DNA from: Hyunsoonleella jejuensis
GTDB lineage: Bacteria > Bacteroidota > Bacteroidia > Flavobacteriales > Flavobacteriaceae
NCBI RefSeq assembly: GCF_900111025.1
Contig: NZ_FOFN01000002.1
Location: 620,001-684,000 of the forward strand
Direction: 5' to 3'
Length of the DNA stretch: 64,000 bases
The notes under the pieces are model-generated. The model saw nothing but the letters and a program-made list of their open reading frames with translations, ran no database searches and was not told the origin of the DNA. Position numbers and translations under genes: made by a program. How positions within the stretch are numbered: the stretch's first letter is position 1; the number at the start of each line of letters is the position of its first letter. Below are positions 1 through 64,000 of the stretch, piece after piece.

Positions 1-125
1 CTTTTGTTGTCTACTAACGTGGAATTTTCTAGAATGGGAAGGTTTCTATTTACAATACAATTTGAGTTATCGCATGACGCACACGACGTATCTTTTAAGG
101 AGCGAAACTTTGTATGTGTAGACAT
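1..125 (-). CDS. Probable Crp/Fnr-family regulator, N-terminus only
   Basis: An open frame starts at ATG 125 (alternative in-frame ATG at 140) and runs off the left edge. About 41 residues are visible. They contain a C-x2-C-x4-C cluster (Cys15, Cys18, Cys23) followed by a hydrophobic-polar stretch. This resembles the cysteine-bearing N-terminus of Fnr-type sensors, where such residues hold an iron-sulfur cluster; no cNMP or HTH domain lies inside the window. The promoter just upstream carries a TAAGTA-N4-TACTTA palindrome shared with the nitrate and nitrite reductase promoters, which fits an autoregulated regulator of those genes. The family call is an inference from a short fragment. Confidence 0.5.
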   Translation of the reverse strand, partial: MSTHTKFRSLKDTSCASCDNSNCIVNRNLPILENSTLVDNK

Positions 126-159
126 GGCGACTGCGGGCATGTTGTTCAGGGTTACACTT

Positions 160-181
160 CAAAAATAAGTAATAATACTTA
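160..181 (-). promoter_or_regulatory. Promoter and 16-bp palindromic operator of the Fnr-like gene
   Basis: Read on the minus strand, a -7 box TATTTTTG (160-167) matches TAnnTTTG. It overlaps the palindrome TAAGTA-ATAA-TACTTA (166-181). The same box-plus-palindrome arrangement occurs at 13008-13029 and 20992-21013. The 6-4-6 layout is that of Crp/Fnr-family sites. Overlap with the -7 region suggests repression, but this is inference. Confidence 0.6.
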
Positions 182-332
182 GCTTTTTGATGCTTTTACG
201 TATTTTTATGAGGTTGATAAAATCTATGTTGTATAAGTTTGAATATCTGAATTTTTTAATCTTAATATTTTTGTTTTCATATTAATTTATAAAATATCGC
301 AGTTTCATTTCTGCTAAAAATCATGAAATCGT

Positions 333-340
333 TATATTTG
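333..340 (+). promoter_or_regulatory. -7 promoter box for the moeA operon
   Basis: TATATTTG matches the Bacteroidetes -7 consensus TAnnTTTG and lies 23 bases before the moeA ATG. No convincing -33 element was seen. It is the only good promoter-like box in the gap before the cofactor operon. Confidence 0.55.
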
Positions 341-363
341 TTAGGATATAACGAAAATTTATA

Positions 364-1542
364 ATGATTTCCATTTCTGAAGCTATTTCTATTGTAAAAC
401 AAAACGGTAAGCCTTTACTACAATCGACTATTAAAAAGGTTGAAAAAGCTGGTGGATACGAGCTGTTTGAGGATATTGTATCACCGATAAACATGCCGCC
501 TTTTAGGCAATCGGCCATGGATGGGTATGCTTTAAATTTGCATGATAACTTATCTTATCAACTAATAGGAGAAGTTAAAGCTGGTGATGGACATGAACCT
601 CAACTGAAAAAAGGAGAAGCTGTTAGAATATTTACGGGTGCGCCAGTTCCTAAAACCGCAAATGCCGTTATGATGCAAGAAAAAGTGGTGGTTCACGGTG
701 AAACCATTACGATTTCTGAACAGATTCCATTAGAGCATAATATTCGCCCTTTAGGTGAACAGGTAAAATCTGGAGCTATTGCTTTAAAAAAAGGCACTAA
801 GTTGACTCCTGCCGCGATTGGTTACTTAATTTCTCTGGGTATTACGGAGGTTTCCGTGTTTAAAAAGCCAAATATCGCGATTGTTACTACAGGAAATGAA
901 TTGATAGCAGCTGGACAAGAGTTGCCTTATGGGAAAATCTACGAAAGCAACTCAAAAATGTTATTGAGCGCGCTTTATAATTTAAAGTTTTACGATGTGA
1001 GACTTTATAAAGTTGAAGACGATTATACTAAAACTGTTGAGACGCTTAAAGATGCTTTGGATAACAATGATTTGGTGTTAATCACAGGCGGAATTTCTGT
1101 TGGAGATTATGATTTTGTTGGTAAAGCGTTAAGCGAATTACAAGTTGAAGAACTCTTTTATAAAGTGAAACAAAAACCCGGAAAGCCCCTGTTTTATGGC
1201 AAAAAAGAAAACACCCAGGTATTTGCGCTTCCTGGGAATCCTGCCGCAGCTTTATCTTGTTTTTACGTGTATGTATATATCGCTTTGCAACAAATGATGG
1301 ATCGTAAAGATTTAGAATTACCAAGAATAAAAGCCAAAGCTATAAATGGCTTTGTAAAGAAAGGTGATAGGCCACAATTTTTAAAAGGTATTTATGAAGA
1401 TGGTGAAGTTGAAATTTTGGATGGACAAAACTCATCAATGTTACAAACTTTTGCGCTATCCAACGCCTTAGTTTTTGCACCTGAGGATGTGAGCACTATT
1501 ACTATTGGTGATGCCTTAGAAGTGATAGTATTACCACAATAA
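364..1542 (+). CDS. moeA: Molybdopterin molybdenumtransferase MoeA
   Basis: This 392-residue protein inserts molybdate into adenylylated molybdopterin, the last common step of molybdenum cofactor synthesis. The N-terminal MoeA domain carries PPFRQSAMDGYAL. The central MoCF-binding domain has TTGNEL, the ESNS motif and ITGGISVGDYD. The C-terminal part has KPGKPLFYG and LPGNPAAALSCF, followed by a small beta-barrel. The length is typical for the family. It is the first gene of a forward cluster that contains nearly the complete Moco pathway, and its ATG follows a -7 box by 23 bases. Nothing looks truncated or unusual. Confidence 0.96.
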   Translation: MISISEAISIVKQNGKPLLQSTIKKVEKAGGYELFEDIVSPINMPPFRQSAMDGYALNLHDNLSYQLIGEVKAGDGHEPQLKKGEAVRIFTGAPVPKTANAVMMQEKVVVHGETITISEQIPLEHNIRPLGEQVKSGAIALKKGTKLTPAAIGYLISLGITEVSVFKKPNIAIVTTGNELIAAGQELPYGKIYESNSKMLLSALYNLKFYDVRLYKVEDDYTKTVETLKDALDNNDLVLITGGISVGDYDFVGKALSELQVEELFYKVKQKPGKPLFYGKKENTQVFALPGNPAAALSCFYVYVYIALQQMMDRKDLELPRIKAKAINGFVKKGDRPQFLKGIYEDGEVEILDGQNSSMLQTFALSNALVFAPEDVSTITIGDALEVIVLPQ

Positions 1543-1551
1543 TTAAGTATT

Positions 1552-1890
1552 ATGGGTTATAAAATAAAAAGTCGCATTTGGATTGAATCGGAAGACAATG
1601 TGCTTCTTGGTGAAGGTCGTGTGCATTTGCTTAAAGCTATTGACGACACCGGATCGCTTTCTAAGGCTGCAAAATCTTTAAATATCTCGTATAAAAAAGC
1701 GTGGCAATTATTGGATTCGGTGAACAAATCGGCTAAAAAACCAGTAACTATTAATAGTATTGGTGGCAAAGGAGGTGGTGGTGCGGAACTTACAGAATAT
1801 GGAAAATCCTTGATAAACGCATTTGATGAAATTAATAAAAATTGTTGGGCGTTTTTGGATAAAGAATTAGCGAAAATTGAACGATTATAA
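1552..1890 (+). CDS. ModE-like winged-helix DNA-binding protein (no molybdate domain)
   Basis: The 112-residue protein matches the N-terminal LysR-like winged-helix domain of ModE: a GRVHLLKAIDDTGSLSKAAKSL segment with the recognition helix around ISYKKAWQLLD, then the Gly-rich wing GGKGGGGAELTEYG. ModE normally continues with two molbindin/TOBE domains that bind molybdate; these are absent. Short ModE-type proteins of this kind are known. It lies 9 bases after moeA inside the Moco operon and could regulate molybdenum genes, but how it would sense molybdate is not visible. Family assignment is firm; the role is inferred. Confidence 0.85.
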   Translation: MGYKIKSRIWIESEDNVLLGEGRVHLLKAIDDTGSLSKAAKSLNISYKKAWQLLDSVNKSAKKPVTINSIGGKGGGGAELTEYGKSLINAFDEINKNCWAFLDKELAKIERL

Positions 1891-1967
1891 AAATGCCTAA
1901 AGTTATAAATACTTAAAGTACTTCAAGTTGAGAGTAAAGGCATCTTAAGAAAAATTTGAAACAAAGT

Positions 1968-2321
1968 ATGACCAACAAAGATTTTGCAAAACAATTGGAA
2001 TTAAGAACAAGACAATTTGGAATAGCTATCATCAGATTGTCGAGTGATTTACCGAATTCAATTGAGGGTAAGGTAATTCGAAATCAAATTACTAAATCAG
2101 GAACGAGTGTTGGAGCTAATTATCGTGAGGCAAATCGCTCAAGAAGTAAACGAGATTTTAAAAATAAAATCAAGATTAGCGAAAGTGAAGCTAGCGAAAC
2201 AGAATATTGGTTAGAATTAATAAAAGATTTGAATTGGGTGAAACAAGTCGAATTAAAGGCAATTATTAAGGAAACAAAAGAACTTTTAGCACTTTTCACT
2301 TCTATATCTAATAAACTTTAA
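1968..2321 (+). CDS. Four-helix-bundle protein (23S rRNA intervening-sequence protein family)
   Basis: The frame is open from a TTG at 1956, but the ATG at 1968 gives the usual N-terminus. The protein (about 117 residues) has the family's signature: ITKSGTSVGANYREAN, then SRSKRDFKNKI and a SEASETEYWLEL segment, with a long C-terminal helix ending in LLALFTSI. The family was named from proteins encoded in 23S rRNA insertions. In Bacteroidetes, members are scattered through unrelated operons and their function is unknown. Here the gene separates the ModE-like gene from the TauE permease and is followed by a 9-bp tandem repeat. A second member sits at 5599-5946. I infer insertion into the operon rather than a Moco role. 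Confidence 0.85.
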   Translation: MTNKDFAKQLELRTRQFGIAIIRLSSDLPNSIEGKVIRNQITKSGTSVGANYREANRSRSKRDFKNKIKISESEASETEYWLELIKDLNWVKQVELKAIIKETKELLALFTSISNKL

Positions 2322-2346
2322 AACCGTGGTAACTTATAACTTTAAA

Positions 2347-2389
2347 CACTTTAGGCACTTTAGGCACTTTAGGCACTTTAAGCACTTTT
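2347..2389. repeat. Tandem 9-bp repeat
   Basis: Three exact CACTTTAGG units (2347-2373), a variant CACTTTAAG and a partial CACTTTT stand in tandem just after the four-helix-bundle gene. A looser ACTTAAAGTACTT-type run lies before that gene (about 1910-1930). The repeats end about 8 bases before the next start codon. They may mark an insertion of the four-helix-bundle gene. Confidence 0.8.
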
Positions 2390-2396
2390 AACTTTT

Positions 2397-3137
2397 ATGC
2401 TTCAAACCGAAAACATATATCTTTTTTTAATCATTCTACCTGTAGTATCATTTTTATACTCAAGCGTAGGACACGGAGGCGCCAGTGGGTATTTGGCTTT
2501 AATGGCTTTGTTTTCATTTGCTCCAGAAAGCATGAAACCTACGGCGTTATTACTCAATATCTTTGTTGCTGGAATCTCGTTCTACTACTATTTTAAAGCA
2601 GGACATTTTAATAAAAAACTATTTATCTCATTCGCCATAGCTTCTATTCCGTTGGCTTATTTAGGGGGTACTATTGAAGTTGATGCTTCTATTTATAAAA
2701 AAATTTTAGCTGTTTTATTAATCTTCGCTATTCTTAAAATGCTAAATGTGTTTGGAAAAGAAAGTGATAATACAAAGCAAGTTAAACTGTGGCAAGGATT
2801 AATTGTTGGCGGCATCATCGGTTTCTTTTCTGGACTTATTGGTATTGGTGGCGGCATCATTTTAACACCAGTAATTCTGCTATTGCATTGGGGTAAGATG
2901 AAAGAAGCGGCAGCGGTTTCTGCGTTGTTTATTTGGGTGAATTCAGCAGCCGCTTTAATTGGACAATTGAGTAGTGGTGTTTCAATAGAAAAAGGCGCTT
3001 TTATTCTTGTTGCTATTGCATTGGTTGGTGGTGTTTTAGGCGGGTATTATGGCAGTAAAAAAATCAATAATCAGCGTCTTAGATACATATTAGCTTTTGT
3101 ATTAATTATAGCTTGTGCTAAATTATTTTTCACCTAA
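2397..3137 (+). CDS. TauE/SafE-family membrane permease
   Basis: This 246-residue, very hydrophobic protein has about eight predicted membrane segments in two repeated halves. The halves begin with SSVGHGGASGYLALMALF and GLIGIGGGIILTPVILL, the paired Gly-rich motifs of the TauE/SafE (DUF81) family. Members export or import small sulfur or organic anions; the substrate cannot be read from sequence. It ends one base before mobA, so the two are probably translated together. Its place in a Moco operon makes a link to sulfur or oxyanion handling plausible but unproven. Confidence 0.85.
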   Translation: MLQTENIYLFLIILPVVSFLYSSVGHGGASGYLALMALFSFAPESMKPTALLLNIFVAGISFYYYFKAGHFNKKLFISFAIASIPLAYLGGTIEVDASIYKKILAVLLIFAILKMLNVFGKESDNTKQVKLWQGLIVGGIIGFFSGLIGIGGGIILTPVILLLHWGKMKEAAAVSALFIWVNSAAALIGQLSSGVSIEKGAFILVAIALVGGVLGGYYGSKKINNQRLRYILAFVLIIACAKLFFT

Positions 3138-3722
3138 ATGATAGATAAAACCAACATAACAGGCATTATTTTAGCTGGAGGAAAAAGTTCCAGAATGGGT
3201 TCTGATAAAGGGTTATTAATGTTGAATGATAAGCCATTTATTCAATATAGTATTGATGCTTTAAAACCTTTAGTTTCTGAAATCATTATTGTTTCAGACA
3301 CCCCAGAATATGATGCTTTTGGATTAAAACGCATAACAGATATTACCAAAGATGCTGGTCCTGTATCTGGAATTTATTCAGGGTTAGAGGCGTCTAAAAC
3401 TGAACTAAATTTGATTCTGAGTTGTGATATCCCACTGATAACTTCTGAAGTGTTACAGCAATTGATTGATGCCATCGATGATACTTCAGAAATTATACAG
3501 GCTGAAAGTAATGGTAAATCCATGCCTTTGATTGCGCTTTACAAAAAGTGCATTAAGAACACATTCAAAAGCTTTTTAGAACAGGACGAACGGCGGTTGA
3601 GAGTCGCTATAAAAAGCTGTAACTATAAAAATGTTGTTTTAGATGAAGCCTTTCAAAATGCAACATTAAATGTAAACACTAAAGAAGAATTTAAACAAAT
3701 TGAAGATGCTTATTACGATTAA
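3138..3722 (+). CDS. mobA: Molybdenum cofactor guanylyltransferase MobA
   Basis: The 194-residue enzyme attaches GMP to Mo-molybdopterin to make the bis-MGD form used by DMSO-reductase-family enzymes, such as the nitrate reductase at 9426-12947. The N-terminal nucleotide-binding motif GIILAGGKSSRMGSDKG is intact. The metal-binding region follows in NLILSCDIPL. Length is normal for MobA. The gene starts immediately after the permease stop and overlaps moaD by 17 bases, which implies coupled translation. Confidence 0.93.
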   Translation: MIDKTNITGIILAGGKSSRMGSDKGLLMLNDKPFIQYSIDALKPLVSEIIIVSDTPEYDAFGLKRITDITKDAGPVSGIYSGLEASKTELNLILSCDIPLITSEVLQQLIDAIDDTSEIIQAESNGKSMPLIALYKKCIKNTFKSFLEQDERRLRVAIKSCNYKNVVLDEAFQNATLNVNTKEEFKQIEDAYYD

Positions 3723-3939
3723 ATATTTCGGACAAATAGCAGAAGTGACTCAAAAAAACGAGGAGCAAATCGAGATATCTGGAGGTTCAATTTCAGAACT
3801 TTTAAGTACACTGATCACTAAATATTCAGATTTAAAAAACAAAGATTTTCAAATAGCGCAAAATCAAGAGTTAGTGGATTTAGATACGGAATTAACTGGA
3901 GCGGAAATCGCTTTATTGCCACCATTTGCAGGAGGATGA
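3706..3939 (+). CDS. moaD: Molybdopterin synthase small subunit MoaD
   Basis: This 77-residue ubiquitin-like sulfur carrier ends in LLPPFAGG. The terminal Gly-Gly is adenylylated by MoeB and thiocarboxylated before donating sulfur to precursor Z. I prefer the ATG at 3706 over the in-frame TTG at 3700, because it gives the canonical start of the beta-grasp fold (LITIKYFGQIAE). The start overlaps the end of mobA by 17 bases. Its partners MoeB and MoaE follow in the same operon. Confidence 0.92.
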   Translation: MLITIKYFGQIAEVTQKNEEQIEISGGSISELLSTLITKYSDLKNKDFQIAQNQELVDLDTELTGAEIALLPPFAGG

Positions 3940-4010
3940 TTTTAAAAATGTTGATTTGTTGAATCGGTAAATCGTTTAAACAACTCATCGAATAAACAAT
4001 TAAACAACGA

Positions 4011-5108
4011 GTGAATAGATACAACAGACATATTATTCTATCAGAAATTGGTCAAGAAGGTCAAGACAAGATTTCCAATGCCAGAGTTTTGGTTATTGGT
4101 GCTGGTGGTTTAGGATGCCCTGTGCTGCAATACCTTACCGCTGCTGGTGTTGGTGCTATTGGAGTTATAGATTTTGATGTGGTTGAACTTTCAAATTTAC
4201 AACGTCAGGTACTCTTTGGAACTTCATCTCTAGGAAAAAATAAAGCCATTGCAGCCAAAGAACGGTTACAGGATTTAAATAATGACATTTCAATAATTCC
4301 TTACCCAGAACCGCTTACCTATCAAAATGCTATTGAATTGTTTACCCAATATGATATCATTGTTGATGGCTCTGATAATTTTGAAACACGTTATTTGGTA
4401 AATGATGCCTGCATCATTACAAACAAACCTCTAGTCTTTGGCGCCATTTATAAATTTGAAGGGCAGGTTTCTGTTTTCAATTTTCAAAACGGACCGAGTT
4501 ACCGATGCCTCTTCCCCAACCCACCACAAAAAGATGCTGTTCCTAATTGCTCTGATATTGGTGTTTTAGGGGTGCTTCCTGGAATAATTGGTAGTATGCA
4601 AGCCAACGAAGTTTTAAAAATCATTTTAGGTATTGGTAATGTACTTTCAGGGAAATTGCTTTGCTATAATGCTTTGACATCCCAAACGTCAACTTTAAAA
4701 ATAAACAGAAACGAAACTAGCATTCAATCCGTTTTAGATGAGCAAGATAGTTTTGAGAATAAGCAAATCAATATAGGCTGTGAAATCGAAGTCATAGAAG
4801 TTTCAATATCCGCGATGATTTCAGAAAAAAACGTTCAGTTTATTGATGTTAGAGAATTACACGAACAACCTAAAGTAGACAATTTAGACGTTACCTATAT
4901 TCCATTAAGTGAATTAGAAACTAGTTTGCATAAAATTGATTTATCACAAAAGAAAGCCCTTTTTTGTAAATCTGGAATGCGCAGTAAACATGCCGTAAAA
5001 GTATTGCAAGGATTAAATATTAATAATTGTTTTAGTATACCTCAAGGTGCTTCAGAAATAAACAATTATTTAAAAGAACATAATAAATTACTATCTAATG
5101 AAAGATAA
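4011..5108 (+). CDS. moeB: MoeB/ThiF-type adenylyltransferase with C-terminal rhodanese domain
   Basis: The 365-residue protein starts with GTG (MNRYNRHIILSEIG, the usual family start). Residues 1-240 form the E1-like domain with GAGGLGCPVLQYL and the DFDVVELSNLQRQ ATP-binding region. YRCLFP and GVLGVLPGIIGS are also present. Residues of about 265-360 form a rhodanese domain with the active-site loop CKSGMRS. It activates the MoaD C-terminus and probably supplies the sulfur through the rhodanese cysteine, as in MOCS3/Uba4-type fusions. The stop overlaps moaE. A repeat-like stretch precedes the start (3947-4010). Confidence 0.93.
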   Translation: MNRYNRHIILSEIGQEGQDKISNARVLVIGAGGLGCPVLQYLTAAGVGAIGVIDFDVVELSNLQRQVLFGTSSLGKNKAIAAKERLQDLNNDISIIPYPEPLTYQNAIELFTQYDIIVDGSDNFETRYLVNDACIITNKPLVFGAIYKFEGQVSVFNFQNGPSYRCLFPNPPQKDAVPNCSDIGVLGVLPGIIGSMQANEVLKIILGIGNVLSGKLLCYNALTSQTSTLKINRNETSIQSVLDEQDSFENKQINIGCEIEVIEVSISAMISEKNVQFIDVRELHEQPKVDNLDVTYIPLSELETSLHKIDLSQKKALFCKSGMRSKHAVKVLQGLNINNCFSIPQGASEINNYLKEHNKLLSNER

Positions 5109-5544
5109 AAAACCAATGAAAAGCGTTTTCAAAGAAGGTGCGATAACTTCAGAGTTTATAGGGAATTCTATTTATAAACACCAAACCAAGACAAGTATTG
5201 GCGCGCACAATATTTTCCTCGGACAAGTACGTGCAGATGAGATTGATGGTAAAACGGTTTCCGCTATTGAATATACTGCTTATGAAGATATGGCAAATCA
5301 AAAATTCCATGAGATACGAGAATCAGCTTTTGAAAAATTCGACTTAACGTGTATGCACATTTATCATAGTTTAGGTACCGTAAAAGCAGGTGAAATTTGT
5401 CTTTTTGTTTTTGTATCATCACCAAGACGAAAAGTAGTTTTTGAAGCTTTAGAATATATAGTTGAAGCCATTAAAGCTGATGTTCCTGTGTTTGGAAAAG
5501 AGATTTTTGAAGATGAAAGTCATCAATGGAAGGTTAATAATTGA
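5098..5544 (+). CDS. moaE: Molybdopterin synthase catalytic subunit MoaE
   Basis: The 148-residue subunit uses MoaD thiocarboxylate to convert precursor Z to molybdopterin. Visible family features are GAHNIFLGQVR, the IYHSLGTVKAGE segment, VSSPRRKVVFEA and the active-site end VPVFGKEIF. The ATG overlaps the last codons of moeB by 11 bases, which supports the start. The protein is complete. Confidence 0.95.
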   Translation: MKDKKPMKSVFKEGAITSEFIGNSIYKHQTKTSIGAHNIFLGQVRADEIDGKTVSAIEYTAYEDMANQKFHEIRESAFEKFDLTCMHIYHSLGTVKAGEICLFVFVSSPRRKVVFEALEYIVEAIKADVPVFGKEIFEDESHQWKVNN

Positions 5545-5598
5545 TTATTGACTAATTATAATTGATTATTATTACTCATACCCTATAATTCATTTTTT

Positions 5599-5946
5599 AT
5601 GAAAGAGGCTTTAAAAAAACGAACTAAATTATTTGCCCATAACTGCGTGAAGTTAACAAAACTATTGCCGAATGAATATTTAGCAAATCATATCAAAGGT
5701 CAGCTTATTAGGTGTTCTACATCTGTTGCAGCAAATTACAGAGCTACTTGTATAGCGCAATCAAAAGCAAGTTTTGTTGCGAAAATTAGCATTGTGATTG
5801 AAGAAGTTGATGAATCGAATTTTTGGTTAGAGTTTGCTTTAGATGAAAATTTAATTCAAAAAGACAAAATAGATTTCCTTTTAAAAGAATCTAGTGAATT
5901 AACAGCAATCTTTATGGCATCCAGAAAGACAGCAAGCAGGAAATAA
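5599..5946 (+). CDS. Second four-helix-bundle (IVP-like) protein
   Basis: This 115-residue protein belongs to the same family as the product of 1968-2321: RCSTSVAANYRATCIAQSKA and EEVDESNFWLEF align with that protein's signature segments. The two sequences differ considerably, so this is not a recent duplicate. It lies between moaE and moaCB and is preceded by AT-rich, TTGATTATT-type simple repeats (5545-5590). No Moco function is known for the family. It is probably another insertion in the operon. Confidence 0.83.
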   Translation: MKEALKKRTKLFAHNCVKLTKLLPNEYLANHIKGQLIRCSTSVAANYRATCIAQSKASFVAKISIVIEEVDESNFWLEFALDENLIQKDKIDFLLKESSELTAIFMASRKTASRK

Positions 5947-5978
5947 TCAATTTTCAATAATAAATAACAAATCCCAAA

Positions 5979-6890
5979 ATGGTCGATATAACACACAAAG
6001 TAACAACACTAAGAACTGCAGTTGCACAAGCAATCGTCAAAGTCAGTAAACCTGAAACAATCGAGGCTATTAAAAACGATACCGTTCCAAAAGGAAACGT
6101 ATTTGCTATGAGCAAAGCAGCTGGACTTTTGGGTGTAAAGCGCACACCAGATATATTACCCGATTGCCACCCCTTACCTATTGAGTTTACTGGGGTGGAA
6201 TATAAAATTGATGGATTAGAAATTACGGTTTTATTTACCGTAAAAACCATTTACAAAACAGGTGTTGAAGTTGAAGCGATGCATGGTGCTAGTGTTGTAG
6301 CTTTAAATATGTACGACATGCTAAAACCTATAGATAAAGGCATAGAAATTCACGCTATTAAACTTTTGACTAAAAAAGGTGGGAAATCTGATTTTAAAGA
6401 CTCCTTCAGAAAAGATTTAAACGCTGCTGTTGTAGTGTGTAGCGATACTATTTCTGCTGGTCATAAAGAAGACAGAGCAGGAAAAGCTATAATTAGCAAA
6501 CTTGAAAGTTGCGATGTGAAGGTTAATGAATATATCATTATTCCTGATGAGAAAGAAGTCATTCAACAAAAAGCAAAATACTATCAAGAACAAGGTATTG
6601 ATATGGTAATTTATACAGGAGGCACAGGATTATCAGGAAGAGATGTTACTCCAGAAGCGCTTCTTCCCATTTTAGATAGACGCATTCCAGGCATTGAGGA
6701 AGCTATTAGAAGTTATGGACAAGAGCGCATGCCATTTGCCATGTTATCAAGAAGCATAGCGGGTACTATTGGTGACACTTTAGTTTTGGCCTTACCAGGT
6801 TCAACGAATGGTGCAAAAGAATCAATGGATGCTATATTTCCAGCCATACTACATAGTTTTAGAATTTTAAAAGGTGCTAGACATGACTAA
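5979..6890 (+). CDS. moaCB: Bifunctional MoaC-MogA/MoaB fusion (moaCB)
   Basis: The 303-residue protein joins two Moco enzymes. Residues 1-140 are MoaC, cyclic pyranopterin monophosphate synthase, with LLPDCHPLPI-like and EVEAMHGASVVALNMYDMLK motifs. Residues 145-303 are a MoaB/Mog molybdopterin adenylyltransferase domain with VVVCSDTISAG, IYTGGTGLSGRDVTPEA and LPGSTNGAKE. The first acts with MoaA in step one and the second adenylylates molybdopterin before MoeA acts. Such fusions are known in Bacteroidetes. The gene explains why no separate moaC or moaB/mog appears in this cluster. Confidence 0.94.
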   Translation: MVDITHKVTTLRTAVAQAIVKVSKPETIEAIKNDTVPKGNVFAMSKAAGLLGVKRTPDILPDCHPLPIEFTGVEYKIDGLEITVLFTVKTIYKTGVEVEAMHGASVVALNMYDMLKPIDKGIEIHAIKLLTKKGGKSDFKDSFRKDLNAAVVVCSDTISAGHKEDRAGKAIISKLESCDVKVNEYIIIPDEKEVIQQKAKYYQEQGIDMVIYTGGTGLSGRDVTPEALLPILDRRIPGIEEAIRSYGQERMPFAMLSRSIAGTIGDTLVLALPGSTNGAKESMDAIFPAILHSFRILKGARHD

Positions 6891-6968
6891 AATGTTTATT
6901 CGTGGAGTTGTTAAATTGTTTAGGCGATTACACCTATCAACGATTCAACAATTAAACAGAGCGAAGGT

Positions 6969-7976
6969 ATGAGTAAGAATAAAAACATATTAAAAGATTC
7001 ACATGGTAGAGACCATGCTTACCTCCGTATTTCGTTGATAGAGCGTTGTAATTTACGTTGCACATATTGCATGCCCGAAGAAGGTGTAAAGTTGTCCTCT
7101 AAAAGTCATTTAATGACTTATGAGGAAATTTATGAAATCGCTAAAACTTTTGTAGATCATGGTGTTACCAAAATCAGGTTAACTGGTGGAGAGCCTTTAA
7201 TTAGAAAAGATATTCCTGTAATTTTAGAGAAGCTCGCTACGCTTCCTGTGGAATTATCTATCACTTCAAACGCTGTTATCATTGACAAATTTATTGATGT
7301 ACTTAAAGCAAACGGCGTAAATAAAATAAATGTGAGTTTAGATTCTTTAGACCCTTCAAAATTTAAACATATTACGCGTCGTCATGAATTTCAAAAAGTT
7401 TACGACAATATTTTATTACTAGTTAAAGAAGGATTTACGGTTAAAGTAAATGCCGTTTTAATAAAAGGATTTAATGATAATGAAATTATCGATTTCATTA
7501 ATTTCACTAAAGATTTACCAATCTCAGTTCGCTTTATAGAATTTATGCCTTTTGATGGCAACAAATGGGATATGAGTAAAATGGTATCGTATGCAGAAGT
7601 CATGAACTATGTAAATAAAACTTTTTCTGAAGATGACATTTTACGTTTAAAAGATGCGCCAAATGACACCTCTAAAAATTATAAAATAAAAGGATTTAAA
7701 GGGAGTTTTGCAATTATCAGTTCGGTAACGAATCCGTTTTGTGATTCTTGCAACAGACTGCGCTTAACTGCTAATGGTCAATTAAAAAACTGTTTATTTT
7801 CATCTGGTGAATCTGATTTGCTCACCACACTTCGTGCAGGCAATCCTATTGAACCTATAATTCAAAAAGCAGTACAAGCAAAATTTAAAGTTCGAGGAGG
7901 CATGGATACGCTCGAGAAACTCCAAGAACCCAAACTTCACAACAATAATAGAAGTATGATTACCATTGGTGGATAA
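6969..7976 (+). CDS. moaA: GTP 3',8-cyclase MoaA
   Basis: This 335-residue radical SAM enzyme catalyses the first committed step of molybdopterin synthesis. The SAM cluster cysteines are Cys27, Cys31 and Cys34. The second cluster is in the C-terminal CDSCNRLRLTANGQLKNC region. The essential Gly-Gly tail is present (ITIGG). It ends 13 bases before the convergent rubredoxin-like gene, closing the Moco operon. The upstream gap (6891-6968) holds an ATTCAACAATTAAACA-type repeat resembling the one before moeB. Confidence 0.96.
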   Translation: MSKNKNILKDSHGRDHAYLRISLIERCNLRCTYCMPEEGVKLSSKSHLMTYEEIYEIAKTFVDHGVTKIRLTGGEPLIRKDIPVILEKLATLPVELSITSNAVIIDKFIDVLKANGVNKINVSLDSLDPSKFKHITRRHEFQKVYDNILLLVKEGFTVKVNAVLIKGFNDNEIIDFINFTKDLPISVRFIEFMPFDGNKWDMSKMVSYAEVMNYVNKTFSEDDILRLKDAPNDTSKNYKIKGFKGSFAIISSVTNPFCDSCNRLRLTANGQLKNCLFSSGESDLLTTLRAGNPIEPIIQKAVQAKFKVRGGMDTLEKLQEPKLHNNNRSMITIGG

Positions 7977-7989
7977 AACTTTTTAAATA

Positions 7990-9426
7990 TTAATTCTGCT
8001 TTACCAAAACCTTCTTCTCAAAGCTACTTTTAGGAGCTTCGCAAAGTGAACATTGGTAAGTTTTAGGTAATTTTTCAAAAGTTGTGTTTGGGGCAACACC
8101 TTGTGTTACATCCCCATATACTTCGCTATACACAGTCATACATTCAGAACATTGGTAAACATCTTCCTCTATAGTTTCTTTTTTGACAGAAGCCTTGTCA
8201 TCTTCTCCATTTTCAGATCCTAATTGTTCAAAATACAACTGACTCAGTTCCATCAATAACCCAGGAAGTTCTACTTTATCTATGTCTTGTACATGCATAA
8301 TATATTCTCGTGTATTCGGGTCGAAATTCTTAGCATATAATAGATTGTACGTATCTCTTATTTTGAAATTCCTTACAGACTCTGGCTGTTTATTTTTTTC
8401 AATAACTATCGAAGTAAAATTATAGGTATCACTATCATGACTTGTGATACCAAATGTTAGTCCATACGTACTTATATCATTCTGATCGAAATTAGAAACC
8501 AAATATCTCTTAAGGTTTAGTGCTTCTTGATTGTTTACTGGTACATGCCAATTCATCTCTAGCATAGAATGACGCACATTAATACCAAACTTACCCAAAA
8601 GCTTCTCCCAGTGTAGTTTGGCACTTTGAGGAATTCCTTTAATTATAAAAGATTTCCAAGGTGTGATTGAAATTTTACCAATCTTATTTTCAGAACACAT
8701 ATCGCACATGGCCTTTAAAAAAGGTAAATCGTAACGGTTATTCCTCCAATACAATCCTAACCAATAACGGTCGGTACCTATTCTATTCATACCTTCATAG
8801 TAAGGAAATGGATAAAACGGTACTTCCAAAGGTTTATCAACCGTTCTATTATTAGCATCTACGGCATCATTTACAAGCTCAAAAACAGTATCAATTGTTT
8901 CTGGTTCTTCTATTAAAATATGCTCTATCGCCAGTTCAATTTTATCCATATCCCAACTGTAAATTAATGCGGGATACATTTCCGTTTTTGTCCATCCAGG
9001 AAGTCTTAAGTATAAGTACCAATAGTCATCATGTTCCGAAGCTATAAAATTTACATTACCAGTAAATAGAGGCACCAAACGCTGTTTGGGGTCAATAACA
9101 TTTATCCTTAATTTAGGCTTATGTTTAAACTGTTCTAAAACATATAAATAACGGTCGCTTGTTAGCCATGACGTACTAGGTAAAATTTCTGCTGAAACAT
9201 AAGATGAAGCAATGTTTTCTACACCATCTCGTTTCGGTTTTACAAATTGAATTTTATCAAACTGAACAAATTTACTTTCATCTATTTTCTCGGGAAAAAT
9301 AATATCTTGTCGCGAGCCAAAAGAAATAGCATCTAAACCTAAACCTTCAGCAGCTTCACAGATGTATTTTAACTCTCCTGGAGATAATACACCCCCGTTA
9401 ACCATTAATCTATAGCGCTCTTCCAT
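7990..9426 (-). CDS. Siroheme-reductase-fold protein lacking the siroheme motif, with C-terminal rubredoxin
   Basis: The 478-residue protein begins like the ferredoxin-like half-domain of nitrite/sulfite reductases (LMVNGGVLSPGELKYICE, then GSRQDIIF). It later shows ITPWKSFIIKGI, typical of the second half-domain. The paired cysteine motifs that hold the [4Fe-4S]-siroheme centre are missing; only CDMC is present. Residues of about 420-470 form a rubredoxin domain with two CxxC pairs (CSEC and CSLC). The gene is translationally coupled to the upstream nitrate reductase (one-base overlap). I infer an electron-transfer or assembly partner of that enzyme rather than a second nitrite reductase. 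Confidence 0.75.
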   Translation of the reverse strand: MEERYRLMVNGGVLSPGELKYICEAAEGLGLDAISFGSRQDIIFPEKIDESKFVQFDKIQFVKPKRDGVENIASSYVSAEILPSTSWLTSDRYLYVLEQFKHKPKLRINVIDPKQRLVPLFTGNVNFIASEHDDYWYLYLRLPGWTKTEMYPALIYSWDMDKIELAIEHILIEEPETIDTVFELVNDAVDANNRTVDKPLEVPFYPFPYYEGMNRIGTDRYWLGLYWRNNRYDLPFLKAMCDMCSENKIGKISITPWKSFIIKGIPQSAKLHWEKLLGKFGINVRHSMLEMNWHVPVNNQEALNLKRYLVSNFDQNDISTYGLTFGITSHDSDTYNFTSIVIEKNKQPESVRNFKIRDTYNLLYAKNFDPNTREYIMHVQDIDKVELPGLLMELSQLYFEQLGSENGEDDKASVKKETIEEDVYQCSECMTVYSEVYGDVTQGVAPNTTFEKLPKTYQCSLCEAPKSSFEKKVLVKQN

Positions 9427-12400
9427 TACACTAAATTTTTAGAACTCATAAGTATTTCACGAACTTCGCTTTTGCAACTACCACACCCTAAACCAGCTCC
9501 AGTTTTATTGCATAGCTCTGTAAAATCTGTACAGCCTTTTGCAATAGTATCTTCAATATTTCCTGAACCAACTTGACTGCAGGAACAAACTAATTTTCCA
9601 AGAACAGGTTCGTTATTAGATGAACCTCTTAATAAGGTATCGCGTTTATCGGCCATTTCAATTTTGCTCTCTATCATGGTTTTAAATTCAGCAAATTCAT
9701 TTTTATCACCCATTAAAACTGCCCCAACCAACAAATCATCTTTTACAATACACTTTTTATAATAACGTTTCTTTATGTCGGTAAAAATAATTTCCTCAAA
9801 ACTATCATCATTTTCAGGAACATTTATCTCTCCAATACTACACAAATTCAAATCATTGAACTTCAATATATTCATCAATACCGAACCATTATATACACCG
9901 CTTATATCTCCAGCAATAAAATTAGCTAGAATAGTTGCTTGTTCTTCGGCAGCTGAAGTTATACCAAACAATTGATTATTAAATTCAGCTATTTCGCCAA
10001 TAGCAAATATATCTGGGTGAGATGATTGTAAGTACTGATTTACAATTACACCTCTTCTGCATTTAATGCCATTTTCTCTTGCAATTTCAATATTTGGAAT
10101 GGTTCCTATGGCGTAAACAATAGCATTTGCAGTAATGAACTTTCCACTTTTTAATGTGATATTTAACTCTCCCGTATCTTCATCATCAAAGACGGTACTT
10201 ACTTCATTATCAAAATAAATTTGAATGCCCCGTTCCTGCACATCCAAGGCTAAAAGTTTACTTGACACCTTGTCCAATTGACGTTCCATTAAACGAGATC
10301 CTCTTTGTACAATAGTGATTTTAGCGTTTTTGTGTTTCATGGCAGCTGCCAGCTCAAGTCCAAGCAATCCACCGCCAACAATAACCACATGTTGCTCCTC
10401 TGGCGGCAATCCTGTTGCTTCTAAATGCGCCTTAAATTGATCTGCATCAATTTTATTTCGCATGGTAAAACGTCCAGGTAAATTAATCTGAACATCTTTT
10501 GGTACGAATGCGCGACTTCCTGTTGCTAAAATGAGTTTATCAAACGCATGAGTTTCACCATTGCTATCTTTTACAATTTTCTTTTCCTTGTCAATTTGTG
10601 AAATTGTAGTCTCAGGATGCAGATGGATATTAAGTTTATTAAGTTCTAGTTTTTTAATTTTTAAAAGTTGTTCCCAAGTCAATTCTTCAGTGACATATTC
10701 TGGCAGCAGAACTCTATTATAGAATAAATTTGGCTCTTTTGAAAACACATGAATTTCATCTCTTTCATTTTGCTCTCGATAGTTTTGAACAAACCTAAAA
10801 GCCGCAGCTCCAGCGCCGGCAATTATTATTTTTTCTACTGGCTTTTTATATTTTAACACAGCAACACGGGTAAACTTAAAATCAGGTTCTTTGGATATTG
10901 GATCTACAAGAGTGTTGGTTAAATTATTTGCTCTATTCAGGTCATTACTCAATTGTTTGCCCCAATGCATGGGTAAAAAAACAACCCCTTTCTTAATGGT
11001 ATCTGTAACCTTAGCCCGCACTCGTACTACCCCATTTTCTCCACGTATTTCGGTTACGTCACCATCTTTTATCTTATACAAATAAGCATCTACTGGATTA
11101 ATTTCCAAAACAGGTTTTGGGTAATGTGTTTTTAACCTTGATACCTTACCAGTTTTGGTCATAGTATGCCATTGATCGCGTACACGTCCCGTTGTTAAAA
11201 TTAAAGGATAATTGGCATTTGGTTGTACCGACGTATTATAGGTTTTGCTAGGAATATTAAAAATTGCTTTCTGCGAAGCCGTGTAAAATTTTTTATCGAG
11301 AAATAAGCGCGGGGTTCCTTCAGGTTTATGCTCTGGTACCGGCCACTGAAATGTACCTTCGTTTTTTAGTCTATCATAATTTAAAAAAGATACATCAATA
11401 TTAGTGCCTTTTGTCATTGCCGCATATTCGTCATATATTTCGCTGGAATTATTAAAGTTAAAACCCCTAAAGCCCATTCGTTGTGCGAAATCACAAAAAA
11501 TTTCAACGTCTGGTCGTGCCTCTCCTGGAGCGTCAATTTCTTTTGGTAAATATGAAATTCGTCTTTCAGAATTTGTCATTGTACCTTCCTTTTCCAACCA
11601 TGCCGCAGCAGGCAGCACTAAATCTGCAAATTCAACGGTATCAGATTTAAACGAAATATCCTGAACAACTACAAATTTCGCGTTCTTCATTGCGCTTTCA
11701 ATACGATTTAGATTAGGCAAACTAACTAATGGATTTGTACAGGCAATCCAAATAGCTTTCATTTGCCCATTTTCTAAAGCATCAAACATTTCAGTAGCTG
11801 TGAGTCCGGGCTTTGGGTTTATTTCATCTACACCCCAAAACTGGGCAACTTCCCGTCTGTGTTCTTCATTCGCTAAATCTTTATGCACTGCCAAAAGATT
11901 TGCCATTCCACCAACTTCCCTACCACCCATAGCATTGGGTTGCCCGGTAAGTGAAAATGGTCCTGAACCAGGTTTTCCAACTTGACCAGTAATTAATGAC
12001 AAGTTTAAAAGCGATACATTTTTATCAGTACCCACGACGCTTTGATTAAGCCCCATAGCCCACATGCTAATGAACCCCTTGGATAAACCAATATAATTTG
12101 CAGCTTTTTTAATATCACCTTCTGTTACACCGCATATTTTAGACGCCTCTTTTAATGATGTTGATAATATGACATCCTTATAATCTTCGAAGCCTTCTGT
12201 AAAGTTCTTTATGAAAACCTCATCAATAAGACCACTTTTATACAAGCATCTTCCAATAGCATTATAAAGCAGAACATCGGTACCTGGAACTAATTTAAGA
12301 TGTAAATCAGCAAAATTTGCAGTATCAGTTTTTCGGGGATCAACTACAATGATTTTTACATTTGGGTTTTCCTCTTTATGTTTTTCTAATCTTCTAAATA

Positions 12401-12947
12401 ATATTGGATGGCACCAAGCAGGATTGGCTCCCGTTATCAAAAATGTATCCGCTAATTCAATATCTGCGTAAGAAATAGGCACGCTATCCTCCCCAAATGT
12501 TTTTTTGTATCCCACCACAGCAGAACTCATACATAAGCGAGAGTTAGTATCAATATTATTAGTGCCTAAAAATCCTTTAGTAAGCTTATTGGCGATGTAA
12601 TATTCTTCGGTTAAACTTTGCCCAGACACATAAAACCCAACACTGTCTGGACCATATTTTTTTATAATAGATTTAAAAACACTCGCAGCTCTGTCCAATG
12701 CATCATCCCAACTTACACGCTCTCTTGGATGCGAACGACTCCAACGCATTTCAGGATACATAATTCTATCTGAAGTATCGTTAGCTACGTAATGCAAATT
12801 CATACCTTTAGAACAGAGCATGCCTTTATTTACGGGATGATCTTTATCTCCTTCCACAAATACTTTATTGTTATTATCTTTTTTAACAACAATACCGCAA
12901 CCAACACCGCAGTAGGAACAGGTAGTTTTTACTTTGCTTTGTATCAT
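9426..12947 (-). CDS. Assimilatory nitrate reductase fused to FAD oxidoreductase and BFD domain
   Basis: The 1173-residue enzyme starts with a [4Fe-4S] site (Cys10, Cys13, Cys17, Cys45) and the bis-MGD molybdopterin domains of the NasA/NarB type (to about residue 700). A pyridine-nucleotide-disulfide oxidoreductase module follows with two nucleotide-binding motifs, GAGAAAFRF and VGGGLLGLELA. It ends with a BFD-type [2Fe-2S] domain (CSCSQ, then CGSC). The reductase and its NAD(P)H-accepting module, usually separate NasA and NasB proteins, are therefore one chain. It should reduce nitrate to nitrite in the cytoplasm for NirBD. It heads a two-gene operon under the promoter at 13008-13029. Confidence 0.9.
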   Translation of the reverse strand: MIQSKVKTTCSYCGVGCGIVVKKDNNNKVFVEGDKDHPVNKGMLCSKGMNLHYVANDTSDRIMYPEMRWSRSHPRERVSWDDALDRAASVFKSIIKKYGPDSVGFYVSGQSLTEEYYIANKLTKGFLGTNNIDTNSRLCMSSAVVGYKKTFGEDSVPISYADIELADTFLITGANPAWCHPILFRRLEKHKEENPNVKIIVVDPRKTDTANFADLHLKLVPGTDVLLYNAIGRCLYKSGLIDEVFIKNFTEGFEDYKDVILSTSLKEASKICGVTEGDIKKAANYIGLSKGFISMWAMGLNQSVVGTDKNVSLLNLSLITGQVGKPGSGPFSLTGQPNAMGGREVGGMANLLAVHKDLANEEHRREVAQFWGVDEINPKPGLTATEMFDALENGQMKAIWIACTNPLVSLPNLNRIESAMKNAKFVVVQDISFKSDTVEFADLVLPAAAWLEKEGTMTNSERRISYLPKEIDAPGEARPDVEIFCDFAQRMGFRGFNFNNSSEIYDEYAAMTKGTNIDVSFLNYDRLKNEGTFQWPVPEHKPEGTPRLFLDKKFYTASQKAIFNIPSKTYNTSVQPNANYPLILTTGRVRDQWHTMTKTGKVSRLKTHYPKPVLEINPVDAYLYKIKDGDVTEIRGENGVVRVRAKVTDTIKKGVVFLPMHWGKQLSNDLNRANNLTNTLVDPISKEPDFKFTRVAVLKYKKPVEKIIIAGAGAAAFRFVQNYREQNERDEIHVFSKEPNLFYNRVLLPEYVTEELTWEQLLKIKKLELNKLNIHLHPETTISQIDKEKKIVKDSNGETHAFDKLILATGSRAFVPKDVQINLPGRFTMRNKIDADQFKAHLEATGLPPEEQHVVIVGGGLLGLELAAAMKHKNAKITIVQRGSRLMERQLDKVSSKLLALDVQERGIQIYFDNEVSTVFDDEDTGELNITLKSGKFITANAIVYAIGTIPNIEIARENGIKCRRGVIVNQYLQSSHPDIFAIGEIAEFNNQLFGITSAAEEQATILANFIAGDISGVYNGSVLMNILKFNDLNLCSIGEINVPENDDSFEEIIFTDIKKRYYKKCIVKDDLLVGAVLMGDKNEFAEFKTMIESKIEMADKRDTLLRGSSNNEPVLGKLVCSCSQVGSGNIEDTIAKGCTDFTELCNKTGAGLGCGSCKSEVREILMSSKNLV

Positions 12948-13007
12948 TTAGAGCCTTCTTTTAGTGATAAAAGTGTAATTTTTATTTAGGCACACTTCTC
13001 AATACAT

Positions 13008-13029
13008 CAAAACTACGTATTTATACTTA
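13008..13029 (-). promoter_or_regulatory. Promoter and palindromic operator of the nitrate reductase operon
   Basis: On the minus strand, -7 box TAGTTTTG (13008-13015) overlaps a 6-4-6 palindrome that reads TACGTA-TTTA-TACTTA on the plus strand (13014-13029). This 22-bp stretch differs by one base from 20992-21013 upstream of nirB. The leader to the nitrate reductase ATG is about 55 bases. Confidence 0.72.
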
Positions 13030-13145
13030 ATTTATGTGTTAAAAATTAAGTAATATAAAATTTATGTGAAGTTGTTAATTTAAGAATGTTGATTTTGAAA
13101 ATTTATTAAAATTAGAAACAGAAATCCCTAATAAATAGTAAAGTA

Positions 13146-13811
13146 TCAAACCAACCCAAAATCCTTGGCTTTATTGCTTAATTCCATAAGATTCTTTACT
13201 TCCATTTTTTTCATAAGATTGAAACGGTGTACTTCAGCAGTACGCTTACTAATTTGAAGTTCCTCGGCAATATCCTTGTTGTTTTTAAGTTGCAATACAA
13301 GCTCTAATATCTGTTTTTCTCGTTTAGTTAGTTTAAATGGGTCTACTTTGACTTCAATTTTGGAAGACGACATCGAAGAAGATTCACCATTTACAAAATT
13401 ATTCATGATAATGGCAGACACATCACCTGTAAAATATTTTCCGCCAGATGCTACTTTGGTTAATGCTTTTAAAAACTCCTCTTTACTTGCCCCCTTAAGT
13501 AAATACCCATCCGCTCCGGATCTAATAGCCTGAACCACATACTCCTCTGAATCGTGCATTGATAACACTAATGTTTTTACCTCTGGAAATGACTTTTTTA
13601 CCTCGCCAACAACTTCAATACCATTCATTTCAGGCATTCGAATGTCAACAATCAATATGTGAGGTTGATTTCTTTGTAGCACCTCTAAAGCCTCAATACC
13701 ATTTGAGGCTTCATCAATTACGTCAATACCTACTTGGTCTTCTAAAAGTGCGCGAATTCCATCCCTTACCAAAATATGATCATCAGCAAGAACAACATTA
13801 ATTTTATCCAT
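13146..13811 (-). CDS. NarL/FixJ-type response regulator
   Basis: This 221-residue regulator has a receiver domain with acidic residues Asp10 and Asp11, phospho-acceptor Asp56 (in IVDIRMPEMNG) and a lysine in LLKGASKEE. The C-terminal LuxR-type HTH runs from LTKREKQILELV to SKRTAEVHRFNLMKKM. It lies between the nitrate reductase operon and the genes leading from the NarX-like kinase (15411-17225), so the two are probably a cognate pair. Its own promoter carries a TAAGTA-N4-TACGTA palindrome (13844-13859). A role in nitrate/nitrite control is inferred from context. Confidence 0.9.
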   Translation of the reverse strand: MDKINVVLADDHILVRDGIRALLEDQVGIDVIDEASNGIEALEVLQRNQPHILIVDIRMPEMNGIEVVGEVKKSFPEVKTLVLSMHDSEEYVVQAIRSGADGYLLKGASKEEFLKALTKVASGGKYFTGDVSAIIMNNFVNGESSSMSSSKIEVKVDPFKLTKREKQILELVLQLKNNKDIAEELQISKRTAEVHRFNLMKKMEVKNLMELSNKAKDFGLV

Positions 13812-13829
13812 AAAAAAGCATTAGTCTTA

Positions 13830-13859
13830 CAAATTTAAGAAATTAAGTAACATTACGTA
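13830..13859 (-). promoter_or_regulatory. Promoter-like region with operator upstream of the response regulator
   Basis: A -7-like box, TAAATTTG on the minus strand (13830-13837), precedes the response regulator. Further upstream is TAAGTA-ACAT-TACGTA (13844-13859), one arm base away from the palindrome at the other nitrate-locus promoters. Here the palindrome lies 6 bp upstream of the -7 box instead of overlapping it. Confidence 0.5.
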
Positions 13860-13862
13860 ATT

Positions 13863-14243
13863 TTAAGCTTTTAAAGCTGTAACTTGTATTTCAATTTTCA
13901 TTTTTTCATTGGCAAGATCAGCAGAAAACATAGTTGCAGCTGGTTTTATGTGCCCGAAGTACTTTTTAAGTATAGGCCAACATTTCTCGAACTCATCAAC
14001 CTTTGGCAGAATATAGGTGACTCTTACAATATCCGACATATGGGCACCAGCCTCTTCTAAAGTATTCTTTATGTTTTTTAAACATTGCTCTGTCTGTTCA
14101 ACAATGTCATCACTAATTGTCATAGTTTTATAATCATACCCCGTGGTTCCTGACATAAAAACCCAATCACCTTGAACAATTGCTCTGGAATAACCGATTT
14201 TTTCTTCGAATGTGGAACCGGAACTAATTAGTTTTCTTTTCAT
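13863..14243 (-). CDS. RidA family protein
   Basis: The 126-residue protein has the YjgF/YER057c/UK114 fold signature (GDWVFMSGTTGYD, then QCLKNIKNTLEEAGA and IVRVTYIL). RidA enzymes hydrolyse reactive enamine/imine intermediates. This sequence lacks the strictly canonical RidA C-terminal block, and subgroups with other substrates exist, so the substrate is unknown. It sits between the metallopeptidase-like gene and the response regulator, on the same strand as the nitrate locus. Confidence 0.85.
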   Translation of the reverse strand: MKRKLISSGSTFEEKIGYSRAIVQGDWVFMSGTTGYDYKTMTISDDIVEQTEQCLKNIKNTLEEAGAHMSDIVRVTYILPKVDEFEKCWPILKKYFGHIKPAATMFSADLANEKMKIEIQVTALKA

Positions 14244-14275
14244 TATGCACTAAAGTTTAAATTTGTTAATTCATT

Positions 14276-15313
14276 TCAGTTAGCTAAATGATAGCTTCTA
14301 TTCTGCAATACATCATGAATAAACTTCAATTTTTCATAAACGGATGAAGGAATTACAAATGGGTAAATATCAGGTAAACCCATAGACCTGTTTATACTAT
14401 TTCCTGCAGACGTTAACACAATACTCGCATCGAAAATAACCTTAAAATCAGTTTCTAAATAAGGGTTTATAAATCCTCTTGCATTAACATCGCTAGAAAT
14501 GGGATTACATTTAAAAGAAATACCCAAAGCATGAGCTGTTTCCAGTGTATCCATGATATGCAGATAATGCGCCCAAGTTTCAGCCCAATCTTCCCATGAA
14601 TGGGCGCTAGCATACTTACTAATAAAGTTTAAATTCCAGTTTTGCGGCGCTCCATTTTTATAATAATTGTCTAAAGCTACTCCGTAGTCCTGACGCTCAT
14701 CACCAAATAGATTTCTAAAATCAATTATATTGGATTCATCAAATAATTGCAACCAATAATAATGTCCTATCTCATGTCTAAAATGGCCTAGTAAAGTTCT
14801 ATAACATTCACCCATCTGTGCTTTGAGCTGTTCTCTATGGACAGAATCTGCCTCGGAAAGGAGAATTGTAATTACCCCATCTGAATGACCTGTAAGTTTA
14901 TTTTCCTTATTATTTGCAGAAAGAAAATCAAAAGCAATACCAGTATCACTTGTGAGTTTAGACGCTATAGGTAACTTCAATTTAATTAATTGATATATCA
15001 ATCTGTGTTTTGCAATTTCTAGTTTTTGCCATTTTTTATAGTTATCAACATCTGCAACGTTTGGCACTTTTCTGTTGAGCATACAAGCTTTACAAAACAG
15101 ATCTTGAGAAGATTGAGGAATTAACCAGTTACATACCGAATGTTCAAAATTTTTACAAAACTTTAGTTGGTTATTAGATTGTGAGTTAAAACTTTGAGGA
15201 ATTACAAAACTATCTGAATACCAATTATATCCCAAAGCGTAGTTACAATTTATGCACTTTGAATTTTCAAAATACACTGTGACATTACAATTAGGACAAT
15301 TAAAAATCTTCAT
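14276..15313 (-). CDS. Zinc-ribbon and putative metallopeptidase protein
   Basis: This 345-residue protein opens with a CxxC...CxxC zinc ribbon (CPNC, CINC) and has a second Cys-rich segment (CKNF, CNWL, CKAC). It contains a gluzincin-like active site HEIGHYYW near residue 180, with a conserved WAHYLH segment downstream. This matches the uncharacterised 'zinc-ribbon and putative zinc-binding metallopeptidase' family. No signal peptide is visible, so a cytoplasmic location is likely. It lies between the histidine kinase and RidA genes; no role in nitrate metabolism is known. Confidence 0.8.
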   Translation of the reverse strand: MKIFNCPNCNVTVYFENSKCINCNYALGYNWYSDSFVIPQSFNSQSNNQLKFCKNFEHSVCNWLIPQSSQDLFCKACMLNRKVPNVADVDNYKKWQKLEIAKHRLIYQLIKLKLPIASKLTSDTGIAFDFLSANNKENKLTGHSDGVITILLSEADSVHREQLKAQMGECYRTLLGHFRHEIGHYYWLQLFDESNIIDFRNLFGDERQDYGVALDNYYKNGAPQNWNLNFISKYASAHSWEDWAETWAHYLHIMDTLETAHALGISFKCNPISSDVNARGFINPYLETDFKVIFDASIVLTSAGNSINRSMGLPDIYPFVIPSSVYEKLKFIHDVLQNRSYHLAN

Positions 15314-15339
15314 GTTAAAACATTTGATATATTATAATA

Positions 15340-15371
15340 TATAGTATTGGTTAGTAACTACCAATAGTATA
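15340..15371. repeat. Inverted repeat (hairpin) between kinase and metallopeptidase genes
   Basis: Twelve-base arms TATAGTATTGGT and ACCAATAGTATA with one mismatch flank an 8-base loop. No U-tract follows on the transcribed strand, so a simple terminator is unlikely. It could be an mRNA processing or attenuation structure within the kinase transcript. Confidence 0.55.
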
Positions 15372-15410
15372 ATTGATAAAAGAATTAGCTCCTTCTAACA
15401 CATTACACAT

Positions 15411-17225
15411 TTACAATAAGGGTATATTTAAAGTAACTCTAGTACCTTTGCCTTCTTCAGAGGTTACAAACAAGCGTCCGTCAATATATTTAATACGTTC
15501 TTTCATAAACGTCATTCCCATACCACCATCTCCCGTTTTTACACGTTTTATTTTATCAGGATTAAACCCTTTACCATTATCATCTACAACAATACTAAGC
15601 ATTTTAGCACTGTGCGACAGCGATACAATTATATGTGAAGATTCTGCATATTTAATGGCATTATTAACCGCTTCTTGTACAATACGGTATACATTTATTT
15701 CAGCTAGCGATTCCATTCGCTGATTGAAATCGGTTTTATTAAAAAACACAATTTCCTTACCAGTTAATCGTGCCAACTCTTGTGTTAACTTTGTTAGGGC
15801 TGGAACAATACCATGATCTGTTAATTCTGGAGGTGTTAAATTAAATGTTGCCGTACGAACGCCCTTAATAATATTTGAAGTCAGCTCTTTTAAATGCTCG
15901 ATTTTAGTTGTTGCTTTTTCAACATCTTTAGTATCGATACTTTCTAGATTATATTTTAAACCCGTTAGCATTTGCCCTATACCGTCATGTACATCTTTAG
16001 CAATTCGGTTTTGCTCTTTCTCTTGGTTTTCAATTATCTTACTAGAGATAATTTTTTGTTGACTCATCTTTTCCTCAAAACTCTTTTTTGTCAATCGGTC
16101 AATTTCTAGTTGAGCAGCTTTTCGTTCTGTTATTTCAGAGGCTATTATCAACAATTCCGATTTTTCTTCAAGCGAACTAAATGGGATTACTGCCATTTCC
16201 AACCATACATCTTTTCCATTTTTACAAGTTGCCTTTACCTCACCTTGCCATCCTGTTTTTTTATTGTTGGTAATAATATTTTCAATTGTTTCTCGCTCGG
16301 TTTCAACTGAGGATAACACATTCCAAAATAAGGCATTATTAGTAACTTTAGAGAATTTAAATAATCTGGAAAATTTATTACCCATATGAATTAACGTACC
16401 ATTAGGGGCTATTCTCGCAAAAAACAAGGTGTCATCCATAGCACGCGTTAGCCCACTTAACTCTTGGATAGATTTTTCTTTTTCCTTACTTAATTCATCG
16501 GCATCAAAAGCCATCTTTTTAGCTTTACTTTCGGCAGACAACAATTCTTTAAGTGTTATACGTACCGATTTTGCAGCGGGCCAAAATATATATATAAACT
16601 CACCTAATAAAATAAGTAATGTTAATGCCATTAACCATAGCTCCAGCTTACCTAACCATGCCACTTTTTCTTCCGCCTCCTTATCGTATTGGTTAACTAT
16701 GGCATCCATTTGTACCAAAAACTCACCTTCATGATTTCTAATTTTTTCAATATCTAAAATATAACTATCTACAGGTATTGACGGTACATTTTCAATTTTA
16801 GTAATTATAGATTTTGAAGCATCTTTTATAGAATCAAAAATAGGATTGAGCACTTTAAATTTAGCATTAACTTCTTTTGAATTTTGCTTTGGCAAACCTA
16901 AGCTATCATTACCATTTTGAAGTGCATCGTGTGAAAGCCCCCAAAGTTTTAAAGTTTGTTTTAAATCTTCTTTAATAATGAATCTATCTTCATGTCTCTT
17001 TAAAGTTAAAAGAGAAACCGCATCTTTGGCTAATTTTTGGCTCAGCATTCGTTGTCTACCCGCAATATTTATAACAGTTGAGTCACTTTCTTGAGCACTT
17101 AAATGCTTACGAATTAAAATCTGACTTAAAATCACAGAAAGTGCAATGGTACTAAAACCGATAATATACAAACGGCGTAATTTATCAAAAGTCCTTTGGT
17201 CTAATGAATTGCCATTGTTTGCCAT
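15411..17225 (-). CDS. NarX-like sensor histidine kinase
   Basis: The 604-residue kinase has a first membrane helix at about 15-33, a periplasmic helical sensor to about 195 and a second helix at about 197-217. A PAS domain (about 255-375), a HisKA_3 dimerisation domain with phospho-His in AKDVHDGIGQ and a HATPase domain (VDDNGKGF, GDGGMGMTFM) follow. The sensor begins with NIAGRQRMLSQKLAKDA, the motif of the PilJ/NarX-type nitrate-sensing bundle. It should phosphorylate the NarL-type regulator at 13146-13811. It follows the DUF4202 gene by few bases, so the two are co-transcribed. Nitrate or nitrite as ligand is an inference. Confidence 0.88.
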   Translation of the reverse strand: MANNGNSLDQRTFDKLRRLYIIGFSTIALSVILSQILIRKHLSAQESDSTVINIAGRQRMLSQKLAKDAVSLLTLKRHEDRFIIKEDLKQTLKLWGLSHDALQNGNDSLGLPKQNSKEVNAKFKVLNPIFDSIKDASKSIITKIENVPSIPVDSYILDIEKIRNHEGEFLVQMDAIVNQYDKEAEEKVAWLGKLELWLMALTLLILLGEFIYIFWPAAKSVRITLKELLSAESKAKKMAFDADELSKEKEKSIQELSGLTRAMDDTLFFARIAPNGTLIHMGNKFSRLFKFSKVTNNALFWNVLSSVETERETIENIITNNKKTGWQGEVKATCKNGKDVWLEMAVIPFSSLEEKSELLIIASEITERKAAQLEIDRLTKKSFEEKMSQQKIISSKIIENQEKEQNRIAKDVHDGIGQMLTGLKYNLESIDTKDVEKATTKIEHLKELTSNIIKGVRTATFNLTPPELTDHGIVPALTKLTQELARLTGKEIVFFNKTDFNQRMESLAEINVYRIVQEAVNNAIKYAESSHIIVSLSHSAKMLSIVVDDNGKGFNPDKIKRVKTGDGGMGMTFMKERIKYIDGRLFVTSEEGKGTRVTLNIPLL

Positions 17226-17237
17226 ACAAGAGAAGCT

Positions 17238-17822
17238 TTAAGAGATTGCTTGTTTCACCAAAGTCAAAGATTTTTCTGAGAAATTAAGTTTTAAGGCTTC
17301 TTGTCGACCTTCATCACTCATTTTTACCCAAGTCTTTTGCAGAATATCAATTACTTTTTCATCTGGATGTTTTTCAGCAAACTCTTCGAAATAATAATCT
17401 AGGAACACCAAACAAATAGTATCCTCTAGAGCCTGTGACTCCTCATTTTTTTTTATGAGTTTTTTCAGGATAATTTTTCTAATTCTAGAGTCAAATTCAT
17501 CGTCATACCCAACTTTTTTCAAAATATCAGAAGTTAAATCAGCATGCATTTTTTTTAAGGTCTCTCGCCATTTTAAGTAGCCAACCCGATCCATAGGATA
17601 TTCATCTCTGGGAATCTTCCATCGACATATATGCTGCGCCCTCGCCGCAATTTGTAAAGCTTTAGACGCATTGGGTTTAAACTGGAGTAATTTTCGCGTC
17701 ATACGTTGGGAATACAACAATTCTTTAGGATATTTTATCCCTGCAATATCATAAGTATTAATATCCTCAGAATTCGCCTTATCTATAAGTGCAATAGCAG
17801 TTTCAAAACGTGTGGGTTTCAT
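17238..17822 (-). CDS. DUF4202 domain protein
   Basis: About 194 residues. The frame is open from a TTG at 17855, but the ATG at 17822 gives the family-like start MKPTRFETAIALIDKAN. Visible conserved blocks are YSQRMTRKLLQF, ARAQHICRWKIPRDEYPMDR and the C-terminal EDTICLVFLDYYFEEF. The scattered His, Asp and Glu residues suggest an HD-like metal-binding fold, but no activity is known. It lies between nirD and the NarX-like kinase, after a long inverted repeat. The context suggests a link to nitrogen assimilation. Confidence 0.8.
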   Translation of the reverse strand: MKPTRFETAIALIDKANSEDINTYDIAGIKYPKELLYSQRMTRKLLQFKPNASKALQIAARAQHICRWKIPRDEYPMDRVGYLKWRETLKKMHADLTSDILKKVGYDDEFDSRIRKIILKKLIKKNEESQALEDTICLVFLDYYFEEFAEKHPDEKVIDILQKTWVKMSDEGRQEALKLNFSEKSLTLVKQAIS

Positions 17823-17926
17823 ATATCTTTTTGAATTATATTCTGTGATAGCCAAGATACATAATTCATTTTTTTAATTAAATATTACAGTATGTATTTT
17901 TAATTTGCAATCTAGGTTCCCATCGT

Positions 17927-18050
17927 ATTAAATAAATTCACCAAAGCACTTGCAGTAAAAGCATGGAATGATTACAATTTTGCCTTAGTAATTTAATAAC
18001 CTTGTAAAGCATACTTATAATTACTGCTTGCTTTGGCGTATTTATTTAAT
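17927..18050. repeat. Long imperfect inverted repeat between nirD and the DUF4202 gene
   Basis: The left arm (17927-17958) and right arm (18021-18050) pair over about 30 bases with small internal mismatches. The longest uninterrupted blocks are ATTAAATAAAT and CCAAAGC. The 62-base spacer also holds two AAAGCAT-like words. In the direction of nirD transcription it could form a large stem-loop ahead of the DUF4202-kinase genes. A MITE-like remnant or a cis-acting RNA are both possible. Confidence 0.7.
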
Positions 18051-18053
18051 GAT

Positions 18054-18437
18054 TTATTCAGAAAAGCCAACATAAACATAATCTTCTTTAATCATAACTG
18101 GGTAAGTTGCAATGGCTTTTAAATCTCCATTTAAGTTTTCACCATTTTCTAATGAAAAGGTTTTTTTATGTAAAGGACAAGCCACTTTGGGGATGCCCTT
18201 ATCGTCACCAATCATTCCCCTACTTAACACCATTTCCATTTTATGCGGACATAAATTTTGACATGCATACCACTTGCCCAATCTTTCAAAATTAAATACA
18301 GCAACTTGTTTATCCTTATACTTTATACAGGCACCACCATCTTTAGGAAAGTCATTTACATTTGCTGCTTTAAACCAAACTTTTACATCCTCTAATTTGG
18401 TAGCTTCGTATTTTTCTAGAATTTCTTCCATTATCAT
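18054..18437 (-). CDS. nirD: Nitrite reductase small subunit NirD
   Basis: The 127-residue Rieske-like subunit of NADH nitrite reductase carries CPHK and CPLHK, so both Cys-x-His pairs of a Rieske [2Fe-2S] centre are present. Many enterobacterial NirD proteins have lost theirs. The start is ATG 18437 or the second in-frame ATG at 18431. It follows nirB by 20 bases in one operon. Confidence 0.92.
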   Translation of the reverse strand: MIMEEILEKYEATKLEDVKVWFKAANVNDFPKDGGACIKYKDKQVAVFNFERLGKWYACQNLCPHKMEMVLSRGMIGDDKGIPKVACPLHKKTFSLENGENLNGDLKAIATYPVMIKEDYVYVGFSE

Positions 18438-18457
18438 TTAAGTTTTAAAACTTTTGA

Positions 18458-20974
18458 TTAAACCCAAGGTTCTGGCATTTTCTGATCTCTCATTGGGACA
18501 AAAACAATGTTATCGTCATCCTCTTCGCTATTCACAAAATGATTGAAACGTTTCATCATTTCAGGATCGTTTACAGCTTGTGTCCACTCACATTCAAACT
18601 TATTCACCAAAGTTTGCATTTCTTTTTCTAAGTCCTCAGCTATTCCCAATTTGTCATCAATAATTACTTCTTTCAAATACTCTAATCCTCCTTCCAACTT
18701 TTCTTGCCACGCGGCAGTTCGTTGTAGAGGTTTAGCAGTTCGCATATAAAACATTAGGTATCTGTCTAAATATTTAATTACCGTTTCGTTATCTATTTGT
18801 TCGGCAAATAATTCGGCATGTCTTGGGTTTGCACCACCATTGCCTCCAACATATAAATTCCAGCCTCCTTCAACAGCAATTAAACCAAAATCTTTTCCGC
18901 GTGCTTCGGCGCATTCTCGGATACAACCAGAAACGCCACCTTTAATTTTGTGAGGGGCGCGTATGCCTCGGTATCGATTTTCTAATTCAATTCCAAAACT
19001 CACACTTTCATCCATACCATAACGACACCAAGTAGAACCCACACAGGTTTTTACAGTTCTTAAAGATTTACCATAAGCGTGACCACTTTCAAAACCGTGA
19101 CTGATTAATTCTTTCCAAATCAAAGGTAGCTGATTTAAAGTAGCTCCAAATAAATCGATACGGACACCTCCAGTGATTTTAGTATAGAGGTCATATTTCT
19201 TAGCTATTTCACCAAGAGCAATGAGTTTATCTGGAGTAATCTCTCCTCCTGGAACCCTTGGCACAACCGAATATGTTCCGTTTCGCTGAATATTAGCTAA
19301 AAACCTGTCATTTGAATCTTGTATGGCGTATTCCTTATTGGCGGTATCAGCATGAATTGTTGCCATTAAGGAAGCAACTAGCGGCTTACACAATTCGCAA
19401 CCATGACCACCATTACCATAATTATCTAGCACTTCATTAAACTTTTGGTATCCTTTTACTTGGATTATTTTATATAAATCTTGTCTGTTATAGTCAAAAT
19501 GCTCACAAATAGAATCCTTAACCTCAATACCTAAAGATTTAAGCGTGGCATTAGTTAAATCTGCAACCATAGGTTTACAACCACCACAACCTGTTCCAGC
19601 TTTTGTACAACTTACCACATCCCCTAAATCTTTGGCATCTCCATTTTCAATTACACCACAAATCTGACCTTTGGTAACACTTTCGCAAGAACATATCTGT
19701 GCCTCATTTGGCAAATCCATTACGTCACCAAGTAATGCACCCCCTTCATTTGTAGGTAAAATTAACTTTGCAGGATCTTCTGGTATAGCCATACCATTTA
19801 GGTATACTTGATGCAACATACTATAATCTGCTGCATCACCCACTAGAATTCCGCCTAGTAGCTTTTTACCATCATGACTAACGTTAATTCGCTTATATAA
19901 ATGCTGTGTTTTATTTTCAAAAATGATGGAATGCCCTTTTGTTGCAGGCATAAACGGCTCACCAAAACTCGCCACATCAACACCAATTAATTTTAATTTG
20001 GTAGACATATCAATATCTGCCGGCATCACTTTATCTGCATTCCCTAATATCTGCTGAACCGCAATATCTGCCATATCGTAACCTGGGGCTACTAGACCAT
20101 AAATCATTTGATTGTATAGGGCGATTTCACCAATAGCATAAATCGCATCATCTGAAGTTTTCATCCTATTATCAACAATTACACCACCACGAACACCAAC
20201 TTCCAACCCACATGCTCTAGCCAACTCATCTCTTGGTCTTATTCCTGCAGAAACGATAAGCATATCAACATCTAACATATCGTCTTCTCCAAATTCCATA
20301 CCCGTAATACGACCGTTTCCTAAAATCTGATTTGTTGCCTTACTTAAATGAATATTTAATCCGATAGACTCTAATTTCAATTGTAATACTTGAGAACTTC
20401 TAGAATCCAATTGCCTCGGCATTAATTTTGGTGCAAATTCAACAATATGAGGTTCCAATCCCATATCCATTACAGCTTTACCAGCTTCTAGACCTAGCAA
20501 TCCCCCACCTAAAACTGCCGCCTTAGCATTGGGCTTTTCAGCCTTTAGTTTAGCAGCATAAGCAAGCATTCCTTCTAAATCTTCAATAGTTCTGTATACG
20601 AACACCCCTTCCTTTTCAACACCCTTAATTGGTGGCACAAAAGGTGAAGATCCAGTGGCGAGCACCAAATAGTCATATGAAAACTCACGGTCTTTTGCTG
20701 TAGTTATGGTTTTCGAACTTCTATTGATATCCGCAACACGTTCTCCTGTAATTAAATCGATATTATTATCAGTATACCATTCAACAGGTGCCATCTCTAG
20801 AGCTTTGGCATTTTGACTTTCAAAGAACTCACTAAGATGAACCCTATCATATGCTGGTCTTGGTTCTTCCCCAAAAACAGTAATTTTAAAGTCTTTAAAC
20901 GCTTCTTGGGCCACAAATTTTTCACAAAACTTATAACCCACCATGCCGTTTCCAACTACAATTATATGCTGCAT
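18458..20974 (-). CDS. nirB: Assimilatory nitrite reductase large subunit NirB
   Basis: This 838-residue enzyme reduces nitrite to ammonium with NAD(P)H. It starts with an FAD/NAD-binding module (VVGNGMVGYKF; GGGLLGLEAG). Two BFD-type [2Fe-2S] segments follow (CSCES...CGGC near 430-470 and a second ending CELC). Then come the ferredoxin-like half-domain and the [4Fe-4S]-siroheme domain, with TCVGSTWCRYG and CIRECAEA supplying the four cluster cysteines. All catalytic motifs are present. The promoter at 20992-21013 leaves a leader of only about 13-18 bases. Siroheme synthesis genes and a nitrate transporter are not in the window. Confidence 0.95.
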   Translation of the reverse strand: MQHIIVVGNGMVGYKFCEKFVAQEAFKDFKITVFGEEPRPAYDRVHLSEFFESQNAKALEMAPVEWYTDNNIDLITGERVADINRSSKTITTAKDREFSYDYLVLATGSSPFVPPIKGVEKEGVFVYRTIEDLEGMLAYAAKLKAEKPNAKAAVLGGGLLGLEAGKAVMDMGLEPHIVEFAPKLMPRQLDSRSSQVLQLKLESIGLNIHLSKATNQILGNGRITGMEFGEDDMLDVDMLIVSAGIRPRDELARACGLEVGVRGGVIVDNRMKTSDDAIYAIGEIALYNQMIYGLVAPGYDMADIAVQQILGNADKVMPADIDMSTKLKLIGVDVASFGEPFMPATKGHSIIFENKTQHLYKRINVSHDGKKLLGGILVGDAADYSMLHQVYLNGMAIPEDPAKLILPTNEGGALLGDVMDLPNEAQICSCESVTKGQICGVIENGDAKDLGDVVSCTKAGTGCGGCKPMVADLTNATLKSLGIEVKDSICEHFDYNRQDLYKIIQVKGYQKFNEVLDNYGNGGHGCELCKPLVASLMATIHADTANKEYAIQDSNDRFLANIQRNGTYSVVPRVPGGEITPDKLIALGEIAKKYDLYTKITGGVRIDLFGATLNQLPLIWKELISHGFESGHAYGKSLRTVKTCVGSTWCRYGMDESVSFGIELENRYRGIRAPHKIKGGVSGCIRECAEARGKDFGLIAVEGGWNLYVGGNGGANPRHAELFAEQIDNETVIKYLDRYLMFYMRTAKPLQRTAAWQEKLEGGLEYLKEVIIDDKLGIAEDLEKEMQTLVNKFECEWTQAVNDPEMMKRFNHFVNSEEDDDNIVFVPMRDQKMPEPWV

Positions 20975-20991
20975 AATTACGTATTTAGAAA

Positions 20992-21013
20992 CAAAACTAA
21001 GTATTTATACTTA
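20992..21013 (-). promoter_or_regulatory. Promoter and palindromic operator of nirBD
   Basis: On the minus strand, -7 box TAGTTTTG (20992-20999) overlaps the perfect-armed palindrome TAAGTA-TTTA-TACTTA (20998-21013, plus-strand reading). Twenty-one of 22 bases are identical to the nitrate reductase promoter element. Its location over the promoter core suggests direct transcriptional control. Confidence 0.75.
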
Positions 21014-21131
21014 TTTTTTAAGATAATTTACTAAGAAATTTACGTAGATGTATGATTATTACATAATTCTCAAATTGGTATAGAGATTATTATTTAATAA
21101 GAAAATTAAGGCTTGTGTTTTTGATGAAATA

Positions 21132-23426
21132 TTAACATTTCTCAACCGTTATCCTAACACTCTTTGAGGCAGGTGTTTTGGCTGTATGAGCAAAACTATC
21201 CAAAGGCACCAAGACATTAGTTTCTGGAAAATACGTAGCGCAACAATTTTTAGGAATATCGTAACCAACTACTTTAAAGTTATTGGCTTTACGAATCACA
21301 CCGTTATGTTCTGATTTTAGATGTACAACTTCATGTTCCTCTAAACTACGTAGTTTCATATCTTCACGATTCATAAAAATAATGCGTCTTTCATTAAAAA
21401 CACCACGATAACGATCATCTAGACCATAAATAGTTGTATTAAATTGATCGTGACTTCGAATTGTCATCATTACCAATTCGCCTTCTTTTAATTTCCAATC
21501 TGGCAATTTATTAATGCTGAAGTTTGCTTTTCCTGTTTTAGTTTTAAAATCTCGTACTCGTGCACCATTAGGTAAGTAAAAACCTGAAGGCTGCTTTATT
21601 TTAGTGTTGAAGTTTTCGAACCCTGCAACAACTTCAGCAATATCGTCTCTTACCAAATTATAATCGTCTCTGTAAGCTAACCAATTAATTTTAGAGCGCC
21701 CTTTTAACGTAGCTTCGGCTATACCACAAACAACAGCAACTTCGCTCATTAAAGTATCAGAACATGGTTCTAAAACACCTTTTGTAGATGACACCACACC
21801 CATAGAGTTTTCAACACTTTGAGTTTGAACGCCTGTTTTTTGATAATCTTTTTCAGCCCTCCCTAAACAGGGTAAAATTAAAGCTTCTTTACCCGTTACT
21901 ACATGCGAACGATTCAATTTTGTACTTACATGAACGGTTAAATTACAATTCGCCATAGCCTGTGCTGAATATGCCGTATCTGGTACTGCAGAAATGAAAT
22001 TGCCTCCTAAACCGAAAAACACCTTAGCTTTCTTCTCATACATTGCTTTAATCGCATCAATAACACTATATCCATGCTTTGGTGAAGGTTTAAACCCGTA
22101 TTTAGCTTCAATTTTATCTAAAAAAGCCTGTGGTGCAGACTCCCATATGCCAACCGTTCTATCCCCTTGCACGTTAGAATGTCCGCGCACGGGACAGGTA
22201 CCTGCGCCTTCCTTCCCAATACTTCCTTTTAACAATAAGAGATTCACTAATTCGCGAATATTATCAACTGCGTTCTCATGCTGTGTTAAGCCCATAGCCC
22301 AACAAATAATAATCTTGTTTTTATTTAAAACTAAGTCAAAAACTTCATCAAATGTTTCTCTTGAAACACCTGATGCAGCTAAACAATCATTAAAATTAAA
22401 AGTTTTTAAATCTGAAATAAAATCTTCTAAACCATTTGTGTACTCTTCGATGAATGCTCTATCAAATACATTTTCAGTGTCTTCCTCTTTTTCTAAAAGC
22501 TTTAATAGTAGTGCTTTAAAAAATGCCACATCACCATTAATCGTTATAGGTACAAAAACATCTGATAGTTTTGTCCCACCTGTTAACATTTTAATGGGGT
22601 TTTGTGGGTCGGTAAATTTTATTAGTCCAGCTTCTGGTAAAGGGTTTATCGTTATAATTTTACCTCCATTTTTCTTTGTTTTTTCTAGAGCAGACAACAT
22701 CCTCGGATGATTAGTTCCAGGATTCTGACCAACAACTATAACCAATTCTGCCTTATATAAATCATCCAAAGTTACAGATCCTTTGCCTATACCTAATGTT
22801 TCAGACAGTGCACTTCCGCTAGCTTCATGACACATGTTAGAACAATCGGGTAAATTTGATGTACCGTATTCCCTAACAAACAATTGGTATAAAAATGCAG
22901 CCTCGTTGGTAGTTCTACCAGACGTGTAGAACACCGCTTCATCAGGGTTATTTAACGCGTTTAAATGCTCAGCTACTTTAGCAAAAGCATCATCCCAAGA
23001 AATCGGCTGGTAATGTGTGGCGCCTTCAGGCAAAAACATTGGTTCTGACAACCTGCCTGATTTACCAATTTCAAAATCAGATAATTCAGCTAACGAGTCA
23101 ACGGAGTTGTTTGCAAAAAATTCTCGATTGATGAGTTTGTTTTGCATTTCCTCAGCCATGGCTTTCAAGCCATTTTCACAATATTCACCTAAAGAAGAAC
23201 GGTCATCATCCGGATCTGGCCATGCGCAACCAGGGCAATCAAAACCACCTTTTTGATTAAGGTTTTTAGATATTTTAAGAATATTACTTGGTTTAATATA
23301 TTTTATGGCGTGAGTTGTTGCCGCCTTTAAACCTCCTAATCCCGCACTATTAATTGGTGGGGTTTTGGTTTTTAAATTCTCGAACTTCTCAGGTGTTAAT
23401 GCTTTATCAATTGACGACTTACTCAT
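21132..23426 (-). CDS. FdhF/YdeP family molybdopterin oxidoreductase
   Basis: This 764-residue protein belongs to the formate-dehydrogenase-H-like FdhF/YdeP family. It has the characteristic FDCPGCAWPDPDD start rather than a standard CxxCxxxC cluster. The molybdopterin domain contains SNMCHEASGSAL, VVGQNPGTNHPRML and CPVRGHSNVQGDRT. A C-terminal dinucleotide-binding barrel follows (MTIRSHDQFNTTIYG). Physiological substrates of this family are unclear; YdeP is linked to acid resistance. It has its own promoter (23461-23468), separate from nirBD, and no operator palindrome. Confidence 0.9.
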   Translation of the reverse strand: MSKSSIDKALTPEKFENLKTKTPPINSAGLGGLKAATTHAIKYIKPSNILKISKNLNQKGGFDCPGCAWPDPDDDRSSLGEYCENGLKAMAEEMQNKLINREFFANNSVDSLAELSDFEIGKSGRLSEPMFLPEGATHYQPISWDDAFAKVAEHLNALNNPDEAVFYTSGRTTNEAAFLYQLFVREYGTSNLPDCSNMCHEASGSALSETLGIGKGSVTLDDLYKAELVIVVGQNPGTNHPRMLSALEKTKKNGGKIITINPLPEAGLIKFTDPQNPIKMLTGGTKLSDVFVPITINGDVAFFKALLLKLLEKEEDTENVFDRAFIEEYTNGLEDFISDLKTFNFNDCLAASGVSRETFDEVFDLVLNKNKIIICWAMGLTQHENAVDNIRELVNLLLLKGSIGKEGAGTCPVRGHSNVQGDRTVGIWESAPQAFLDKIEAKYGFKPSPKHGYSVIDAIKAMYEKKAKVFFGLGGNFISAVPDTAYSAQAMANCNLTVHVSTKLNRSHVVTGKEALILPCLGRAEKDYQKTGVQTQSVENSMGVVSSTKGVLEPCSDTLMSEVAVVCGIAEATLKGRSKINWLAYRDDYNLVRDDIAEVVAGFENFNTKIKQPSGFYLPNGARVRDFKTKTGKANFSINKLPDWKLKEGELVMMTIRSHDQFNTTIYGLDDRYRGVFNERRIIFMNREDMKLRSLEEHEVVHLKSEHNGVIRKANNFKVVGYDIPKNCCATYFPETNVLVPLDSFAHTAKTPASKSVRITVEKC

Positions 23427-23460
23427 AATTCTAAATATAGCAATTAATGTTTGAAGGTCA

Positions 23461-23468
23461 CAAAAATA
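23461..23468 (-). promoter_or_regulatory. -7 box for the FdhF/YdeP gene
   Basis: TATTTTTG on the minus strand matches TAnnTTTG, 35 bases before the ATG. The nitrate-locus palindrome is absent here, which argues that this molybdoenzyme is regulated differently. Confidence 0.45.
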
Positions 23469-23647
23469 CTTGAGAAGGATGTGGAAGGTTTATTCAATTT
23501 TGACTAATCTGTAAACTAAATGGTTAAAAATGTATTACAAATTACCCATGGACAAATCAAAATATAGGTTTTACTATATATTTGATTAACCAGACAAATT
23601 CTTATGAAATGAGTGACTGGAGATTATTGCACAAAAAACGCAGAATG

Positions 23648-24568
23648 ATGAAACACAAAATTTTAATATTAAAAACATATTGGCTTAAAAAAGATAGACT
23701 GAGTAATCACATTTTTAAGCTGGTATTTACATTTATATTGATTTTACCTCATATTACCGCAGCACAAGCACTAGGCTACAACGCTAATAGAATTGCATGT
23801 AGTGCAGATGGCAATGCCCAACCTGACCTAGAGTATACTGGAAAGTATAACTACGCCGATCCTGATGACTGGGGTGCAACACCTGCTTCTCTTGCCATAT
23901 TGGCAAAACTGAAACTTCAAGACCAGTTGGTTCATTTTTCATATAATAATTTTATGCCGTCGCCTGCGCATACAACTGTGCGAAATTACATGAACGAGGG
24001 CGTTGACGGTTCTATTGAAAAATGGAACTTTAATGAAGATGTATTCTTCGATGTCGGAACCCATAAAAAAGAGGCTATCAAAGATTTAAAAGAAGAAATA
24101 GAAAAATCTACTAAAGAGGACCCCTTATATTTCATAAATATGGGCCCTTCAGAATTTTTATACCGCGCTGTAAAATTGGTTGTAGATGAAGGAAAAATAG
24201 AAGCCTTGTCTCATGTTTATATTATTTCTCACAGCAACTATAATGACAACCATTTAAGAAGACCAGATCATCACACCATTGACGATGTTTTGAAGCTAAG
24301 TGATAATAAAATAAAATTCAAAAGGATTAAGGATCAGAATAATAAAAACAACTCTAATGAAGGCTGGAGTTCATTACACGATTGGAGCGTTTGGGATTGG
24401 TTAAAAAATCATGAAAATCCTGATATTGCTTGGATTTGGACCTGCATGAAAAAACATAAGGAATTTAGAGCCGACATCTCTGATGCTGGCATGGTGTATT
24501 ATTTGTTGACTGGTGACGAAGACGGAAATCCTTCAAAATTTCAGGAATTTTTGGGTGATAACATTTAA
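23648..24568 (+). CDS. Secreted protein of unknown function
   Basis: The frame opens at a TTG (23582), but ATG 23648 (or 23645) places a signal-peptide-like segment suitably: a basic region, then IFKLVFTFILILPHITAAQA. The mature part of about 265 residues has NRIACSADGNAQPD, a YADPDDWGATPASLAILAKL block, FINMGPSEFLYRAV and IISHSNYNDNH. The aspartate-rich start and the 'planning' of the repeats recall nucleoside-hydrolase-like secreted proteins of Bacteroidetes and Planctomycetes, but this is a resemblance only. It stands alone, convergent with mocA. No function is assigned. Confidence 0.7.
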   Translation: MKHKILILKTYWLKKDRLSNHIFKLVFTFILILPHITAAQALGYNANRIACSADGNAQPDLEYTGKYNYADPDDWGATPASLAILAKLKLQDQLVHFSYNNFMPSPAHTTVRNYMNEGVDGSIEKWNFNEDVFFDVGTHKKEAIKDLKEEIEKSTKEDPLYFINMGPSEFLYRAVKLVVDEGKIEALSHVYIISHSNYNDNHLRRPDHHTIDDVLKLSDNKIKFKRIKDQNNKNNSNEGWSSLHDWSVWDWLKNHENPDIAWIWTCMKKHKEFRADISDAGMVYYLLTGDEDGNPSKFQEFLGDNI

Positions 24569-24601
24569 CCAATCCACTCGGAATAGTTAAAAATGCAATA
24601 C

Positions 24602-25204
24602 TCATGTTTTTTTTAAACGGTTGTAATCTGACATTGTATCTATATCATAATTTTCAAAATTTGGTATAATTGTCTCTAATTGCCCACTATACTTTTTTAG
24701 TACTGATTTTGCGCCGTCATCACCTGTGATTTCAGATAATTCCTTAAAATATGACTTATCAAATAGAACAGGCACCCCTTTTTGTTTTGGGTTGTAGGCT
24801 GTAGCTATAATACCGTTTTCATGTTTAACAAACTGAAGTATCATTTTATCTAAATGTTCCGTGGTAACAAAAGGTTGATCTGCAAGCAGAACCAAAAGAC
24901 CATCACTTTTATCTTCTGAATTCATTATAAAATTAGAAACACAAGCAATAGATTTACCTAAACCCTGCTGCCATTCATTATTAATAAGAGTTGAAACAGA
25001 TGAATCCTTAATTCCTGAAGCTATAACCTCAGCGTTGGCACCTAAAACTACAATAACTTTGTTTACTGTAGTTTGTTTTGCTGTGTGAATTGCATGCTGA
25101 AGTAACGTTTTGTCCTCCCATTTTAAAAGCTGCTTAGAACTTCCTATTCTAGTCGATGCACCTGCGGCTAAAATGGCTATGGTGATATTTGAATATTTAG
25201 ACAA
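24602..25204 (-). CDS. MocA-like molybdenum cofactor nucleotidyltransferase
   Basis: The 200-residue protein has the MobA/MocA motif IAILAAGASTRIGSSKQLL and LLADQPFV. The context with XdhC and a xanthine-dehydrogenase-family enzyme favours MocA (CMP transfer to make MCD) over MobA, which is already at 3138-3722. The only start is a TTG at 25204, three bases past the xdhC stop, so translation is probably coupled. CTP versus GTP specificity cannot be proved from sequence. Confidence 0.82.
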   Translation of the reverse strand: MSKYSNITIAILAAGASTRIGSSKQLLKWEDKTLLQHAIHTAKQTTVNKVIVVLGANAEVIASGIKDSSVSTLINNEWQQGLGKSIACVSNFIMNSEDKSDGLLVLLADQPFVTTEHLDKMILQFVKHENGIIATAYNPKQKGVPVLFDKSYFKELSEITGDDGAKSVLKKYSGQLETIIPNFENYDIDTMSDYNRLKKT

Positions 25205-25207
25205 AGG

Positions 25208-26224
25208 CTAACGTTTCGAATGAATACTTCCCAATTTTTTACTGAGTGATATGGGGTTACGTTTTCTGGTGAAAGATAAAATCTCTGAAATAATGGAAAT
25301 AGCAATTTCCTGTGGGGTCTCTGAACCAATATTCAAACCTGCAGGACCATGAATAACATCCAAAAATCCATCTGAAACTTCCGGGCAGTATTCTATAAAT
25401 TGAGAGAGTAAATCTTCTCGTCGTTTCGTTGGTCCAAGAAGCCCAATATAACTGGGGTTTGTGTTTTTTAAGGCCACTAAATGACGTAAATCATAAGCAA
25501 AATTATGCGTCATTAAAACGATAGCTGTCTGATCATCAATAGATGAAACATCTAAATTTTCAGGCGTAGTTGGGATTAAGGTTTTTGCTCCAGGAAAGTT
25601 ATCTATCGACTTTGATTCTGAAACTCCTGCAACAATTGCTACTTCCCAACCAGTTATCGCAGCGTATTGACATAATTGTACGGCATCATGTTCTGCGCCA
25701 ATAATCATCAACTTATAACATGGTGGCATCGCTTGACGAAAAACCAAGCTGTCTTCTTTTTTTGAATATCTTTCAGAAATATTAAATTTATCCTTTCCTA
25801 TTTTTAATTCAGAACCTGCACCTTCAAAAACACCTTCTTTCTTTTCATAATACGAAATGAGATCAAATGGTTTTCTGTCATTCAAACATTTAAAAAAAGA
25901 AGATTCAAAAGTTGGCTCTAAACTAACTTGCTCTAATAAAATATAAAGTACACCTTCACATCCTAAACGGTATCTACCATCATAAGTCATCATTTTAGAT
26001 TGTCCCGTTTTAAAAACAGACTGCGCCTGTAACAACACTTCTTTTTCTACACAGCCACCGCTTACGGCGCCTATCATTGTGTTGTCTTCCATAATCAACA
26101 TACGTACTCCAGGTCTTCGATATGAAGAACCATCTAAATCCACTACCGAGGCTAAAACAGATTTTAAGCCTCTGTTTTTAGCATTTACAGCTTCTTCTAT
26201 GATATTCTTAAATTCGTGCGTCAT
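25208..26224 (-). CDS. XdhC/CoxI family molybdoenzyme maturation protein
   Basis: This 338-residue protein has the XdhC_CoxI N-terminal domain (GSSYRRPGVRMLI, AVSGGCVEKEVL, LGCEGVLYILLE) and a C-terminal Rossmann domain (IGAEHDAVQLCQYA, THNFAYDLRHL, GPTKRREDL). XdhC binds Moco and promotes its sulfuration and insertion into xanthine-dehydrogenase-family enzymes. It lies directly after the large subunit gene (8-base gap) and overlaps the translation-initiation region of the mocA-like gene. Confidence 0.92.
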   Translation of the reverse strand: MTHEFKNIIEEAVNAKNRGLKSVLASVVDLDGSSYRRPGVRMLIMEDNTMIGAVSGGCVEKEVLLQAQSVFKTGQSKMMTYDGRYRLGCEGVLYILLEQVSLEPTFESSFFKCLNDRKPFDLISYYEKKEGVFEGAGSELKIGKDKFNISERYSKKEDSLVFRQAMPPCYKLMIIGAEHDAVQLCQYAAITGWEVAIVAGVSESKSIDNFPGAKTLIPTTPENLDVSSIDDQTAIVLMTHNFAYDLRHLVALKNTNPSYIGLLGPTKRREDLLSQFIEYCPEVSDGFLDVIHGPAGLNIGSETPQEIAISIISEILSFTRKRNPISLSKKLGSIHSKR

Positions 26225-26232
26225 CGTGAATG

Positions 26233-28440
26233 TTACCCTACTATGCTGGATTTTGAATTCATATTATTCATATAGGGGAATTTCGTTAAACGCTTACCTG
26301 TGGCCTTGTAAATCGCATTTGCAACCGCAGCACCTACAGGTGGCAGCGTTGGCTCACCTAATCCTGTTGGCGCAATATCGCTTTCAACAAAATGCACGTC
26401 TACCTTAGGAGTTTGTCCTATTCTGATTAATTGATAGGAATTAAAGTTATTGGCAGTTGGTACACCGTTTTTAAAACCAAAATCGGCATACAAAGCGTGA
26501 CCAATACCATCTAAAACACCACCCTTAGCTTGATTCATAGCACCTAACGGATTTACTACAATACCACAATCTATAGCACAGGTCACTTTTTTTACTACTG
26601 GAATACCATTTTCCATAGTGACATCTGCAACCTCAGCTACATGCGTATTGTGACAATAGTAAACTGATAAGCCTTGATAAACACCATCTGCAGTTTTACC
26701 CCAGTTGGATTTGTCTACCACCATTTTTAAAACACCCTGCAATCGCTCTGGGCTGTACTCTATTTTTGCATCAGGATTCTTTTTTACATTATCTAACAAA
26801 TCCATATGTAGTTGCACTCGGTCTACACCCAACTCTTCTGCTAACTCATCAAAAAAACTTTGTTCTGCACTCGCTAAAAAATTGGTATATGGCGCTCTCC
26901 AAGCACCCACAGTAATATTACTTTTTAATTGGGCACTATCCACTTGGTAATTTTCAATAGCTCCAGCAGGGAAAAAGTTAGGAATTAATCCATACATATT
27001 ACTATTAACGCACGCTTCTTTAAGATGGTATCCAGTAAGTTTTCCATCTTTTATAGAAGCCGCGATTTTATATTTACTAGCAGGACGATACACACCAGTA
27101 GTCATATCATCTTCTCTGGTAGAGACCATCTTAACTGGTTTCTTTATAGCATCGGAAATTTCTGCTACTTCTAAAACATAGTCATTGTAAAGTCGTCTGC
27201 CAAAACCACCGCCCATTCTAGTAAGATCTACATGAACATCTTCTACAGGTCGCCCTAACATACTTGCTACAGCATTTGCGGCAGCTTCAGGTGTTTGGGT
27301 TGGCCCAACCAAATGCACTTTATCAGCAGTAACATTGGCAAAGAAATTCATTGGCTCCAAAGTATTATGTGGTAAAAATGTAGATTCATAAACACGTTCT
27401 AAAACTTTATCGGCATCAGCAAAGGCCTTTTTCACATTACCGTCTTTACGTCGTGTTTTAAAAGTTTCACCCTCTAATAAACTTAGTAATTTTACATCAT
27501 GATCTTCAGAACTCTCTAATTCAGAATCTGTTTTCCAATTGGCAGTAATGGCTTTTTTTCCTTTTATAACATCCCACGTTGTATTTCCAATAACCACTAC
27601 TTTATCTGTTGTACTTAATTTTACACTCCAATTTGGTTTTCCTTCATTTAATAACATTCGCGCTTTTTCGCCAATTGTGATTACATCTATAACCCCAGGA
27701 AGTGCTTTGGCTTTTGTAGCATCATAAGAGTCTAAAACCTGCCCAAAAGCTGGAGGTCTTAAAACTGAAGCATACACCATGCCTTCTTCTTTATAATCTA
27801 AACCAAATAAAGGTTTTCCTGTGGTAATCTTATCGATATCAACATTACGTTTTCCTTTACCTATAATTTTAAAATCCTTTGGATCTTTTAAAGTAATTTC
27901 TTCTGGAACTTCTAAATTAGCTGCAGATTCAACAACATCGCCGTACCCAAGTGTTTCTCCGTTGGAATTGGTAATAACACCTGCGCTAGCAGTACAGGTA
28001 CTGGCATCTACGCCCCAGCGTGCAGCAGCTGCATTTACCAGCATTTGTTTTGCAGTAGCCCCTGTTTCACGTAAGGGCTGCCAACTTCTTCGAATAGATT
28101 GACTACCACCAGCAACTTGACCACTAAAATTTTCAGTATCTAAAGGTGCCTGAACCACGTAAACGTCTTCCCAAGGAACATCTAACTCTTCAGCAATTAT
28201 CATTGGCATAGATGTTTTCACCCCTTGTCCAATTTCTGGGTTAACAGAGTATATCGTCACTTTTCCTTCCGGTGATATTTTAATGTATGCGTTGAAATCC
28301 TTATAATTAAGCTGACTTAAATCTACAGGTAGCTCTACATCTGATTTGCAGGCATTAAACAGGTTAAACCCAATTAACATACCGCCACTTGCTAATGCCG
28401 ATGTTTTTAAGAATGACCTTCTACTAAATGTATGTTTCAT
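26233..28440 (-). CDS. Xanthine-dehydrogenase-family molybdenum-binding subunit (IorB-like)
   Basis: The 735-residue catalytic subunit carries an N-terminal twin-arginine signal (RRSFLKTSALASGG), so it should be exported folded. Aldehyde-oxidase domains follow, with GQVAGGSQSIRR, RMGGGFGRR and a C-terminal GLGEPTLPPVGAAVANA, whose glutamate is the usual catalytic base. The two-subunit layout without an FAD subunit resembles isoquinoline 1-oxidoreductase/aldehyde dehydrogenase (IorAB) enzymes. The substrate is unknown. Confidence 0.9.
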   Translation of the reverse strand: MKHTFSRRSFLKTSALASGGMLIGFNLFNACKSDVELPVDLSQLNYKDFNAYIKISPEGKVTIYSVNPEIGQGVKTSMPMIIAEELDVPWEDVYVVQAPLDTENFSGQVAGGSQSIRRSWQPLRETGATAKQMLVNAAAARWGVDASTCTASAGVITNSNGETLGYGDVVESAANLEVPEEITLKDPKDFKIIGKGKRNVDIDKITTGKPLFGLDYKEEGMVYASVLRPPAFGQVLDSYDATKAKALPGVIDVITIGEKARMLLNEGKPNWSVKLSTTDKVVVIGNTTWDVIKGKKAITANWKTDSELESSEDHDVKLLSLLEGETFKTRRKDGNVKKAFADADKVLERVYESTFLPHNTLEPMNFFANVTADKVHLVGPTQTPEAAANAVASMLGRPVEDVHVDLTRMGGGFGRRLYNDYVLEVAEISDAIKKPVKMVSTREDDMTTGVYRPASKYKIAASIKDGKLTGYHLKEACVNSNMYGLIPNFFPAGAIENYQVDSAQLKSNITVGAWRAPYTNFLASAEQSFFDELAEELGVDRVQLHMDLLDNVKKNPDAKIEYSPERLQGVLKMVVDKSNWGKTADGVYQGLSVYYCHNTHVAEVADVTMENGIPVVKKVTCAIDCGIVVNPLGAMNQAKGGVLDGIGHALYADFGFKNGVPTANNFNSYQLIRIGQTPKVDVHFVESDIAPTGLGEPTLPPVGAAVANAIYKATGKRLTKFPYMNNMNSKSSIVG

Positions 28441-28459
28441 TTTCTTCGTTATGATTGGA

Positions 28460-28921
28460 TTAACTTATTTTTTCTGATGCTAATTTTACAGCTTCCTCGA
28501 TACTATTGTAAGACGCACATCTGCAAATATTACCGTTCATGGCGTTTCTAATTTCATCTCTTGAAGGATTTGGATTTTCATCAAGAAATGCAGAAGCCGT
28601 CATAATTTGTCCTGCTTGACAATAACCACATTGCGGGACATCAATTTCCTTCCAAGCCTTTTGTACAGGGTGATCGTTATGTTCAGAAAGCCCTTCAATG
28701 GTTGTAATCTCCATATCTTCAACTTGAGATACTTGAAGCAAACAGCTTCTTGTAGCACTACCATCTAAATGAATAGTACATGCGCCGCATTGCCCAATAC
28801 CACAACCAAATTTAGTGCCTACAAGCCCAATATGATCTCGCAAAACCCAAAGCAATGGTGTGTCGGCATCAGCCTCAACAATGTGTTTCTTGTTATTAAT
28901 TTTTAAGTTGAACGTTGGCAT
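28460..28921 (-). CDS. (2Fe-2S)-binding small subunit (IorA-like)
   Basis: The 153-residue subunit has a plant-type [2Fe-2S] domain (CGIGQCGACTIH) and the second all-alpha cluster domain (CGYCQAGQIM, GNICRCASY). It feeds electrons from the molybdenum subunit encoded next. Nineteen bases separate the two genes. No TAnnTTTG box was found immediately upstream. Confidence 0.93.
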   Translation of the reverse strand: MPTFNLKINNKKHIVEADADTPLLWVLRDHIGLVGTKFGCGIGQCGACTIHLDGSATRSCLLQVSQVEDMEITTIEGLSEHNDHPVQKAWKEIDVPQCGYCQAGQIMTASAFLDENPNPSRDEIRNAMNGNICRCASYNSIEEAVKLASEKIS

Positions 28922-29095
28922 AGTATTAAATTTTTATTCAATATAGAAAAAATAATTTTCAATAAATCTCTAAAAATCTGTTTTAACATTGCTTTAATTT
29001 TTAAAAATCACCTTAAGTTATTCTTATTTTATTCTGTTTACATCTAATGCATCTACCTTTTATTTGTTCCTACTAAAAAAATAAACCTATTTTTA

Positions 29096-29497
29096 ATGGT
29101 TGAATGTTTTAAAATACAGATGATAAATTCAAAACGTATTGGCCAAATATTTGGTCCTATTTTATTTATAATCATTAGATTATTCTTTAATCCTGAAGGA
29201 CTATCTGATGATGCCAATGGTATTTTGGCTTCAACCGTTTGGATTGCTATTTGGTGGATCACTGAAGCTATTACGCAGCAGCTGCATTATTGCCTATTGT
29301 GCTTTTATGCTCCCTGTAGCAACTCCACGTAATGCTGTCGTTTTTGGTTAAGGCTACTTAAGAATTGCACATATCATAAGTAAAGGAATTGTGATGAATA
29401 TTATCTCTATTGTACTCTTAAACTATTCATATATTTTGTACTTCCAGAATTATGGGACATTGCTATTGAAGGATTTCCTGAGAGCCTAAAACGCTAG
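29096..29497 (+). pseudogene. Remnant of an SLC13/DASS-type anion transporter
   Basis: The 5' part encodes a typical DASS start (GPILFIIIRLFFNPEGLSDD, then ASTVWIAIWWITEAI). A frameshift near 29273 moves the reading to AAALLPIV. At about 29300 the sequence jumps directly to the family's C-terminal signature AFMLPVATPRNAVVFG. The C-terminal remnant then has a TAA stop at 29349 and a further frameshift near 29425 before YFVLPELWDIAIEG and the stop at 29495. Most of the transporter, roughly 1 kb, is therefore deleted. The final stop overlaps the stop of the convergent yheT-like gene. Confidence 0.85.
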
Positions 29498-30453
29498 TTA
29501 AATTGTTGAATAAACTCAAATGCACGCCTTTCATTATAGTACACATTATTTCTATCAATAAAACCAGAATGTCCGCCATAATTAGGCATTTCTAAAAACA
29601 CATTTGTATTGTCTTTGGCATTTTTCACAGGGTAACATTCAGGGGATAAAAACGAATCGTTTAATGCATTTATGATTAGCGTAGGAACTTCAATGTTATC
29701 AAGAAATTGTAGGCTAGAACATTTTTTATAATAATCTTCAGCATCTTTAAACCCATGTGCTTTAGATGTGTATACATTATCAAAATCATGTAGTGTTTTA
29801 ATCGAGGTTATCTCCTCAATCTTTATCTCATCTGGAAAACGTTCTTGCTTCTTTTGAAGTCTTTTCACTAAAGGTTTTAAAAACCGATCATGGTACAGCT
29901 TATTTTTAATAGCGTGTAGTTCTTTGGCCGCACCTGATAAATTACATGGCACAGATACAGCTATACCAGCTTTTACTTCTTTTGGCACGCTATTGCTTTC
30001 ACCTAAATATTTCAAAATAATATTAGCACCAAGACTTATTCCCTTCAAATATATCTCTGAATAGTTTTTATTTGAAATGGCATGCTGAATGACCTCAATT
30101 AAATCTCCCGTCGCTCCGGAATGATAACTGTAATAAAACCTATTGTCTTCTCCACTACAGCCTCTAAAATTTACGCAAACAGCATCTATACCATTTTCGT
30201 TGAATAATTTAGCTGCACCGGTTACATAAGGTCGTTGCCCGTGACCTTCCAGTCCATGTAAAAGAATAATGAGTTTATTAGATTTTACTTTGGAAAAACT
30301 CCAGTCTAAATCTAAAAAATCACCGTCGTTTAATGTGATGCGTTCTCGTTCCTGTATTAAACTAATACTTCTAAATAGTCCTGAATAAACGGTGGTGACA
30401 TACCCGTTTTTGAGATAAAATGGTGGTTTGTAGGTTGACTCTAGTACTGGCAT
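29494..30453 (-). CDS. YheT-type alpha/beta hydrolase
   Basis: The 319-residue protein has LHGLEGHGQRPYVTGAA near the oxyanion hole, nucleophile serine in KGISLGANIIL, a downstream aspartate in NALNDSFLSPE and the catalytic histidine in NYGGHSGF. This matches the UPF0017/YheT family of esterase-like hydrolases, whose substrates are unknown. It has no signal peptide. It is the last of a row of reverse genes from tilS. Confidence 0.88.
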   Translation of the reverse strand: MPVLESTYKPPFYLKNGYVTTVYSGLFRSISLIQERERITLNDGDFLDLDWSFSKVKSNKLIILLHGLEGHGQRPYVTGAAKLFNENGIDAVCVNFRGCSGEDNRFYYSYHSGATGDLIEVIQHAISNKNYSEIYLKGISLGANIILKYLGESNSVPKEVKAGIAVSVPCNLSGAAKELHAIKNKLYHDRFLKPLVKRLQKKQERFPDEIKIEEITSIKTLHDFDNVYTSKAHGFKDAEDYYKKCSSLQFLDNIEVPTLIINALNDSFLSPECYPVKNAKDNTNVFLEMPNYGGHSGFIDRNNVYYNERRAFEFIQQFN

Positions 30454-30483
30454 TATCTAATTGATATTAGTTTAACCAATACA

Positions 30484-31131
30484 TTATTTCATTAAATTTA
30501 TTATTATAACTCCATTTGCACCCCTAACGCCGTACTCTGCGGCTTTGGAGTCTTTTATGATGGTTACCGATTTTATTTGATTCGGATCTATATCAATGAT
30601 GTTACTAACAGGTGAACCATTAACTATGAACAATGGATCTGTTGAGCTATTAAAACTGGTAATACCCCTTATAACAACTCTATTATCTGCACTAACTTGA
30701 ACCCCACTTACCCTAGCTCTAAAATAGTCGTAAACGGTGTTAAACATCATCGGAGCTCTTTCCTTTTTTCTCTTCTTTTTTTGGACAGGTTGGTTTAATG
30801 CCAAATTAATATTCATACTATCCTTAACGTAAATAACTTCCAAGTCCTTTTCACCATTATAAGCAACTTCTTTAACGCCATAAACAGATGATAAAAACAT
30901 TAACTTTAATGGTGCTTTTTTCAATTTCAATTTAAAACTGCCTTTATCATCAGTTTTAACATCCATTTTTTTATCATCAATAAAGACTGAAGCATTTACA
31001 ACCGGTCGTCCTATAGAATCCATTACTTTTCCTTTAATGACAGTTTTCGAGCTTTTCTGAGCGTTCCCTATCGAAACACTAAATAAAACAGCAACTATAA
31101 TATAACTTATTAACTTTTTTGTAATCATCAT
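30484..31131 (-). CDS. Stand-alone carboxypeptidase-like / TonB plug domain protein
   Basis: This 215-residue protein has a signal peptide (to about residue 25) and a CarboxypepD_reg-like beta domain (about 30-105, KGKVMDSIGRPVVNASVFID). The C-terminal part resembles a TonB-dependent receptor plug (VVIRGITSFNSSTDPLFIV, then KDSKAAEYGVRGANGVI). The beta-barrel of SusC-type receptors is absent, and the sequence ends cleanly after the plug. Such small proteins occur in Flavobacteria; whether they are functional or relics is unknown. Confidence 0.82.
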   Translation of the reverse strand: MMITKKLISYIIVAVLFSVSIGNAQKSSKTVIKGKVMDSIGRPVVNASVFIDDKKMDVKTDDKGSFKLKLKKAPLKLMFLSSVYGVKEVAYNGEKDLEVIYVKDSMNINLALNQPVQKKKRKKERAPMMFNTVYDYFRARVSGVQVSADNRVVIRGITSFNSSTDPLFIVNGSPVSNIIDIDPNQIKSVTIIKDSKAAEYGVRGANGVIIINLMK

Positions 31132-31193
31132 TTGGATACTCTAATAGGTTAATTTTTCTAAAAATAACGAAAAGGTTAATACCTTGAAAATAA

Positions 31194-32813
31194 TTAACAT
31201 TCTATATTAATAAATTTAAAATTATCACCATCAAACAATCCTTTATCACTTAATTTTAATGATGGAATAACAAGTAAAGCCATAAAGGAAAGCGTCATAT
31301 AAGGCGCATATAAATTACTCCCCAATTGTTTAGCAAACTTATCTAATTCCGCATAGGATTTTCCAATAGTTTCACCATCTTTATCGCTCATAATTCCTGC
31401 AACAGGTAGTGGTACAATTTTTTCGTTAGCATTAGAAACCGCACAGATACCGCCTTTGTTTTTAATAATTAAATTCACAGCATTACAAATAACCTCATCT
31501 GAAACACCAACAGCAATAATATTGTGGGAGTCGTGACCAACGGAAGATGCTATTGCGCCCTCTTTCAATCCGAAATTTTTTATAAACGCAATCGCTGGTT
31601 TTTGGTTTTGATAACGGTTGACTACGGTTATTTTTAGTATGTCATTTATGGTATTTGAAACTAGATTGCCCTTTTCAACTCTAGCTTCTGCAATTAATTC
31701 ATTAGTAACTAACTGTCCTTCTAAAGCTTCAATGACTCTTATATTTTTTGAAAACGATTCGAGTTTGAAATCTGAAACCACCTTCTTTTCGCAATTAAAA
31801 TTGTTTAAATTTTCAAATGATACTGGTTTAATTAAAGATTTTCCATTCTTAAAAACTAATTCGCCATTGATGTAGGTTTGAAGTGTTTTGAAATTCACCA
31901 AATCTTCAACCACAATAAAATCAGCTAAGTCGCCGGCTTTCAATAAACCAACATCGAGACTATAATGTTTTACAGGATTTACACAAGCCGCATGCAATAC
32001 TTTAAAAACATCTATACCTTTTGAAACTGATCTGACACATAATTGATTAATATGCCCTACCAGTAAATCGTCTGGGTGTTTATCGTCACTACAGAACATC
32101 ATCTTTTCAAAATGCTTTGGTAACAAGTCGATTAATGCTTCAAAGTTTTTAGCAGCACTTCCCTCGCGTATCAAAATCTTCATACCTTTTTGAAGCTTTT
32201 CTAAGGCTTCTTCGAACGTAAAACACTCGTGGTCTGTTGAAATTCCAGTATTTATATACTTTGAAATATCATCCCCTCTTACTCCTGGTGCATGCCCATC
32301 AATAGGTTTATTAAAATGTCTTGCCCATTCTATTTTCTTTAAAACTTCTTCATCATCATATAAAACACCTGGGTAATTCATCATTTCCGCTAGGTATTTG
32401 ATATCGGAATGTTCTAATAGTTTTTTAATTCCTTCGGAATTTATAACGGCTCCGGCTGATTCAAAATTAGTTGCAGGTACACAAGACGGTGCTCCAAAAT
32501 TGAATTTAAAAGGGACTTGTTTACCATTTTCAATCATAAACTCTACACCTGCCACACCCAAAACATTAGCGATTTCGTGCGGATCTGAAACCGTGGCGAC
32601 TGTACCATGTTTTACTGCTATTTTAGCAAATTCTGAAGGCACTAACATGGAACTTTCTATATGAATATGGGCATCTATAAATCCAGGAAGAATATAATGT
32701 TGTACATAATGATTTTTTTCTTCAATCGATACAATTTTACCATTTTCAAAAGTGATTTCACCTTTGTAAATGCTTTTGTTTTGTATGTCTACTATTTGAC
32801 CTTGGATTTTCAT
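31194..32813 (-). CDS. ade: Adenine deaminase
   Basis: The protein (about 539 residues from ATG 32813) converts adenine to hypoxanthine. An upstream in-frame start at 32840 adds nine non-family residues and is not preferred. The metal-binding motif [39 protein letters not shown] and the C-terminal SVGHDSHNI segment match the amidohydrolase Ade family. It follows tilS by about 50 bases in the same direction. Confidence 0.93.
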
Positions 32814-32862
32814 ATTTAGATGGTCTTGTTGACGAAACACCTCGACTGCACTCGGTGTAACA

Positions 32863-34176
32863 CTAATCTTTCAATTCTATTTTCATAATTTGTTTAGTTG
32901 TTTCAGTAACCTTAAACCTATCATCAGCTCTTCTATTTATAACCCAAACAATGTCTTCTCCCGAACATAATAACCAAGTATTTTCTTTATCCAAAAGGGA
33001 AAACTTTTCATCTTTAAAATACTTACTCAACTTCTTTTTCCCTTGCATTCCCAAGGGATAAAACACATCGCCTTCTTGACGTTTCCTTAATTGAAGTGGA
33101 TATTTCAATTTATCTTTATCTACATAAATTGCATTGGGTTTGTCCCTAGAAATTGTATCTGCTTCGTTAAAAAATAAAACTCCAAAAGGTGTTTCTTTTT
33201 TGGTTTCGTTTTTTGAAATTGAAATTGTTTCGCTTTCTTCAAAGGAAATTGTACTTAGCAGTAAATGGTCTCGATTTTTAATGAGACGGTGCGTGTTGGA
33301 CAGTACTTGCTTACCCGTTTCTGCATCCAATAAATCCAACATATCATTCCACTCTGTAAAACCAAAACTTTTAAACACCTCAAACAAATACGCTTTGGGA
33401 TTATTTACCTTTTTGAATTCTGAAATTTTAAAAGCAATATGATCGTTATTCATAGTTGTAATTGCACGCTTTAAAACAGCATTTGTGCTTTCCTCAACAA
33501 TATCTGCAGTATCTCTTAAATTTTCTAAAGTAGATTGAAAACTTTGTAATAAACTTGGATTGATTTCCTTTAGAATCGGCACCACTTCATGCCGTAATTT
33601 ATTTCGTAAATATTTAACCGATTTGTTACTGCTATCGTCTCGCCATTTGATGTTATTTTCTTTAGCAAACACTTCAATTTGTTCGCTTGAAAATGGTAAT
33701 AACGGACGCACAAATTTACCATTTACTTCAGGAATTCCTGTTAAACCTTCTAGCCCTGTTCCTCTAGTAAAATTGATTAAAAATGTTTCTAAATTATCGT
33801 CAGCGTGGTGTGCCGTTAAAATATAATCGAATTGTAATTGTTCTGCTAATTCGCTAAACCAATTATAGCGCAACTCTCGAGCCGACATCTGAATGGAACG
33901 TTTGTTATCCTCAGCATATTGCTTTGTATCAAAACGTTGCGCAAAAACCTCTAAATCTAGGTTTTCCGCTAGTTCTACAACAAAATCTTCATCAGCATCA
34001 CTTTCATCTCCTCTTAGATTGAAATTGCAATGTGCTAGAGCTATTTTTAAACCTGATTTATGGCATAAATGGGTTAACACTACACTATCAATACCTCCAG
34101 AAATAGCAATTAGAATTTTACTTTCTTTTAGGAAAGAGAATTTTTTATCAATATGTATTTTGAAATCTTGTTGCAC
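32863..34176 (-). CDS. tilS: tRNA(Ile)-lysidine synthase TilS
   Basis: The 437-residue enzyme modifies C34 of the AUA-reading tRNA-Ile. The PP-loop [16 protein letters not shown], the [11 protein letters not shown] motif and the [23 protein letters not shown] block are intact, and a TilS C-terminal domain follows ([24 protein letters not shown]). The start is GTG 34176. No ATG occurs before the P-loop. A -7 box at 34181-34188 places transcription start within a few bases of this GTG, so the mRNA may be almost leaderless. Confidence 0.94.
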
Positions 34177-34180
34177 ACAT

Positions 34181-34188
34181 CAAAGTTA
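34181..34188 (-). promoter_or_regulatory. -7 box for tilS
   Basis: TAACTTTG on the minus strand is a perfect TAnnTTTG match only 5 bases upstream of the GTG start codon. This implies a leaderless or near-leaderless transcript. Confidence 0.55.
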
Positions 34189-34240
34189 TTGAAATTAAGA
34201 TGTACGCAATAATTTATAAGTCATAAAATACAACAACACA

Positions 34241-34852
34241 TTATTGAACTCTAAAAAAATAATGTCCGTCTGTTCCATTTCTGGTAAAGGTAATGTTACA
34301 ACTTTTAAATTTTATTTGATTTTCTAACGTATTGTAACTATCAAATATATCTGCATTGTTTTGATTCTCAGTGCTAAACACATTATTTCTTGCATTAACA
34401 ATACAATAATCACCCGTTGTGTTAATTGAGATACCTAATCTATACTCATAAAAAAGATTATCGTTTGTGAGTTCTGGAAGGTAATCAATAGCTTCGGAAC
34501 ATACATTAAAACTGAAGGGTTCTCCAATATCGTAGCTTATCGTTGCATCTGTAAATACTTCTGCGTTGACTTCTGTTTGATTAACAAGTTTTAAGACGAA
34601 TAATCCATCTAAAAATACTTGAGTATCTGTTATGAGTTCTGGCGTAGTAGCTTCAGTGCAATAATCCACAAGCATTGATGATATTTGCGCATTAAGCCAA
34701 ATAGTCTGATCTACAGCATAGGTTTCAACTATGTTTTCTACATTTATTTCATAAACTTCAGGGTCTTCTAAACCACATTCGTCTGTAGCGTCTTCACATA
34801 AAACAGCCATAAAAAGTGGCGCCAATACAATAAACTTTAAGTGTTTTTTCAT
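34241..34852 (-). CDS. Hypothetical envelope protein
   Basis: The preferred start is ATG 34852, which gives a signal-like N-terminus (KKHLKFIVLAPLFMAVLCEDAT); an upstream ATG at 34981 would add 43 unlikely residues. Cys19 ends a lipobox-like stretch (MAVLC), so lipidation is possible. The remaining sequence is beta-rich and acidic with several cysteines and no recognised domain (about 203 residues in total). Its function is unknown. Confidence 0.65.
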   Translation of the reverse strand: MKKHLKFIVLAPLFMAVLCEDATDECGLEDPEVYEINVENIVETYAVDQTIWLNAQISSMLVDYCTEATTPELITDTQVFLDGLFVLKLVNQTEVNAEVFTDATISYDIGEPFSFNVCSEAIDYLPELTNDNLFYEYRLGISINTTGDYCIVNARNNVFSTENQNNADIFDSYNTLENQIKFKSCNITFTRNGTDGHYFFRVQ

Positions 34853-35055
34853 AAGTTCTTTTATATTAAGATGCATTTCTTTGTAAAGGTTGCGTAAAAC
34901 AAACGAATTAAATTTTATTTTATTCTTGTATAGTAGTGAAGACGCAAACTTTTTAGGGTTGTACGCTTCATTAGGTTTCAACTGCGCTAAACCTGAAAGT
35001 AATTAAAGCAAACCAGCATAAATCTAGTTTTTGCAAACTAAGCTTGCAGATAGGT

Positions 35056-35141
35056 GCGCAAGGGATTGCAGCGGCAGCTTTTGGCGAGGCGTGCATCGAG
35101 CCAAAACTATTAGCGGAAAGCTCGACCCTTTAGGGTTGCGC
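35056..35141. ncRNA. Structured repeat-like intergenic element
   Basis: This patch is clearly more GC-rich than its surroundings and lies in the 394-base gap before the sigma-like gene. Outer words GCGCAA (35056-35061) and TTGCGC (35136-35141) pair. An internal perfect stem TTTTGGC/GCCAAAA (35079-35085 with 35100-35106) and a CCCTTTAGGG hairpin lie between them. No open reading frame of note runs through it. Similar GC-rich hairpin elements are known between genes in Bacteroidetes, but I cannot name this one. It may be a repeat rather than an expressed RNA. Confidence 0.45.
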
Positions 35142-35176
35142 CATAATGTATATAAGCATCATAAATCAATTTTTGT

Positions 35177-35219
35177 ATGACAAAAATCATATGTCCATTT
35201 TAGTTTTTTTGTAACTTTA
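35177..35219 (+). promoter_or_regulatory. FNR-type site and -7 box of the sigma-like gene
   Basis: The palindrome ATGAC-AAAA-ATCAT (35177-35190) stands 32 bp (centre to centre) upstream of the -7-like box TAACTTTA (35212-35219). This places the site near -41 from the expected transcription start, the class-II activator position of Crp/Fnr proteins. The same motif and spacing occur at ccoS and hemN. Confidence 0.55.
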
Positions 35220-35246
35220 AGACAGTAATATTAAAATTGTTGAGCC

Positions 35247-35939
35247 ATGTGTACGATAGATAAATTAACGGATAAAGCTACCAAATCTGAATTTGATAAA
35301 AGGGTGATTTCTGCCACACAACATTTGCAAGCTTATGTAAAACATCGCCTGTATATCGCGGAGTCTACCAAGATTATCCCGAAGAACATGTATAAATCTC
35401 ATGATATTATAGACGAAGGTATCGCGAAATTTTACGAAAAAGGATACAATGTTGATGCCGATGCGGCCATTATTAAAATTGAACTGTTTAAAATTGTAGA
35501 TGCCGATTTGGATGAGCTTTTTAAAAAGGAAGCGTTCCACCAAAACACTATGAGCACACACTCCATTTTAACGGATGAATTGGATGGTTTGGACGAAAAA
35601 TTTACCGTAGATGAAGACTTTGATTTTATTATGAATGACGAGTTAAGCGATATCTCGTACCATCAAGACCAGGAAAAAAAGCACGTGTTCGTTTATGACG
35701 ACAAGAATGCATCTATTGAAAATGCACTAGAAATCTCTGATATATCCGCTAAACGCAATAAATATTTACTGGGGAAATTCTATACCTATTTACCACTAAG
35801 AGTTTCTGATGTGGTAGATTTATTCATTTTTGGAAAATTAAGTTTTGAAGATATTGCGAAAATTAAGAATATTGAAGTAAAACGCGTAGAACGTATTTTG
35901 GACTTAGTGATGGAAGATTTTAAAGAACATCTAGATTAG
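35247..35939 (+). CDS. Sigma-70-like region 4 protein, function unknown
   Basis: This 230-residue protein has an HTH-like C-terminus (VVDLFIFGKLSFEDIAKIKNIEVKRVERIL) resembling sigma region 4. The acidic N-terminal part (DEDFDFIMNDELSD) is not recognisable as region 2. Related proteins occur in Flavobacteriaceae and are sometimes annotated as sigma-like, but promoter recognition is unproven. An FNR-type site upstream suggests induction at low oxygen. The stop overlaps the convergent pabB stop by 4 bases. Confidence 0.65.
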   Translation: MCTIDKLTDKATKSEFDKRVISATQHLQAYVKHRLYIAESTKIIPKNMYKSHDIIDEGIAKFYEKGYNVDADAAIIKIELFKIVDADLDELFKKEAFHQNTMSTHSILTDELDGLDEKFTVDEDFDFIMNDELSDISYHQDQEKKHVFVYDDKNASIENALEISDISAKRNKYLLGKFYTYLPLRVSDVVDLFIFGKLSFEDIAKIKNIEVKRVERILDLVMEDFKEHLD

Positions 35940-37228
35940 TTCTCTAAAACTTCGCGCATTGCTTTAGCCTTTACCAGACATTCCTCGTATTCCTTCAGAG
36001 GGTCACTTTTTGCTGTAATCGCACCGCCAACCGAATACGAGATGTACTTTGCCGATGCGTTGTACAAAATACTTCTAATTACTACATTAAAATCGAAATT
36101 ACCATCTGGTGAAAAATAACCTATACCACCAGAATACACCCCGCGCTTGGTTTCCTCTAAAGTCTCAATAATTTTCATAGCGGAAACTTTTGGTGCTCCC
36201 GTCATACTTCCCATAGGGAAAGTGCTTTTTATAACATCCACAGGATGTGTAGATTTGTCTACTTTTGAAGTTACTGTAGAAATCATTTGGTGCACTTGGT
36301 CGAATGTGTAAATTTTACAAAGTTCCTCAACTATTACACTACCTTTTAATGCAGTTTTAGATAGATCGTTACGCACCAAATCAACTATCATGATATTTTC
36401 ACTACGCTCCTTTTCGTCATTTTGCAATGCATTTCTTAGTTGTAAATCTTCTTTAAGGTTATTAGAACGCTTTGCTGTTCCCTTTATGGGTTGCGAAATA
36501 ATGGTCTCATTCTCTTTTTTTATGTAGCGCTCTGGTGAAGCGCACAATACATATTTATCAAAAAACTTAACAAAAGACGCAAAAGGCGCATTGGAGATGT
36601 TGTTTAAATTTTGGTAGGTTTCCAAAGGATGTATACATGTGTTTTCTGCATAAAACTCCTGACAAAAATTAGCTTCGTAAATATCCCCACGATGTATATG
36701 TTCTAAAATACGGTTTACCTTTTGGAAATATTCGTCTTTGTGGATTCTAAGTTTTATTTTAATATCACTACAGAGATTGCCTCGTTCTAATTCCTTGTAA
36801 CTATAAATGTTTTCTAAATCTTCTTTTAGCTCATCATCCACGCATTTTAAATATTGAACTTCTAGACGATTTCCCTTAAGAAAAAACAATTTTTTGGGCT
36901 GAAAGAAGTACAAATCCGGGAAGCCTAAACCATCAACATTTTGCGACTTTAAATCTTCAGTGTCGTTTTTTAAATCGTAAGTTAAATAGCCAAAAATCCA
37001 ATCATTAGTATTGGTTTGGTATTCCTTTAATTTCTCAAATCCATCATTAAAATCTGTTTGAATACTCGTAAACGCATCAACAGCTAAAACCGCATCATAG
37101 CTTGTGAATTTCTGCGTATAGTCGTTAGAATCTAACCAAACCACATCATCGTATTGTTGCGCCCAAATCAGTAATTGATTTTTAAATTCGGAAACATGCG
37201 CTATGTTATGATTTTGTATTGTTCTCAA
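35936..37228 (-). CDS. pabB: Aminodeoxychorismate synthase component I
   Basis: The protein (about 430 residues) belongs to the anthranilate/aminodeoxychorismate synthase I family, making the precursor of p-aminobenzoate for folate. The chorismate-binding domain carries GDIYEANFCQEF, PERYIK, QPIKGTAKR, DLVRNDLSKT and FPMGSMTGAPK. The frame is open up to TTG 37249, but that codon lies inside the promoter -7 box (37247-37254). The TTG at 37228 (start MRTIQNHN) is therefore preferred; TTG 37234 is also possible. No ATG is available. Confidence 0.9.
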   Translation of the reverse strand: MRTIQNHNIAHVSEFKNQLLIWAQQYDDVVWLDSNDYTQKFTSYDAVLAVDAFTSIQTDFNDGFEKLKEYQTNTNDWIFGYLTYDLKNDTEDLKSQNVDGLGFPDLYFFQPKKLFFLKGNRLEVQYLKCVDDELKEDLENIYSYKELERGNLCSDIKIKLRIHKDEYFQKVNRILEHIHRGDIYEANFCQEFYAENTCIHPLETYQNLNNISNAPFASFVKFFDKYVLCASPERYIKKENETIISQPIKGTAKRSNNLKEDLQLRNALQNDEKERSENIMIVDLVRNDLSKTALKGSVIVEELCKIYTFDQVHQMISTVTSKVDKSTHPVDVIKSTFPMGSMTGAPKVSAMKIIETLEETKRGVYSGGIGYFSPDGNFDFNVVIRSILYNASAKYISYSVGGAITAKSDPLKEYEECLVKAKAMREVLEN

Positions 37229-37246
37229 TAGCAAATAATAAAACCG

Positions 37247-37254
37247 CAAAGTTA
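37247..37254 (-). promoter_or_regulatory. -7 box for pabB
   Basis: TAACTTTG on the minus strand is a perfect TAnnTTTG box. Because the upstream-most TTG candidate (37249) lies inside it, the box decides the start of pabB in favour of a downstream TTG. Confidence 0.55.
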
Positions 37255-37305
37255 GTTAGAATCCTTAAAATTTTATGATTTTTGTAACAGTTAAATTGTT
37301 TAGCC

Positions 37306-38193
37306 ATGTATCACCTTCAAAACGATAAATTAAAAATTTCGGTTCAGCCAACTGGTGCTGAACTTTGTGAGATTTCATCTGTAAAACACAACACCCAATT
37401 TATGTGGAATGGAAACCCTGATGTTTGGGGTAGTTTTGCGCCTAATTTATTTCCTATTGTTGGCGGATTAAAAAACAATAGTTTTATATATAACGGCAAG
37501 CATTACAAGCTACCTAAGCATGGTTTAGTAAGAAATAGTGATGCTATTAAACTCACTAAACAGACTAAAAATAGTTTAACATTTACATTCAAATACAATG
37601 AAAAACTGTTAGAACAGTATCCGTTTAAATTTGAGTTTGACTTAACTTTCACTTTAATTGATAATACAATTGAAGTTTCACATCGTATTAAAAACATAGA
37701 TACTAACACCCTATATTTCTCGGTTGGAGGGCATCCAGCTTTTAAATGTCCCGTATTTAAAAATGAAAATTATAATGATTATAGTTTAGAGTTTGAAACG
37801 AATGAGACTGCTTTTACCCACAAACTAAATCCTGATAATGGATTAGTTTCTGATAACACTGAGATTGTTTTAAAGAATACAAACAGCTTGCCATTAGAGC
37901 ATAGTTTGTTTAATGAAGACGCCCTTATTTTTAAAAATTTAAAATCTCGAAAAGTAACGTTGATGAGTAAGCAAAATGGCAAAATAGTGACGGTTTCTTA
38001 TCCTGACTTTAATTATTTAGGTATTTGGGCAAAACCTCATGGTAATTTTGTATGTATAGAACCTTGGTTAGGAGTTGCTGATCATGAGGACACGAATCAA
38101 ATTATAGAACAAAAAGAAGCTATTGTGGATTTGGAACCCAACAAGACTTTTACTGCTACTTACCTTATAGAAATACACAACGCACATCTTTAA
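37306..38193 (+). CDS. Aldose 1-epimerase family protein
   Basis: The 295-residue protein belongs to the galactose-mutarotase-like superfamily. Visible blocks are WNGNPDVWGSFAPNLFPIVG, KHGLVRNSD, FSVGGHPAFKCP (containing the substrate-binding His) and the C-terminal GNFVCIEPWLGVADHED. It probably interconverts anomers of a hexose or hexose-phosphate; the sugar is unknown. No signal peptide is present. It ends about 40 bases before the DEAD-box gene, which has its own promoter. Confidence 0.9.
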   Translation: MYHLQNDKLKISVQPTGAELCEISSVKHNTQFMWNGNPDVWGSFAPNLFPIVGGLKNNSFIYNGKHYKLPKHGLVRNSDAIKLTKQTKNSLTFTFKYNEKLLEQYPFKFEFDLTFTLIDNTIEVSHRIKNIDTNTLYFSVGGHPAFKCPVFKNENYNDYSLEFETNETAFTHKLNPDNGLVSDNTEIVLKNTNSLPLEHSLFNEDALIFKNLKSRKVTLMSKQNGKIVTVSYPDFNYLGIWAKPHGNFVCIEPWLGVADHEDTNQIIEQKEAIVDLEPNKTFTATYLIEIHNAHL

Positions 38194-38209
38194 AACAGGA
38201 AAATAAGCG

Positions 38210-38217
38210 TAACTTTG
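38210..38217 (+). promoter_or_regulatory. -7 box for the DEAD-box helicase gene
   Basis: TAACTTTG is a perfect TAnnTTTG match. An in-frame TTG (38215-38217) lies inside it and so cannot be the translation start. This supports the TTG at 38236. Confidence 0.6.
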
Positions 38218-38235
38218 CCGCAAAACAGCATAGTT

Positions 38236-39588
38236 TTGACCTTTAAAGACCTAAATTTAAACACACCTTTATATAATGCCTTAGATGATTTAGGCTTTAC
38301 CACACCAACCCCCATACAAGCGGAAGCCTTTAGCGTAGTAGCTTCAGGAAGAGATACTATTGGTATTGCACAAACTGGTACTGGCAAAACCTTCGCCTAT
38401 ATGTTACCCATTTTAAGGAATTTGAAATTCTCAACACAAGACAATCCTCGTGTTTTGGTTTTAGTGCCCACTAGAGAGTTGGTAGTACAGGTAGTTGGCG
38501 ACATTGAAAAACTTTCCAAATATATTAATAACCGTGTGTTGGGTGTTTATGGCGGCACAAATATTAATACACAAAAACAGGCAGTAGCACAAGGTTTAGA
38601 TATTATTGTGGCTACTCCAGGACGTTTGTATGATTTGGCCGTTAGCAGGGTATTGCAACTAAAATCAATTCAAAAATTAGTGATTGATGAAGTAGACGTG
38701 ATGTTAGATTTAGGGTTTCGCCATCAACTGATCAATATTTTTGATATACTTCCAGAGCGCAGGCAAAACATTATGTTTTCTGCAACCATGACTGAAGATG
38801 TAGATGCTTTAATTTCTGATTTTTTTAAAAACCCAGAACGTGTTTCCATTGCTGTTTCTGGAACACCATTAGATAATATTTCGCAACACCGGTATAATGT
38901 GCCAAATTTTCACACCAAGGTAAATTTACTGTTGTATTTATTGCGTAACGAAGAACAGTTTAACAAAGTGCTAATTTTTGTAGCATTTAAAAGAATGGCA
39001 GACCGGTTGTTTGAAAAGCTAGACGAGTTTTTTAAAGAAGAACTCTGTGTCATTCATTCTAACAAAACACAGAATTATAGATTACGCAGTATTGAACAGT
39101 TTCGTGAAGGCCATAATAGAATTTTAATCGCTACCGATGTAATGGCACGTGGCTTGGATATTGATAATATTTCTCATGTGATAAATTTTGACACACCTTC
39201 TTATCCTGAAAACTATATGCACCGTATTGGTAGAACGGGTCGAGCAGAACGCGAAGGGGAGGCTTTGGTATTTACTACAGAAAAAGAACAGGACGCTATT
39301 GAAAGCATTGAAGTTTTAATGCAAATGAAAATCCCTATTTTAGAACTTCCTCAAGCCGTTGAGGTTTCTACAGAATTAATAGAAGAAGAACGTTTGCAAA
39401 TACGAGAGCGCAACAATCCTACAAAGCGCCGTGATGAGGACACTCCCGGACCAGCATTTCATGAAAAGAAAGCTAAAAACCAAAAGGAAAATTTAGGAGG
39501 TTCTTACCGCAGAGAAATTGCTAAAAAATATAAAAAGCCTAAAACCCGCGGCGATAAGAATTATAATAAGCGGAATAAACGGAAATAA
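38236..39588 (+). CDS. DEAD-box RNA helicase
   Basis: The protein is about 450 residues from TTG 38236 (MTFKDLNLNTPLYNAL, the usual flavobacterial start); no ATG is near. All helicase motifs are visible: Q-motif, AQTGTGKT, PTRELVVQ, TPGR, DEVD in place of DEAD, SATM, ATDVMARGLD and HRIGRTGRA. A lysine- and arginine-rich tail of about 60 residues probably binds RNA. It is likely involved in ribosome assembly or mRNA turnover. The transcript leader would be about 15 bases. Confidence 0.92.
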   Translation: MTFKDLNLNTPLYNALDDLGFTTPTPIQAEAFSVVASGRDTIGIAQTGTGKTFAYMLPILRNLKFSTQDNPRVLVLVPTRELVVQVVGDIEKLSKYINNRVLGVYGGTNINTQKQAVAQGLDIIVATPGRLYDLAVSRVLQLKSIQKLVIDEVDVMLDLGFRHQLINIFDILPERRQNIMFSATMTEDVDALISDFFKNPERVSIAVSGTPLDNISQHRYNVPNFHTKVNLLLYLLRNEEQFNKVLIFVAFKRMADRLFEKLDEFFKEELCVIHSNKTQNYRLRSIEQFREGHNRILIATDVMARGLDIDNISHVINFDTPSYPENYMHRIGRTGRAEREGEALVFTTEKEQDAIESIEVLMQMKIPILELPQAVEVSTELIEEERLQIRERNNPTKRRDEDTPGPAFHEKKAKNQKENLGGSYRREIAKKYKKPKTRGDKNYNKRNKRK

Positions 39589-39771
39589 TTATTGGTTGTT
39601 GGTTGCTGCTTCATTAATCTTTTTTAACCATTTTCTCGTGATACAAATGCCTAAAATGACTATTATTTTGTCCGCGTGTTATAAGTAAAGATGATGGTGA
39701 TTTACCTAAACTATTATACTTGATTTATATTTCGATAATTAATTCTTGCGCCAAATCTTTGTTTATAACAA

Positions 39772-39808
39772 ACAAAAAAATCCCTTCTCAAACAAATGAA
39801 AAGGGATT
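39772..39808 (-). terminator. Rho-independent terminator of the MscS-like gene
   Basis: Stem AATCCCTT (39779-39786) pairs with AAGGGATT (39801-39808). Read on the minus strand it is followed by a run of T residues (39778-39772). It lies about 65 bases after the mscS-like stop. The remainder of 39589-39874 shows nothing recognisable. Confidence 0.75.
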
Positions 39809-39874
39809 ATAACATGTAGAGAGCGTTTGGGCTTACAGAAAAGTAACCAACCAAATTTTAACCCTAACTTAAGG

Positions 39875-40690
39875 TTAATCCTGCACGCTTACTTGACTCT
39901 CTACAATATCGTTTATAGGCACTATTAATTTACCTGTTTTCGTTTTTAACGTAACCGATATACTATTAATAGCTTCTACCTCACCACGTATATCGTTAAA
40001 CTCTATAATTTGTCCTACTTCGTATAACTTCCTAGTATAAAACGTACTTAGTAGTTTTTCTATAACATTACGCGCACCCAAGCCGAAAGCTATAGAAAAA
40101 GCCAGCAATAACGCACCGATTATAAGTGTAATATTGCTGGTGATTATTTCGGTATCAATACCTGCTTGGTTTAAAGCTGTAACAGACACAAAAACCAAAA
40201 GCATTAAAAATACAATTTGACTTATAATTTTAGCACCAGACATTTCCATACTTTCAAAAAACGATTTCAAGGATTTTTTAACAAAGTTTGCAAACAATAA
40301 GCCCAGAATAAATATGGCTAAAGCGGTAAATAATTTAGGAAGATAACCTAGTAGGCTTTTTAACCCCTCAGAAACCATGGTTAACTCTAAAATATCTGTA
40401 ATTATAAAAATCAATAAAATGTAGAGCAACCATTTCACAAACTTTACAATAATATCAATAACGCTAAACTCAAACTTTTTGTCACCAAATAATTCAATTT
40501 GATTTAGCTTATCATCTAATTTATCTGCTTTAACAATTTTTAATGCCTTTTTTATAATATTCACTAATAGCTTAATAACTAAAAGTGCAATGATAATAGC
40601 ACCAATTGCACCAAGTATTTTTGGAGCAGAAGCAGCAATTTCATACCAAACGGTTTGAAGCGATTCTTTTAGTTGATCAATAAATTTCAT
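39875..40690 (-). CDS. Small-conductance mechanosensitive channel (MscS-like)
   Basis: This 271-residue membrane protein has three to five predicted helices, including AIIIALLVIKLLV, LLYILLIFIITDIL and LFTALAIFILGLLFANFV. An MscS-like beta domain follows, beginning near residue 205 (GQIIEFNDIRGEVEAINSIS) and ending with LIVPINDIVES. The pore helix region AFGLGARNVIEKLLS is present. It would relieve turgor during osmotic downshock. It is the last gene of a reverse operon with a sigma factor and a small conserved protein, and a terminator follows. Confidence 0.85.
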   Translation of the reverse strand: MKFIDQLKESLQTVWYEIAASAPKILGAIGAIIIALLVIKLLVNIIKKALKIVKADKLDDKLNQIELFGDKKFEFSVIDIIVKFVKWLLYILLIFIITDILELTMVSEGLKSLLGYLPKLFTALAIFILGLLFANFVKKSLKSFFESMEMSGAKIISQIVFLMLLVFVSVTALNQAGIDTEIITSNITLIIGALLLAFSIAFGLGARNVIEKLLSTFYTRKLYEVGQIIEFNDIRGEVEAINSISVTLKTKTGKLIVPINDIVESQVSVQD

Positions 40691-40711
40691 ATTTCTAGGG
40701 TTATAATTTAT

Positions 40712-40888
40712 TTACTTTTTAGCTCTTTTACTAATTACCGTTTCTATAACATGCCCCATATTATAGGAAAATAATGCAGCCAAATCCATTATAAGCTTCG
40801 CCATAGCGATATCGCTCATCACCTTCGACTTTAGTTCTGGCGGGACCTCCTTTAGCGGTGTATTTATTTGTTTAAATGGATTCTCCAT
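40712..40888 (-). CDS. Small conserved protein (58 residues) after the sigma factor gene
   Basis: An ATG at 40888 opens a 58-residue frame beginning MENPFKQINTPLKEVPPELK, with a predicted amphipathic helix (MAKLIMDLAALFSYN) and a basic end (SKRAKK). It starts 6 bases after the sigma factor stop and ends 21 bases before the mscS start. Small proteins of this type follow ECF-like sigma genes in Flavobacteria, so I infer it is real. A membrane-bound or anti-sigma role is speculation. Confidence 0.75.
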   Translation of the reverse strand: MENPFKQINTPLKEVPPELKSKVMSDIAMAKLIMDLAALFSYNMGHVIETVISKRAKK

Positions 40889-40894
40889 TGGTTA

Positions 40895-41464
40895 TCAGTA
40901 CTCTGAATACACTTGTATCAGTTTATCTTTTGCCCTTTTAATGCGCATTTTAACGGCGCTCTCCCCAATTCCTAAAACCGAGACTATTTCTTTTATGGTT
41001 AAATAGTCTTGGTACTTTAGCAATAGTATCATTTTCTCATCAGGTGAAATTAATTCCATAGCTTTTTTTAGCTTATCTACCCGCATATTGAGAAACTCCT
41101 TATCCTCTATTTCACTATCAGAAACATTTTCTACATCCTTGTAGTCAACAGATTGTTTCTGTATTTTTTTCGCTGTATTTCTAGTCACATAATTTACACA
41201 ATGGTTATACGTAAACGCATACAACCATGTAGAAAATTTAGATTTACCTTTAAAACTGGCCAACTTCACAAAAAGTTTTAAGAATACATCCTGTGTTAAA
41301 TCCTTAGCCTCATCTTCATCCCTTGCAAAGCCATAGCACTTATTATACACTAATGTTGCATACCTATCATAAAGCACTTCGAAAAGCAAGGTGTCGTTAG
41401 TTTCAACGATCGCCCCTACCAGTTCTTCATCTGATTTACTTTTAATGTCTTCTATAGTGTTCAA
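40895..41464 (-). CDS. ECF-type RNA polymerase sigma factor
   Basis: This 189-residue sigma-70 family protein has region 2 (EVLYDRYATLVYNKCYGFARDEDEAKDLTQDVFLKLF) and region 4 (KMILLLKYQDYLTIKEIVSVLGIGESAVKMRIKRAKDKL). The only start is TTG 41464. It is co-transcribed with the small 58-residue protein and the MscS-like channel, so the group may be a stress or osmotic regulon. A classical anti-sigma factor gene is not visible nearby. Confidence 0.9.
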   Translation of the reverse strand: MNTIEDIKSKSDEELVGAIVETNDTLLFEVLYDRYATLVYNKCYGFARDEDEAKDLTQDVFLKLFVKLASFKGKSKFSTWLYAFTYNHCVNYVTRNTAKKIQKQSVDYKDVENVSDSEIEDKEFLNMRVDKLKKAMELISPDEKMILLLKYQDYLTIKEIVSVLGIGESAVKMRIKRAKDKLIQVYSEY

Positions 41465-41678
41465 GTAGCCTTTAGCTATATTGATAATAGTTGATGCTTT
41501 TAAGACACGTGATCTTTTAGGAGGTCACATGTTTGACAAAAGAAAGTAAAAAAAATGTAATGATGTACTAAAAATTGTCAAGATAAGTACGCATTTAGTA
41601 CGCAAGTTAGCAATAACGTTCAACAAGTTCCTCTTAATACAAACTTGAACGGCTTAAATAGTTATAAAACGGATTTAA

Positions 41679-42524
41679 TTACTGGAAGACGTACGTAGCT
41701 TCAATAACCTGTACTAGCCTAAAATATCCAAAAGCATAGTTGTTTGGGTTTGAAGGATTCACCACATTTCCTTTTAACGTTGCGGGAACGGTACCAAAAG
41801 GGTTTTGGGCATTTTCATACTGATCAATCAATAAATCTATATAGTTAAAATATTGTTTTGAAATACCATGGAACTTTATATGGGCTATATCGCCCGGTTG
41901 AAATTCTTCTTGTCCTGTATCCTCATCATCTTCCTTTTCAAAAAACACTTTCATCCTGTTACCGTCGGTAAACTCATCTGGTATGGCTAATAATTCAGGC
42001 AACAAATCGCCCTCTTCTTCAAATCTAAATAAGTAAAAATTTTCTTCGTTTGGTGGATCGTTAAAATAGATATCAACCTCTAAAGCATCATCATTAAAAC
42101 CTCCAACTGTGGCCTGACTTATTTCATCGATATCAACAACAGGCGTCATGGTCTCTTCTGCAATGTAGGTTTCTCCTTGGTAATTTATTTCCAAGGTATA
42201 GGATTGATTTAATACAGGAATAAAACTAGATGTTGCATAAATACCTTCACCTTGATCTGTAAAAATAAATTCTTCATTTGAAACATTATTGGTGATTTTC
42301 ACAGAAGCCCCAGCTACAGTAGTATTATTTAAGTTTTCAAAAAAAGGTGTTGACATAGACAATTCGATAAATTGTGTATTGCCTTGAGTACCTTTTTCCC
42401 AATCGATAGAGGCTTCAACCACTAATCTGGGTGCAGCTTCGGGCACATCAACATCAACCACATCTGTACATGACGTAAAAAGTACCAAAATAAAAATGAT
42501 GATTTTATATATATGATGCTTCAT
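41679..42524 (-). CDS. DUF4249 lipoprotein
   Basis: The 281-residue protein has a lipoprotein signal (IIFILVLFTSC, lipidated Cys near residue 19). A beta-rich DUF4249 domain follows: VVEASIDWEKG, GIYATSSFIPVLNQSYTLEI and a C-terminal PNNYAFGYFRL segment. DUF4249 proteins are paired with TonB receptors in Bacteroidetes and are thought to act as partner outer-membrane components, though the substrate is unknown. The start is 3 bases from the TonB receptor stop. Confidence 0.85.
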   Translation of the reverse strand: MKHHIYKIIIFILVLFTSCTDVVDVDVPEAAPRLVVEASIDWEKGTQGNTQFIELSMSTPFFENLNNTTVAGASVKITNNVSNEEFIFTDQGEGIYATSSFIPVLNQSYTLEINYQGETYIAEETMTPVVDIDEISQATVGGFNDDALEVDIYFNDPPNEENFYLFRFEEEGDLLPELLAIPDEFTDGNRMKVFFEKEDDEDTGQEEFQPGDIAHIKFHGISKQYFNYIDLLIDQYENAQNPFGTVPATLKGNVVNPSNPNNYAFGYFRLVQVIEATYVFQ

Positions 42525-42527
42525 AGT

Positions 42528-44906
42528 CTAAAATTTAAAATTATATGATACGGAAGGTACAATACCAAAAATGGCAGTTCGTGTAGCCTCGTTTGCACCG
42601 GTTTCTCTATTCTGCCCAAAAGAAATAGAGGCCGCATTTCTGCGGTTGTAAATATTATAAATACCAAATACCCACTCTCCTTTCCAGCGTTTATCTGGCT
42701 TTCTATTGGGTACATAGGTTGCGGAAACATCAATACGGTGATAATCCGTTAATCTACTGGCATTTCTATCCGAAAAATTGGCAATATTTAAATCTTCATA
42801 GGTATATTGTCCATCTGGATAAGTTACTGGTCGTCCTGTTTGATATATTAAGTTTGCCCCAAAATTCCATTTTTCATTCAATTTATAGCTTCCAGTGACA
42901 GATACATCATGTGTTCTATCATGTGGAGCATAATACCATTCTCCATTGTTAATACCTGGGCCGCCCGCAGCACCCCCAGGCGTGCGTTGCTCCGCCTTTG
43001 ATATAGTATAAGCCAACCATCCAGTGAAATCACCCTTAGACTTTCTTAATAAAAATTCTAGCCCGTAAGCTCTTAGTTCTCCATTTAAAATCTCGGTCTC
43101 TATGGTATTCTGCCCTATTAAATCAGAGCCATCAACGTAGTCTATTCTATTGGCAACGGATTTATAATAGGTCTCTATTTCTAATGAATACGTTTTATTT
43201 TTGAAATTTTTAAAGTACCCAACGGCATATTGATCTGACAATTGGGGTTTTATAAACTTCCCACTAGGTGTCCACACGTCCAAAGGGGTTACCGATAGTG
43301 TATTGGACAATAAATGGATGTATTGTGCCGTATGACTGTATCCCGCTTTAATTGATGAGTCTTCATTTAATTGAAATGCCAATGCCAAACGTGGTTCTAA
43401 ATTGCCATACGTTTTTATGGTTTCGCCTTTTTCATAATTTGTTTCTCCAATGGCATTTCCTTCTTCATAAACGCCAAGAGTTTGATTGTACACGATTGGC
43501 AAGCCATTTTCGTAATCTGTTAATGGCTGCCCGCCACGTCTAATAAAATAACTGTAGCGCAGACCTACAGTAGCGGTTAACTTATCAGATAATTTATACT
43601 CTGCGCTAGCATATAAGCCGTTTTCAAAAGCACGCTTTTGATCTAAAAGCAAAGGGTTAATTGATGAGTTTTCAGAAGTTGGATTAATTTCACCTGGGTT
43701 GAAATCATAATAAATTGCACTAAACCCAAAATCCAATTGCAGCTTATTACTTTGATAATAGCTTAAATCGTACTTAATATTATAATTTGTAATTTCTGAA
43801 ATCCAATCGAAATCAAATGATTTAAAATCTAGCACATAGTCGTAATCACTATACACAAAAGACAAGTTAGAAAATACACGATCACTAAAGATATGGCTCC
43901 ATCTTAAATTTCCTGAAGCGTTACCGTAACCACTATTGAAATTGGCTCCAAAATTAAATTCATCGCGACCAAAATAACCAGATAAATACAATTTGTTATT
44001 CTTATTGATATTGTAATTTGTCTTTAAATTTAAGTCATAAAAATAAGCACTATTGTCCTCTCCTGATGCCTGTAAAAACAAATGAGCATAAGAACCACGA
44101 CCAGCCACTAAAAAGGAACCTTTATCCTTAAACATAGGGCCTTCAGCAGACAATCGACTGGAAATTAAACCAATACCTCCATTCAATTCAAAATTCTTAC
44201 TATTACCATCTTTTTGGCGCACATCTAAAACAGAGGACACTCTACCTCCAAAACGTGCCGGAATACCGCCTTTATAAAGTTTTACATCTTTTATAGCATC
44301 AGCATTAAATACCGAAAAGAAACCAAACAAATGCGACGTGTTATAAATAATAGCTTCATCTAAAAGCACTAAATTCTGGTCTGCAGCACCTCCGCGTACA
44401 TTAAATCCTGCAGAACCTTCTGCTCCACTTGTAACCCCTGGTAATAATTGAATTGATTTAATAATGTCAGTTTCTCCTAAAACAACAGGCATATTTTTAA
44501 TGGTTTGCAGTTTTAATTTAGAAACACTCATTTGAGGACTTTTAATGTTAGGGCCTTCTGTTTCTTCTGAAATAATAAGTACCTCGTCTAATTGAGTCGT
44601 GGATTCTGAGAGTTCAAAATCTTTTTTTAGATTACCATCAAGCGTTATTTTCATAGTAATACTCGCATAACCCACATAAGATACCACTAATTTATAGTCA
44701 CCTTCATTTGCTGTAATAGAGTAAAACCCATATTCGTTTGTTACGGCACCAATGCTTGTGCCTTCAAAGAATACAGAAGCTCCAAAAACTGTCTCACCAT
44801 TTGATTCTTCGGTAATTGTACCACTAATTGTGTATTTATTTTGAGCTGACACCAGCGCTGAAAACAAGAGAATCAGTAAAAAACATAATAGTTTTGGGTA
44901 CTTCAT
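42528..44906 (-). CDS. TonB-dependent outer-membrane receptor
   Basis: This 792-residue receptor has a signal peptide (LLCFLLILLFSALVSAQ) and a carboxypeptidase-D-like regulatory domain (to about residue 105). The plug follows (VLGETDIIKSIQLLPGVTSG, GFNVRGGAADQNLVLLDEA), then a 22-strand-type barrel ending in aromatic residues (VPSVSYNFKF). It pairs with the DUF4249 lipoprotein. The ligand is unknown. The promoter box at 44924-44931 lies about 18 bases upstream of the ATG. Confidence 0.9.
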   Translation of the reverse strand: MKYPKLLCFLLILLFSALVSAQNKYTISGTITEESNGETVFGASVFFEGTSIGAVTNEYGFYSITANEGDYKLVVSYVGYASITMKITLDGNLKKDFELSESTTQLDEVLIISEETEGPNIKSPQMSVSKLKLQTIKNMPVVLGETDIIKSIQLLPGVTSGAEGSAGFNVRGGAADQNLVLLDEAIIYNTSHLFGFFSVFNADAIKDVKLYKGGIPARFGGRVSSVLDVRQKDGNSKNFELNGGIGLISSRLSAEGPMFKDKGSFLVAGRGSYAHLFLQASGEDNSAYFYDLNLKTNYNINKNNKLYLSGYFGRDEFNFGANFNSGYGNASGNLRWSHIFSDRVFSNLSFVYSDYDYVLDFKSFDFDWISEITNYNIKYDLSYYQSNKLQLDFGFSAIYYDFNPGEINPTSENSSINPLLLDQKRAFENGLYASAEYKLSDKLTATVGLRYSYFIRRGGQPLTDYENGLPIVYNQTLGVYEEGNAIGETNYEKGETIKTYGNLEPRLALAFQLNEDSSIKAGYSHTAQYIHLLSNTLSVTPLDVWTPSGKFIKPQLSDQYAVGYFKNFKNKTYSLEIETYYKSVANRIDYVDGSDLIGQNTIETEILNGELRAYGLEFLLRKSKGDFTGWLAYTISKAEQRTPGGAAGGPGINNGEWYYAPHDRTHDVSVTGSYKLNEKWNFGANLIYQTGRPVTYPDGQYTYEDLNIANFSDRNASRLTDYHRIDVSATYVPNRKPDKRWKGEWVFGIYNIYNRRNAASISFGQNRETGANEATRTAIFGIVPSVSYNFKF

Positions 44907-44923
44907 AAAGAATATTTAAATAG

Positions 44924-44931
44924 CAAAATTA
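44924..44931 (-). promoter_or_regulatory. -7 box for the TonB receptor/DUF4249 operon
   Basis: TAATTTTG on the minus strand matches TAnnTTTG and lies 18 bases before the receptor ATG. A -33 element was not identified with confidence. Confidence 0.5.
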
Positions 44932-44983
44932 ATCAATTTCATTTATTTTGTTTAAAAAAAATGTTAATTTATTAAACATAAAA

Positions 44984-45012
44984 AAAGGCAAGCTAATGTA
45001 CAGCTCGCCTTT
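44984..45012 (-). terminator. Terminator of lpd
   Basis: Eleven-base arms AAAGGCAAGCT and AGCTCGCCTTT pair, with a G-U wobble on the minus strand, around a short loop. On that strand the stem is followed by a run of seven T residues. It lies 20 bases after the lpd stop. Confidence 0.85.
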
Positions 45013-45031
45013 AATTATTTGATTCTTTTTA

Positions 45032-46432
45032 TTAAATATGTAATGCTCTATCCTCTGTTGCCGCCAAAGCTGCTTCTTTGATGGCCTCTGTAAAGGTTGG
45101 GTGTGCGTGCGACATACGTGATACATCCTCTGCACTTGCGCGATATTCCATAGCTACAACAGCCTCGGCAATCATATCGGCAGCACGCGCACCAATCATA
45201 TGTACACCTAAAATTTCATCGGTAGTTTTATCGGCTAAAATCTTAACGAAACCATCTAAATCCATACTAGCCCTACTTCTACCTAAAGCACGCATTGGAA
45301 ACTGACCTGTTTTATACTCTATCCCAGCTTCTTTTAACTCTTCTTCAGTTTTACCTACAGCAGCAACTTCTGGCCATGTATAAACTACACCTGGAATTAA
45401 ATTATAATCGATATGTGGTTTTTGTCCAGCTATAGTTTCTGCTACAAAAACACCTTCCTCTTCAGCTTTATGAGCTAACATTGCACCTTTTACCACATCA
45501 CCAATAGCATAAATATTTGGTACAGATGTTTGTAGGTGTTCGTTAACCTCCACACGACCTCTATCGTCTAATTTTACCCCTGCAGCTTCGCTGTTTAAAC
45601 CACTTGTATATGGACTACGCCCAACTGAAACCAAGCAGTAATCGCCTTTAAATTCTACTTCTTCTCCCTTTTTATTGTCTGCTTTTACAATTACCTCATC
45701 ACCTTTTCGCTCTACAGATTTCACCTTATGTGATACTTGCATTTTGAATTTTGCCTTTTTAAAGACTTTATTTAGTTCTTTAGATAAGCCAGCATCCATA
45801 GTTGGAATTATTCTATCCATATATTCAACTACCGTAACTTCAGCACCTAAACGTTTGTACACCTGCCCCAATTCTAGACCAATAACACCGCCACCAATAA
45901 TAATGAGATGTTTTGGGATTTCCTTAAGTTTTAAAGCCTCTGTTGACGTTATAATACGCTCTTTGTCAACTTTAATAAAAGGCAATGTTGATGGTTTACT
46001 TCCCGTGGCAATAATTGTGTGTTTTGCTTCTATTTCAGTAGTTTCTTCGCCTTTAATAGCGATATGTGTTTCATCTTTAAAACTTCCTAAACCATGGTAT
46101 ACATCAATTTCATTTTTCTTCATTAGAAAATCGATGCCACCAGTAGTTTGGTCGACAACTGCCTGTTTACGCGCAATCATTTTCTCTAAATTCACCTTTA
46201 CATCACCAGGGATTTCAATACCATGTTCTTCAAAATGCTTGATGGCATCTTCATAATGGTGTGATGAATCTAAAAGTGCCTTACTTGGAATACAGCCCAC
46301 ATTTAAACAGGTGCCACCAAGTGTGCTATACTTTTCAATAATTGCTGTTTTCATGCCCAATTGCGCACAACGTATGGCGGCAACATATCCTCCAGGTCCA
46401 GAGCCAATAACGGCTACATCGTATGATTTCAT
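45032..46432 (-). CDS. lpd: Dihydrolipoyl dehydrogenase
   Basis: The protein is about 466 residues, with ATG 46432 preferred because it gives MKSYDVAVIGSGPGGY; the upstream frame to 46492 adds 20 atypical residues. The redox-active disulfide is in GGTCLNVGCIPSKALL. NAD binding is at IIGGGVIGLELG, and the catalytic HAHPTFTEAI is present. It is the E3 subunit shared by 2-oxoacid dehydrogenases and the glycine cleavage system. The gene stands alone. Confidence 0.95.
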   Translation of the reverse strand: MKSYDVAVIGSGPGGYVAAIRCAQLGMKTAIIEKYSTLGGTCLNVGCIPSKALLDSSHHYEDAIKHFEEHGIEIPGDVKVNLEKMIARKQAVVDQTTGGIDFLMKKNEIDVYHGLGSFKDETHIAIKGEETTEIEAKHTIIATGSKPSTLPFIKVDKERIITSTEALKLKEIPKHLIIIGGGVIGLELGQVYKRLGAEVTVVEYMDRIIPTMDAGLSKELNKVFKKAKFKMQVSHKVKSVERKGDEVIVKADNKKGEEVEFKGDYCLVSVGRSPYTSGLNSEAAGVKLDDRGRVEVNEHLQTSVPNIYAIGDVVKGAMLAHKAEEEGVFVAETIAGQKPHIDYNLIPGVVYTWPEVAAVGKTEEELKEAGIEYKTGQFPMRALGRSRASMDLDGFVKILADKTTDEILGVHMIGARAADMIAEAVVAMEYRASAEDVSRMSHAHPTFTEAIKEAALAATEDRALHI

Positions 46433-46502
46433 ATAAAAATATCTATTGTTAAATAAAGATACTTTGATTACATTTAGCAACACAAAGTACATTTGGAAAG
46501 TT

Positions 46503-46510
46503 CAAAAGTA
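46503..46510 (-). promoter_or_regulatory. -7 box for lpd
   Basis: TACTTTTG on the minus strand matches TAnnTTTG, about 70 bases before the lpd ATG. Its surroundings carry a short inverted repeat, ACATTTG (46489-46495) with CAAATGT (46511-46517), that brackets the box and may be an operator. The remainder of the gap to 46724 shows nothing recognisable. Confidence 0.45.
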
Positions 46511-46724
46511 CAAATGTTTTATGGGAAGACCATAAAAAAATATTTCATAAAGTGTGGAAAATAATGGCATTAGCGAACTGCCGTTTTAGGGATTGAATGT
46601 TGTAATTGTGTTAGTTAAAGAGAGTGAACAATAAAAAGCACCAGCAATAACCAAGAAAGCGTTACAAACCCTAATTATTTTAGCTTTTATAAAGTTTAGG
46701 ATAGTACCAAAAAAATTATTAATT

Positions 46725-46768
46725 ATGACAAATGTCATCTTTTGGGAAAAACCTTAAAAGTATTTTTG
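46725..46768 (+). promoter_or_regulatory. FNR-type site and -7 box of the cbb3 oxidase operon
   Basis: The palindrome ATGAC-AAAT-GTCAT (46725-46738) lies 33 bp centre-to-centre upstream of -7 box TATTTTTG (46761-46768). The site is therefore near -41 relative to the expected start, the class-II activator position. The box lies 21 bases before the ccoS ATG. Low-oxygen activation by an Fnr-type protein is inferred. Confidence 0.7.
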
Positions 46769-46789
46769 AACCATAACTTCAATATAGGT

Positions 46790-46975
46790 ATGAGTGTTAT
46801 ATATATTTTGTTAGCAGTAAGTATAGTAGTTGCTGTAATCTTTTTTGTGGCATTTGTTTTTGCCGTTAAAAAAGGACAGTTTGATGATAGTTATACACCG
46901 TCTGTACGCATGCTATTTGAAGACGAATTAATTAAAGATAAAACCAATAAAACGATACTAACCAAGAAAGATTAA
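46790..46975 (+). CDS. ccoS: cbb3 oxidase maturation protein CcoS
   Basis: This 61-residue protein has one membrane helix (VIYILLAVSIVVAVIFFVAF), then KKGQFDDSYTPSVRMLFED, the characteristic CcoS sequence. It is needed to insert cofactors into the oxidase. The ATG at 46790 is the genuine start; the longer frame reaching 46742 has no sensible N-terminus. No ccoI copper-ATPase gene precedes it here, unlike many cco clusters. Confidence 0.88.
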   Translation: MSVIYILLAVSIVVAVIFFVAFVFAVKKGQFDDSYTPSVRMLFEDELIKDKTNKTILTKKD

Positions 46976-46986
46976 TAATTAAAATT

Positions 46987-49170
46987 ATGGAAATGCAACA
47001 ATTTCATTACGATAATAAAATCGTTACTAAATTCCTTTATGCCACTATTATTTTCGGTGTTGTGGGAATGGTAGTAGGCTTACTACTTGCCTTTATGTTT
47101 TTATTCCCGAATTTAACCGATGGTATATCGTGGTTAAGTTTTGGTCGTTTAAGACCTTTACATACCAATGCGGTTATTTTTGCCTTTGTAGGTAATGCTA
47201 TGTTTGCAGGGGTTTACTATTCCCTACAACGTTTGTTGAAAACACGAATGGCGAGCGATTTATTAAGTAACATCAACTTTTGGGGATGGCAACTTATTAT
47301 TGTAGCTGCTGCAATTACACTGCCTTTGGGCATTACCACATCAAAAGAATACGCTGAGTTGGAATGGCCAATTGATATCGCCATTGCACTAGTTTGGGTT
47401 GTTTTTGGTGTGAATATGATTTGGACTATTTTAAAACGTCGCCAACGCCATTTATACGTAGCAGTTTGGTTTTACATAGCTACGTTTGTTACTGTTGCTG
47501 TATTACATATTTTTAATAGTTTAGAATTACCTGTAAGCGCAATGAAAAGTTACTCGGTTTACGCTGGAGTACAAGATGCATTGGTGCAATGGTGGTATGG
47601 GCACAATGCAGTTGCATTTTTCTTAACCACACCATTTTTGGGGCTGATGTACTATTTTGTACCTAAAGCTGCAAACAGACCTGTGTATTCTTATAGACTG
47701 TCTATTGTACACTTTTGGTCATTAATTTTTATATACATTTGGGCTGGACCTCACCACTTATTATATACGGCTTTACCTGAATGGGCACAAAACTTAGGTG
47801 TTACTTTTTCTGTTATGCTATTAATGCCTTCTTGGGGTGGTATGATAAACGGTTTATTAACCTTGCGTGGTGCTTGGGATAAGGTAAGAACAGACCCTGT
47901 TTTAAAATTCTTGGTAGTTGCTATTACCGGTTATGGTATGGCTACTTTTGAAGGACCTACGCTATCGCTTAAAAATGTAAATGCCATTGCGCACTTTACC
48001 GATTGGATTATTGCACACGTTCATGTTGGCGCTTTAGCTTGGAATGGGTTTATGGCGTTCGGTATTATTTATTACTTGATTCCAAGATTATTTAAAACAA
48101 AACTATACTCTTTAGGTTTGGCTAACTTGCATTTCTGGTTAGGTACGTTAGGTATTATTATTTATGCACTACCAATGTACGTTGCAGGATTTACGCAAGC
48201 TAGTATGTGGAAACAGTTTAATCCTGATGGGACCTTAGTTTATGGTAACTTCTTAGAAACTGTTACGGAAATTATCCCAATGTATTGGATGCGCGCAATT
48301 GGAGGTACACTTTACATTGTAGGTATGTTAATTCTTGTGTATAACGTTATCGCAACTGTAAGAAGCGGCAGCAAAGTACAAGATGAATTAGCAGAGGCTC
48401 CTGCATTAGAACGTGTTACAAAAAAACGTACAGCGAATGAAGGTTGGCATACTTGGTTAGAAAGACGACCAATTCAACTAACCCTATTAGCTACAATAGC
48501 TATTTTAATTGGTGGTATTATACAAATTGTTCCAACAATTATGGTGAAATCCAACATTCCAACTATTGCTAGCGTGAAACCTTACACACCTCTAGAATTG
48601 GAAGGTAGGGACATTTACATCCGTGAAGGTTGTGTGGGTTGCCACTCACAAATGATACGTCCTTTTAGAAGTGAAGTTGAGCGCTACGGTGAATATTCAA
48701 AAGCCGGTGAGTTCGTGTATGACCACCCGTTCCTTTGGGGAAGTAAACGAACTGGTCCGGATTTACACCGTGTTGGTGGCAAGTATTCTGATAACTGGCA
48801 CTTTAACCACATGTACGACCCACAAAGCACGTCATCTGGTTCTATTATGCCTCGTTATCAATGGTTAATCAATAATGAACTAGACAAATCGCAAACGGAA
48901 GCTAAAATGCAAACCATGGTTTCCCTTGGAGTACCATACTCAGATGAAGAGATAGCTAATGCGCAACAAAGTATGGAGGAACAAGGCGCTCAAATAGAAC
49001 AGAACTTATACAGCGACCCTGATTTTGCAAAGAATTACGAAGCAGATAAAAAGTATGCAACTGAAAGCGGTGAAGACTTCGTAGAAATGAAAAATAGAGA
49101 GATTGTAGCATTAATAGCGTACCTGCAACGTTTAGGCACCGATATTAAAGTAGAAACAGCTCAAAACTAA
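46987..49170 (+). CDS. ccoNO: Fused cbb3 oxidase subunits CcoN and CcoO
   Basis: The 727-residue protein combines the heme-copper catalytic subunit (residues of about 1-465, at least 12 membrane helices, with RPLHTNAVIFAF, VQWWYGHNAVAFF, WAGPHHLLYTALP and WIIAHVHVGALAW holding the heme and CuB histidines) with the mono-heme subunit CcoO. CcoO starts with the helix LTLLATIAILIGGIIQI and binds heme at CVGCH (near residue 555). The fusion is typical of Bacteroidetes. It forms the high-affinity, microaerobic terminal oxidase. Confidence 0.96.
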   Translation: MEMQQFHYDNKIVTKFLYATIIFGVVGMVVGLLLAFMFLFPNLTDGISWLSFGRLRPLHTNAVIFAFVGNAMFAGVYYSLQRLLKTRMASDLLSNINFWGWQLIIVAAAITLPLGITTSKEYAELEWPIDIAIALVWVVFGVNMIWTILKRRQRHLYVAVWFYIATFVTVAVLHIFNSLELPVSAMKSYSVYAGVQDALVQWWYGHNAVAFFLTTPFLGLMYYFVPKAANRPVYSYRLSIVHFWSLIFIYIWAGPHHLLYTALPEWAQNLGVTFSVMLLMPSWGGMINGLLTLRGAWDKVRTDPVLKFLVVAITGYGMATFEGPTLSLKNVNAIAHFTDWIIAHVHVGALAWNGFMAFGIIYYLIPRLFKTKLYSLGLANLHFWLGTLGIIIYALPMYVAGFTQASMWKQFNPDGTLVYGNFLETVTEIIPMYWMRAIGGTLYIVGMLILVYNVIATVRSGSKVQDELAEAPALERVTKKRTANEGWHTWLERRPIQLTLLATIAILIGGIIQIVPTIMVKSNIPTIASVKPYTPLELEGRDIYIREGCVGCHSQMIRPFRSEVERYGEYSKAGEFVYDHPFLWGSKRTGPDLHRVGGKYSDNWHFNHMYDPQSTSSGSIMPRYQWLINNELDKSQTEAKMQTMVSLGVPYSDEEIANAQQSMEEQGAQIEQNLYSDPDFAKNYEADKKYATESGEDFVEMKNREIVALIAYLQRLGTDIKVETAQN

Positions 49171-49188
49171 CCTAGCAAACAAAGTATC

Positions 49189-49374
49189 ATGTTAAAATTT
49201 GTAAAAAACCATATGGAGAGTATTGCGGGAATAGAAATATATCCTATCATTTCGCTACTCATCTTTTTTATCTTTTTTGTAGCACTTTTTTGGTGGGTTG
49301 TTACCGCAAAGAAAGACTATATAAAAACAGTTAGTAATATACCATTAGACAACCAAAACAACGACACATTATGA
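49189..49374 (+). CDS. ccoQ: cbb3 oxidase subunit CcoQ-like
   Basis: The 61-residue protein has a single membrane helix (YPIISLLIFFIFFVALFWW) followed by a short basic-polar tail. Its size and place between ccoNO and ccoP identify it as the CcoQ/FixQ-type stabilising subunit. The sequence itself is weakly diagnostic. The stop overlaps the ccoP start (ATGA). Confidence 0.8.
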   Translation: MLKFVKNHMESIAGIEIYPIISLLIFFIFFVALFWWVVTAKKDYIKTVSNIPLDNQNNDTL

Positions 49375-50318
49375 GAAATTTAGTTCCATCGTGGATTCGC
49401 GTTCCTGTAGTATTCTTTATTATTTTTGGAGCAGTAGAATTCTTTATAGATTCCGGTGAAAAACCTGCATTTATTGAATATCCCGCAGTACTTTTATTTC
49501 TCTTACTAGTATTGTTAATATTAATTGCTATTGAAGCGATTGTTGGCGCATTGGAAAATGTAATGCTCCATAAATTGGACGAAGCTGCAAAAGCACGATT
49601 TTTAGCTGAAAAAGAAAAGTCTCTTGAGTTTACCTGGCTTAAAGAAACCTATAATAAACTTTTGGGGCAAAAACCAATTGAAGAAGAGGGAGAAATAATA
49701 CTAGATCATAATTATGATGGTATTAAGGAATTAGACAACAACTTACCTCCTTGGTGGCTATATGGCTTTTACGCTTCAATTGTATTTGCAGCTATTTACT
49801 TAGTGCGCTACCATATTTTTGATGGCAAAACACAAGTAGACGAGCTAGAAACTGAATTAGCCGAAGCTAGAATTGAAATAGAGGAATACAAAAAAACAGC
49901 TAAAGACTTAGTTGACTTTAATACAGTAACTGTATTAACCAGTGCTGAAGATTTGAACACGGGAAAATCTATTTTTGAAACCAACTGTGTAGCGTGCCAT
50001 ATGGCAGATGGTGGTGGAGGTATTGGCCCGAATCTAACTGACAAACATTGGATTTTAGGGGGTGGAATTAAAAATGTATTTAAAACCATATCAGAAGGTG
50101 GACGCTCAGGAAAAGGTATGATTCCTTGGAAAGCACAATTAAAACCATCACAAATCGCAAAGGTAGCGAGCTATGTTTTAACGTTTGAAGGCACTACACC
50201 TGCAAATCCAAAAGCAGCTGAGGGAGATATCTGGGTAGATGAGAATGCACCTATTGAAGACATTCCAACAGAAGCTATGGAAATAAAAACCGATTCTGTT
50301 ATCGATGTTGTTAACTAA
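49371..50318 (+). CDS. ccoP: cbb3 oxidase diheme-type subunit CcoP with only one heme motif
   Basis: The 315-residue subunit has two N-terminal helices (about 12-70), then PPWWLYGFYASIVFAAIYLV near residue 130 and a cytochrome c domain with one CxxCH (CVACH) and GKGMIPWKAQL supplying the methionine ligand. Proteobacterial CcoP carries two c-type hemes; only one motif is visible here. The gene is coupled to ccoQ and followed by two hairpins before ccoG. Confidence 0.92.
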   Translation: MRNLVPSWIRVPVVFFIIFGAVEFFIDSGEKPAFIEYPAVLLFLLLVLLILIAIEAIVGALENVMLHKLDEAAKARFLAEKEKSLEFTWLKETYNKLLGQKPIEEEGEIILDHNYDGIKELDNNLPPWWLYGFYASIVFAAIYLVRYHIFDGKTQVDELETELAEARIEIEEYKKTAKDLVDFNTVTVLTSAEDLNTGKSIFETNCVACHMADGGGGIGPNLTDKHWILGGGIKNVFKTISEGGRSGKGMIPWKAQLKPSQIAKVASYVLTFEGTTPANPKAAEGDIWVDENAPIEDIPTEAMEIKTDSVIDVVN

Positions 50319-50360
50319 TTTAAAAGAAAACTCAACCTCAACCAAACTATTCTAAATTAA

Positions 50361-50388
50361 CCTACAAGTTTAAACAACTTGTAGGTTT
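50361..50388 (+). terminator. Hairpin after ccoP (terminator-like)
   Basis: CCTACAAGTT and AACTTGTAGG form a perfect ten-base stem around TAAAC, followed by TTTT. It may partially terminate or stabilise the ccoSNOQP transcript before the downstream assembly genes. Confidence 0.65.
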
Positions 50389-50410
50389 TAGAAATAAATA
50401 ACTCGAATAT

Positions 50411-50433
50411 CTTAAGGTTTTAAAAACCTTAAG
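50411..50433. repeat. Palindrome touching the ccoG start
   Basis: Perfect 11-base arms, CTTAAGGTTTT and AAAACCTTAAG, around one central base. The last G is the first base of the GTG at 50433. It could mask translation initiation or be an operator or a mobile palindrome. Confidence 0.7.
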
Positions 50434-51872
50434 TGAACACATCTAAAGTGGAAACCCCAGAGAACGAAATATTTAGAGATTCTATTGCTACCATAACCGA
50501 GGAAGGAAAACGCGCTTGGGTTTATCCAAAAAAACCTAGTGGGAAGTTTTATGAATATAGAAAATACGTTAGCTACTTTTTACTTGCATTTTTATTTTTG
50601 TCGCCATTTATCAAAGTAAATGGGAATCAGTTTTTGATGTTCAACATTTTGGAACGCCGCTTTAATATTTTCGGTTTCCCGTTTTGGCCTCAAGACTTTC
50701 ATTTATTTGTGATTTCAATGCTAATTGGTGTTGTTTTTATTACGCTGTTTACAGTTGCATTCGGACGTATTTTTTGCGGATGGATTTGTCCGCAAACTAT
50801 TTTCATGGAAATGGTATTTCGCCGTATTGAATATTGGATTGAAGGAGATAGAAATAAGCAACGTAAATTGGCGCGCCAAAAATGGGATGCAGAAAAAATA
50901 AAAAAAAGAGGCCTTAAACTACTGATTTTCCTCATCATTTCGTTCTTAATAGCCAATGTTTTTTTGGCATATTTAATCGGTAGTGATAAGTTAATTCAAT
51001 ATGTTACAGATGGTCCGTTTAAACATGTAAGTACGCTTATTCCTTTGGTCATATTTACTGGCGTTTTCTATTTTGTATTTGCATGGTTTCGAGAACAGGT
51101 ATGTATTATTGCTTGTCCTTACGGAAGATTACAAGGTGTTTTATTAGACACAAAATCAATAGTTGTAGCATACGATCATAAAAGAGGAGAAGGTGAAGCC
51201 GGGAGAAAAAAGTTTAGAAAGAACGAAGACAGAGCAGCTTTAGGCCATGGCGATTGTATAGACTGCTTACAATGTGTGCATGTTTGCCCTACTGGAATCG
51301 ACATTAGAAATGGCACTCAACTAGAATGTGTGAACTGTACCGCTTGTATTGATGAATGCGACCATATCATGGAAAGCATCAATCTACCAAAGGGCTTGAT
51401 TCGTTATGCTAGCGAAGAAAATATTGAAAAGAAAGCAAAGTTTAGACTTACCCCAAGAATAAAAGGCTACATTGCTGTACTTTCCATTATGATTGGTTTA
51501 CTAATTGGCATGCTGTTTTTAAGAAATGATGTTGAGGCCAATGTTTTAAGATTACCTGGGCAACTTTATGAACATAAGGACAATAACATAATTAGTAATG
51601 TCTTTACATATAAATTAGTAAATAAAACCTCTAATGATATTGAAGATGTAAGTTTAAAACTAATGTCTCACAAAGGCGAACTTAAACTTGTATCTACGAG
51701 TGGTAAATTTGTAGTACCTAGCCAGGGCATAGCCGAAGGGACCTTGTTTATAGAAATAAATAATGCAGCCTTATCAGGCGATAGAAATAAAATAAAAATA
51801 GGCGTTTACAAGGGGGATGAACTCATTGAAACTACTACGGCTAACTTCTTAGGCCCCAGAAGTTATAGATAG
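50433..51872 (+). CDS. ccoG: cbb3 oxidase assembly protein CcoG
   Basis: This 479-residue membrane protein has several helices (YFLLAFLFLSPFIKV, FHLFVISMLIGVVFITLFTVAF, LLIFLIISFLIANVFLAYLI). CGWICPQTIF and two 4Fe-4S motifs follow (CIDCLQCVHVCPTG; CVNCTACIDECDH). A periplasmic Ig-like C-terminal domain ends it. CcoG reduces copper for oxidase assembly. The start is GTG 50433 or GTG 50448 (VETPENE), the second giving the more family-like N-terminus. No ATG is available. Confidence 0.92.
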   Translation: MNTSKVETPENEIFRDSIATITEEGKRAWVYPKKPSGKFYEYRKYVSYFLLAFLFLSPFIKVNGNQFLMFNILERRFNIFGFPFWPQDFHLFVISMLIGVVFITLFTVAFGRIFCGWICPQTIFMEMVFRRIEYWIEGDRNKQRKLARQKWDAEKIKKRGLKLLIFLIISFLIANVFLAYLIGSDKLIQYVTDGPFKHVSTLIPLVIFTGVFYFVFAWFREQVCIIACPYGRLQGVLLDTKSIVVAYDHKRGEGEAGRKKFRKNEDRAALGHGDCIDCLQCVHVCPTGIDIRNGTQLECVNCTACIDECDHIMESINLPKGLIRYASEENIEKKAKFRLTPRIKGYIAVLSIMIGLLIGMLFLRNDVEANVLRLPGQLYEHKDNNIISNVFTYKLVNKTSNDIEDVSLKLMSHKGELKLVSTSGKFVVPSQGIAEGTLFIEINNAALSGDRNKIKIGVYKGDELIETTTANFLGPRSYR

Positions 51873-51970
51873 TTCGTATTAGTTAGTGCAGGCACGCTTT
51901 AGCCAAAAAATAGTAAAAATTAATATAATGAAATCCTGAAATAAGTTCAAAAGGATAAAACTCAAATATT

Positions 51971-52417
51971 ATGAAAATTAGTTGGGGTACCGGAATTGTG
52001 TTGGCATTTGTAGGGTTTATTGCCTTTATTATGTACTTTATTGTATCGATGAATGTAGATGATAAATACGACCATGATTTGGTAAGTGAAGATTATTACG
52101 GTGAAGAATTAAAATATCAAAAAGATATTGATAAGCTTAAAAATGCTAAAAGTTTAGTTACAAATATTAGCCACGAACGTACCGAGGACGGTTTAAAGAT
52201 AAACTTTCCCGAAGATATAGATTACAAAGAAATTACAGGAAAAATGTTCCTATATAGGCCATCTAACAAACAACTAGACTTTGAAACTGCTATTTCATTG
52301 TCTAATCCTTATTTGCTCATACCTGACAAACGTTTGGTAGATGGCCGTTGGAACATTAAAATAGATTGGCAATATAAAGGAAAATCTTATTTATTTAAAG
52401 AATCAATAGTGTATTAA
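51971..52417 (+). CDS. ccoH: FixH/CcoH family protein
   Basis: The 148-residue protein has one N-terminal helix (GIVLAFVGFIAFIMYFIV). A conserved YDHDLVSEDYYGEELKYQKD segment and a short beta domain follow. FixH/CcoH stabilises or assembles the cbb3 oxidase. The neighbour genes are assembly factors, and it precedes the TauE-like membrane protein gene by one base. Confidence 0.86.
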   Translation: MKISWGTGIVLAFVGFIAFIMYFIVSMNVDDKYDHDLVSEDYYGEELKYQKDIDKLKNAKSLVTNISHERTEDGLKINFPEDIDYKEITGKMFLYRPSNKQLDFETAISLSNPYLLIPDKRLVDGRWNIKIDWQYKGKSYLFKESIVY

Positions 52418-52418
52418 C

Positions 52419-53120
52419 ATGCTTGCTTCAGCTTTCATATTGGGTCTATTGGGTAGTTTTCACTGTGTTGGCATGTGTGGCCCAATTGCCTTTATGCTCC
52501 CGGTAGACCGTTCCAATTCATTTAAAAAAATATCGCAAATTGCTATCTATCATTTTGGTAGATTATTAGCATACAGTATAATAGGCTTAGTTTTCGGACT
52601 CATTGGAAAAAGTCTATACATTTTTGGATTTCAACAACAACTTTCTATTGCTATTGGAATTTTAATGATTTTGGCAGTAATAGTTCCACAAAAAACTTTA
52701 AACAAATACAATATTTCTAAACCTATTTACAGAGTTATTGCCAAAATAAAATCAGCATTGGGTAAAGCGCTACAAAAAAAGACTATTGATACATTTTTAA
52801 CTATTGGTTTCTTAAATGGCTTTCTGCCTTGCGGCTTGGTTTACGTAGCTTTGTTTGCGGCTATTGCTCTCGGAAATGCCCTAGATGGCAGCTTCTATAT
52901 GGCCGTTTTTGGCTTAGGCACCATCCCGCTAATGACAACAGCAATTTATTTTAGCCATTTTTTAAAAGGTAAGGCAAGACAACGTATTCAAAATGCCATT
53001 CCCGTGTTTATCGTTATTATCGGTGCGCTTTTTATTATTCGAGGATTAGGTTTAGGCATTCCCTACCTCTCTCCGTCCCCAATTCATGAACTGGTATCAA
53101 ACAAAATAGATTGTCATTAG
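52419..53120 (+). CDS. Sulfite exporter TauE/SafE-like (DsbD-like) membrane protein
   Basis: The 233-residue protein has about six membrane segments, beginning LASAFILGLLGSFHCVGMCG. The HCVGMCG motif and GFLNGFLPCGLVYVALFAA are typical of cbb3-cluster TauE/SafE proteins. The cysteines suggest copper or electron transfer to the periplasm during oxidase maturation. The sequence differs markedly from the permease at 2397-3137, which lacks these cysteines. Confidence 0.85.
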   Translation: MLASAFILGLLGSFHCVGMCGPIAFMLPVDRSNSFKKISQIAIYHFGRLLAYSIIGLVFGLIGKSLYIFGFQQQLSIAIGILMILAVIVPQKTLNKYNISKPIYRVIAKIKSALGKALQKKTIDTFLTIGFLNGFLPCGLVYVALFAAIALGNALDGSFYMAVFGLGTIPLMTTAIYFSHFLKGKARQRIQNAIPVFIVIIGALFIIRGLGLGIPYLSPSPIHELVSNKIDCH

Positions 53121-53425
53121 ACCTTGTTTGGTAATGCTTAATTTTTAAAAACTCCCTTTTTCCACTTAAAAGGGCTAAATTTCCTTTAAAAATTGGCACG
53201 AGATTTACACTACATCGACTAAACCTATTGAATGTTAAAGCTAATTTCACCTAAATTATAAGAATTTTGTGTTTACAACCCTGTTTTTAAATTTAATTAC
53301 GTTTCTATTTAACAATAGAAATCAATTTAAATAACTAATATTCAAATACATAGTTCCCAATTACCGCACTCATAAGATTTGTTTATGAATACCATTTATA
53401 AAATCAATAGTTTTATTTCCAAAAC
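53121..53425. other. AT-rich gap with two hairpins
   Basis: A CCCTTTT/AAAAGGG hairpin (53154-53174) follows the TauE-like gene and may be a weak terminator. A perfect TTTCTATT-TAAC-AATAGAAA palindrome lies at 53302-53321. No coding sequence is supported in the stretch. Confidence 0.5.
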
Positions 53426-53448
53426 TAATAGTCTTACTATTATATTTG
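53426..53448 (+). promoter_or_regulatory. Promoter and likely TetR operator
   Basis: The inverted repeat TAATAGT-CTT-ACTATTA (53426-53442) overlaps the start of -7 box TATATTTG (53441-53448). An outer AGTTTT/AAAACT repeat (53409-53426) flanks it. Position directly ahead of the TetR-like gene argues for autorepression of the export operon. Confidence 0.65.
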
Positions 53449-53466
53449 CGTATAAAATAATTAATT

Positions 53467-54138
53467 ATGGATTCATTACTTTCAAATGTAAAGATAACTG
53501 TTCCAGAAAAAATATATATAAAAGATCCTGAGTCATCATCTCTTGGAAAACGTATTGTAGAACATAGTATTATCTTAATAGACGAGATTGGTTTTGATAG
53601 TTTTACCTTTAAAAAACTTGGAAATTTGATAGGCTCTAACGAGAGTTCAATATATCGTTATTTTGAAAGTAAACACAAACTTCTATTATACTTGTCGTCA
53701 TGGTATTGGGCCTGGATAGAATATCAATTGGTATTAGAAACCCACAATTTAAATCCATCAGATAAACTACAGAAAGCCATAGAGGTAGTTTCTAGAACAA
53801 CTAAAGAAGACTCTAACTTCTCACACATTAATGAGGTAGTATTAAATCGCATCATGATAAATGAGAATTCAAAATCGTTTCTCACTAAAGAGGTTGATCA
53901 AGAAAACAAAGAAGGGTATTTTATAATTTATAAACGCATAGTGCATCGCCTGCGTGACATAGTAATTGCTTTAAAACCTGATTATAAATATCCATCCAGT
54001 ATAGCTAGCACCATTCTAGAAGGCAGTTTACATCAACATTTTTTAAAGCATCATTTCACATCCATTACCGATTGTGATTCAGATATTACCCCAACTCAAT
54101 TTTACAAAGATTTAGTATTAAAAACGTTACAATCTTAA
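53467..54138 (+). CDS. TetR-like transcriptional regulator
   Basis: The 223-residue protein has an N-terminal HTH (SLGKRIVEHSIILIDEIGFDSFTFKKLGNLIGSNESSIYRYFESKHKLL) that matches the TetR fold, followed by an all-helical ligand domain. The gene starts 19 bases after a promoter with a palindromic operator and ends three bases before the ABC transporter start. It probably represses the exporter operon until an inducer binds; the inducer is unknown. Confidence 0.85.
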   Translation: MDSLLSNVKITVPEKIYIKDPESSSLGKRIVEHSIILIDEIGFDSFTFKKLGNLIGSNESSIYRYFESKHKLLLYLSSWYWAWIEYQLVLETHNLNPSDKLQKAIEVVSRTTKEDSNFSHINEVVLNRIMINENSKSFLTKEVDQENKEGYFIIYKRIVHRLRDIVIALKPDYKYPSSIASTILEGSLHQHFLKHHFTSITDCDSDITPTQFYKDLVLKTLQS

Positions 54139-54140
54139 TT

Positions 54141-55799
54141 ATGGAAAACCAAATAAAAACACCCTGGCAACGCTTAATTGGGTTGCTTCAACTTGAAAAA
54201 AGGGATATACTACAAATATTTTACTATGCGATTTTTGCAGGTGTAGTAGCTTTATCACTTCCGTTAGGAATACAGGCCATAATTAACCTAATTCAAGGCG
54301 CGCAAGTATCAACATCTTGGATAGTTCTTGTAATATTGGTTACGGTGGGTGTAGCATTTTCTGGATTGTTACAACTTATGCAACTTAGAATAATTGAAAC
54401 CATACAGCAACGCATTTTCATGCGATCATCTTTTGAACTGACTTATCGCTTTCCAAAAATAAAAATGTCAGAACTGCGAAATTATTATCCGCCAGAATTG
54501 GCAAATCGTTTTTTCGATACCTTGACCATCCAAAAGAGTTTATCTAAAATTTTAATTGATGTTCCTACAGCAGTGCTTCAAATAATATTTGCATTAATTT
54601 TACTATCGTTTTACCATCCGTTTTTTATCGTATTTGGATTATTGCTTTTAGTACTCATATTCGTTGTATTCAAATTTACAGCAATTAAAGGTTTAGAAAC
54701 GAGCTTAGTAGAATCGAAGAAAAAATATAAAGTTGCACATTGGATACAAGAAATAGCACGATCAGTAATTAGCTTTAAACTATCCGGAAGCACAAGTTTA
54801 GGTTTAAGCAAAAATGATACCTTGGTGAATGGCTATTTAAATGCCAGGGAAAGCCACTTTAAAGTTTTAATGCTACAGTTTATTCAAATGATAAGCTTTA
54901 AGGTTATAGTAACTGCTAGCTTATTGTTAATTGGTGGCGCGTTGGTTTTAAATCAAGAAATGAACATTGGTCAGTTTGTAGCTGCTGAAATCATCATTTT
55001 ATTGGTAATTGCTTCGGTAGAAAAATTAATTCTTGGATTAGAACCGTTTTACGACACCTTGACTTCTCTTGAAAAAATTGGACAAATTGTAGATAAATCG
55101 CTAGAAAGTCAAACAGGTGAGCAACCACAATTTGGTAAAGGTATTAGAATAGAGCTAGACCACGTGGCTTATGAGGTTGATAATAGAGATAAACATATAC
55201 TTAAAGACATTTCTTTAACCATAAATCCTACAAGCCGCATTTTGGTAAGAGGTGAAAGCGGTTCGGGTAAATCTACATTATTACGACTTATCGCCGGTGT
55301 TATTCAACCAACGGCTGGTAATATTTATGTAAATGACATGTCGATTAATAGCTTACATTTAAATTTTTACAGGTCTCAATTAGGCCTGTCCCTATCAGAC
55401 GAAACACCTTTTGAAGGTACTATAAAAGAAAACCTCACCTTTGGAAATGAGAATATTTCAGATGAACAAATTTTTGAAGTATTAGAAAATGCTGGTTTAA
55501 AGAGTTTTATAAGAGAGCAAGTTGATGGCCTAAATACCATTTTATATCCTGATGGTAAACAAATGTCTCATACACTTTCAAAAAAGATTGTTTTGGCAAG
55601 AGCTATTTTAAAACAGCCAAGAGTGCTAATTCTAGAGGATGCCTTAGATAGATTTAATCCTTCTGAAACAAATACTATTATTGACTATTTAACGCACGAA
55701 GACAGACCGTGGGCGCTTGTAGTAGTGAGCAGTAGTGATGCTTGGTTGAACAAATGTAGTGAGGTAATTACTTTAGAAAAAGGAAAAATTAAGAACTAA
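54141..55799 (+). CDS. ABC transporter with degenerate nucleotide-binding domain
   Basis: The 552-residue protein joins a six-helix membrane domain (about 1-305) to a nucleotide-binding domain (about 330-552). Walker A GESGSGKST is intact. The signature LSGGQ is replaced by SHTLSKK, the Walker B acidic pair appears as ED rather than DE, and the H-loop region (VVVSSSDAW) has no histidine. It belongs to the type-1 exporter family whose neighbours are HlyD and TolC. ATP hydrolysis may be weak, or a second subunit may complete the site. The cargo is unknown. Confidence 0.85.
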   Translation: MENQIKTPWQRLIGLLQLEKRDILQIFYYAIFAGVVALSLPLGIQAIINLIQGAQVSTSWIVLVILVTVGVAFSGLLQLMQLRIIETIQQRIFMRSSFELTYRFPKIKMSELRNYYPPELANRFFDTLTIQKSLSKILIDVPTAVLQIIFALILLSFYHPFFIVFGLLLLVLIFVVFKFTAIKGLETSLVESKKKYKVAHWIQEIARSVISFKLSGSTSLGLSKNDTLVNGYLNARESHFKVLMLQFIQMISFKVIVTASLLLIGGALVLNQEMNIGQFVAAEIIILLVIASVEKLILGLEPFYDTLTSLEKIGQIVDKSLESQTGEQPQFGKGIRIELDHVAYEVDNRDKHILKDISLTINPTSRILVRGESGSGKSTLLRLIAGVIQPTAGNIYVNDMSINSLHLNFYRSQLGLSLSDETPFEGTIKENLTFGNENISDEQIFEVLENAGLKSFIREQVDGLNTILYPDGKQMSHTLSKKIVLARAILKQPRVLILEDALDRFNPSETNTIIDYLTHEDRPWALVVVSSSDAWLNKCSEVITLEKGKIKN

Positions 55800-55809
55800 A
55801 CCATAGGCT

Positions 55810-57168
55810 ATGCTTAATATATCAAATAATCAGTTGAATAAAACCATTGACCTTGGCATATATAAATCAGGGAAAAATGTACTACACAAAAAGTACTATA
55901 AATACTTTAATAGGTTTTTATTAGCGGCTGCTATAATAATCCTAATTGTGTTGTTTTTACCATGGACGCAGAATATATCTGGAAATGGTATTGTAACAAC
56001 ATTAAAACCAAACCAAAGGCCACAACACATTCAATCCCAGATTCCAGGACGTATTGAAGAATGGTTTGTTCAAGAAGGTGACTATGTAAAGAGCGGCGAT
56101 ACCATTTTGAGAATTTCTGAAGTTAAAAGCGACTATTTTGATGACAGATTAGTGGAACGTACCAATGATCAAATTTTGGCAAAATCCTCATCAGTAGTAG
56201 CCTATGATGGAAAAGTAAGTGCGCTTAACAGACAAATTGAAGCTTTAAAAAATGAGTTAAAGCTAAAAATGGAACAAACAAGAAATAAATTAATGCAAGC
56301 ACGACTAAAAGTACAAAGTGATAGCATTGATTTAGAAGCAGCCAAAACCAATTTAAAAATTGCCGAAACCCAGTATACCCGTATTGCTACTTTGCAAGAG
56401 GAAGGGTTAAAAGCTGTTAAAGATGTAGAAGAAAAACGCTTGAAACTTCAGGAAACACAAGCAAAATTCATCTCTCAACAAAATAAATATTTGGCAAGTC
56501 AAAATGAGGTAATAAACGCAGAGTTAGAATTATCTAGAACAGAAGCGTCCTATGCAGATAAAATATCAAAGGCCCAGAGCGATATGTTCACCGCCCAATC
56601 TAGTCAGTTTGATACTAAGGCCCAAGTTACGAAGTTAGAAAATGCAAAAACCAATTATGAGCGTCGTAATAGCTTATTATATGTAACAGCGCCACAAAAT
56701 GGTTATATAAACAAAGTTAAAACTGGAGGTATTGGCATTACTTTTAAAGAAGGCGAAGAGCTAGTGGGTATTATGCCGGCGCAATACGATTTAGCTGTAG
56801 AAACATTTGTAAGACCCATAGATTTACCTCTAATTCATATAGGCGAGAAAGTTCGTGTGCAGTTCGATGGCTGGCCAGCTATTGTATTTAGCGGATGGCC
56901 TAATGTATCGTATGGGACTTATGGCGCAAAAGTAGTAGCTATAGAAAACTTTATTAGCGATAATGGTAAGTACAGAATTTTACTAGCACCAGATGAAACC
57001 GACCATGAGTGGCCAGAAGCTATAAGGGTTGGCTCTGGAGCTAGAACAATTGCCCTTTTAGAAGATGTACCTATTTGGTTTGAGTTATGGCGACAAATTA
57101 ATAGTTTTCCTCCAAATTATTACCAACCTGGAGGAGACAAAACAGCCTCAAAAAAAGATAAAAAATGA
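55810..57168 (+). CDS. HlyD-type membrane fusion protein
   Basis: The 452-residue protein has one membrane helix (FLLAAAIIILIVLFLPW, about 38-55), then a lipoyl-like segment (PGRIEEWFVQEGDYVKSGDTI). A long coiled coil (about 125-270) and a beta-barrel end (FVRPIDLPLIHIGEKVRVQF) follow. It should link the inner-membrane ABC protein to the TolC channel. Its stop overlaps the TolC start (ATGA). Confidence 0.88.
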   Translation: MLNISNNQLNKTIDLGIYKSGKNVLHKKYYKYFNRFLLAAAIIILIVLFLPWTQNISGNGIVTTLKPNQRPQHIQSQIPGRIEEWFVQEGDYVKSGDTILRISEVKSDYFDDRLVERTNDQILAKSSSVVAYDGKVSALNRQIEALKNELKLKMEQTRNKLMQARLKVQSDSIDLEAAKTNLKIAETQYTRIATLQEEGLKAVKDVEEKRLKLQETQAKFISQQNKYLASQNEVINAELELSRTEASYADKISKAQSDMFTAQSSQFDTKAQVTKLENAKTNYERRNSLLYVTAPQNGYINKVKTGGIGITFKEGEELVGIMPAQYDLAVETFVRPIDLPLIHIGEKVRVQFDGWPAIVFSGWPNVSYGTYGAKVVAIENFISDNGKYRILLAPDETDHEWPEAIRVGSGARTIALLEDVPIWFELWRQINSFPPNYYQPGGDKTASKKDKK

Positions 57169-58559
57169 GAGTAATCCTCGCTAGTATATTACTGCTATTT
57201 AGCGGTTTAGCCTCGGCACAAGATTCAACTTCAACTCTCTCGTTGGCAGAATATTTGGGTTATGTTAAATCTTTCCACCCCATTGTAAAGCAAGCCAACT
57301 TAGTGATAAACGAAAGTGAAGCCAAATTAATGAAGGCTCGCGGTGCTTTCGATCCCAAACTTGAGGTAGATTACGACAGGAAAAAATTTAAAAACACCGA
57401 GTATTTTGATCGATTAAATGCCACCTTTAAAATCCCAACATGGTTTGGGATAGAGTTCAAAGGAAATTTCGAGGAAAACACTGGAGATTTTCTCAATCCA
57501 CAAGCCTTTGTACCAGAGGATGGTTTATATAGCGCTGGTGTTTCCGTTCCAGTTGCCAGAGGCCTGCTAACAAATAAAAGAATGGCAATGTTAAGGCAAT
57601 CGCGTTTGTACGTGAAGCAAGCACAAGCCGACAGACAACTATTGGTAAACAATATTTTGTACGAAGCAACGGTTACTTATTTTAATTGGTTACGACGTTA
57701 TAATGAAAAAAGAGTTTATGAGGACTTTTTAGAAAACGCAGCCATACGATTTGATGGTATTAAAAAGAGTTATGAAGTGGGCGATATGCCGGCTATTGAT
57801 ACCTTAGAGGCCAGAATTACACTGAATAATAGACGCTTAAACCTTGAAAAATCAAGAATTAAGTTTATCAAAGCTTCGTTAGAGTTATCAAATTTTTTAT
57901 GGTTGAATGACAATACACCTGTTGAATTGGAAGATAATGTAATTCCAAATATAGATACATTTTTAACCATTGATGAAACCCTTAACACGTCCGGATTAGA
58001 TATTGAAAGTTTTGATATTGAAAACCACCCAAAATTACAGTCTCTAGATTATAAAATTAGAAGTCTTAATATTGAAAAACGCTTAAAAGCGAACAATCTT
58101 TTGCCGCAAATAGACTTGCAATATAATTTTTTATCAGAAACTCCAGAAATAGCACGGTCGTTTAGTACATCAGCTTATAAAAGTGGCGTTAATATTAATT
58201 TTCCATTATTCTTGCGGAAAGAACGTGGTGATTTAAGATTAGCAAAGTTGAAATTACAAGACACAAGGTTTGAAGTGCAAGATACCCGCTTAAGCCTCAG
58301 AAATAAGATTGATGCCATTAATCAAGAATTAGATTCTTATGTTACTCAAAGTGATTTTACAGAAGTGATAGTTAATGATTATGCTACCATGCTCTCTGCT
58401 GAAGAACGCAAATTTTTCCTAGGTGAAAGCTCGCTGTTCTTGGTAAATTCAAGAGAATCTAAACTTATTGATGCTAAATTAAAGGCCATTGAAATTGAAA
58501 ATGATTTCTTAACAACCAAAGCCAACCTATTTAATGTATTGGCGATTGAAAGTGAATAA
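57165..58559 (+). CDS. TolC-family outer-membrane efflux protein
   Basis: This 464-residue protein has a signal peptide (LASILLLFSGLASAQ). Two repeats of the outer-membrane efflux domain follow, rich in long amphipathic helices with RQSRLYVKQAQADRQLL and RLAKLKLQDTRFEVQDT. Length and layout are normal. It completes the TetR/ABC/HlyD/TolC type-1 export system. Confidence 0.88.
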   Translation: MRVILASILLLFSGLASAQDSTSTLSLAEYLGYVKSFHPIVKQANLVINESEAKLMKARGAFDPKLEVDYDRKKFKNTEYFDRLNATFKIPTWFGIEFKGNFEENTGDFLNPQAFVPEDGLYSAGVSVPVARGLLTNKRMAMLRQSRLYVKQAQADRQLLVNNILYEATVTYFNWLRRYNEKRVYEDFLENAAIRFDGIKKSYEVGDMPAIDTLEARITLNNRRLNLEKSRIKFIKASLELSNFLWLNDNTPVELEDNVIPNIDTFLTIDETLNTSGLDIESFDIENHPKLQSLDYKIRSLNIEKRLKANNLLPQIDLQYNFLSETPEIARSFSTSAYKSGVNINFPLFLRKERGDLRLAKLKLQDTRFEVQDTRLSLRNKIDAINQELDSYVTQSDFTEVIVNDYATMLSAEERKFFLGESSLFLVNSRESKLIDAKLKAIEIENDFLTTKANLFNVLAIESE

Positions 58560-58568
58560 CTATTGCAT

Positions 58569-59405
58569 TTATATCTTAAATGTTATTACAGGAAGTGTGG
58601 AGTGATTTGCCACATCCTCGCCAATACTACCTTCGAAGAAGTGAGATAGCCCTTTTCTGCCATGGGTAGGAATGGCTATTAAATCCGCTCCTATTTTGTT
58701 GGCGCAATTTAATAAACCATCTTCAACAGTATAATCTGCTACGTAGCAAATATCTTCCATTTTCTCTAAGTTGCGGTCTGCTCTTGTTAAGAAACTAACA
58801 ACACTGCGTTCGATCTCTAAAGAACTTTTAAAACGATCATTCGGAAGGTTCACATGTACTAAATATATTTTTGCTTTCATTTTATCAAACAGCTGCTTTG
58901 CTTTAAGGTAGGCCGAAATACCTTCTTCCGAAAAATCACACGCAAACGCAACAACATCAAAATTAATATTTGCCAACTCCTTTTTCACCACCAAAACTGG
59001 CACATCTGCATTTCGTACTACGCGCTCGGTGTTCGACCCTACAAAGTATTCTTTGAGTCCACTTGTTCCATGTGAACCCATAACTATTATATCAGCATTT
59101 TGTTCTATGGCTACATCATTAACCTCACTAAATATTTTAAAGTGCTTCACCAACGGCGTAACTTTAATGTCTTTTAAAAAATCTTTTTGTAAAAATTCCT
59201 CGAATTTCTTCTCTGCTAACTTAAAAAAGAAGACTGCTTTTTCGTTTTGCAAACCATCAGAAGCCGAAAGCATAATATCAGACATTTCTAGCATATGTAA
59301 TGCCATAACCTCTGCGTCATATTTCTTAGCTAATTTAGCTGCTGTTTTAAGGGCATATTCTGAGTGATTTGAAAAATCTATGGGTACAATAATTTTTTTC
59401 ATCAT
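58569..59405 (-). CDS. Tandem universal stress protein
   Basis: The protein has about 278 residues (ATG 59405 or 59402; a longer frame reaches 59432) and two UspA domains: MMKKIIVPIDFSNHSEYAL to about 145, and NFDVVAFACDFSEEGISAYL to the end. The first has GSHGTSGLKEYFVGSNTERV, the ATP-binding GxGxxG-like loop. The second ends IPTHGRKGLSHFFEGSIGED. It may be induced in anoxia or stationary phase. No Fnr-type site was found upstream. Confidence 0.88.
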   Translation of the reverse strand: MMKKIIVPIDFSNHSEYALKTAAKLAKKYDAEVMALHMLEMSDIMLSASDGLQNEKAVFFFKLAEKKFEEFLQKDFLKDIKVTPLVKHFKIFSEVNDVAIEQNADIIVMGSHGTSGLKEYFVGSNTERVVRNADVPVLVVKKELANINFDVVAFACDFSEEGISAYLKAKQLFDKMKAKIYLVHVNLPNDRFKSSLEIERSVVSFLTRADRNLEKMEDICYVADYTVEDGLLNCANKIGADLIAIPTHGRKGLSHFFEGSIGEDVANHSTLPVITFKI

Positions 59406-59503
59406 GCTAATTTTTATAAGTTGAACAAGCAAAACCTAATATAGGTTAAGGCTAAATTTAAATAAACCTTTATAGAATAACGCTAAATTTAGGGAGTTTT
59501 TCG

Positions 59504-60868
59504 TTAAACGGTCATTGAAAACAACTGTGTATCGGGTTGTTTTCGCTTTAATAATACATCAAAAGCCATACATACATTACGTACAAAAGGCTTTCCTTTT
59601 TCTGTTATGGTTAGATTATTTGGGTTGATCTCTATTAAGCTATCCATCTCCATTTCCTTCAATTGAATTAGAGCATCTGGTAATGCATCAAAATATAATG
59701 CAGCCTTACTCCAAGACGTTTTAAATCTACACATTAAATTTAATATATGCTTACGTACTATTAAATCTTCATTACTCAAAACATGTCCACGATATACGGG
59801 CAAAGTATCGGCTTTTAATAGTTCATAGTAAGATTTGATGTCTTTTACATTTTGAGCAAAACCATACCAACTATCACTTATAGAAGAAACCCCTAAACCA
59901 ATCATAGCCTGTGTTTTGGAAGCTGTGTACCCCATAAAATTCCTATGGAGCTTTCCGCCTTCCATAGATTGATACAAGGTGTCTGATGTGAGTGAGAAAT
60001 GGTCCATACCAATTTCCTCATACCCTACTTCTGCCAATAAAGTCTTACCTAACTCATACTGTGCCCGTTTTAAACTTGGGCTCGGTAAATCAGAATCCTG
60101 AAAACCACGTTGCCCATTACCTTTTATCCAAGGTACATGAGCATAACTGTAAAACGCCAAACGATCTGGCAACAAAGATTTGGTTTTTAAAATGGTAGTT
60201 TTTACATGCTCGAGGGTTTGAAAAGGTAGCCCAAAAATAATATCGTGCCCCACAGAAGTATATCCAATCTCTCTAGCCATCTCAGTTGCAATCTTAACAT
60301 TTTCGAAAGGTTGTACGCGATGTATTGCTTTTTGTACGGTTTCATTATAGTCTTGTACACCGTAACTTACACGCCTAAAACCAACATCATAAAGTGCTTG
60401 TAAATGTTTACGAGTAGTGTTATTAGGATGTCCTTCGAAACTAAATTCATAATCTTCAGCTAATATGGCGAATTTTAAAATTTCGGAAATTAAAAGCCTT
60501 AAATTCTCAGGACTAAAAAATGTAGGCGTGCCTCCACCAAGGTGCAGTTCCTTTATTAATGGTTTTTCATCAAACATTTGTACATATAACCGCCACTCCT
60601 TTATTACGGCATTTATATACGGCAACTCTACACTATGCTGTTTTGTAATGCGCTTATTACAACCACAAAACGTACATAAACTTTCGCAAAATGGTAAATG
60701 AATGTACAAGCTTATTCCTTCTTTCGCGTTGCTTTCTTCAAAAGAGCGCAATAACGACCTTTTCCATTTTTCAACAGAAAACGTATTGCTATCCCAATAA
60801 GGTACAGTAGGATAACTTGTATAACGAGGACCTGCTATGTTATACTTATTAACTAGTGATTGTGACAT
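59504..60868 (-). CDS. hemN: Oxygen-independent coproporphyrinogen III oxidase
   Basis: The 454-residue radical SAM enzyme has YIHLPFCESLCTFCGCNK, with the cluster cysteines CxxxCxxC plus the extra Cys of HemN, and LGGGTPTFFSPENL. The start region PRYTSYPTVPYW binds substrate. It makes protoporphyrinogen IX without oxygen, supporting heme synthesis for the cbb3 oxidase in microaerobic conditions. The promoter has an Fnr-type site (60886-60929). The gene diverges from sodC. Confidence 0.95.
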   Translation of the reverse strand: MSQSLVNKYNIAGPRYTSYPTVPYWDSNTFSVEKWKRSLLRSFEESNAKEGISLYIHLPFCESLCTFCGCNKRITKQHSVELPYINAVIKEWRLYVQMFDEKPLIKELHLGGGTPTFFSPENLRLLISEILKFAILAEDYEFSFEGHPNNTTRKHLQALYDVGFRRVSYGVQDYNETVQKAIHRVQPFENVKIATEMAREIGYTSVGHDIIFGLPFQTLEHVKTTILKTKSLLPDRLAFYSYAHVPWIKGNGQRGFQDSDLPSPSLKRAQYELGKTLLAEVGYEEIGMDHFSLTSDTLYQSMEGGKLHRNFMGYTASKTQAMIGLGVSSISDSWYGFAQNVKDIKSYYELLKADTLPVYRGHVLSNEDLIVRKHILNLMCRFKTSWSKAALYFDALPDALIQLKEMEMDSLIEINPNNLTITEKGKPFVRNVCMAFDVLLKRKQPDTQLFSMTV

Positions 60869-60885
60869 ACCTGATAATTATGTTT

Positions 60886-60929
60886 CAAAATTATAGTAAT
60901 GAAAACCTAAAAAACATGATATATGTCAT
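60886..60929 (-). promoter_or_regulatory. FNR-type site and -7 box of hemN
   Basis: On the minus strand, -7 box TAATTTTG (60886-60893) lies 33 bp centre-to-centre from palindrome ATGAT-ATAT-GTCAT (60916-60929). Motif and spacing match ccoS and the sigma-like gene. Its centre is near -41, so activation is expected. Confidence 0.7.
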
Positions 60930-60993
60930 AAGAGTTTCTTGCATTTTGTTCAATTAAACCTTAACTTCGGGTTAACGAAAAAACACCAAAAAC

Positions 60994-61560
60994 ATGAAAA
61001 AAATATCAATTGTATTACTAATTATAACTTTGTCATTAACTGCCTGTAAGAAGAAAAAAGAAGAGGTTAAAGTTGAGGAAGAAACAGTAATTACCGAGGT
61101 AGCCAAAATTAAAAAGGTAAAAATAGCCCTTAACTCAAAAAGCAACACTGATACAAGCGGCAATGTAGTCTTCAAAGAAGAAGGTGGCAGCGTAACTATG
61201 ACTGCTATTATAAGTGGATTAGAACCAGGGGAGCATGCTATTCATATCCATGAAACTGCCGATTGTTCCTCTCCTGACGGGAAATCAGCAGGAGGACACT
61301 GGAATCCTACAGGACAACCACATGGTAAATGGGGTAATGACACGGGTTTTCATAAAGGTGATATTGGCAATTTTATTGCTGATGAAAACGGTAACGGTAC
61401 TATTTCTATAACTACAGATGCATGGTGTATTGGTTGTGGCGATACTACTAAGGATATTTTAGGGAAAGCAATAATTGTACACGCTGGTGCAGATGATTTT
61501 ACATCTCAACCTTCTGGAGCCGCTGGTGCTAGAGTAAGTTGTGCAGGAATTATTGAGTAA
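60994..61560 (+). CDS. sodC: Cu/Zn superoxide dismutase lipoprotein
   Basis: The 188-residue protein has a lipoprotein signal (VLLIITLSLTAC) and a Lys/Glu-rich linker. A full Cu/Zn-SOD domain follows, with HAIHIHETADC, GGHWNPTGQPHGKWG and IIVHAGADDF supplying metal ligands, and two disulfide cysteines. It removes periplasmic superoxide. It is transcribed divergently from hemN and followed by a strong terminator. Confidence 0.93.
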   Translation: MKKISIVLLIITLSLTACKKKKEEVKVEEETVITEVAKIKKVKIALNSKSNTDTSGNVVFKEEGGSVTMTAIISGLEPGEHAIHIHETADCSSPDGKSAGGHWNPTGQPHGKWGNDTGFHKGDIGNFIADENGNGTISITTDAWCIGCGDTTKDILGKAIIVHAGADDFTSQPSGAAGARVSCAGIIE

Positions 61561-61575
61561 GAATATAATTATTTG

Positions 61576-61634
61576 AAAAAGGCTGTTTTAAAAGTGCCAT
61601 TTTGAATGCTAATCACTTTTAAGGCAGCTTTTTT
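61576..61634 (+). terminator. Terminator of sodC
   Basis: A long stem (AAAAGGCTG...AAAAGTG with CACTTTT...CAGCTTTTTT) encloses a loop of about 18 bases and ends in a run of six T residues. The stem has internal mismatches near AAGGC. It starts 16 bases after the sodC stop. Confidence 0.8.
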
Positions 61635-61661
61635 ATAAAGCATTAGAGAAAAAATCAAAAA

Positions 61662-61889
61662 TCATTTAGGATATTGTTTTCTAATATTTCGAATTACATT
61701 TTCTAAACCGTTAATTTTTAATTCATAAACTTGGGTTAACATAGCACCCAACTTACCTTTAGGAAATCCTTTGCTATGGTACCACACCACATAATACTCT
61801 GGTAAGTCTATTAAATAGCGGTCTTTATATTTGCCATAAGGCATTTTAGTGTGCGCCAAGTCAATTAAAAATTGTTTATCTGGCAACAT
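61662..61889 (-). CDS. DUF3820 family protein
   Basis: The 75-residue protein has MPYGKYKDRYLIDLPEYYVVWY and GKLGAMLTQVYEL, the conserved core of DUF3820. Its function is unknown. The start codon overlaps the stop of the DUF922 gene by one base, so the two are translationally coupled. Confidence 0.88.
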   Translation of the reverse strand: MLPDKQFLIDLAHTKMPYGKYKDRYLIDLPEYYVVWYHSKGFPKGKLGAMLTQVYELKINGLENVIRNIRKQYPK

Positions 61890-62431
61890 TAATTTTTAGA
61901 TTTAAAGGATTCTAATTTTTGCAATTCTCTTTTTACAAGAATCTGCCATTGTAATTGAGCTTCCACATTTCTAGAAAAATTTGTTTCAGCGTCGTATTGG
62001 TTTTGAAATGCTGCCAATTCCTTGTTTATAGCCTCATGGGTTGCTCTTAATTTTTTGGCAACATCATTCGTGGTCTTTAACACGCTAATGCGTTTTCTGA
62101 ATTTACGGGCAAATAATTCAGTAATATCAAAATGCAATTGTTCGTGCCCCAGCACATGATTATCTGTACGTTCTGGTTTATACCACGACTGTTCTGGATA
62201 GAAATGCGCATGCACCTCGGTTGAAAAACTTATGACACGCTTATCACTTTCCCTAATTGAAAAACCAAACGTAATGCCAGATGCTGTGGTAGCGACCGCC
62301 CCTACATTTCGCATTGGTTGTGCTTTAAAATCTTGCCAACTTAAACGATAGTTATCGTTCCACGAGATTACAGGTTCGTTATCATTCTGAAAGAACAACA
62401 TCAAACTCAACATTAAAATAATCTTATACAC
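61889..62431 (-). CDS. DUF922 putative secreted zinc protease
   Basis: This 180-residue protein starts with GTG 62431 or ATG 62413 and a short hydrophobic leader (IILMLSLMLFF). The domain has DFKAQPMRNVGAVATTAS and the zinc motif HEQLHFD (HExxH-D), matching the DUF922 predicted metalloprotease family. No activity is proven. It is coupled to the DUF3820 gene. Confidence 0.8.
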   Translation of the reverse strand: MYKIILMLSLMLFFQNDNEPVISWNDNYRLSWQDFKAQPMRNVGAVATTASGITFGFSIRESDKRVISFSTEVHAHFYPEQSWYKPERTDNHVLGHEQLHFDITELFARKFRKRISVLKTTNDVAKKLRATHEAINKELAAFQNQYDAETNFSRNVEAQLQWQILVKRELQKLESFKSKN

Positions 62432-62471
62432 TCTATTAGTAGTTTAGCACAAAACGCAAAACAGTATTTGC

Positions 62472-64000
62472 TTATTGCGCCATAACCTCAATAATCTTAA
62501 GGTCGTCGTACTTTACGAGATATACTGCATCATTATAATAGCCACCAAATAATTTTTTCTTATAGGCAAACTTATTCTCCACATAAGCTGTTAGAGGTGC
62601 ATGGTTGACAGACATAAATAAATCTTCAGAAGTTACCATGCGCAACACGACATCCATGGTTAAATCAAAACCTTTCACCGCTCTTTTGCCAGGTGTTATA
62701 TTATACGCTTTCTGGTAGTTTTTAATAAAGGTATTTTGTTCGTCTTCACTTAAGCTTTTCGACGATGTTGCAAAGGTAAACTGTAATTTTGAGAGGTGTG
62801 TGTTGTTCACCTCATCACCTTCAAAAGCACCATTAAATCTTGTAGTAGTTAATAGTATCTCAGCTTTTTCTTGTTCTGGTTTTTCAGGGTCTTCCTTTAA
62901 ATTTAAAGCTGCCAAAATACTTGTAGCACCTGAAATAAAACTTTCATTTTGAGTTTCTAAAAACACGATATTCTTCCCTGGTTTTAATGCAGTTTCAATA
63001 TCCTCTTTGGTTACAAAATACTCGTCTTTACCTTCTTTGTTTTTCCTTGAAAAAACAATAACAGCCTCATTAAACTCTCGTTTAAGTTCATTTGCAATAG
63101 CCATATTTTTAGAATCTGCAAGAATTAGAATATTTTTAGGCAAGCTGTCATTTTTTATGTAGTTAATCACCTTACTTTTTAATAAGTCATCAGAAGGTCG
63201 TGTTTGAAACACATTATCGTACAGCTTAATTTTTGTTCCAATAGGTGATACCACAGGGATATTATATTTTCTTAATTCGTTAGCAACTGTATTAAAGTTT
63301 TTGGTGGTTAATGGCCCTATAATCGCATCAACATTTTCAAAATCGTTATCTGCTAAAATTCTAGAAACAGCGGTAGGTTGATATTTGGTGTCGTACACAT
63401 CTAGTTTAATAGAAAGTCCTAATTTTTTTAAAGAATCTATAGCCATGAGCACTCCAGAATAAAAATCTAGGGACGCATCTAAATACGGATCTTTTTCAAT
63501 ACTGCGCTTAGTTTCGGCAATAGAATCAAACTCCACGCGATTCAATCTAAAGGGCAACATTAATGCTAAGTGCTTCGTATCGTAATCGTTAATTTTACTT
63601 ATCAAATTTGTTGTGACTAAATCTTCTGAGATAATCCCTTTAGTTTCAGAAAATGGAATTTTTAGAATCATACCTGCTTTTAAGCCGCTTTCTACCAATT
63701 CTGGATTTAAAGCTTCCAATTCTTCCTTTTCTAAATCTAGTTTTATCTTAAGTCTATAAAACCCTTCCTTAGGCAAAACTTTGTAGTAGCTGTATTTATC
63801 GTCTATTTGCTTCTCCTCTCCTTTGTCAATATTTGGTACATAGATTTGTTGACCTTCCTGCAGCACTTCGCCCATTTTAGGATTTAATGCCTCTAATTCT
63901 GCAACAGTTATCCCGAATTTATAGGCGATGCGCCATTTCCCTTCTTTAGGCTGAACAATATAAGTTTTATTTTCAACCACCTCTTCTTCAACTTTAGTAA
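62472..64000 (-). CDS. LysM-domain and periplasmic-binding-like protein, 5' part cut by window edge
   Basis: The reading frame continues to the right edge, so the true start is outside the window; the GTG at 63980 is not the start. Two visible LysM domains (YIVQPKEGKWRIAYKFGIT and YYKVLPKEGFYRLKIKL) bind peptidoglycan. The remainder (about 130-500) resembles the Leu/Ile/Val-type periplasmic-binding fold (ALMLPFRLNRVEFD, GPLTTKNFNTVANEL). Similar flavobacterial proteins exist; the ligand and cellular role are unknown. Confidence 0.8.
   Translation of the reverse strand, partial: TKVEEEVVENKTYIVQPKEGKWRIAYKFGITVAELEALNPKMGEVLQEGQQIYVPNIDKGEEKQIDDKYSYYKVLPKEGFYRLKIKLDLEKEELEALNPELVESGLKAGMILKIPFSETKGIISEDLVTTNLISKINDYDTKHLALMLPFRLNRVEFDSIAETKRSIEKDPYLDASLDFYSGVLMAIDSLKKLGLSIKLDVYDTKYQPTAVSRILADNDFENVDAIIGPLTTKNFNTVANELRKYNIPVVSPIGTKIKLYDNVFQTRPSDDLLKSKVINYIKNDSLPKNILILADSKNMAIANELKREFNEAVIVFSRKNKEGKDEYFVTKEDIETALKPGKNIVFLETQNESFISGATSILAALNLKEDPEKPEQEKAEILLTTTRFNGAFEGDEVNNTHLSKLQFTFATSSKSLSEDEQNTFIKNYQKAYNITPGKRAVKGFDLTMDVVLRMVTSEDLFMSVNHAPLTAYVENKFAYKKKLFGGYYNDAVYLVKYDDLKIIEVMAQ

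Follow-up and report, generated by a model that had tools for sequence, protein, structure and literature searches.

A conserved palindrome at nitrate assimilation promoters of Hyunsoonleella jejuensis and its relatives as the probable operator of a nitrate two-component system

The 64,000-nucleotide stretch of the Hyunsoonleella jejuensis genome analysed here (hereafter the window) encodes nitrate and nitrite reduction genes whose promoters share an almost identical sequence, which raises the question of what protein binds there and with what effect on transcription. Two 22-bp stretches, CAAAACTACGTATTTATACTTA at 13008-13029 and CAAAACTAAGTATTTATACTTA at 20992-21013, differ by a single base. 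A first-pass annotation had read them as one operator, shared by the promoters of nirB and the nitrate reductase fusion gene, in which a palindrome adjoins a -7 box. It had pointed to further copies at 160-181 and 13844-13859, and had suggested a regulator of the Crp/Fnr family that would act by repression. The two stretches, their positions and the further copies can be read directly from the DNA. The sites, their conservation, the fixed register of the TAnnTTTG box and the co-occurrence with a response regulator and a kinase, described below, are likewise features of the sequences themselves.

We propose that the 16-bp palindrome TAMGTA-N4-TACKTA is probably the operator of a nitrate two-component system encoded beside the nitrate genes. 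The palindrome would be the landing site of a NarL/FixJ-type response regulator (13146-13811), and a partner kinase (15411-17225) would perceive nitrate and pass the signal to this regulator. The putative targets would be nrtA (nitrate uptake), nasA (nitrate reduction), a gene of the Crp/Fnr family (fnr-like), the regulator gene itself and nirB (nitrite reduction), the last together with its downstream genes, including that of the kinase. Located on the core promoter, the regulator would obstruct RNA polymerase, and the nitrate signal would relieve this obstruction.

Copies of the palindrome and their conservation

The nas-nir genes and the fnr-like gene described next lie on the minus strand, as do their -7 boxes and palindromes. 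On this strand, both 22-bp stretches consist of the palindrome followed by TAGTTTTG, the first two bases of the box being common to the palindrome. At nasA, which encodes a NasA-type nitrate reductase fused to a NirB-like FAD/BFD module (9426..12947, ATG at 12947), the palindrome TAAGTATAAATACGTA occupies 13014..13029 and the -7 box 13008..13015. Downstream of nasA lies a gene for a protein with a nitrite/sulfite-reductase-like half domain and a rubredoxin (7990..9426). At the gene for the nitrite reductase large subunit NirB (18458..20974, ATG at 20974), the palindrome TAAGTATAAATACTTA occupies 20998..21013 and the -7 box 20992..20999. Two TACGTA half-sites accompany it: one at 20978..20983, after the -7 box and ahead of the nirB ATG, 20 bp from the second half of the operator (offset 30), and one upstream at 21041..21046 (offset -33). 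Behind nirB are genes for a NirD-like Rieske protein (18054..18437), a DUF4202 protein (17238..17855) and the sensor kinase (15411..17225). All 16 clusters mapped have the DUF4202 gene in this place, flanked by nirD and the kinase gene.

The copy at 160-181 belongs to the promoter of the fnr-like gene, which is divergent from moeA and whose coding sequence lies nearly all to the left of the window (its first 140 bases are window positions 1..140; the whole gene, G000:C4:619391-620140, encodes 249 aa with a Cys-rich N terminus). Here the palindrome, TAAGTA-N4-TACTTA, spans 166..181 and a -7-like box, TATTTTTG, spans 160-167. The 2-bp overlap between the palindrome and a TAnnTTTG box is common to nasA, nirB and the fnr-like gene. 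The copy at 13844..13859 is found at the promoter of the response-regulator gene itself (13146..13811), suggesting that this gene may be autoregulated; its -7 box, TAAATTTG at 13830..13837, is at offset 22 from the operator start. Elsewhere in the window, two genes for 23S rRNA-intervening-sequence-like proteins (5599-5946, with a PF05635 match, and 1956-2321, judged by eye) occupy an odd place amid molybdenum-cofactor genes.

TAMGTA-N4-TACKTA has four exact matches in the window, compared with a mean of 0.03 in 100 shuffles, none of which had four or more. The whole genome (3.48 Mb) contains seven exact matches versus one for a reversed-pattern control, and five of the seven are located within 25.3 kb at the nitrate cluster, where they precede nrtA, the fnr-like gene, nasA, the response-regulator gene and nirB. 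The fifth cluster copy lies to the left of the window, 21 bp upstream of nrtA, the first gene of an ABC-type transporter set with an NMT1-like binding protein (the names nrtA-D were assigned in this analysis). Recognition looks strict, since the matches with up to one mismatch in this genome are fewer than those of the reversed-pattern control (40 versus 86) and form no looser class of sites. When up to two mismatches to TAAGTA-N4-TACTTA were allowed in the window, the signal was lost (10 matches versus 8.24 expected).

Conservation was evaluated at the nirB promoters of the best 80 of 562 confirmed matches, i.e. the closest relatives, together with 16 genomes of a relatives set. Matches had to reach 150 bits and to start no later than residue 60 of the reference, and promoters identical over their last 150 bp were merged, which reduced 96 genes to 92. 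In this sample of closest relatives, 88 of the 92 distinct promoters have an exact site within 200 bp of nirB, whereas shuffled upstream sequences hardly ever do. These counts bear out the reading of one shared, conserved regulatory operator, and they contradict the possibility that the motif is no commoner at nitrogen-gene promoters than in AT-rich intergenic DNA. The junction with the -7 box was also confirmed: TAnnTTTG stands in the same register (offset 14) in 72 of the 88 nirB promoters with a site, against a background of 0.0013 per position. Among the 93 upstream sequences used for the dyad scan described next, the four without an exact site comprise a one-base variant (L101), both halves with a spacer of 5 (L116), undetermined bases at this place (L130), and separate half-sites only (L119). 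A dyad scan of 93 nirB upstream sequences without prior motif ranked AAGTA-N4 first, tied with the shifted TAAGT-N6; this dyad was found in 42 of the 93 versus 0.1 in shuffles, and the spacer was 4 in 89 of them. At the other cluster genes, an exact site was detected within 200 bp in 27 of 31 distinct nrtA upstream sequences and 50 of 79 for the regulator gene. The proportions for nasA (26 of 57) and the fnr-like gene (9 of 23) count against our explanation. In one relative (L042 2269-2294; G013:C12:1607269-1607294), three half-sites in the arrangement TAAGTA-N4-TACGTA-N4-TACGTA run into the nirB -7 box TAGTTTTG.

The response regulator and its partner kinase

The palindrome is very likely bound by the response regulator encoded at 13146-13811, a protein of NarL/FixJ type composed of a receiver domain (PF00072, E 2.4e-27) followed by a GerE/LuxR-type helix-turn-helix (PF00196, E 1.7e-17). 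Its nearest solved protein by sequence is NarL (E 1.9e-32, near full-length match), and a partner kinase of HisKA_3 type, as in NarL/FixJ-type systems, is encoded nearby (PF07730 in 15411-17225). The regulator scored below the NCBIfam equivalog cut-offs for NarL (PRK10651, 144.1 bits versus 250) and FixJ (PRK09390, 90.8 versus 255), and its best NCBIfam model was MctR, also below the cut-off (181.6 versus 300). Judged from these matches, the protein is predicted to work like NarL and FixJ while being filed as neither. The best NCBIfam model of the kinase was MctS (135.2 bits, cut-off 700), and its kinase part alone gave 94.4 and 71.1 bits with the NarQ and NarX equivalogs (PRK10935 and PRK10600, cut-offs 553 and 578). 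Because MctR and MctS outscore NarL and NarQ, sequence alone does not mark the regulator and the kinase as a nitrate pair.

Of 40 genomes, the same 16, that of H. jejuensis included, encode the kinase (E 1e-30), NirB (E 1e-100) and the regulator (E 1e-50). Among the best 80 nirB loci, 66 have the regulator in the same stretch, and 13 of the other 14 genomes carry it elsewhere. Counting against the proposal, the genome of L151 (2.3 Mb) has the site and a kinase, and a search at E 1e-50 found no regulator in it. Of 295 genomes drawn class-wide, 15 have NirB, including that of the window, and the other 14, three of them from the same family, were compared. A close regulator (E 1e-69 or better) is encoded in five of these; the other nine have at most a more distant one (E 1e-46 or weaker). 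Exact sites in the 12.6-20 kb around nirB were present in all five genomes with a close regulator and in none of the nine without, and in four of the five a site lies directly upstream of nirB. Base composition alone does not explain this difference, since four of the nine siteless genomes have 37-41% G+C. Two of the nine (G328 and G280) possess a distant regulator-kinase pair (35-39% identical) beside nirB and no site. Several observations count against the association: G245 has the regulator and lacks an exact site at nirB, G139 and G103 each have one further exact site inside the nirB coding sequence, and genome-wide pattern counts separate regulator-bearing and regulator-less genomes poorly (pattern versus control, 7 versus 3 in G016 and 6 versus 2 in G024, both regulator-less; 4 versus 4 in the regulator-bearing G038).

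The recognition helix and the half-site also vary together. In 82 loci with a full regulator (those matched over 180 residues or fewer were excluded from the helix count and the tree), TACGTA represents 28% of the halves in the 53 loci with Val (RTxEVHR) and 78% in the 15 loci with Thr (RTxETHR); in the 14 loci classed as "other" by helix pattern, 12 of which also have Val, the proportion is 27%. The counts are strong, yet the covariation of Val/Thr with A/C corresponds to a single change on the tree and is therefore suggestive only, and we rejected it as an independent proof. In an alignment with NarL, the covarying residue falls on a Val of the helix, V189, which has a role in DNA contact.

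A Pfam scan of the kinase detected only PilJ (PF13675), PAS_9, HisKA_3 and HATPase_c models, with no HAMP or GAF, and a P-box, INIAGRQRMLSQKL, lies between two hydrophobic helices of the PilJ/NarX-type sensor. In profile searches, the sensor domain matched PilJ (E 9.6e-08) and McpN (E 5.9e-07), and NarQ only at E 0.31. The best PDB fold matches of its AlphaFold model (mean pLDDT 84.9) were McpN and then NarQ; only two had E <0.001, both of them McpN chains. The P-box G-x-x-R (G56 and R59) is invariant in all 18 aligned sensors, drawn from 21 kinases from outside the 80 loci with G013, G038 and G245 left out. The nitrate chemoreceptor McpN, which is not a kinase, shares this PilJ sensor domain; its R61 holds nitrate and its G58 contacts it (PMC6381276), and the matching Arg and Gly are invariant here. 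Counting against this picture, the kinase of G013 and G038 (two of the 16 genomes of the first set) has no PilJ domain. Bacteroidetes nitrate/nitrite-sensing histidine kinases (NSHK) are already known as a sequence class, in part with PAS and with no HAMP or GAF, as described in an excerpt of PMC8199190. By its PilJ/NarX-like sensor, P-box, PAS and absence of HAMP/GAF, the predicted kinase of the window fits this class, with which it also shares the nearby nitrate genes; that excerpt gives neither an operator nor a regulon for the class. Given its NarX/McpN-type sensor domain, the kinase most likely responds to nitrate, and we regard nitrate as the likely signal with good confidence.

The candidate system resembles NarX-NarL and NarQ-NarP of E. 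coli in its four-helix nitrate-binding-type sensor with a P-box, its HisKA_3 kinase, its nitrate and nitrite reductase gene targets, its 16-bp inverted repeat and the closeness of its regulator to NarL among solved proteins. Unlike those systems, its kinase has a PAS domain and no HAMP/GAF match, both proteins stay below the NCBIfam cut-offs, the targets look assimilatory, the site lies over the -7 box and the half-site is TAMGTA. E. coli NarL sites have a 7-2-7 layout, an inverted repeat of the heptamer TACYYMT. With this consensus, length and symmetry agree while position 4 (G here) differs. In the rhizobial FixL-FixJ system, TAAGTA-N4 is also the layout of the S. meliloti FixJ site, TAAGTAATTTCCCTTA, and SELEX with FixJ yielded GTAMGTAG (PMC4999443). 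The FixJ-type pattern TAAGTA-N4-NNNTTA from the same source strictly fits two of the four window sites (166-181 and 20998-21013), the other two having one TACGTA half, and a gene of the crp/fnr family is a target in both systems (fixK there, putatively the fnr-like gene here). In contrast, only one half of the fixK site matches, FixL is a haem oxygen sensor whereas the sensor here is of PilJ type, and the regulator scores NarL above FixJ.

In a search of the open-licence literature, we recognised no paper giving an operator or regulon for Bacteroidetes nitrate-sensing kinases. If the proposal is true, it would provide a DNA target for this kinase class (described in PMC8199190), a compact regulon readable from genome sequence, and a testable model of how marine flavobacteria switch on nitrate use. 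It would also be a natural case for the action of a NarL/FixJ-type regulator at a Bacteroidetes -7 promoter and, in relatives, for a possible link between nitrate and the TCA cycle.

Position of the site and the sign of regulation

In Flavobacterium psychrophilum, the TAnnTTTG box spans -12 to -5 (PMC9723704). On this scale, the site covers roughly -26 to -11 at nirB and nasA. The box of nasA is at offset 14 in 13 of 26 promoters and at offset 22 in four, one promoter having both, and ten have none near. At the regulator gene, 39 of 50 promoters have the box at offset 22-26, which places the site at about -35 to -20. At nrtA, 17 of 27 promoters have a box whose position, 14-17 bp ahead of the site, places the site at about +4 to +20; the other registers are offset 14 in five promoters, all from Aquimarina, and 25-27 in four. 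An extra half-site can lie past the palindrome at a distance of 20-24 bp: 52 of 88 nirB promoters have it on the downstream side, 18 of 27 nrtA promoters on the upstream side. In addition, 40 of 88 nirB promoters have another at -34 to -30. The -7 box of nirB and of nrtA is thus often enclosed by operator elements, whose order at one gene mirrors that at the other.

Since the position of the site varies with the gene and, at nrtA, with the lineage, it fits occlusion better than contact-dependent activation. On this evidence we lean towards repression rather than activation as the effect of binding. The position over the promoter suits repression, as the first-pass annotation had suggested. If the kinase is activated by nitrate, however, repression of nitrate assimilation by its regulator would require an unusual sign, such as release on phosphorylation or a nitrate-switched phosphatase, which counts against this reading.

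The same response regulator may instead be an activator, a possibility that we consider doubtful and yet worth serious attention. Phosphorylated in nitrate, it would sit just upstream of the -7 box and substitute for the missing -33 element. Nitrate induction of assimilation through a NarX-like kinase would then have the ordinary sign, and NarL/FixJ-type proteins are often activators. A TTG peak at the spacing expected for a -33 element is also missing from the nirB promoters. However, this argument is void because the control boxes lack the peak as well: TTG is found 19-26 bp upstream of 8.3% of 72 nirB boxes and 8.8% of 113 control boxes, with no peak in either set, and the -33 element was discarded as an uninformative test of activation. 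In addition, the box before the site is the only nearby one in the 17 nrtA promoters mentioned above, so that the site is downstream of the inferred start, and the register relative to the -7 box differs by gene and by nrtA lineage (about -15, 14 and 25-27). Repression by the response regulator remains our preferred reading.

Binding by a Crp/Fnr-family regulator, as the first-pass annotation had it, is improbable, whether the protein is encoded by the fnr-like gene at the left edge or by a second Crp-like gene further left. The fnr-like gene is part of the cluster and has a site at its own promoter, and in a 5-6-5 reading, TAAGT-N6-ACTTA, the palindrome has a Crp-like spacing. However, the site does not depend on this gene. 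A search of 54 genomes (47 of the 80 loci plus seven further genomes, at E 1e-80 or better) found no close copy of it in 19; all 19 have the regulator, and 18 keep the exact nirB site, G245 being the exception. Conversely, the site is missing near nirB in all nine genomes without a close response regulator, three of which (G152, G267 and G148) carry a Crp/Fnr-like gene there. More distant paralogs (31-40% identical) are also encoded in genomes in which none of the sites fetched is at a nitrogen gene. The half-site also matches neither wTGTGA nor TTGAC, the CRP- and FNR-like consensus types (PMC1274295), TAMGTA halves being present in 88 of the 92 nirB promoters, and it resembles the FixJ site (PMC4999443). 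On the co-occurrence data, which cover the fnr-like gene, we rejected a Crp/Fnr protein as the binder.

That the palindrome is an extended core promoter or a DNA/RNA hairpin element instead of an operator is very improbable: its overlap with the -7 box at nirB and nasA and the hairpin-like look of similar palindromes between convergent genes elsewhere would suit such an element, but it follows the box at most nrtA promoters, lies at least 8 bp further upstream at the regulator gene, and is absent at all nine nirB loci without a close regulator.

Candidate targets beyond the nitrate cluster

Exact sites were fully assigned to genes in G000, G003, G006 and G007 and partly in G002, G005, G008, G009, G011 and G013; for the other six of the 16 genomes, cluster stretches only were covered. 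Sites were also fetched from regulator-less genomes (six of seven in G016, two of five in G020, four of six in G024, one of three in G014 and the single one in G034). Exact sites are located upstream of acnB (aconitase B) in six genomes (G002, G003, G006, G007, G009 and G011; loci L186, L198, L199, L208, L215 and L227), of sdhC (succinate dehydrogenase cytochrome b) in four (G002, G003, G006 and G007; L191, L196, L209 and L226), and of gltA (citrate synthase) in three (G002, G003 and G007; L193, L206 and L229), often at a similar distance. These genes were assigned by eye and by BLAST, and the G007 proteins also by their families. We tentatively suggest that a nitrate regulator with a FixJ-like operator on the -7 box could control nitrate assimilation in Flavobacteriaceae and also outside this family, and that in several lineages its control could extend to entry into the TCA cycle (citrate synthase, aconitase B and succinate dehydrogenase), which would tie the supply of carbon skeletons to nitrate. 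All genomes with TCA-gene sites come from a single genus, and we therefore treat this pattern as a lead, not as a result.

A site is also found about 31-34 bp upstream of a globin gene in G003, G005, G009 and G011 (single-domain globin loci G009:C17:161769 (L032), L211, L217 and L222; the G009 globin adjoins a haem-protein-like gene). In G006 and G007, a site lies at the same distance, 463-465 bp, from the gene that follows globin in G009, and in G002 it is 554 bp away; we infer a globin in these three genomes too. This suggests that nitric oxide defence may be part of the regulon. NarK-like transporter genes have a site in G002 and G007, as do cluster MFS genes in G012 (family not scanned), G022, G139 and G305. 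None of the 14 sites from the five regulator-less genomes is at acnB, sdhC, gltA, globin or NarK-like/MFS genes. In the H. jejuensis genome itself, no exact site is at a TCA gene, and 20 stretches with 22 of the 33 one-mismatch sites gave no match to acnB, gltA, sdhC, narK or globin.

The two exact H. jejuensis sites outside the cluster are of different kinds. One, beside atpC between convergent genes, is a hairpin-like palindrome. Palindromes of the type TACGTAC/G-N4-C/GTACGTA, including this copy, were set aside as hairpins or another element by their look. Similar palindromes occupy long intergenic regions beside a TatD-like gene in G003, G006, G007, G016, G020 and G024 (genes named by eye), and they occur in regulator-less genomes as well; the loci with longer palindromes near atpC or the TatD-like gene are G000:C2:691671 (L001), L195, L200, L207, L234, L238 and L239. 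The other (L002, 1501-1516) precedes by 138 bp a gene that, by eye, is MenB-like and would serve menaquinone synthesis. It may be a further real target, because G005 has a counterpart, an exact site (L224, at 1921) 136 bp upstream of apparently the same gene. Finally, a site at position 1995 of L219 precedes, at a distance of 251 bp, a gene whose product looks secreted and has a PilJ domain with the P-box INISGKQRMLSQKM, possibly a stand-alone nitrate-binding protein.
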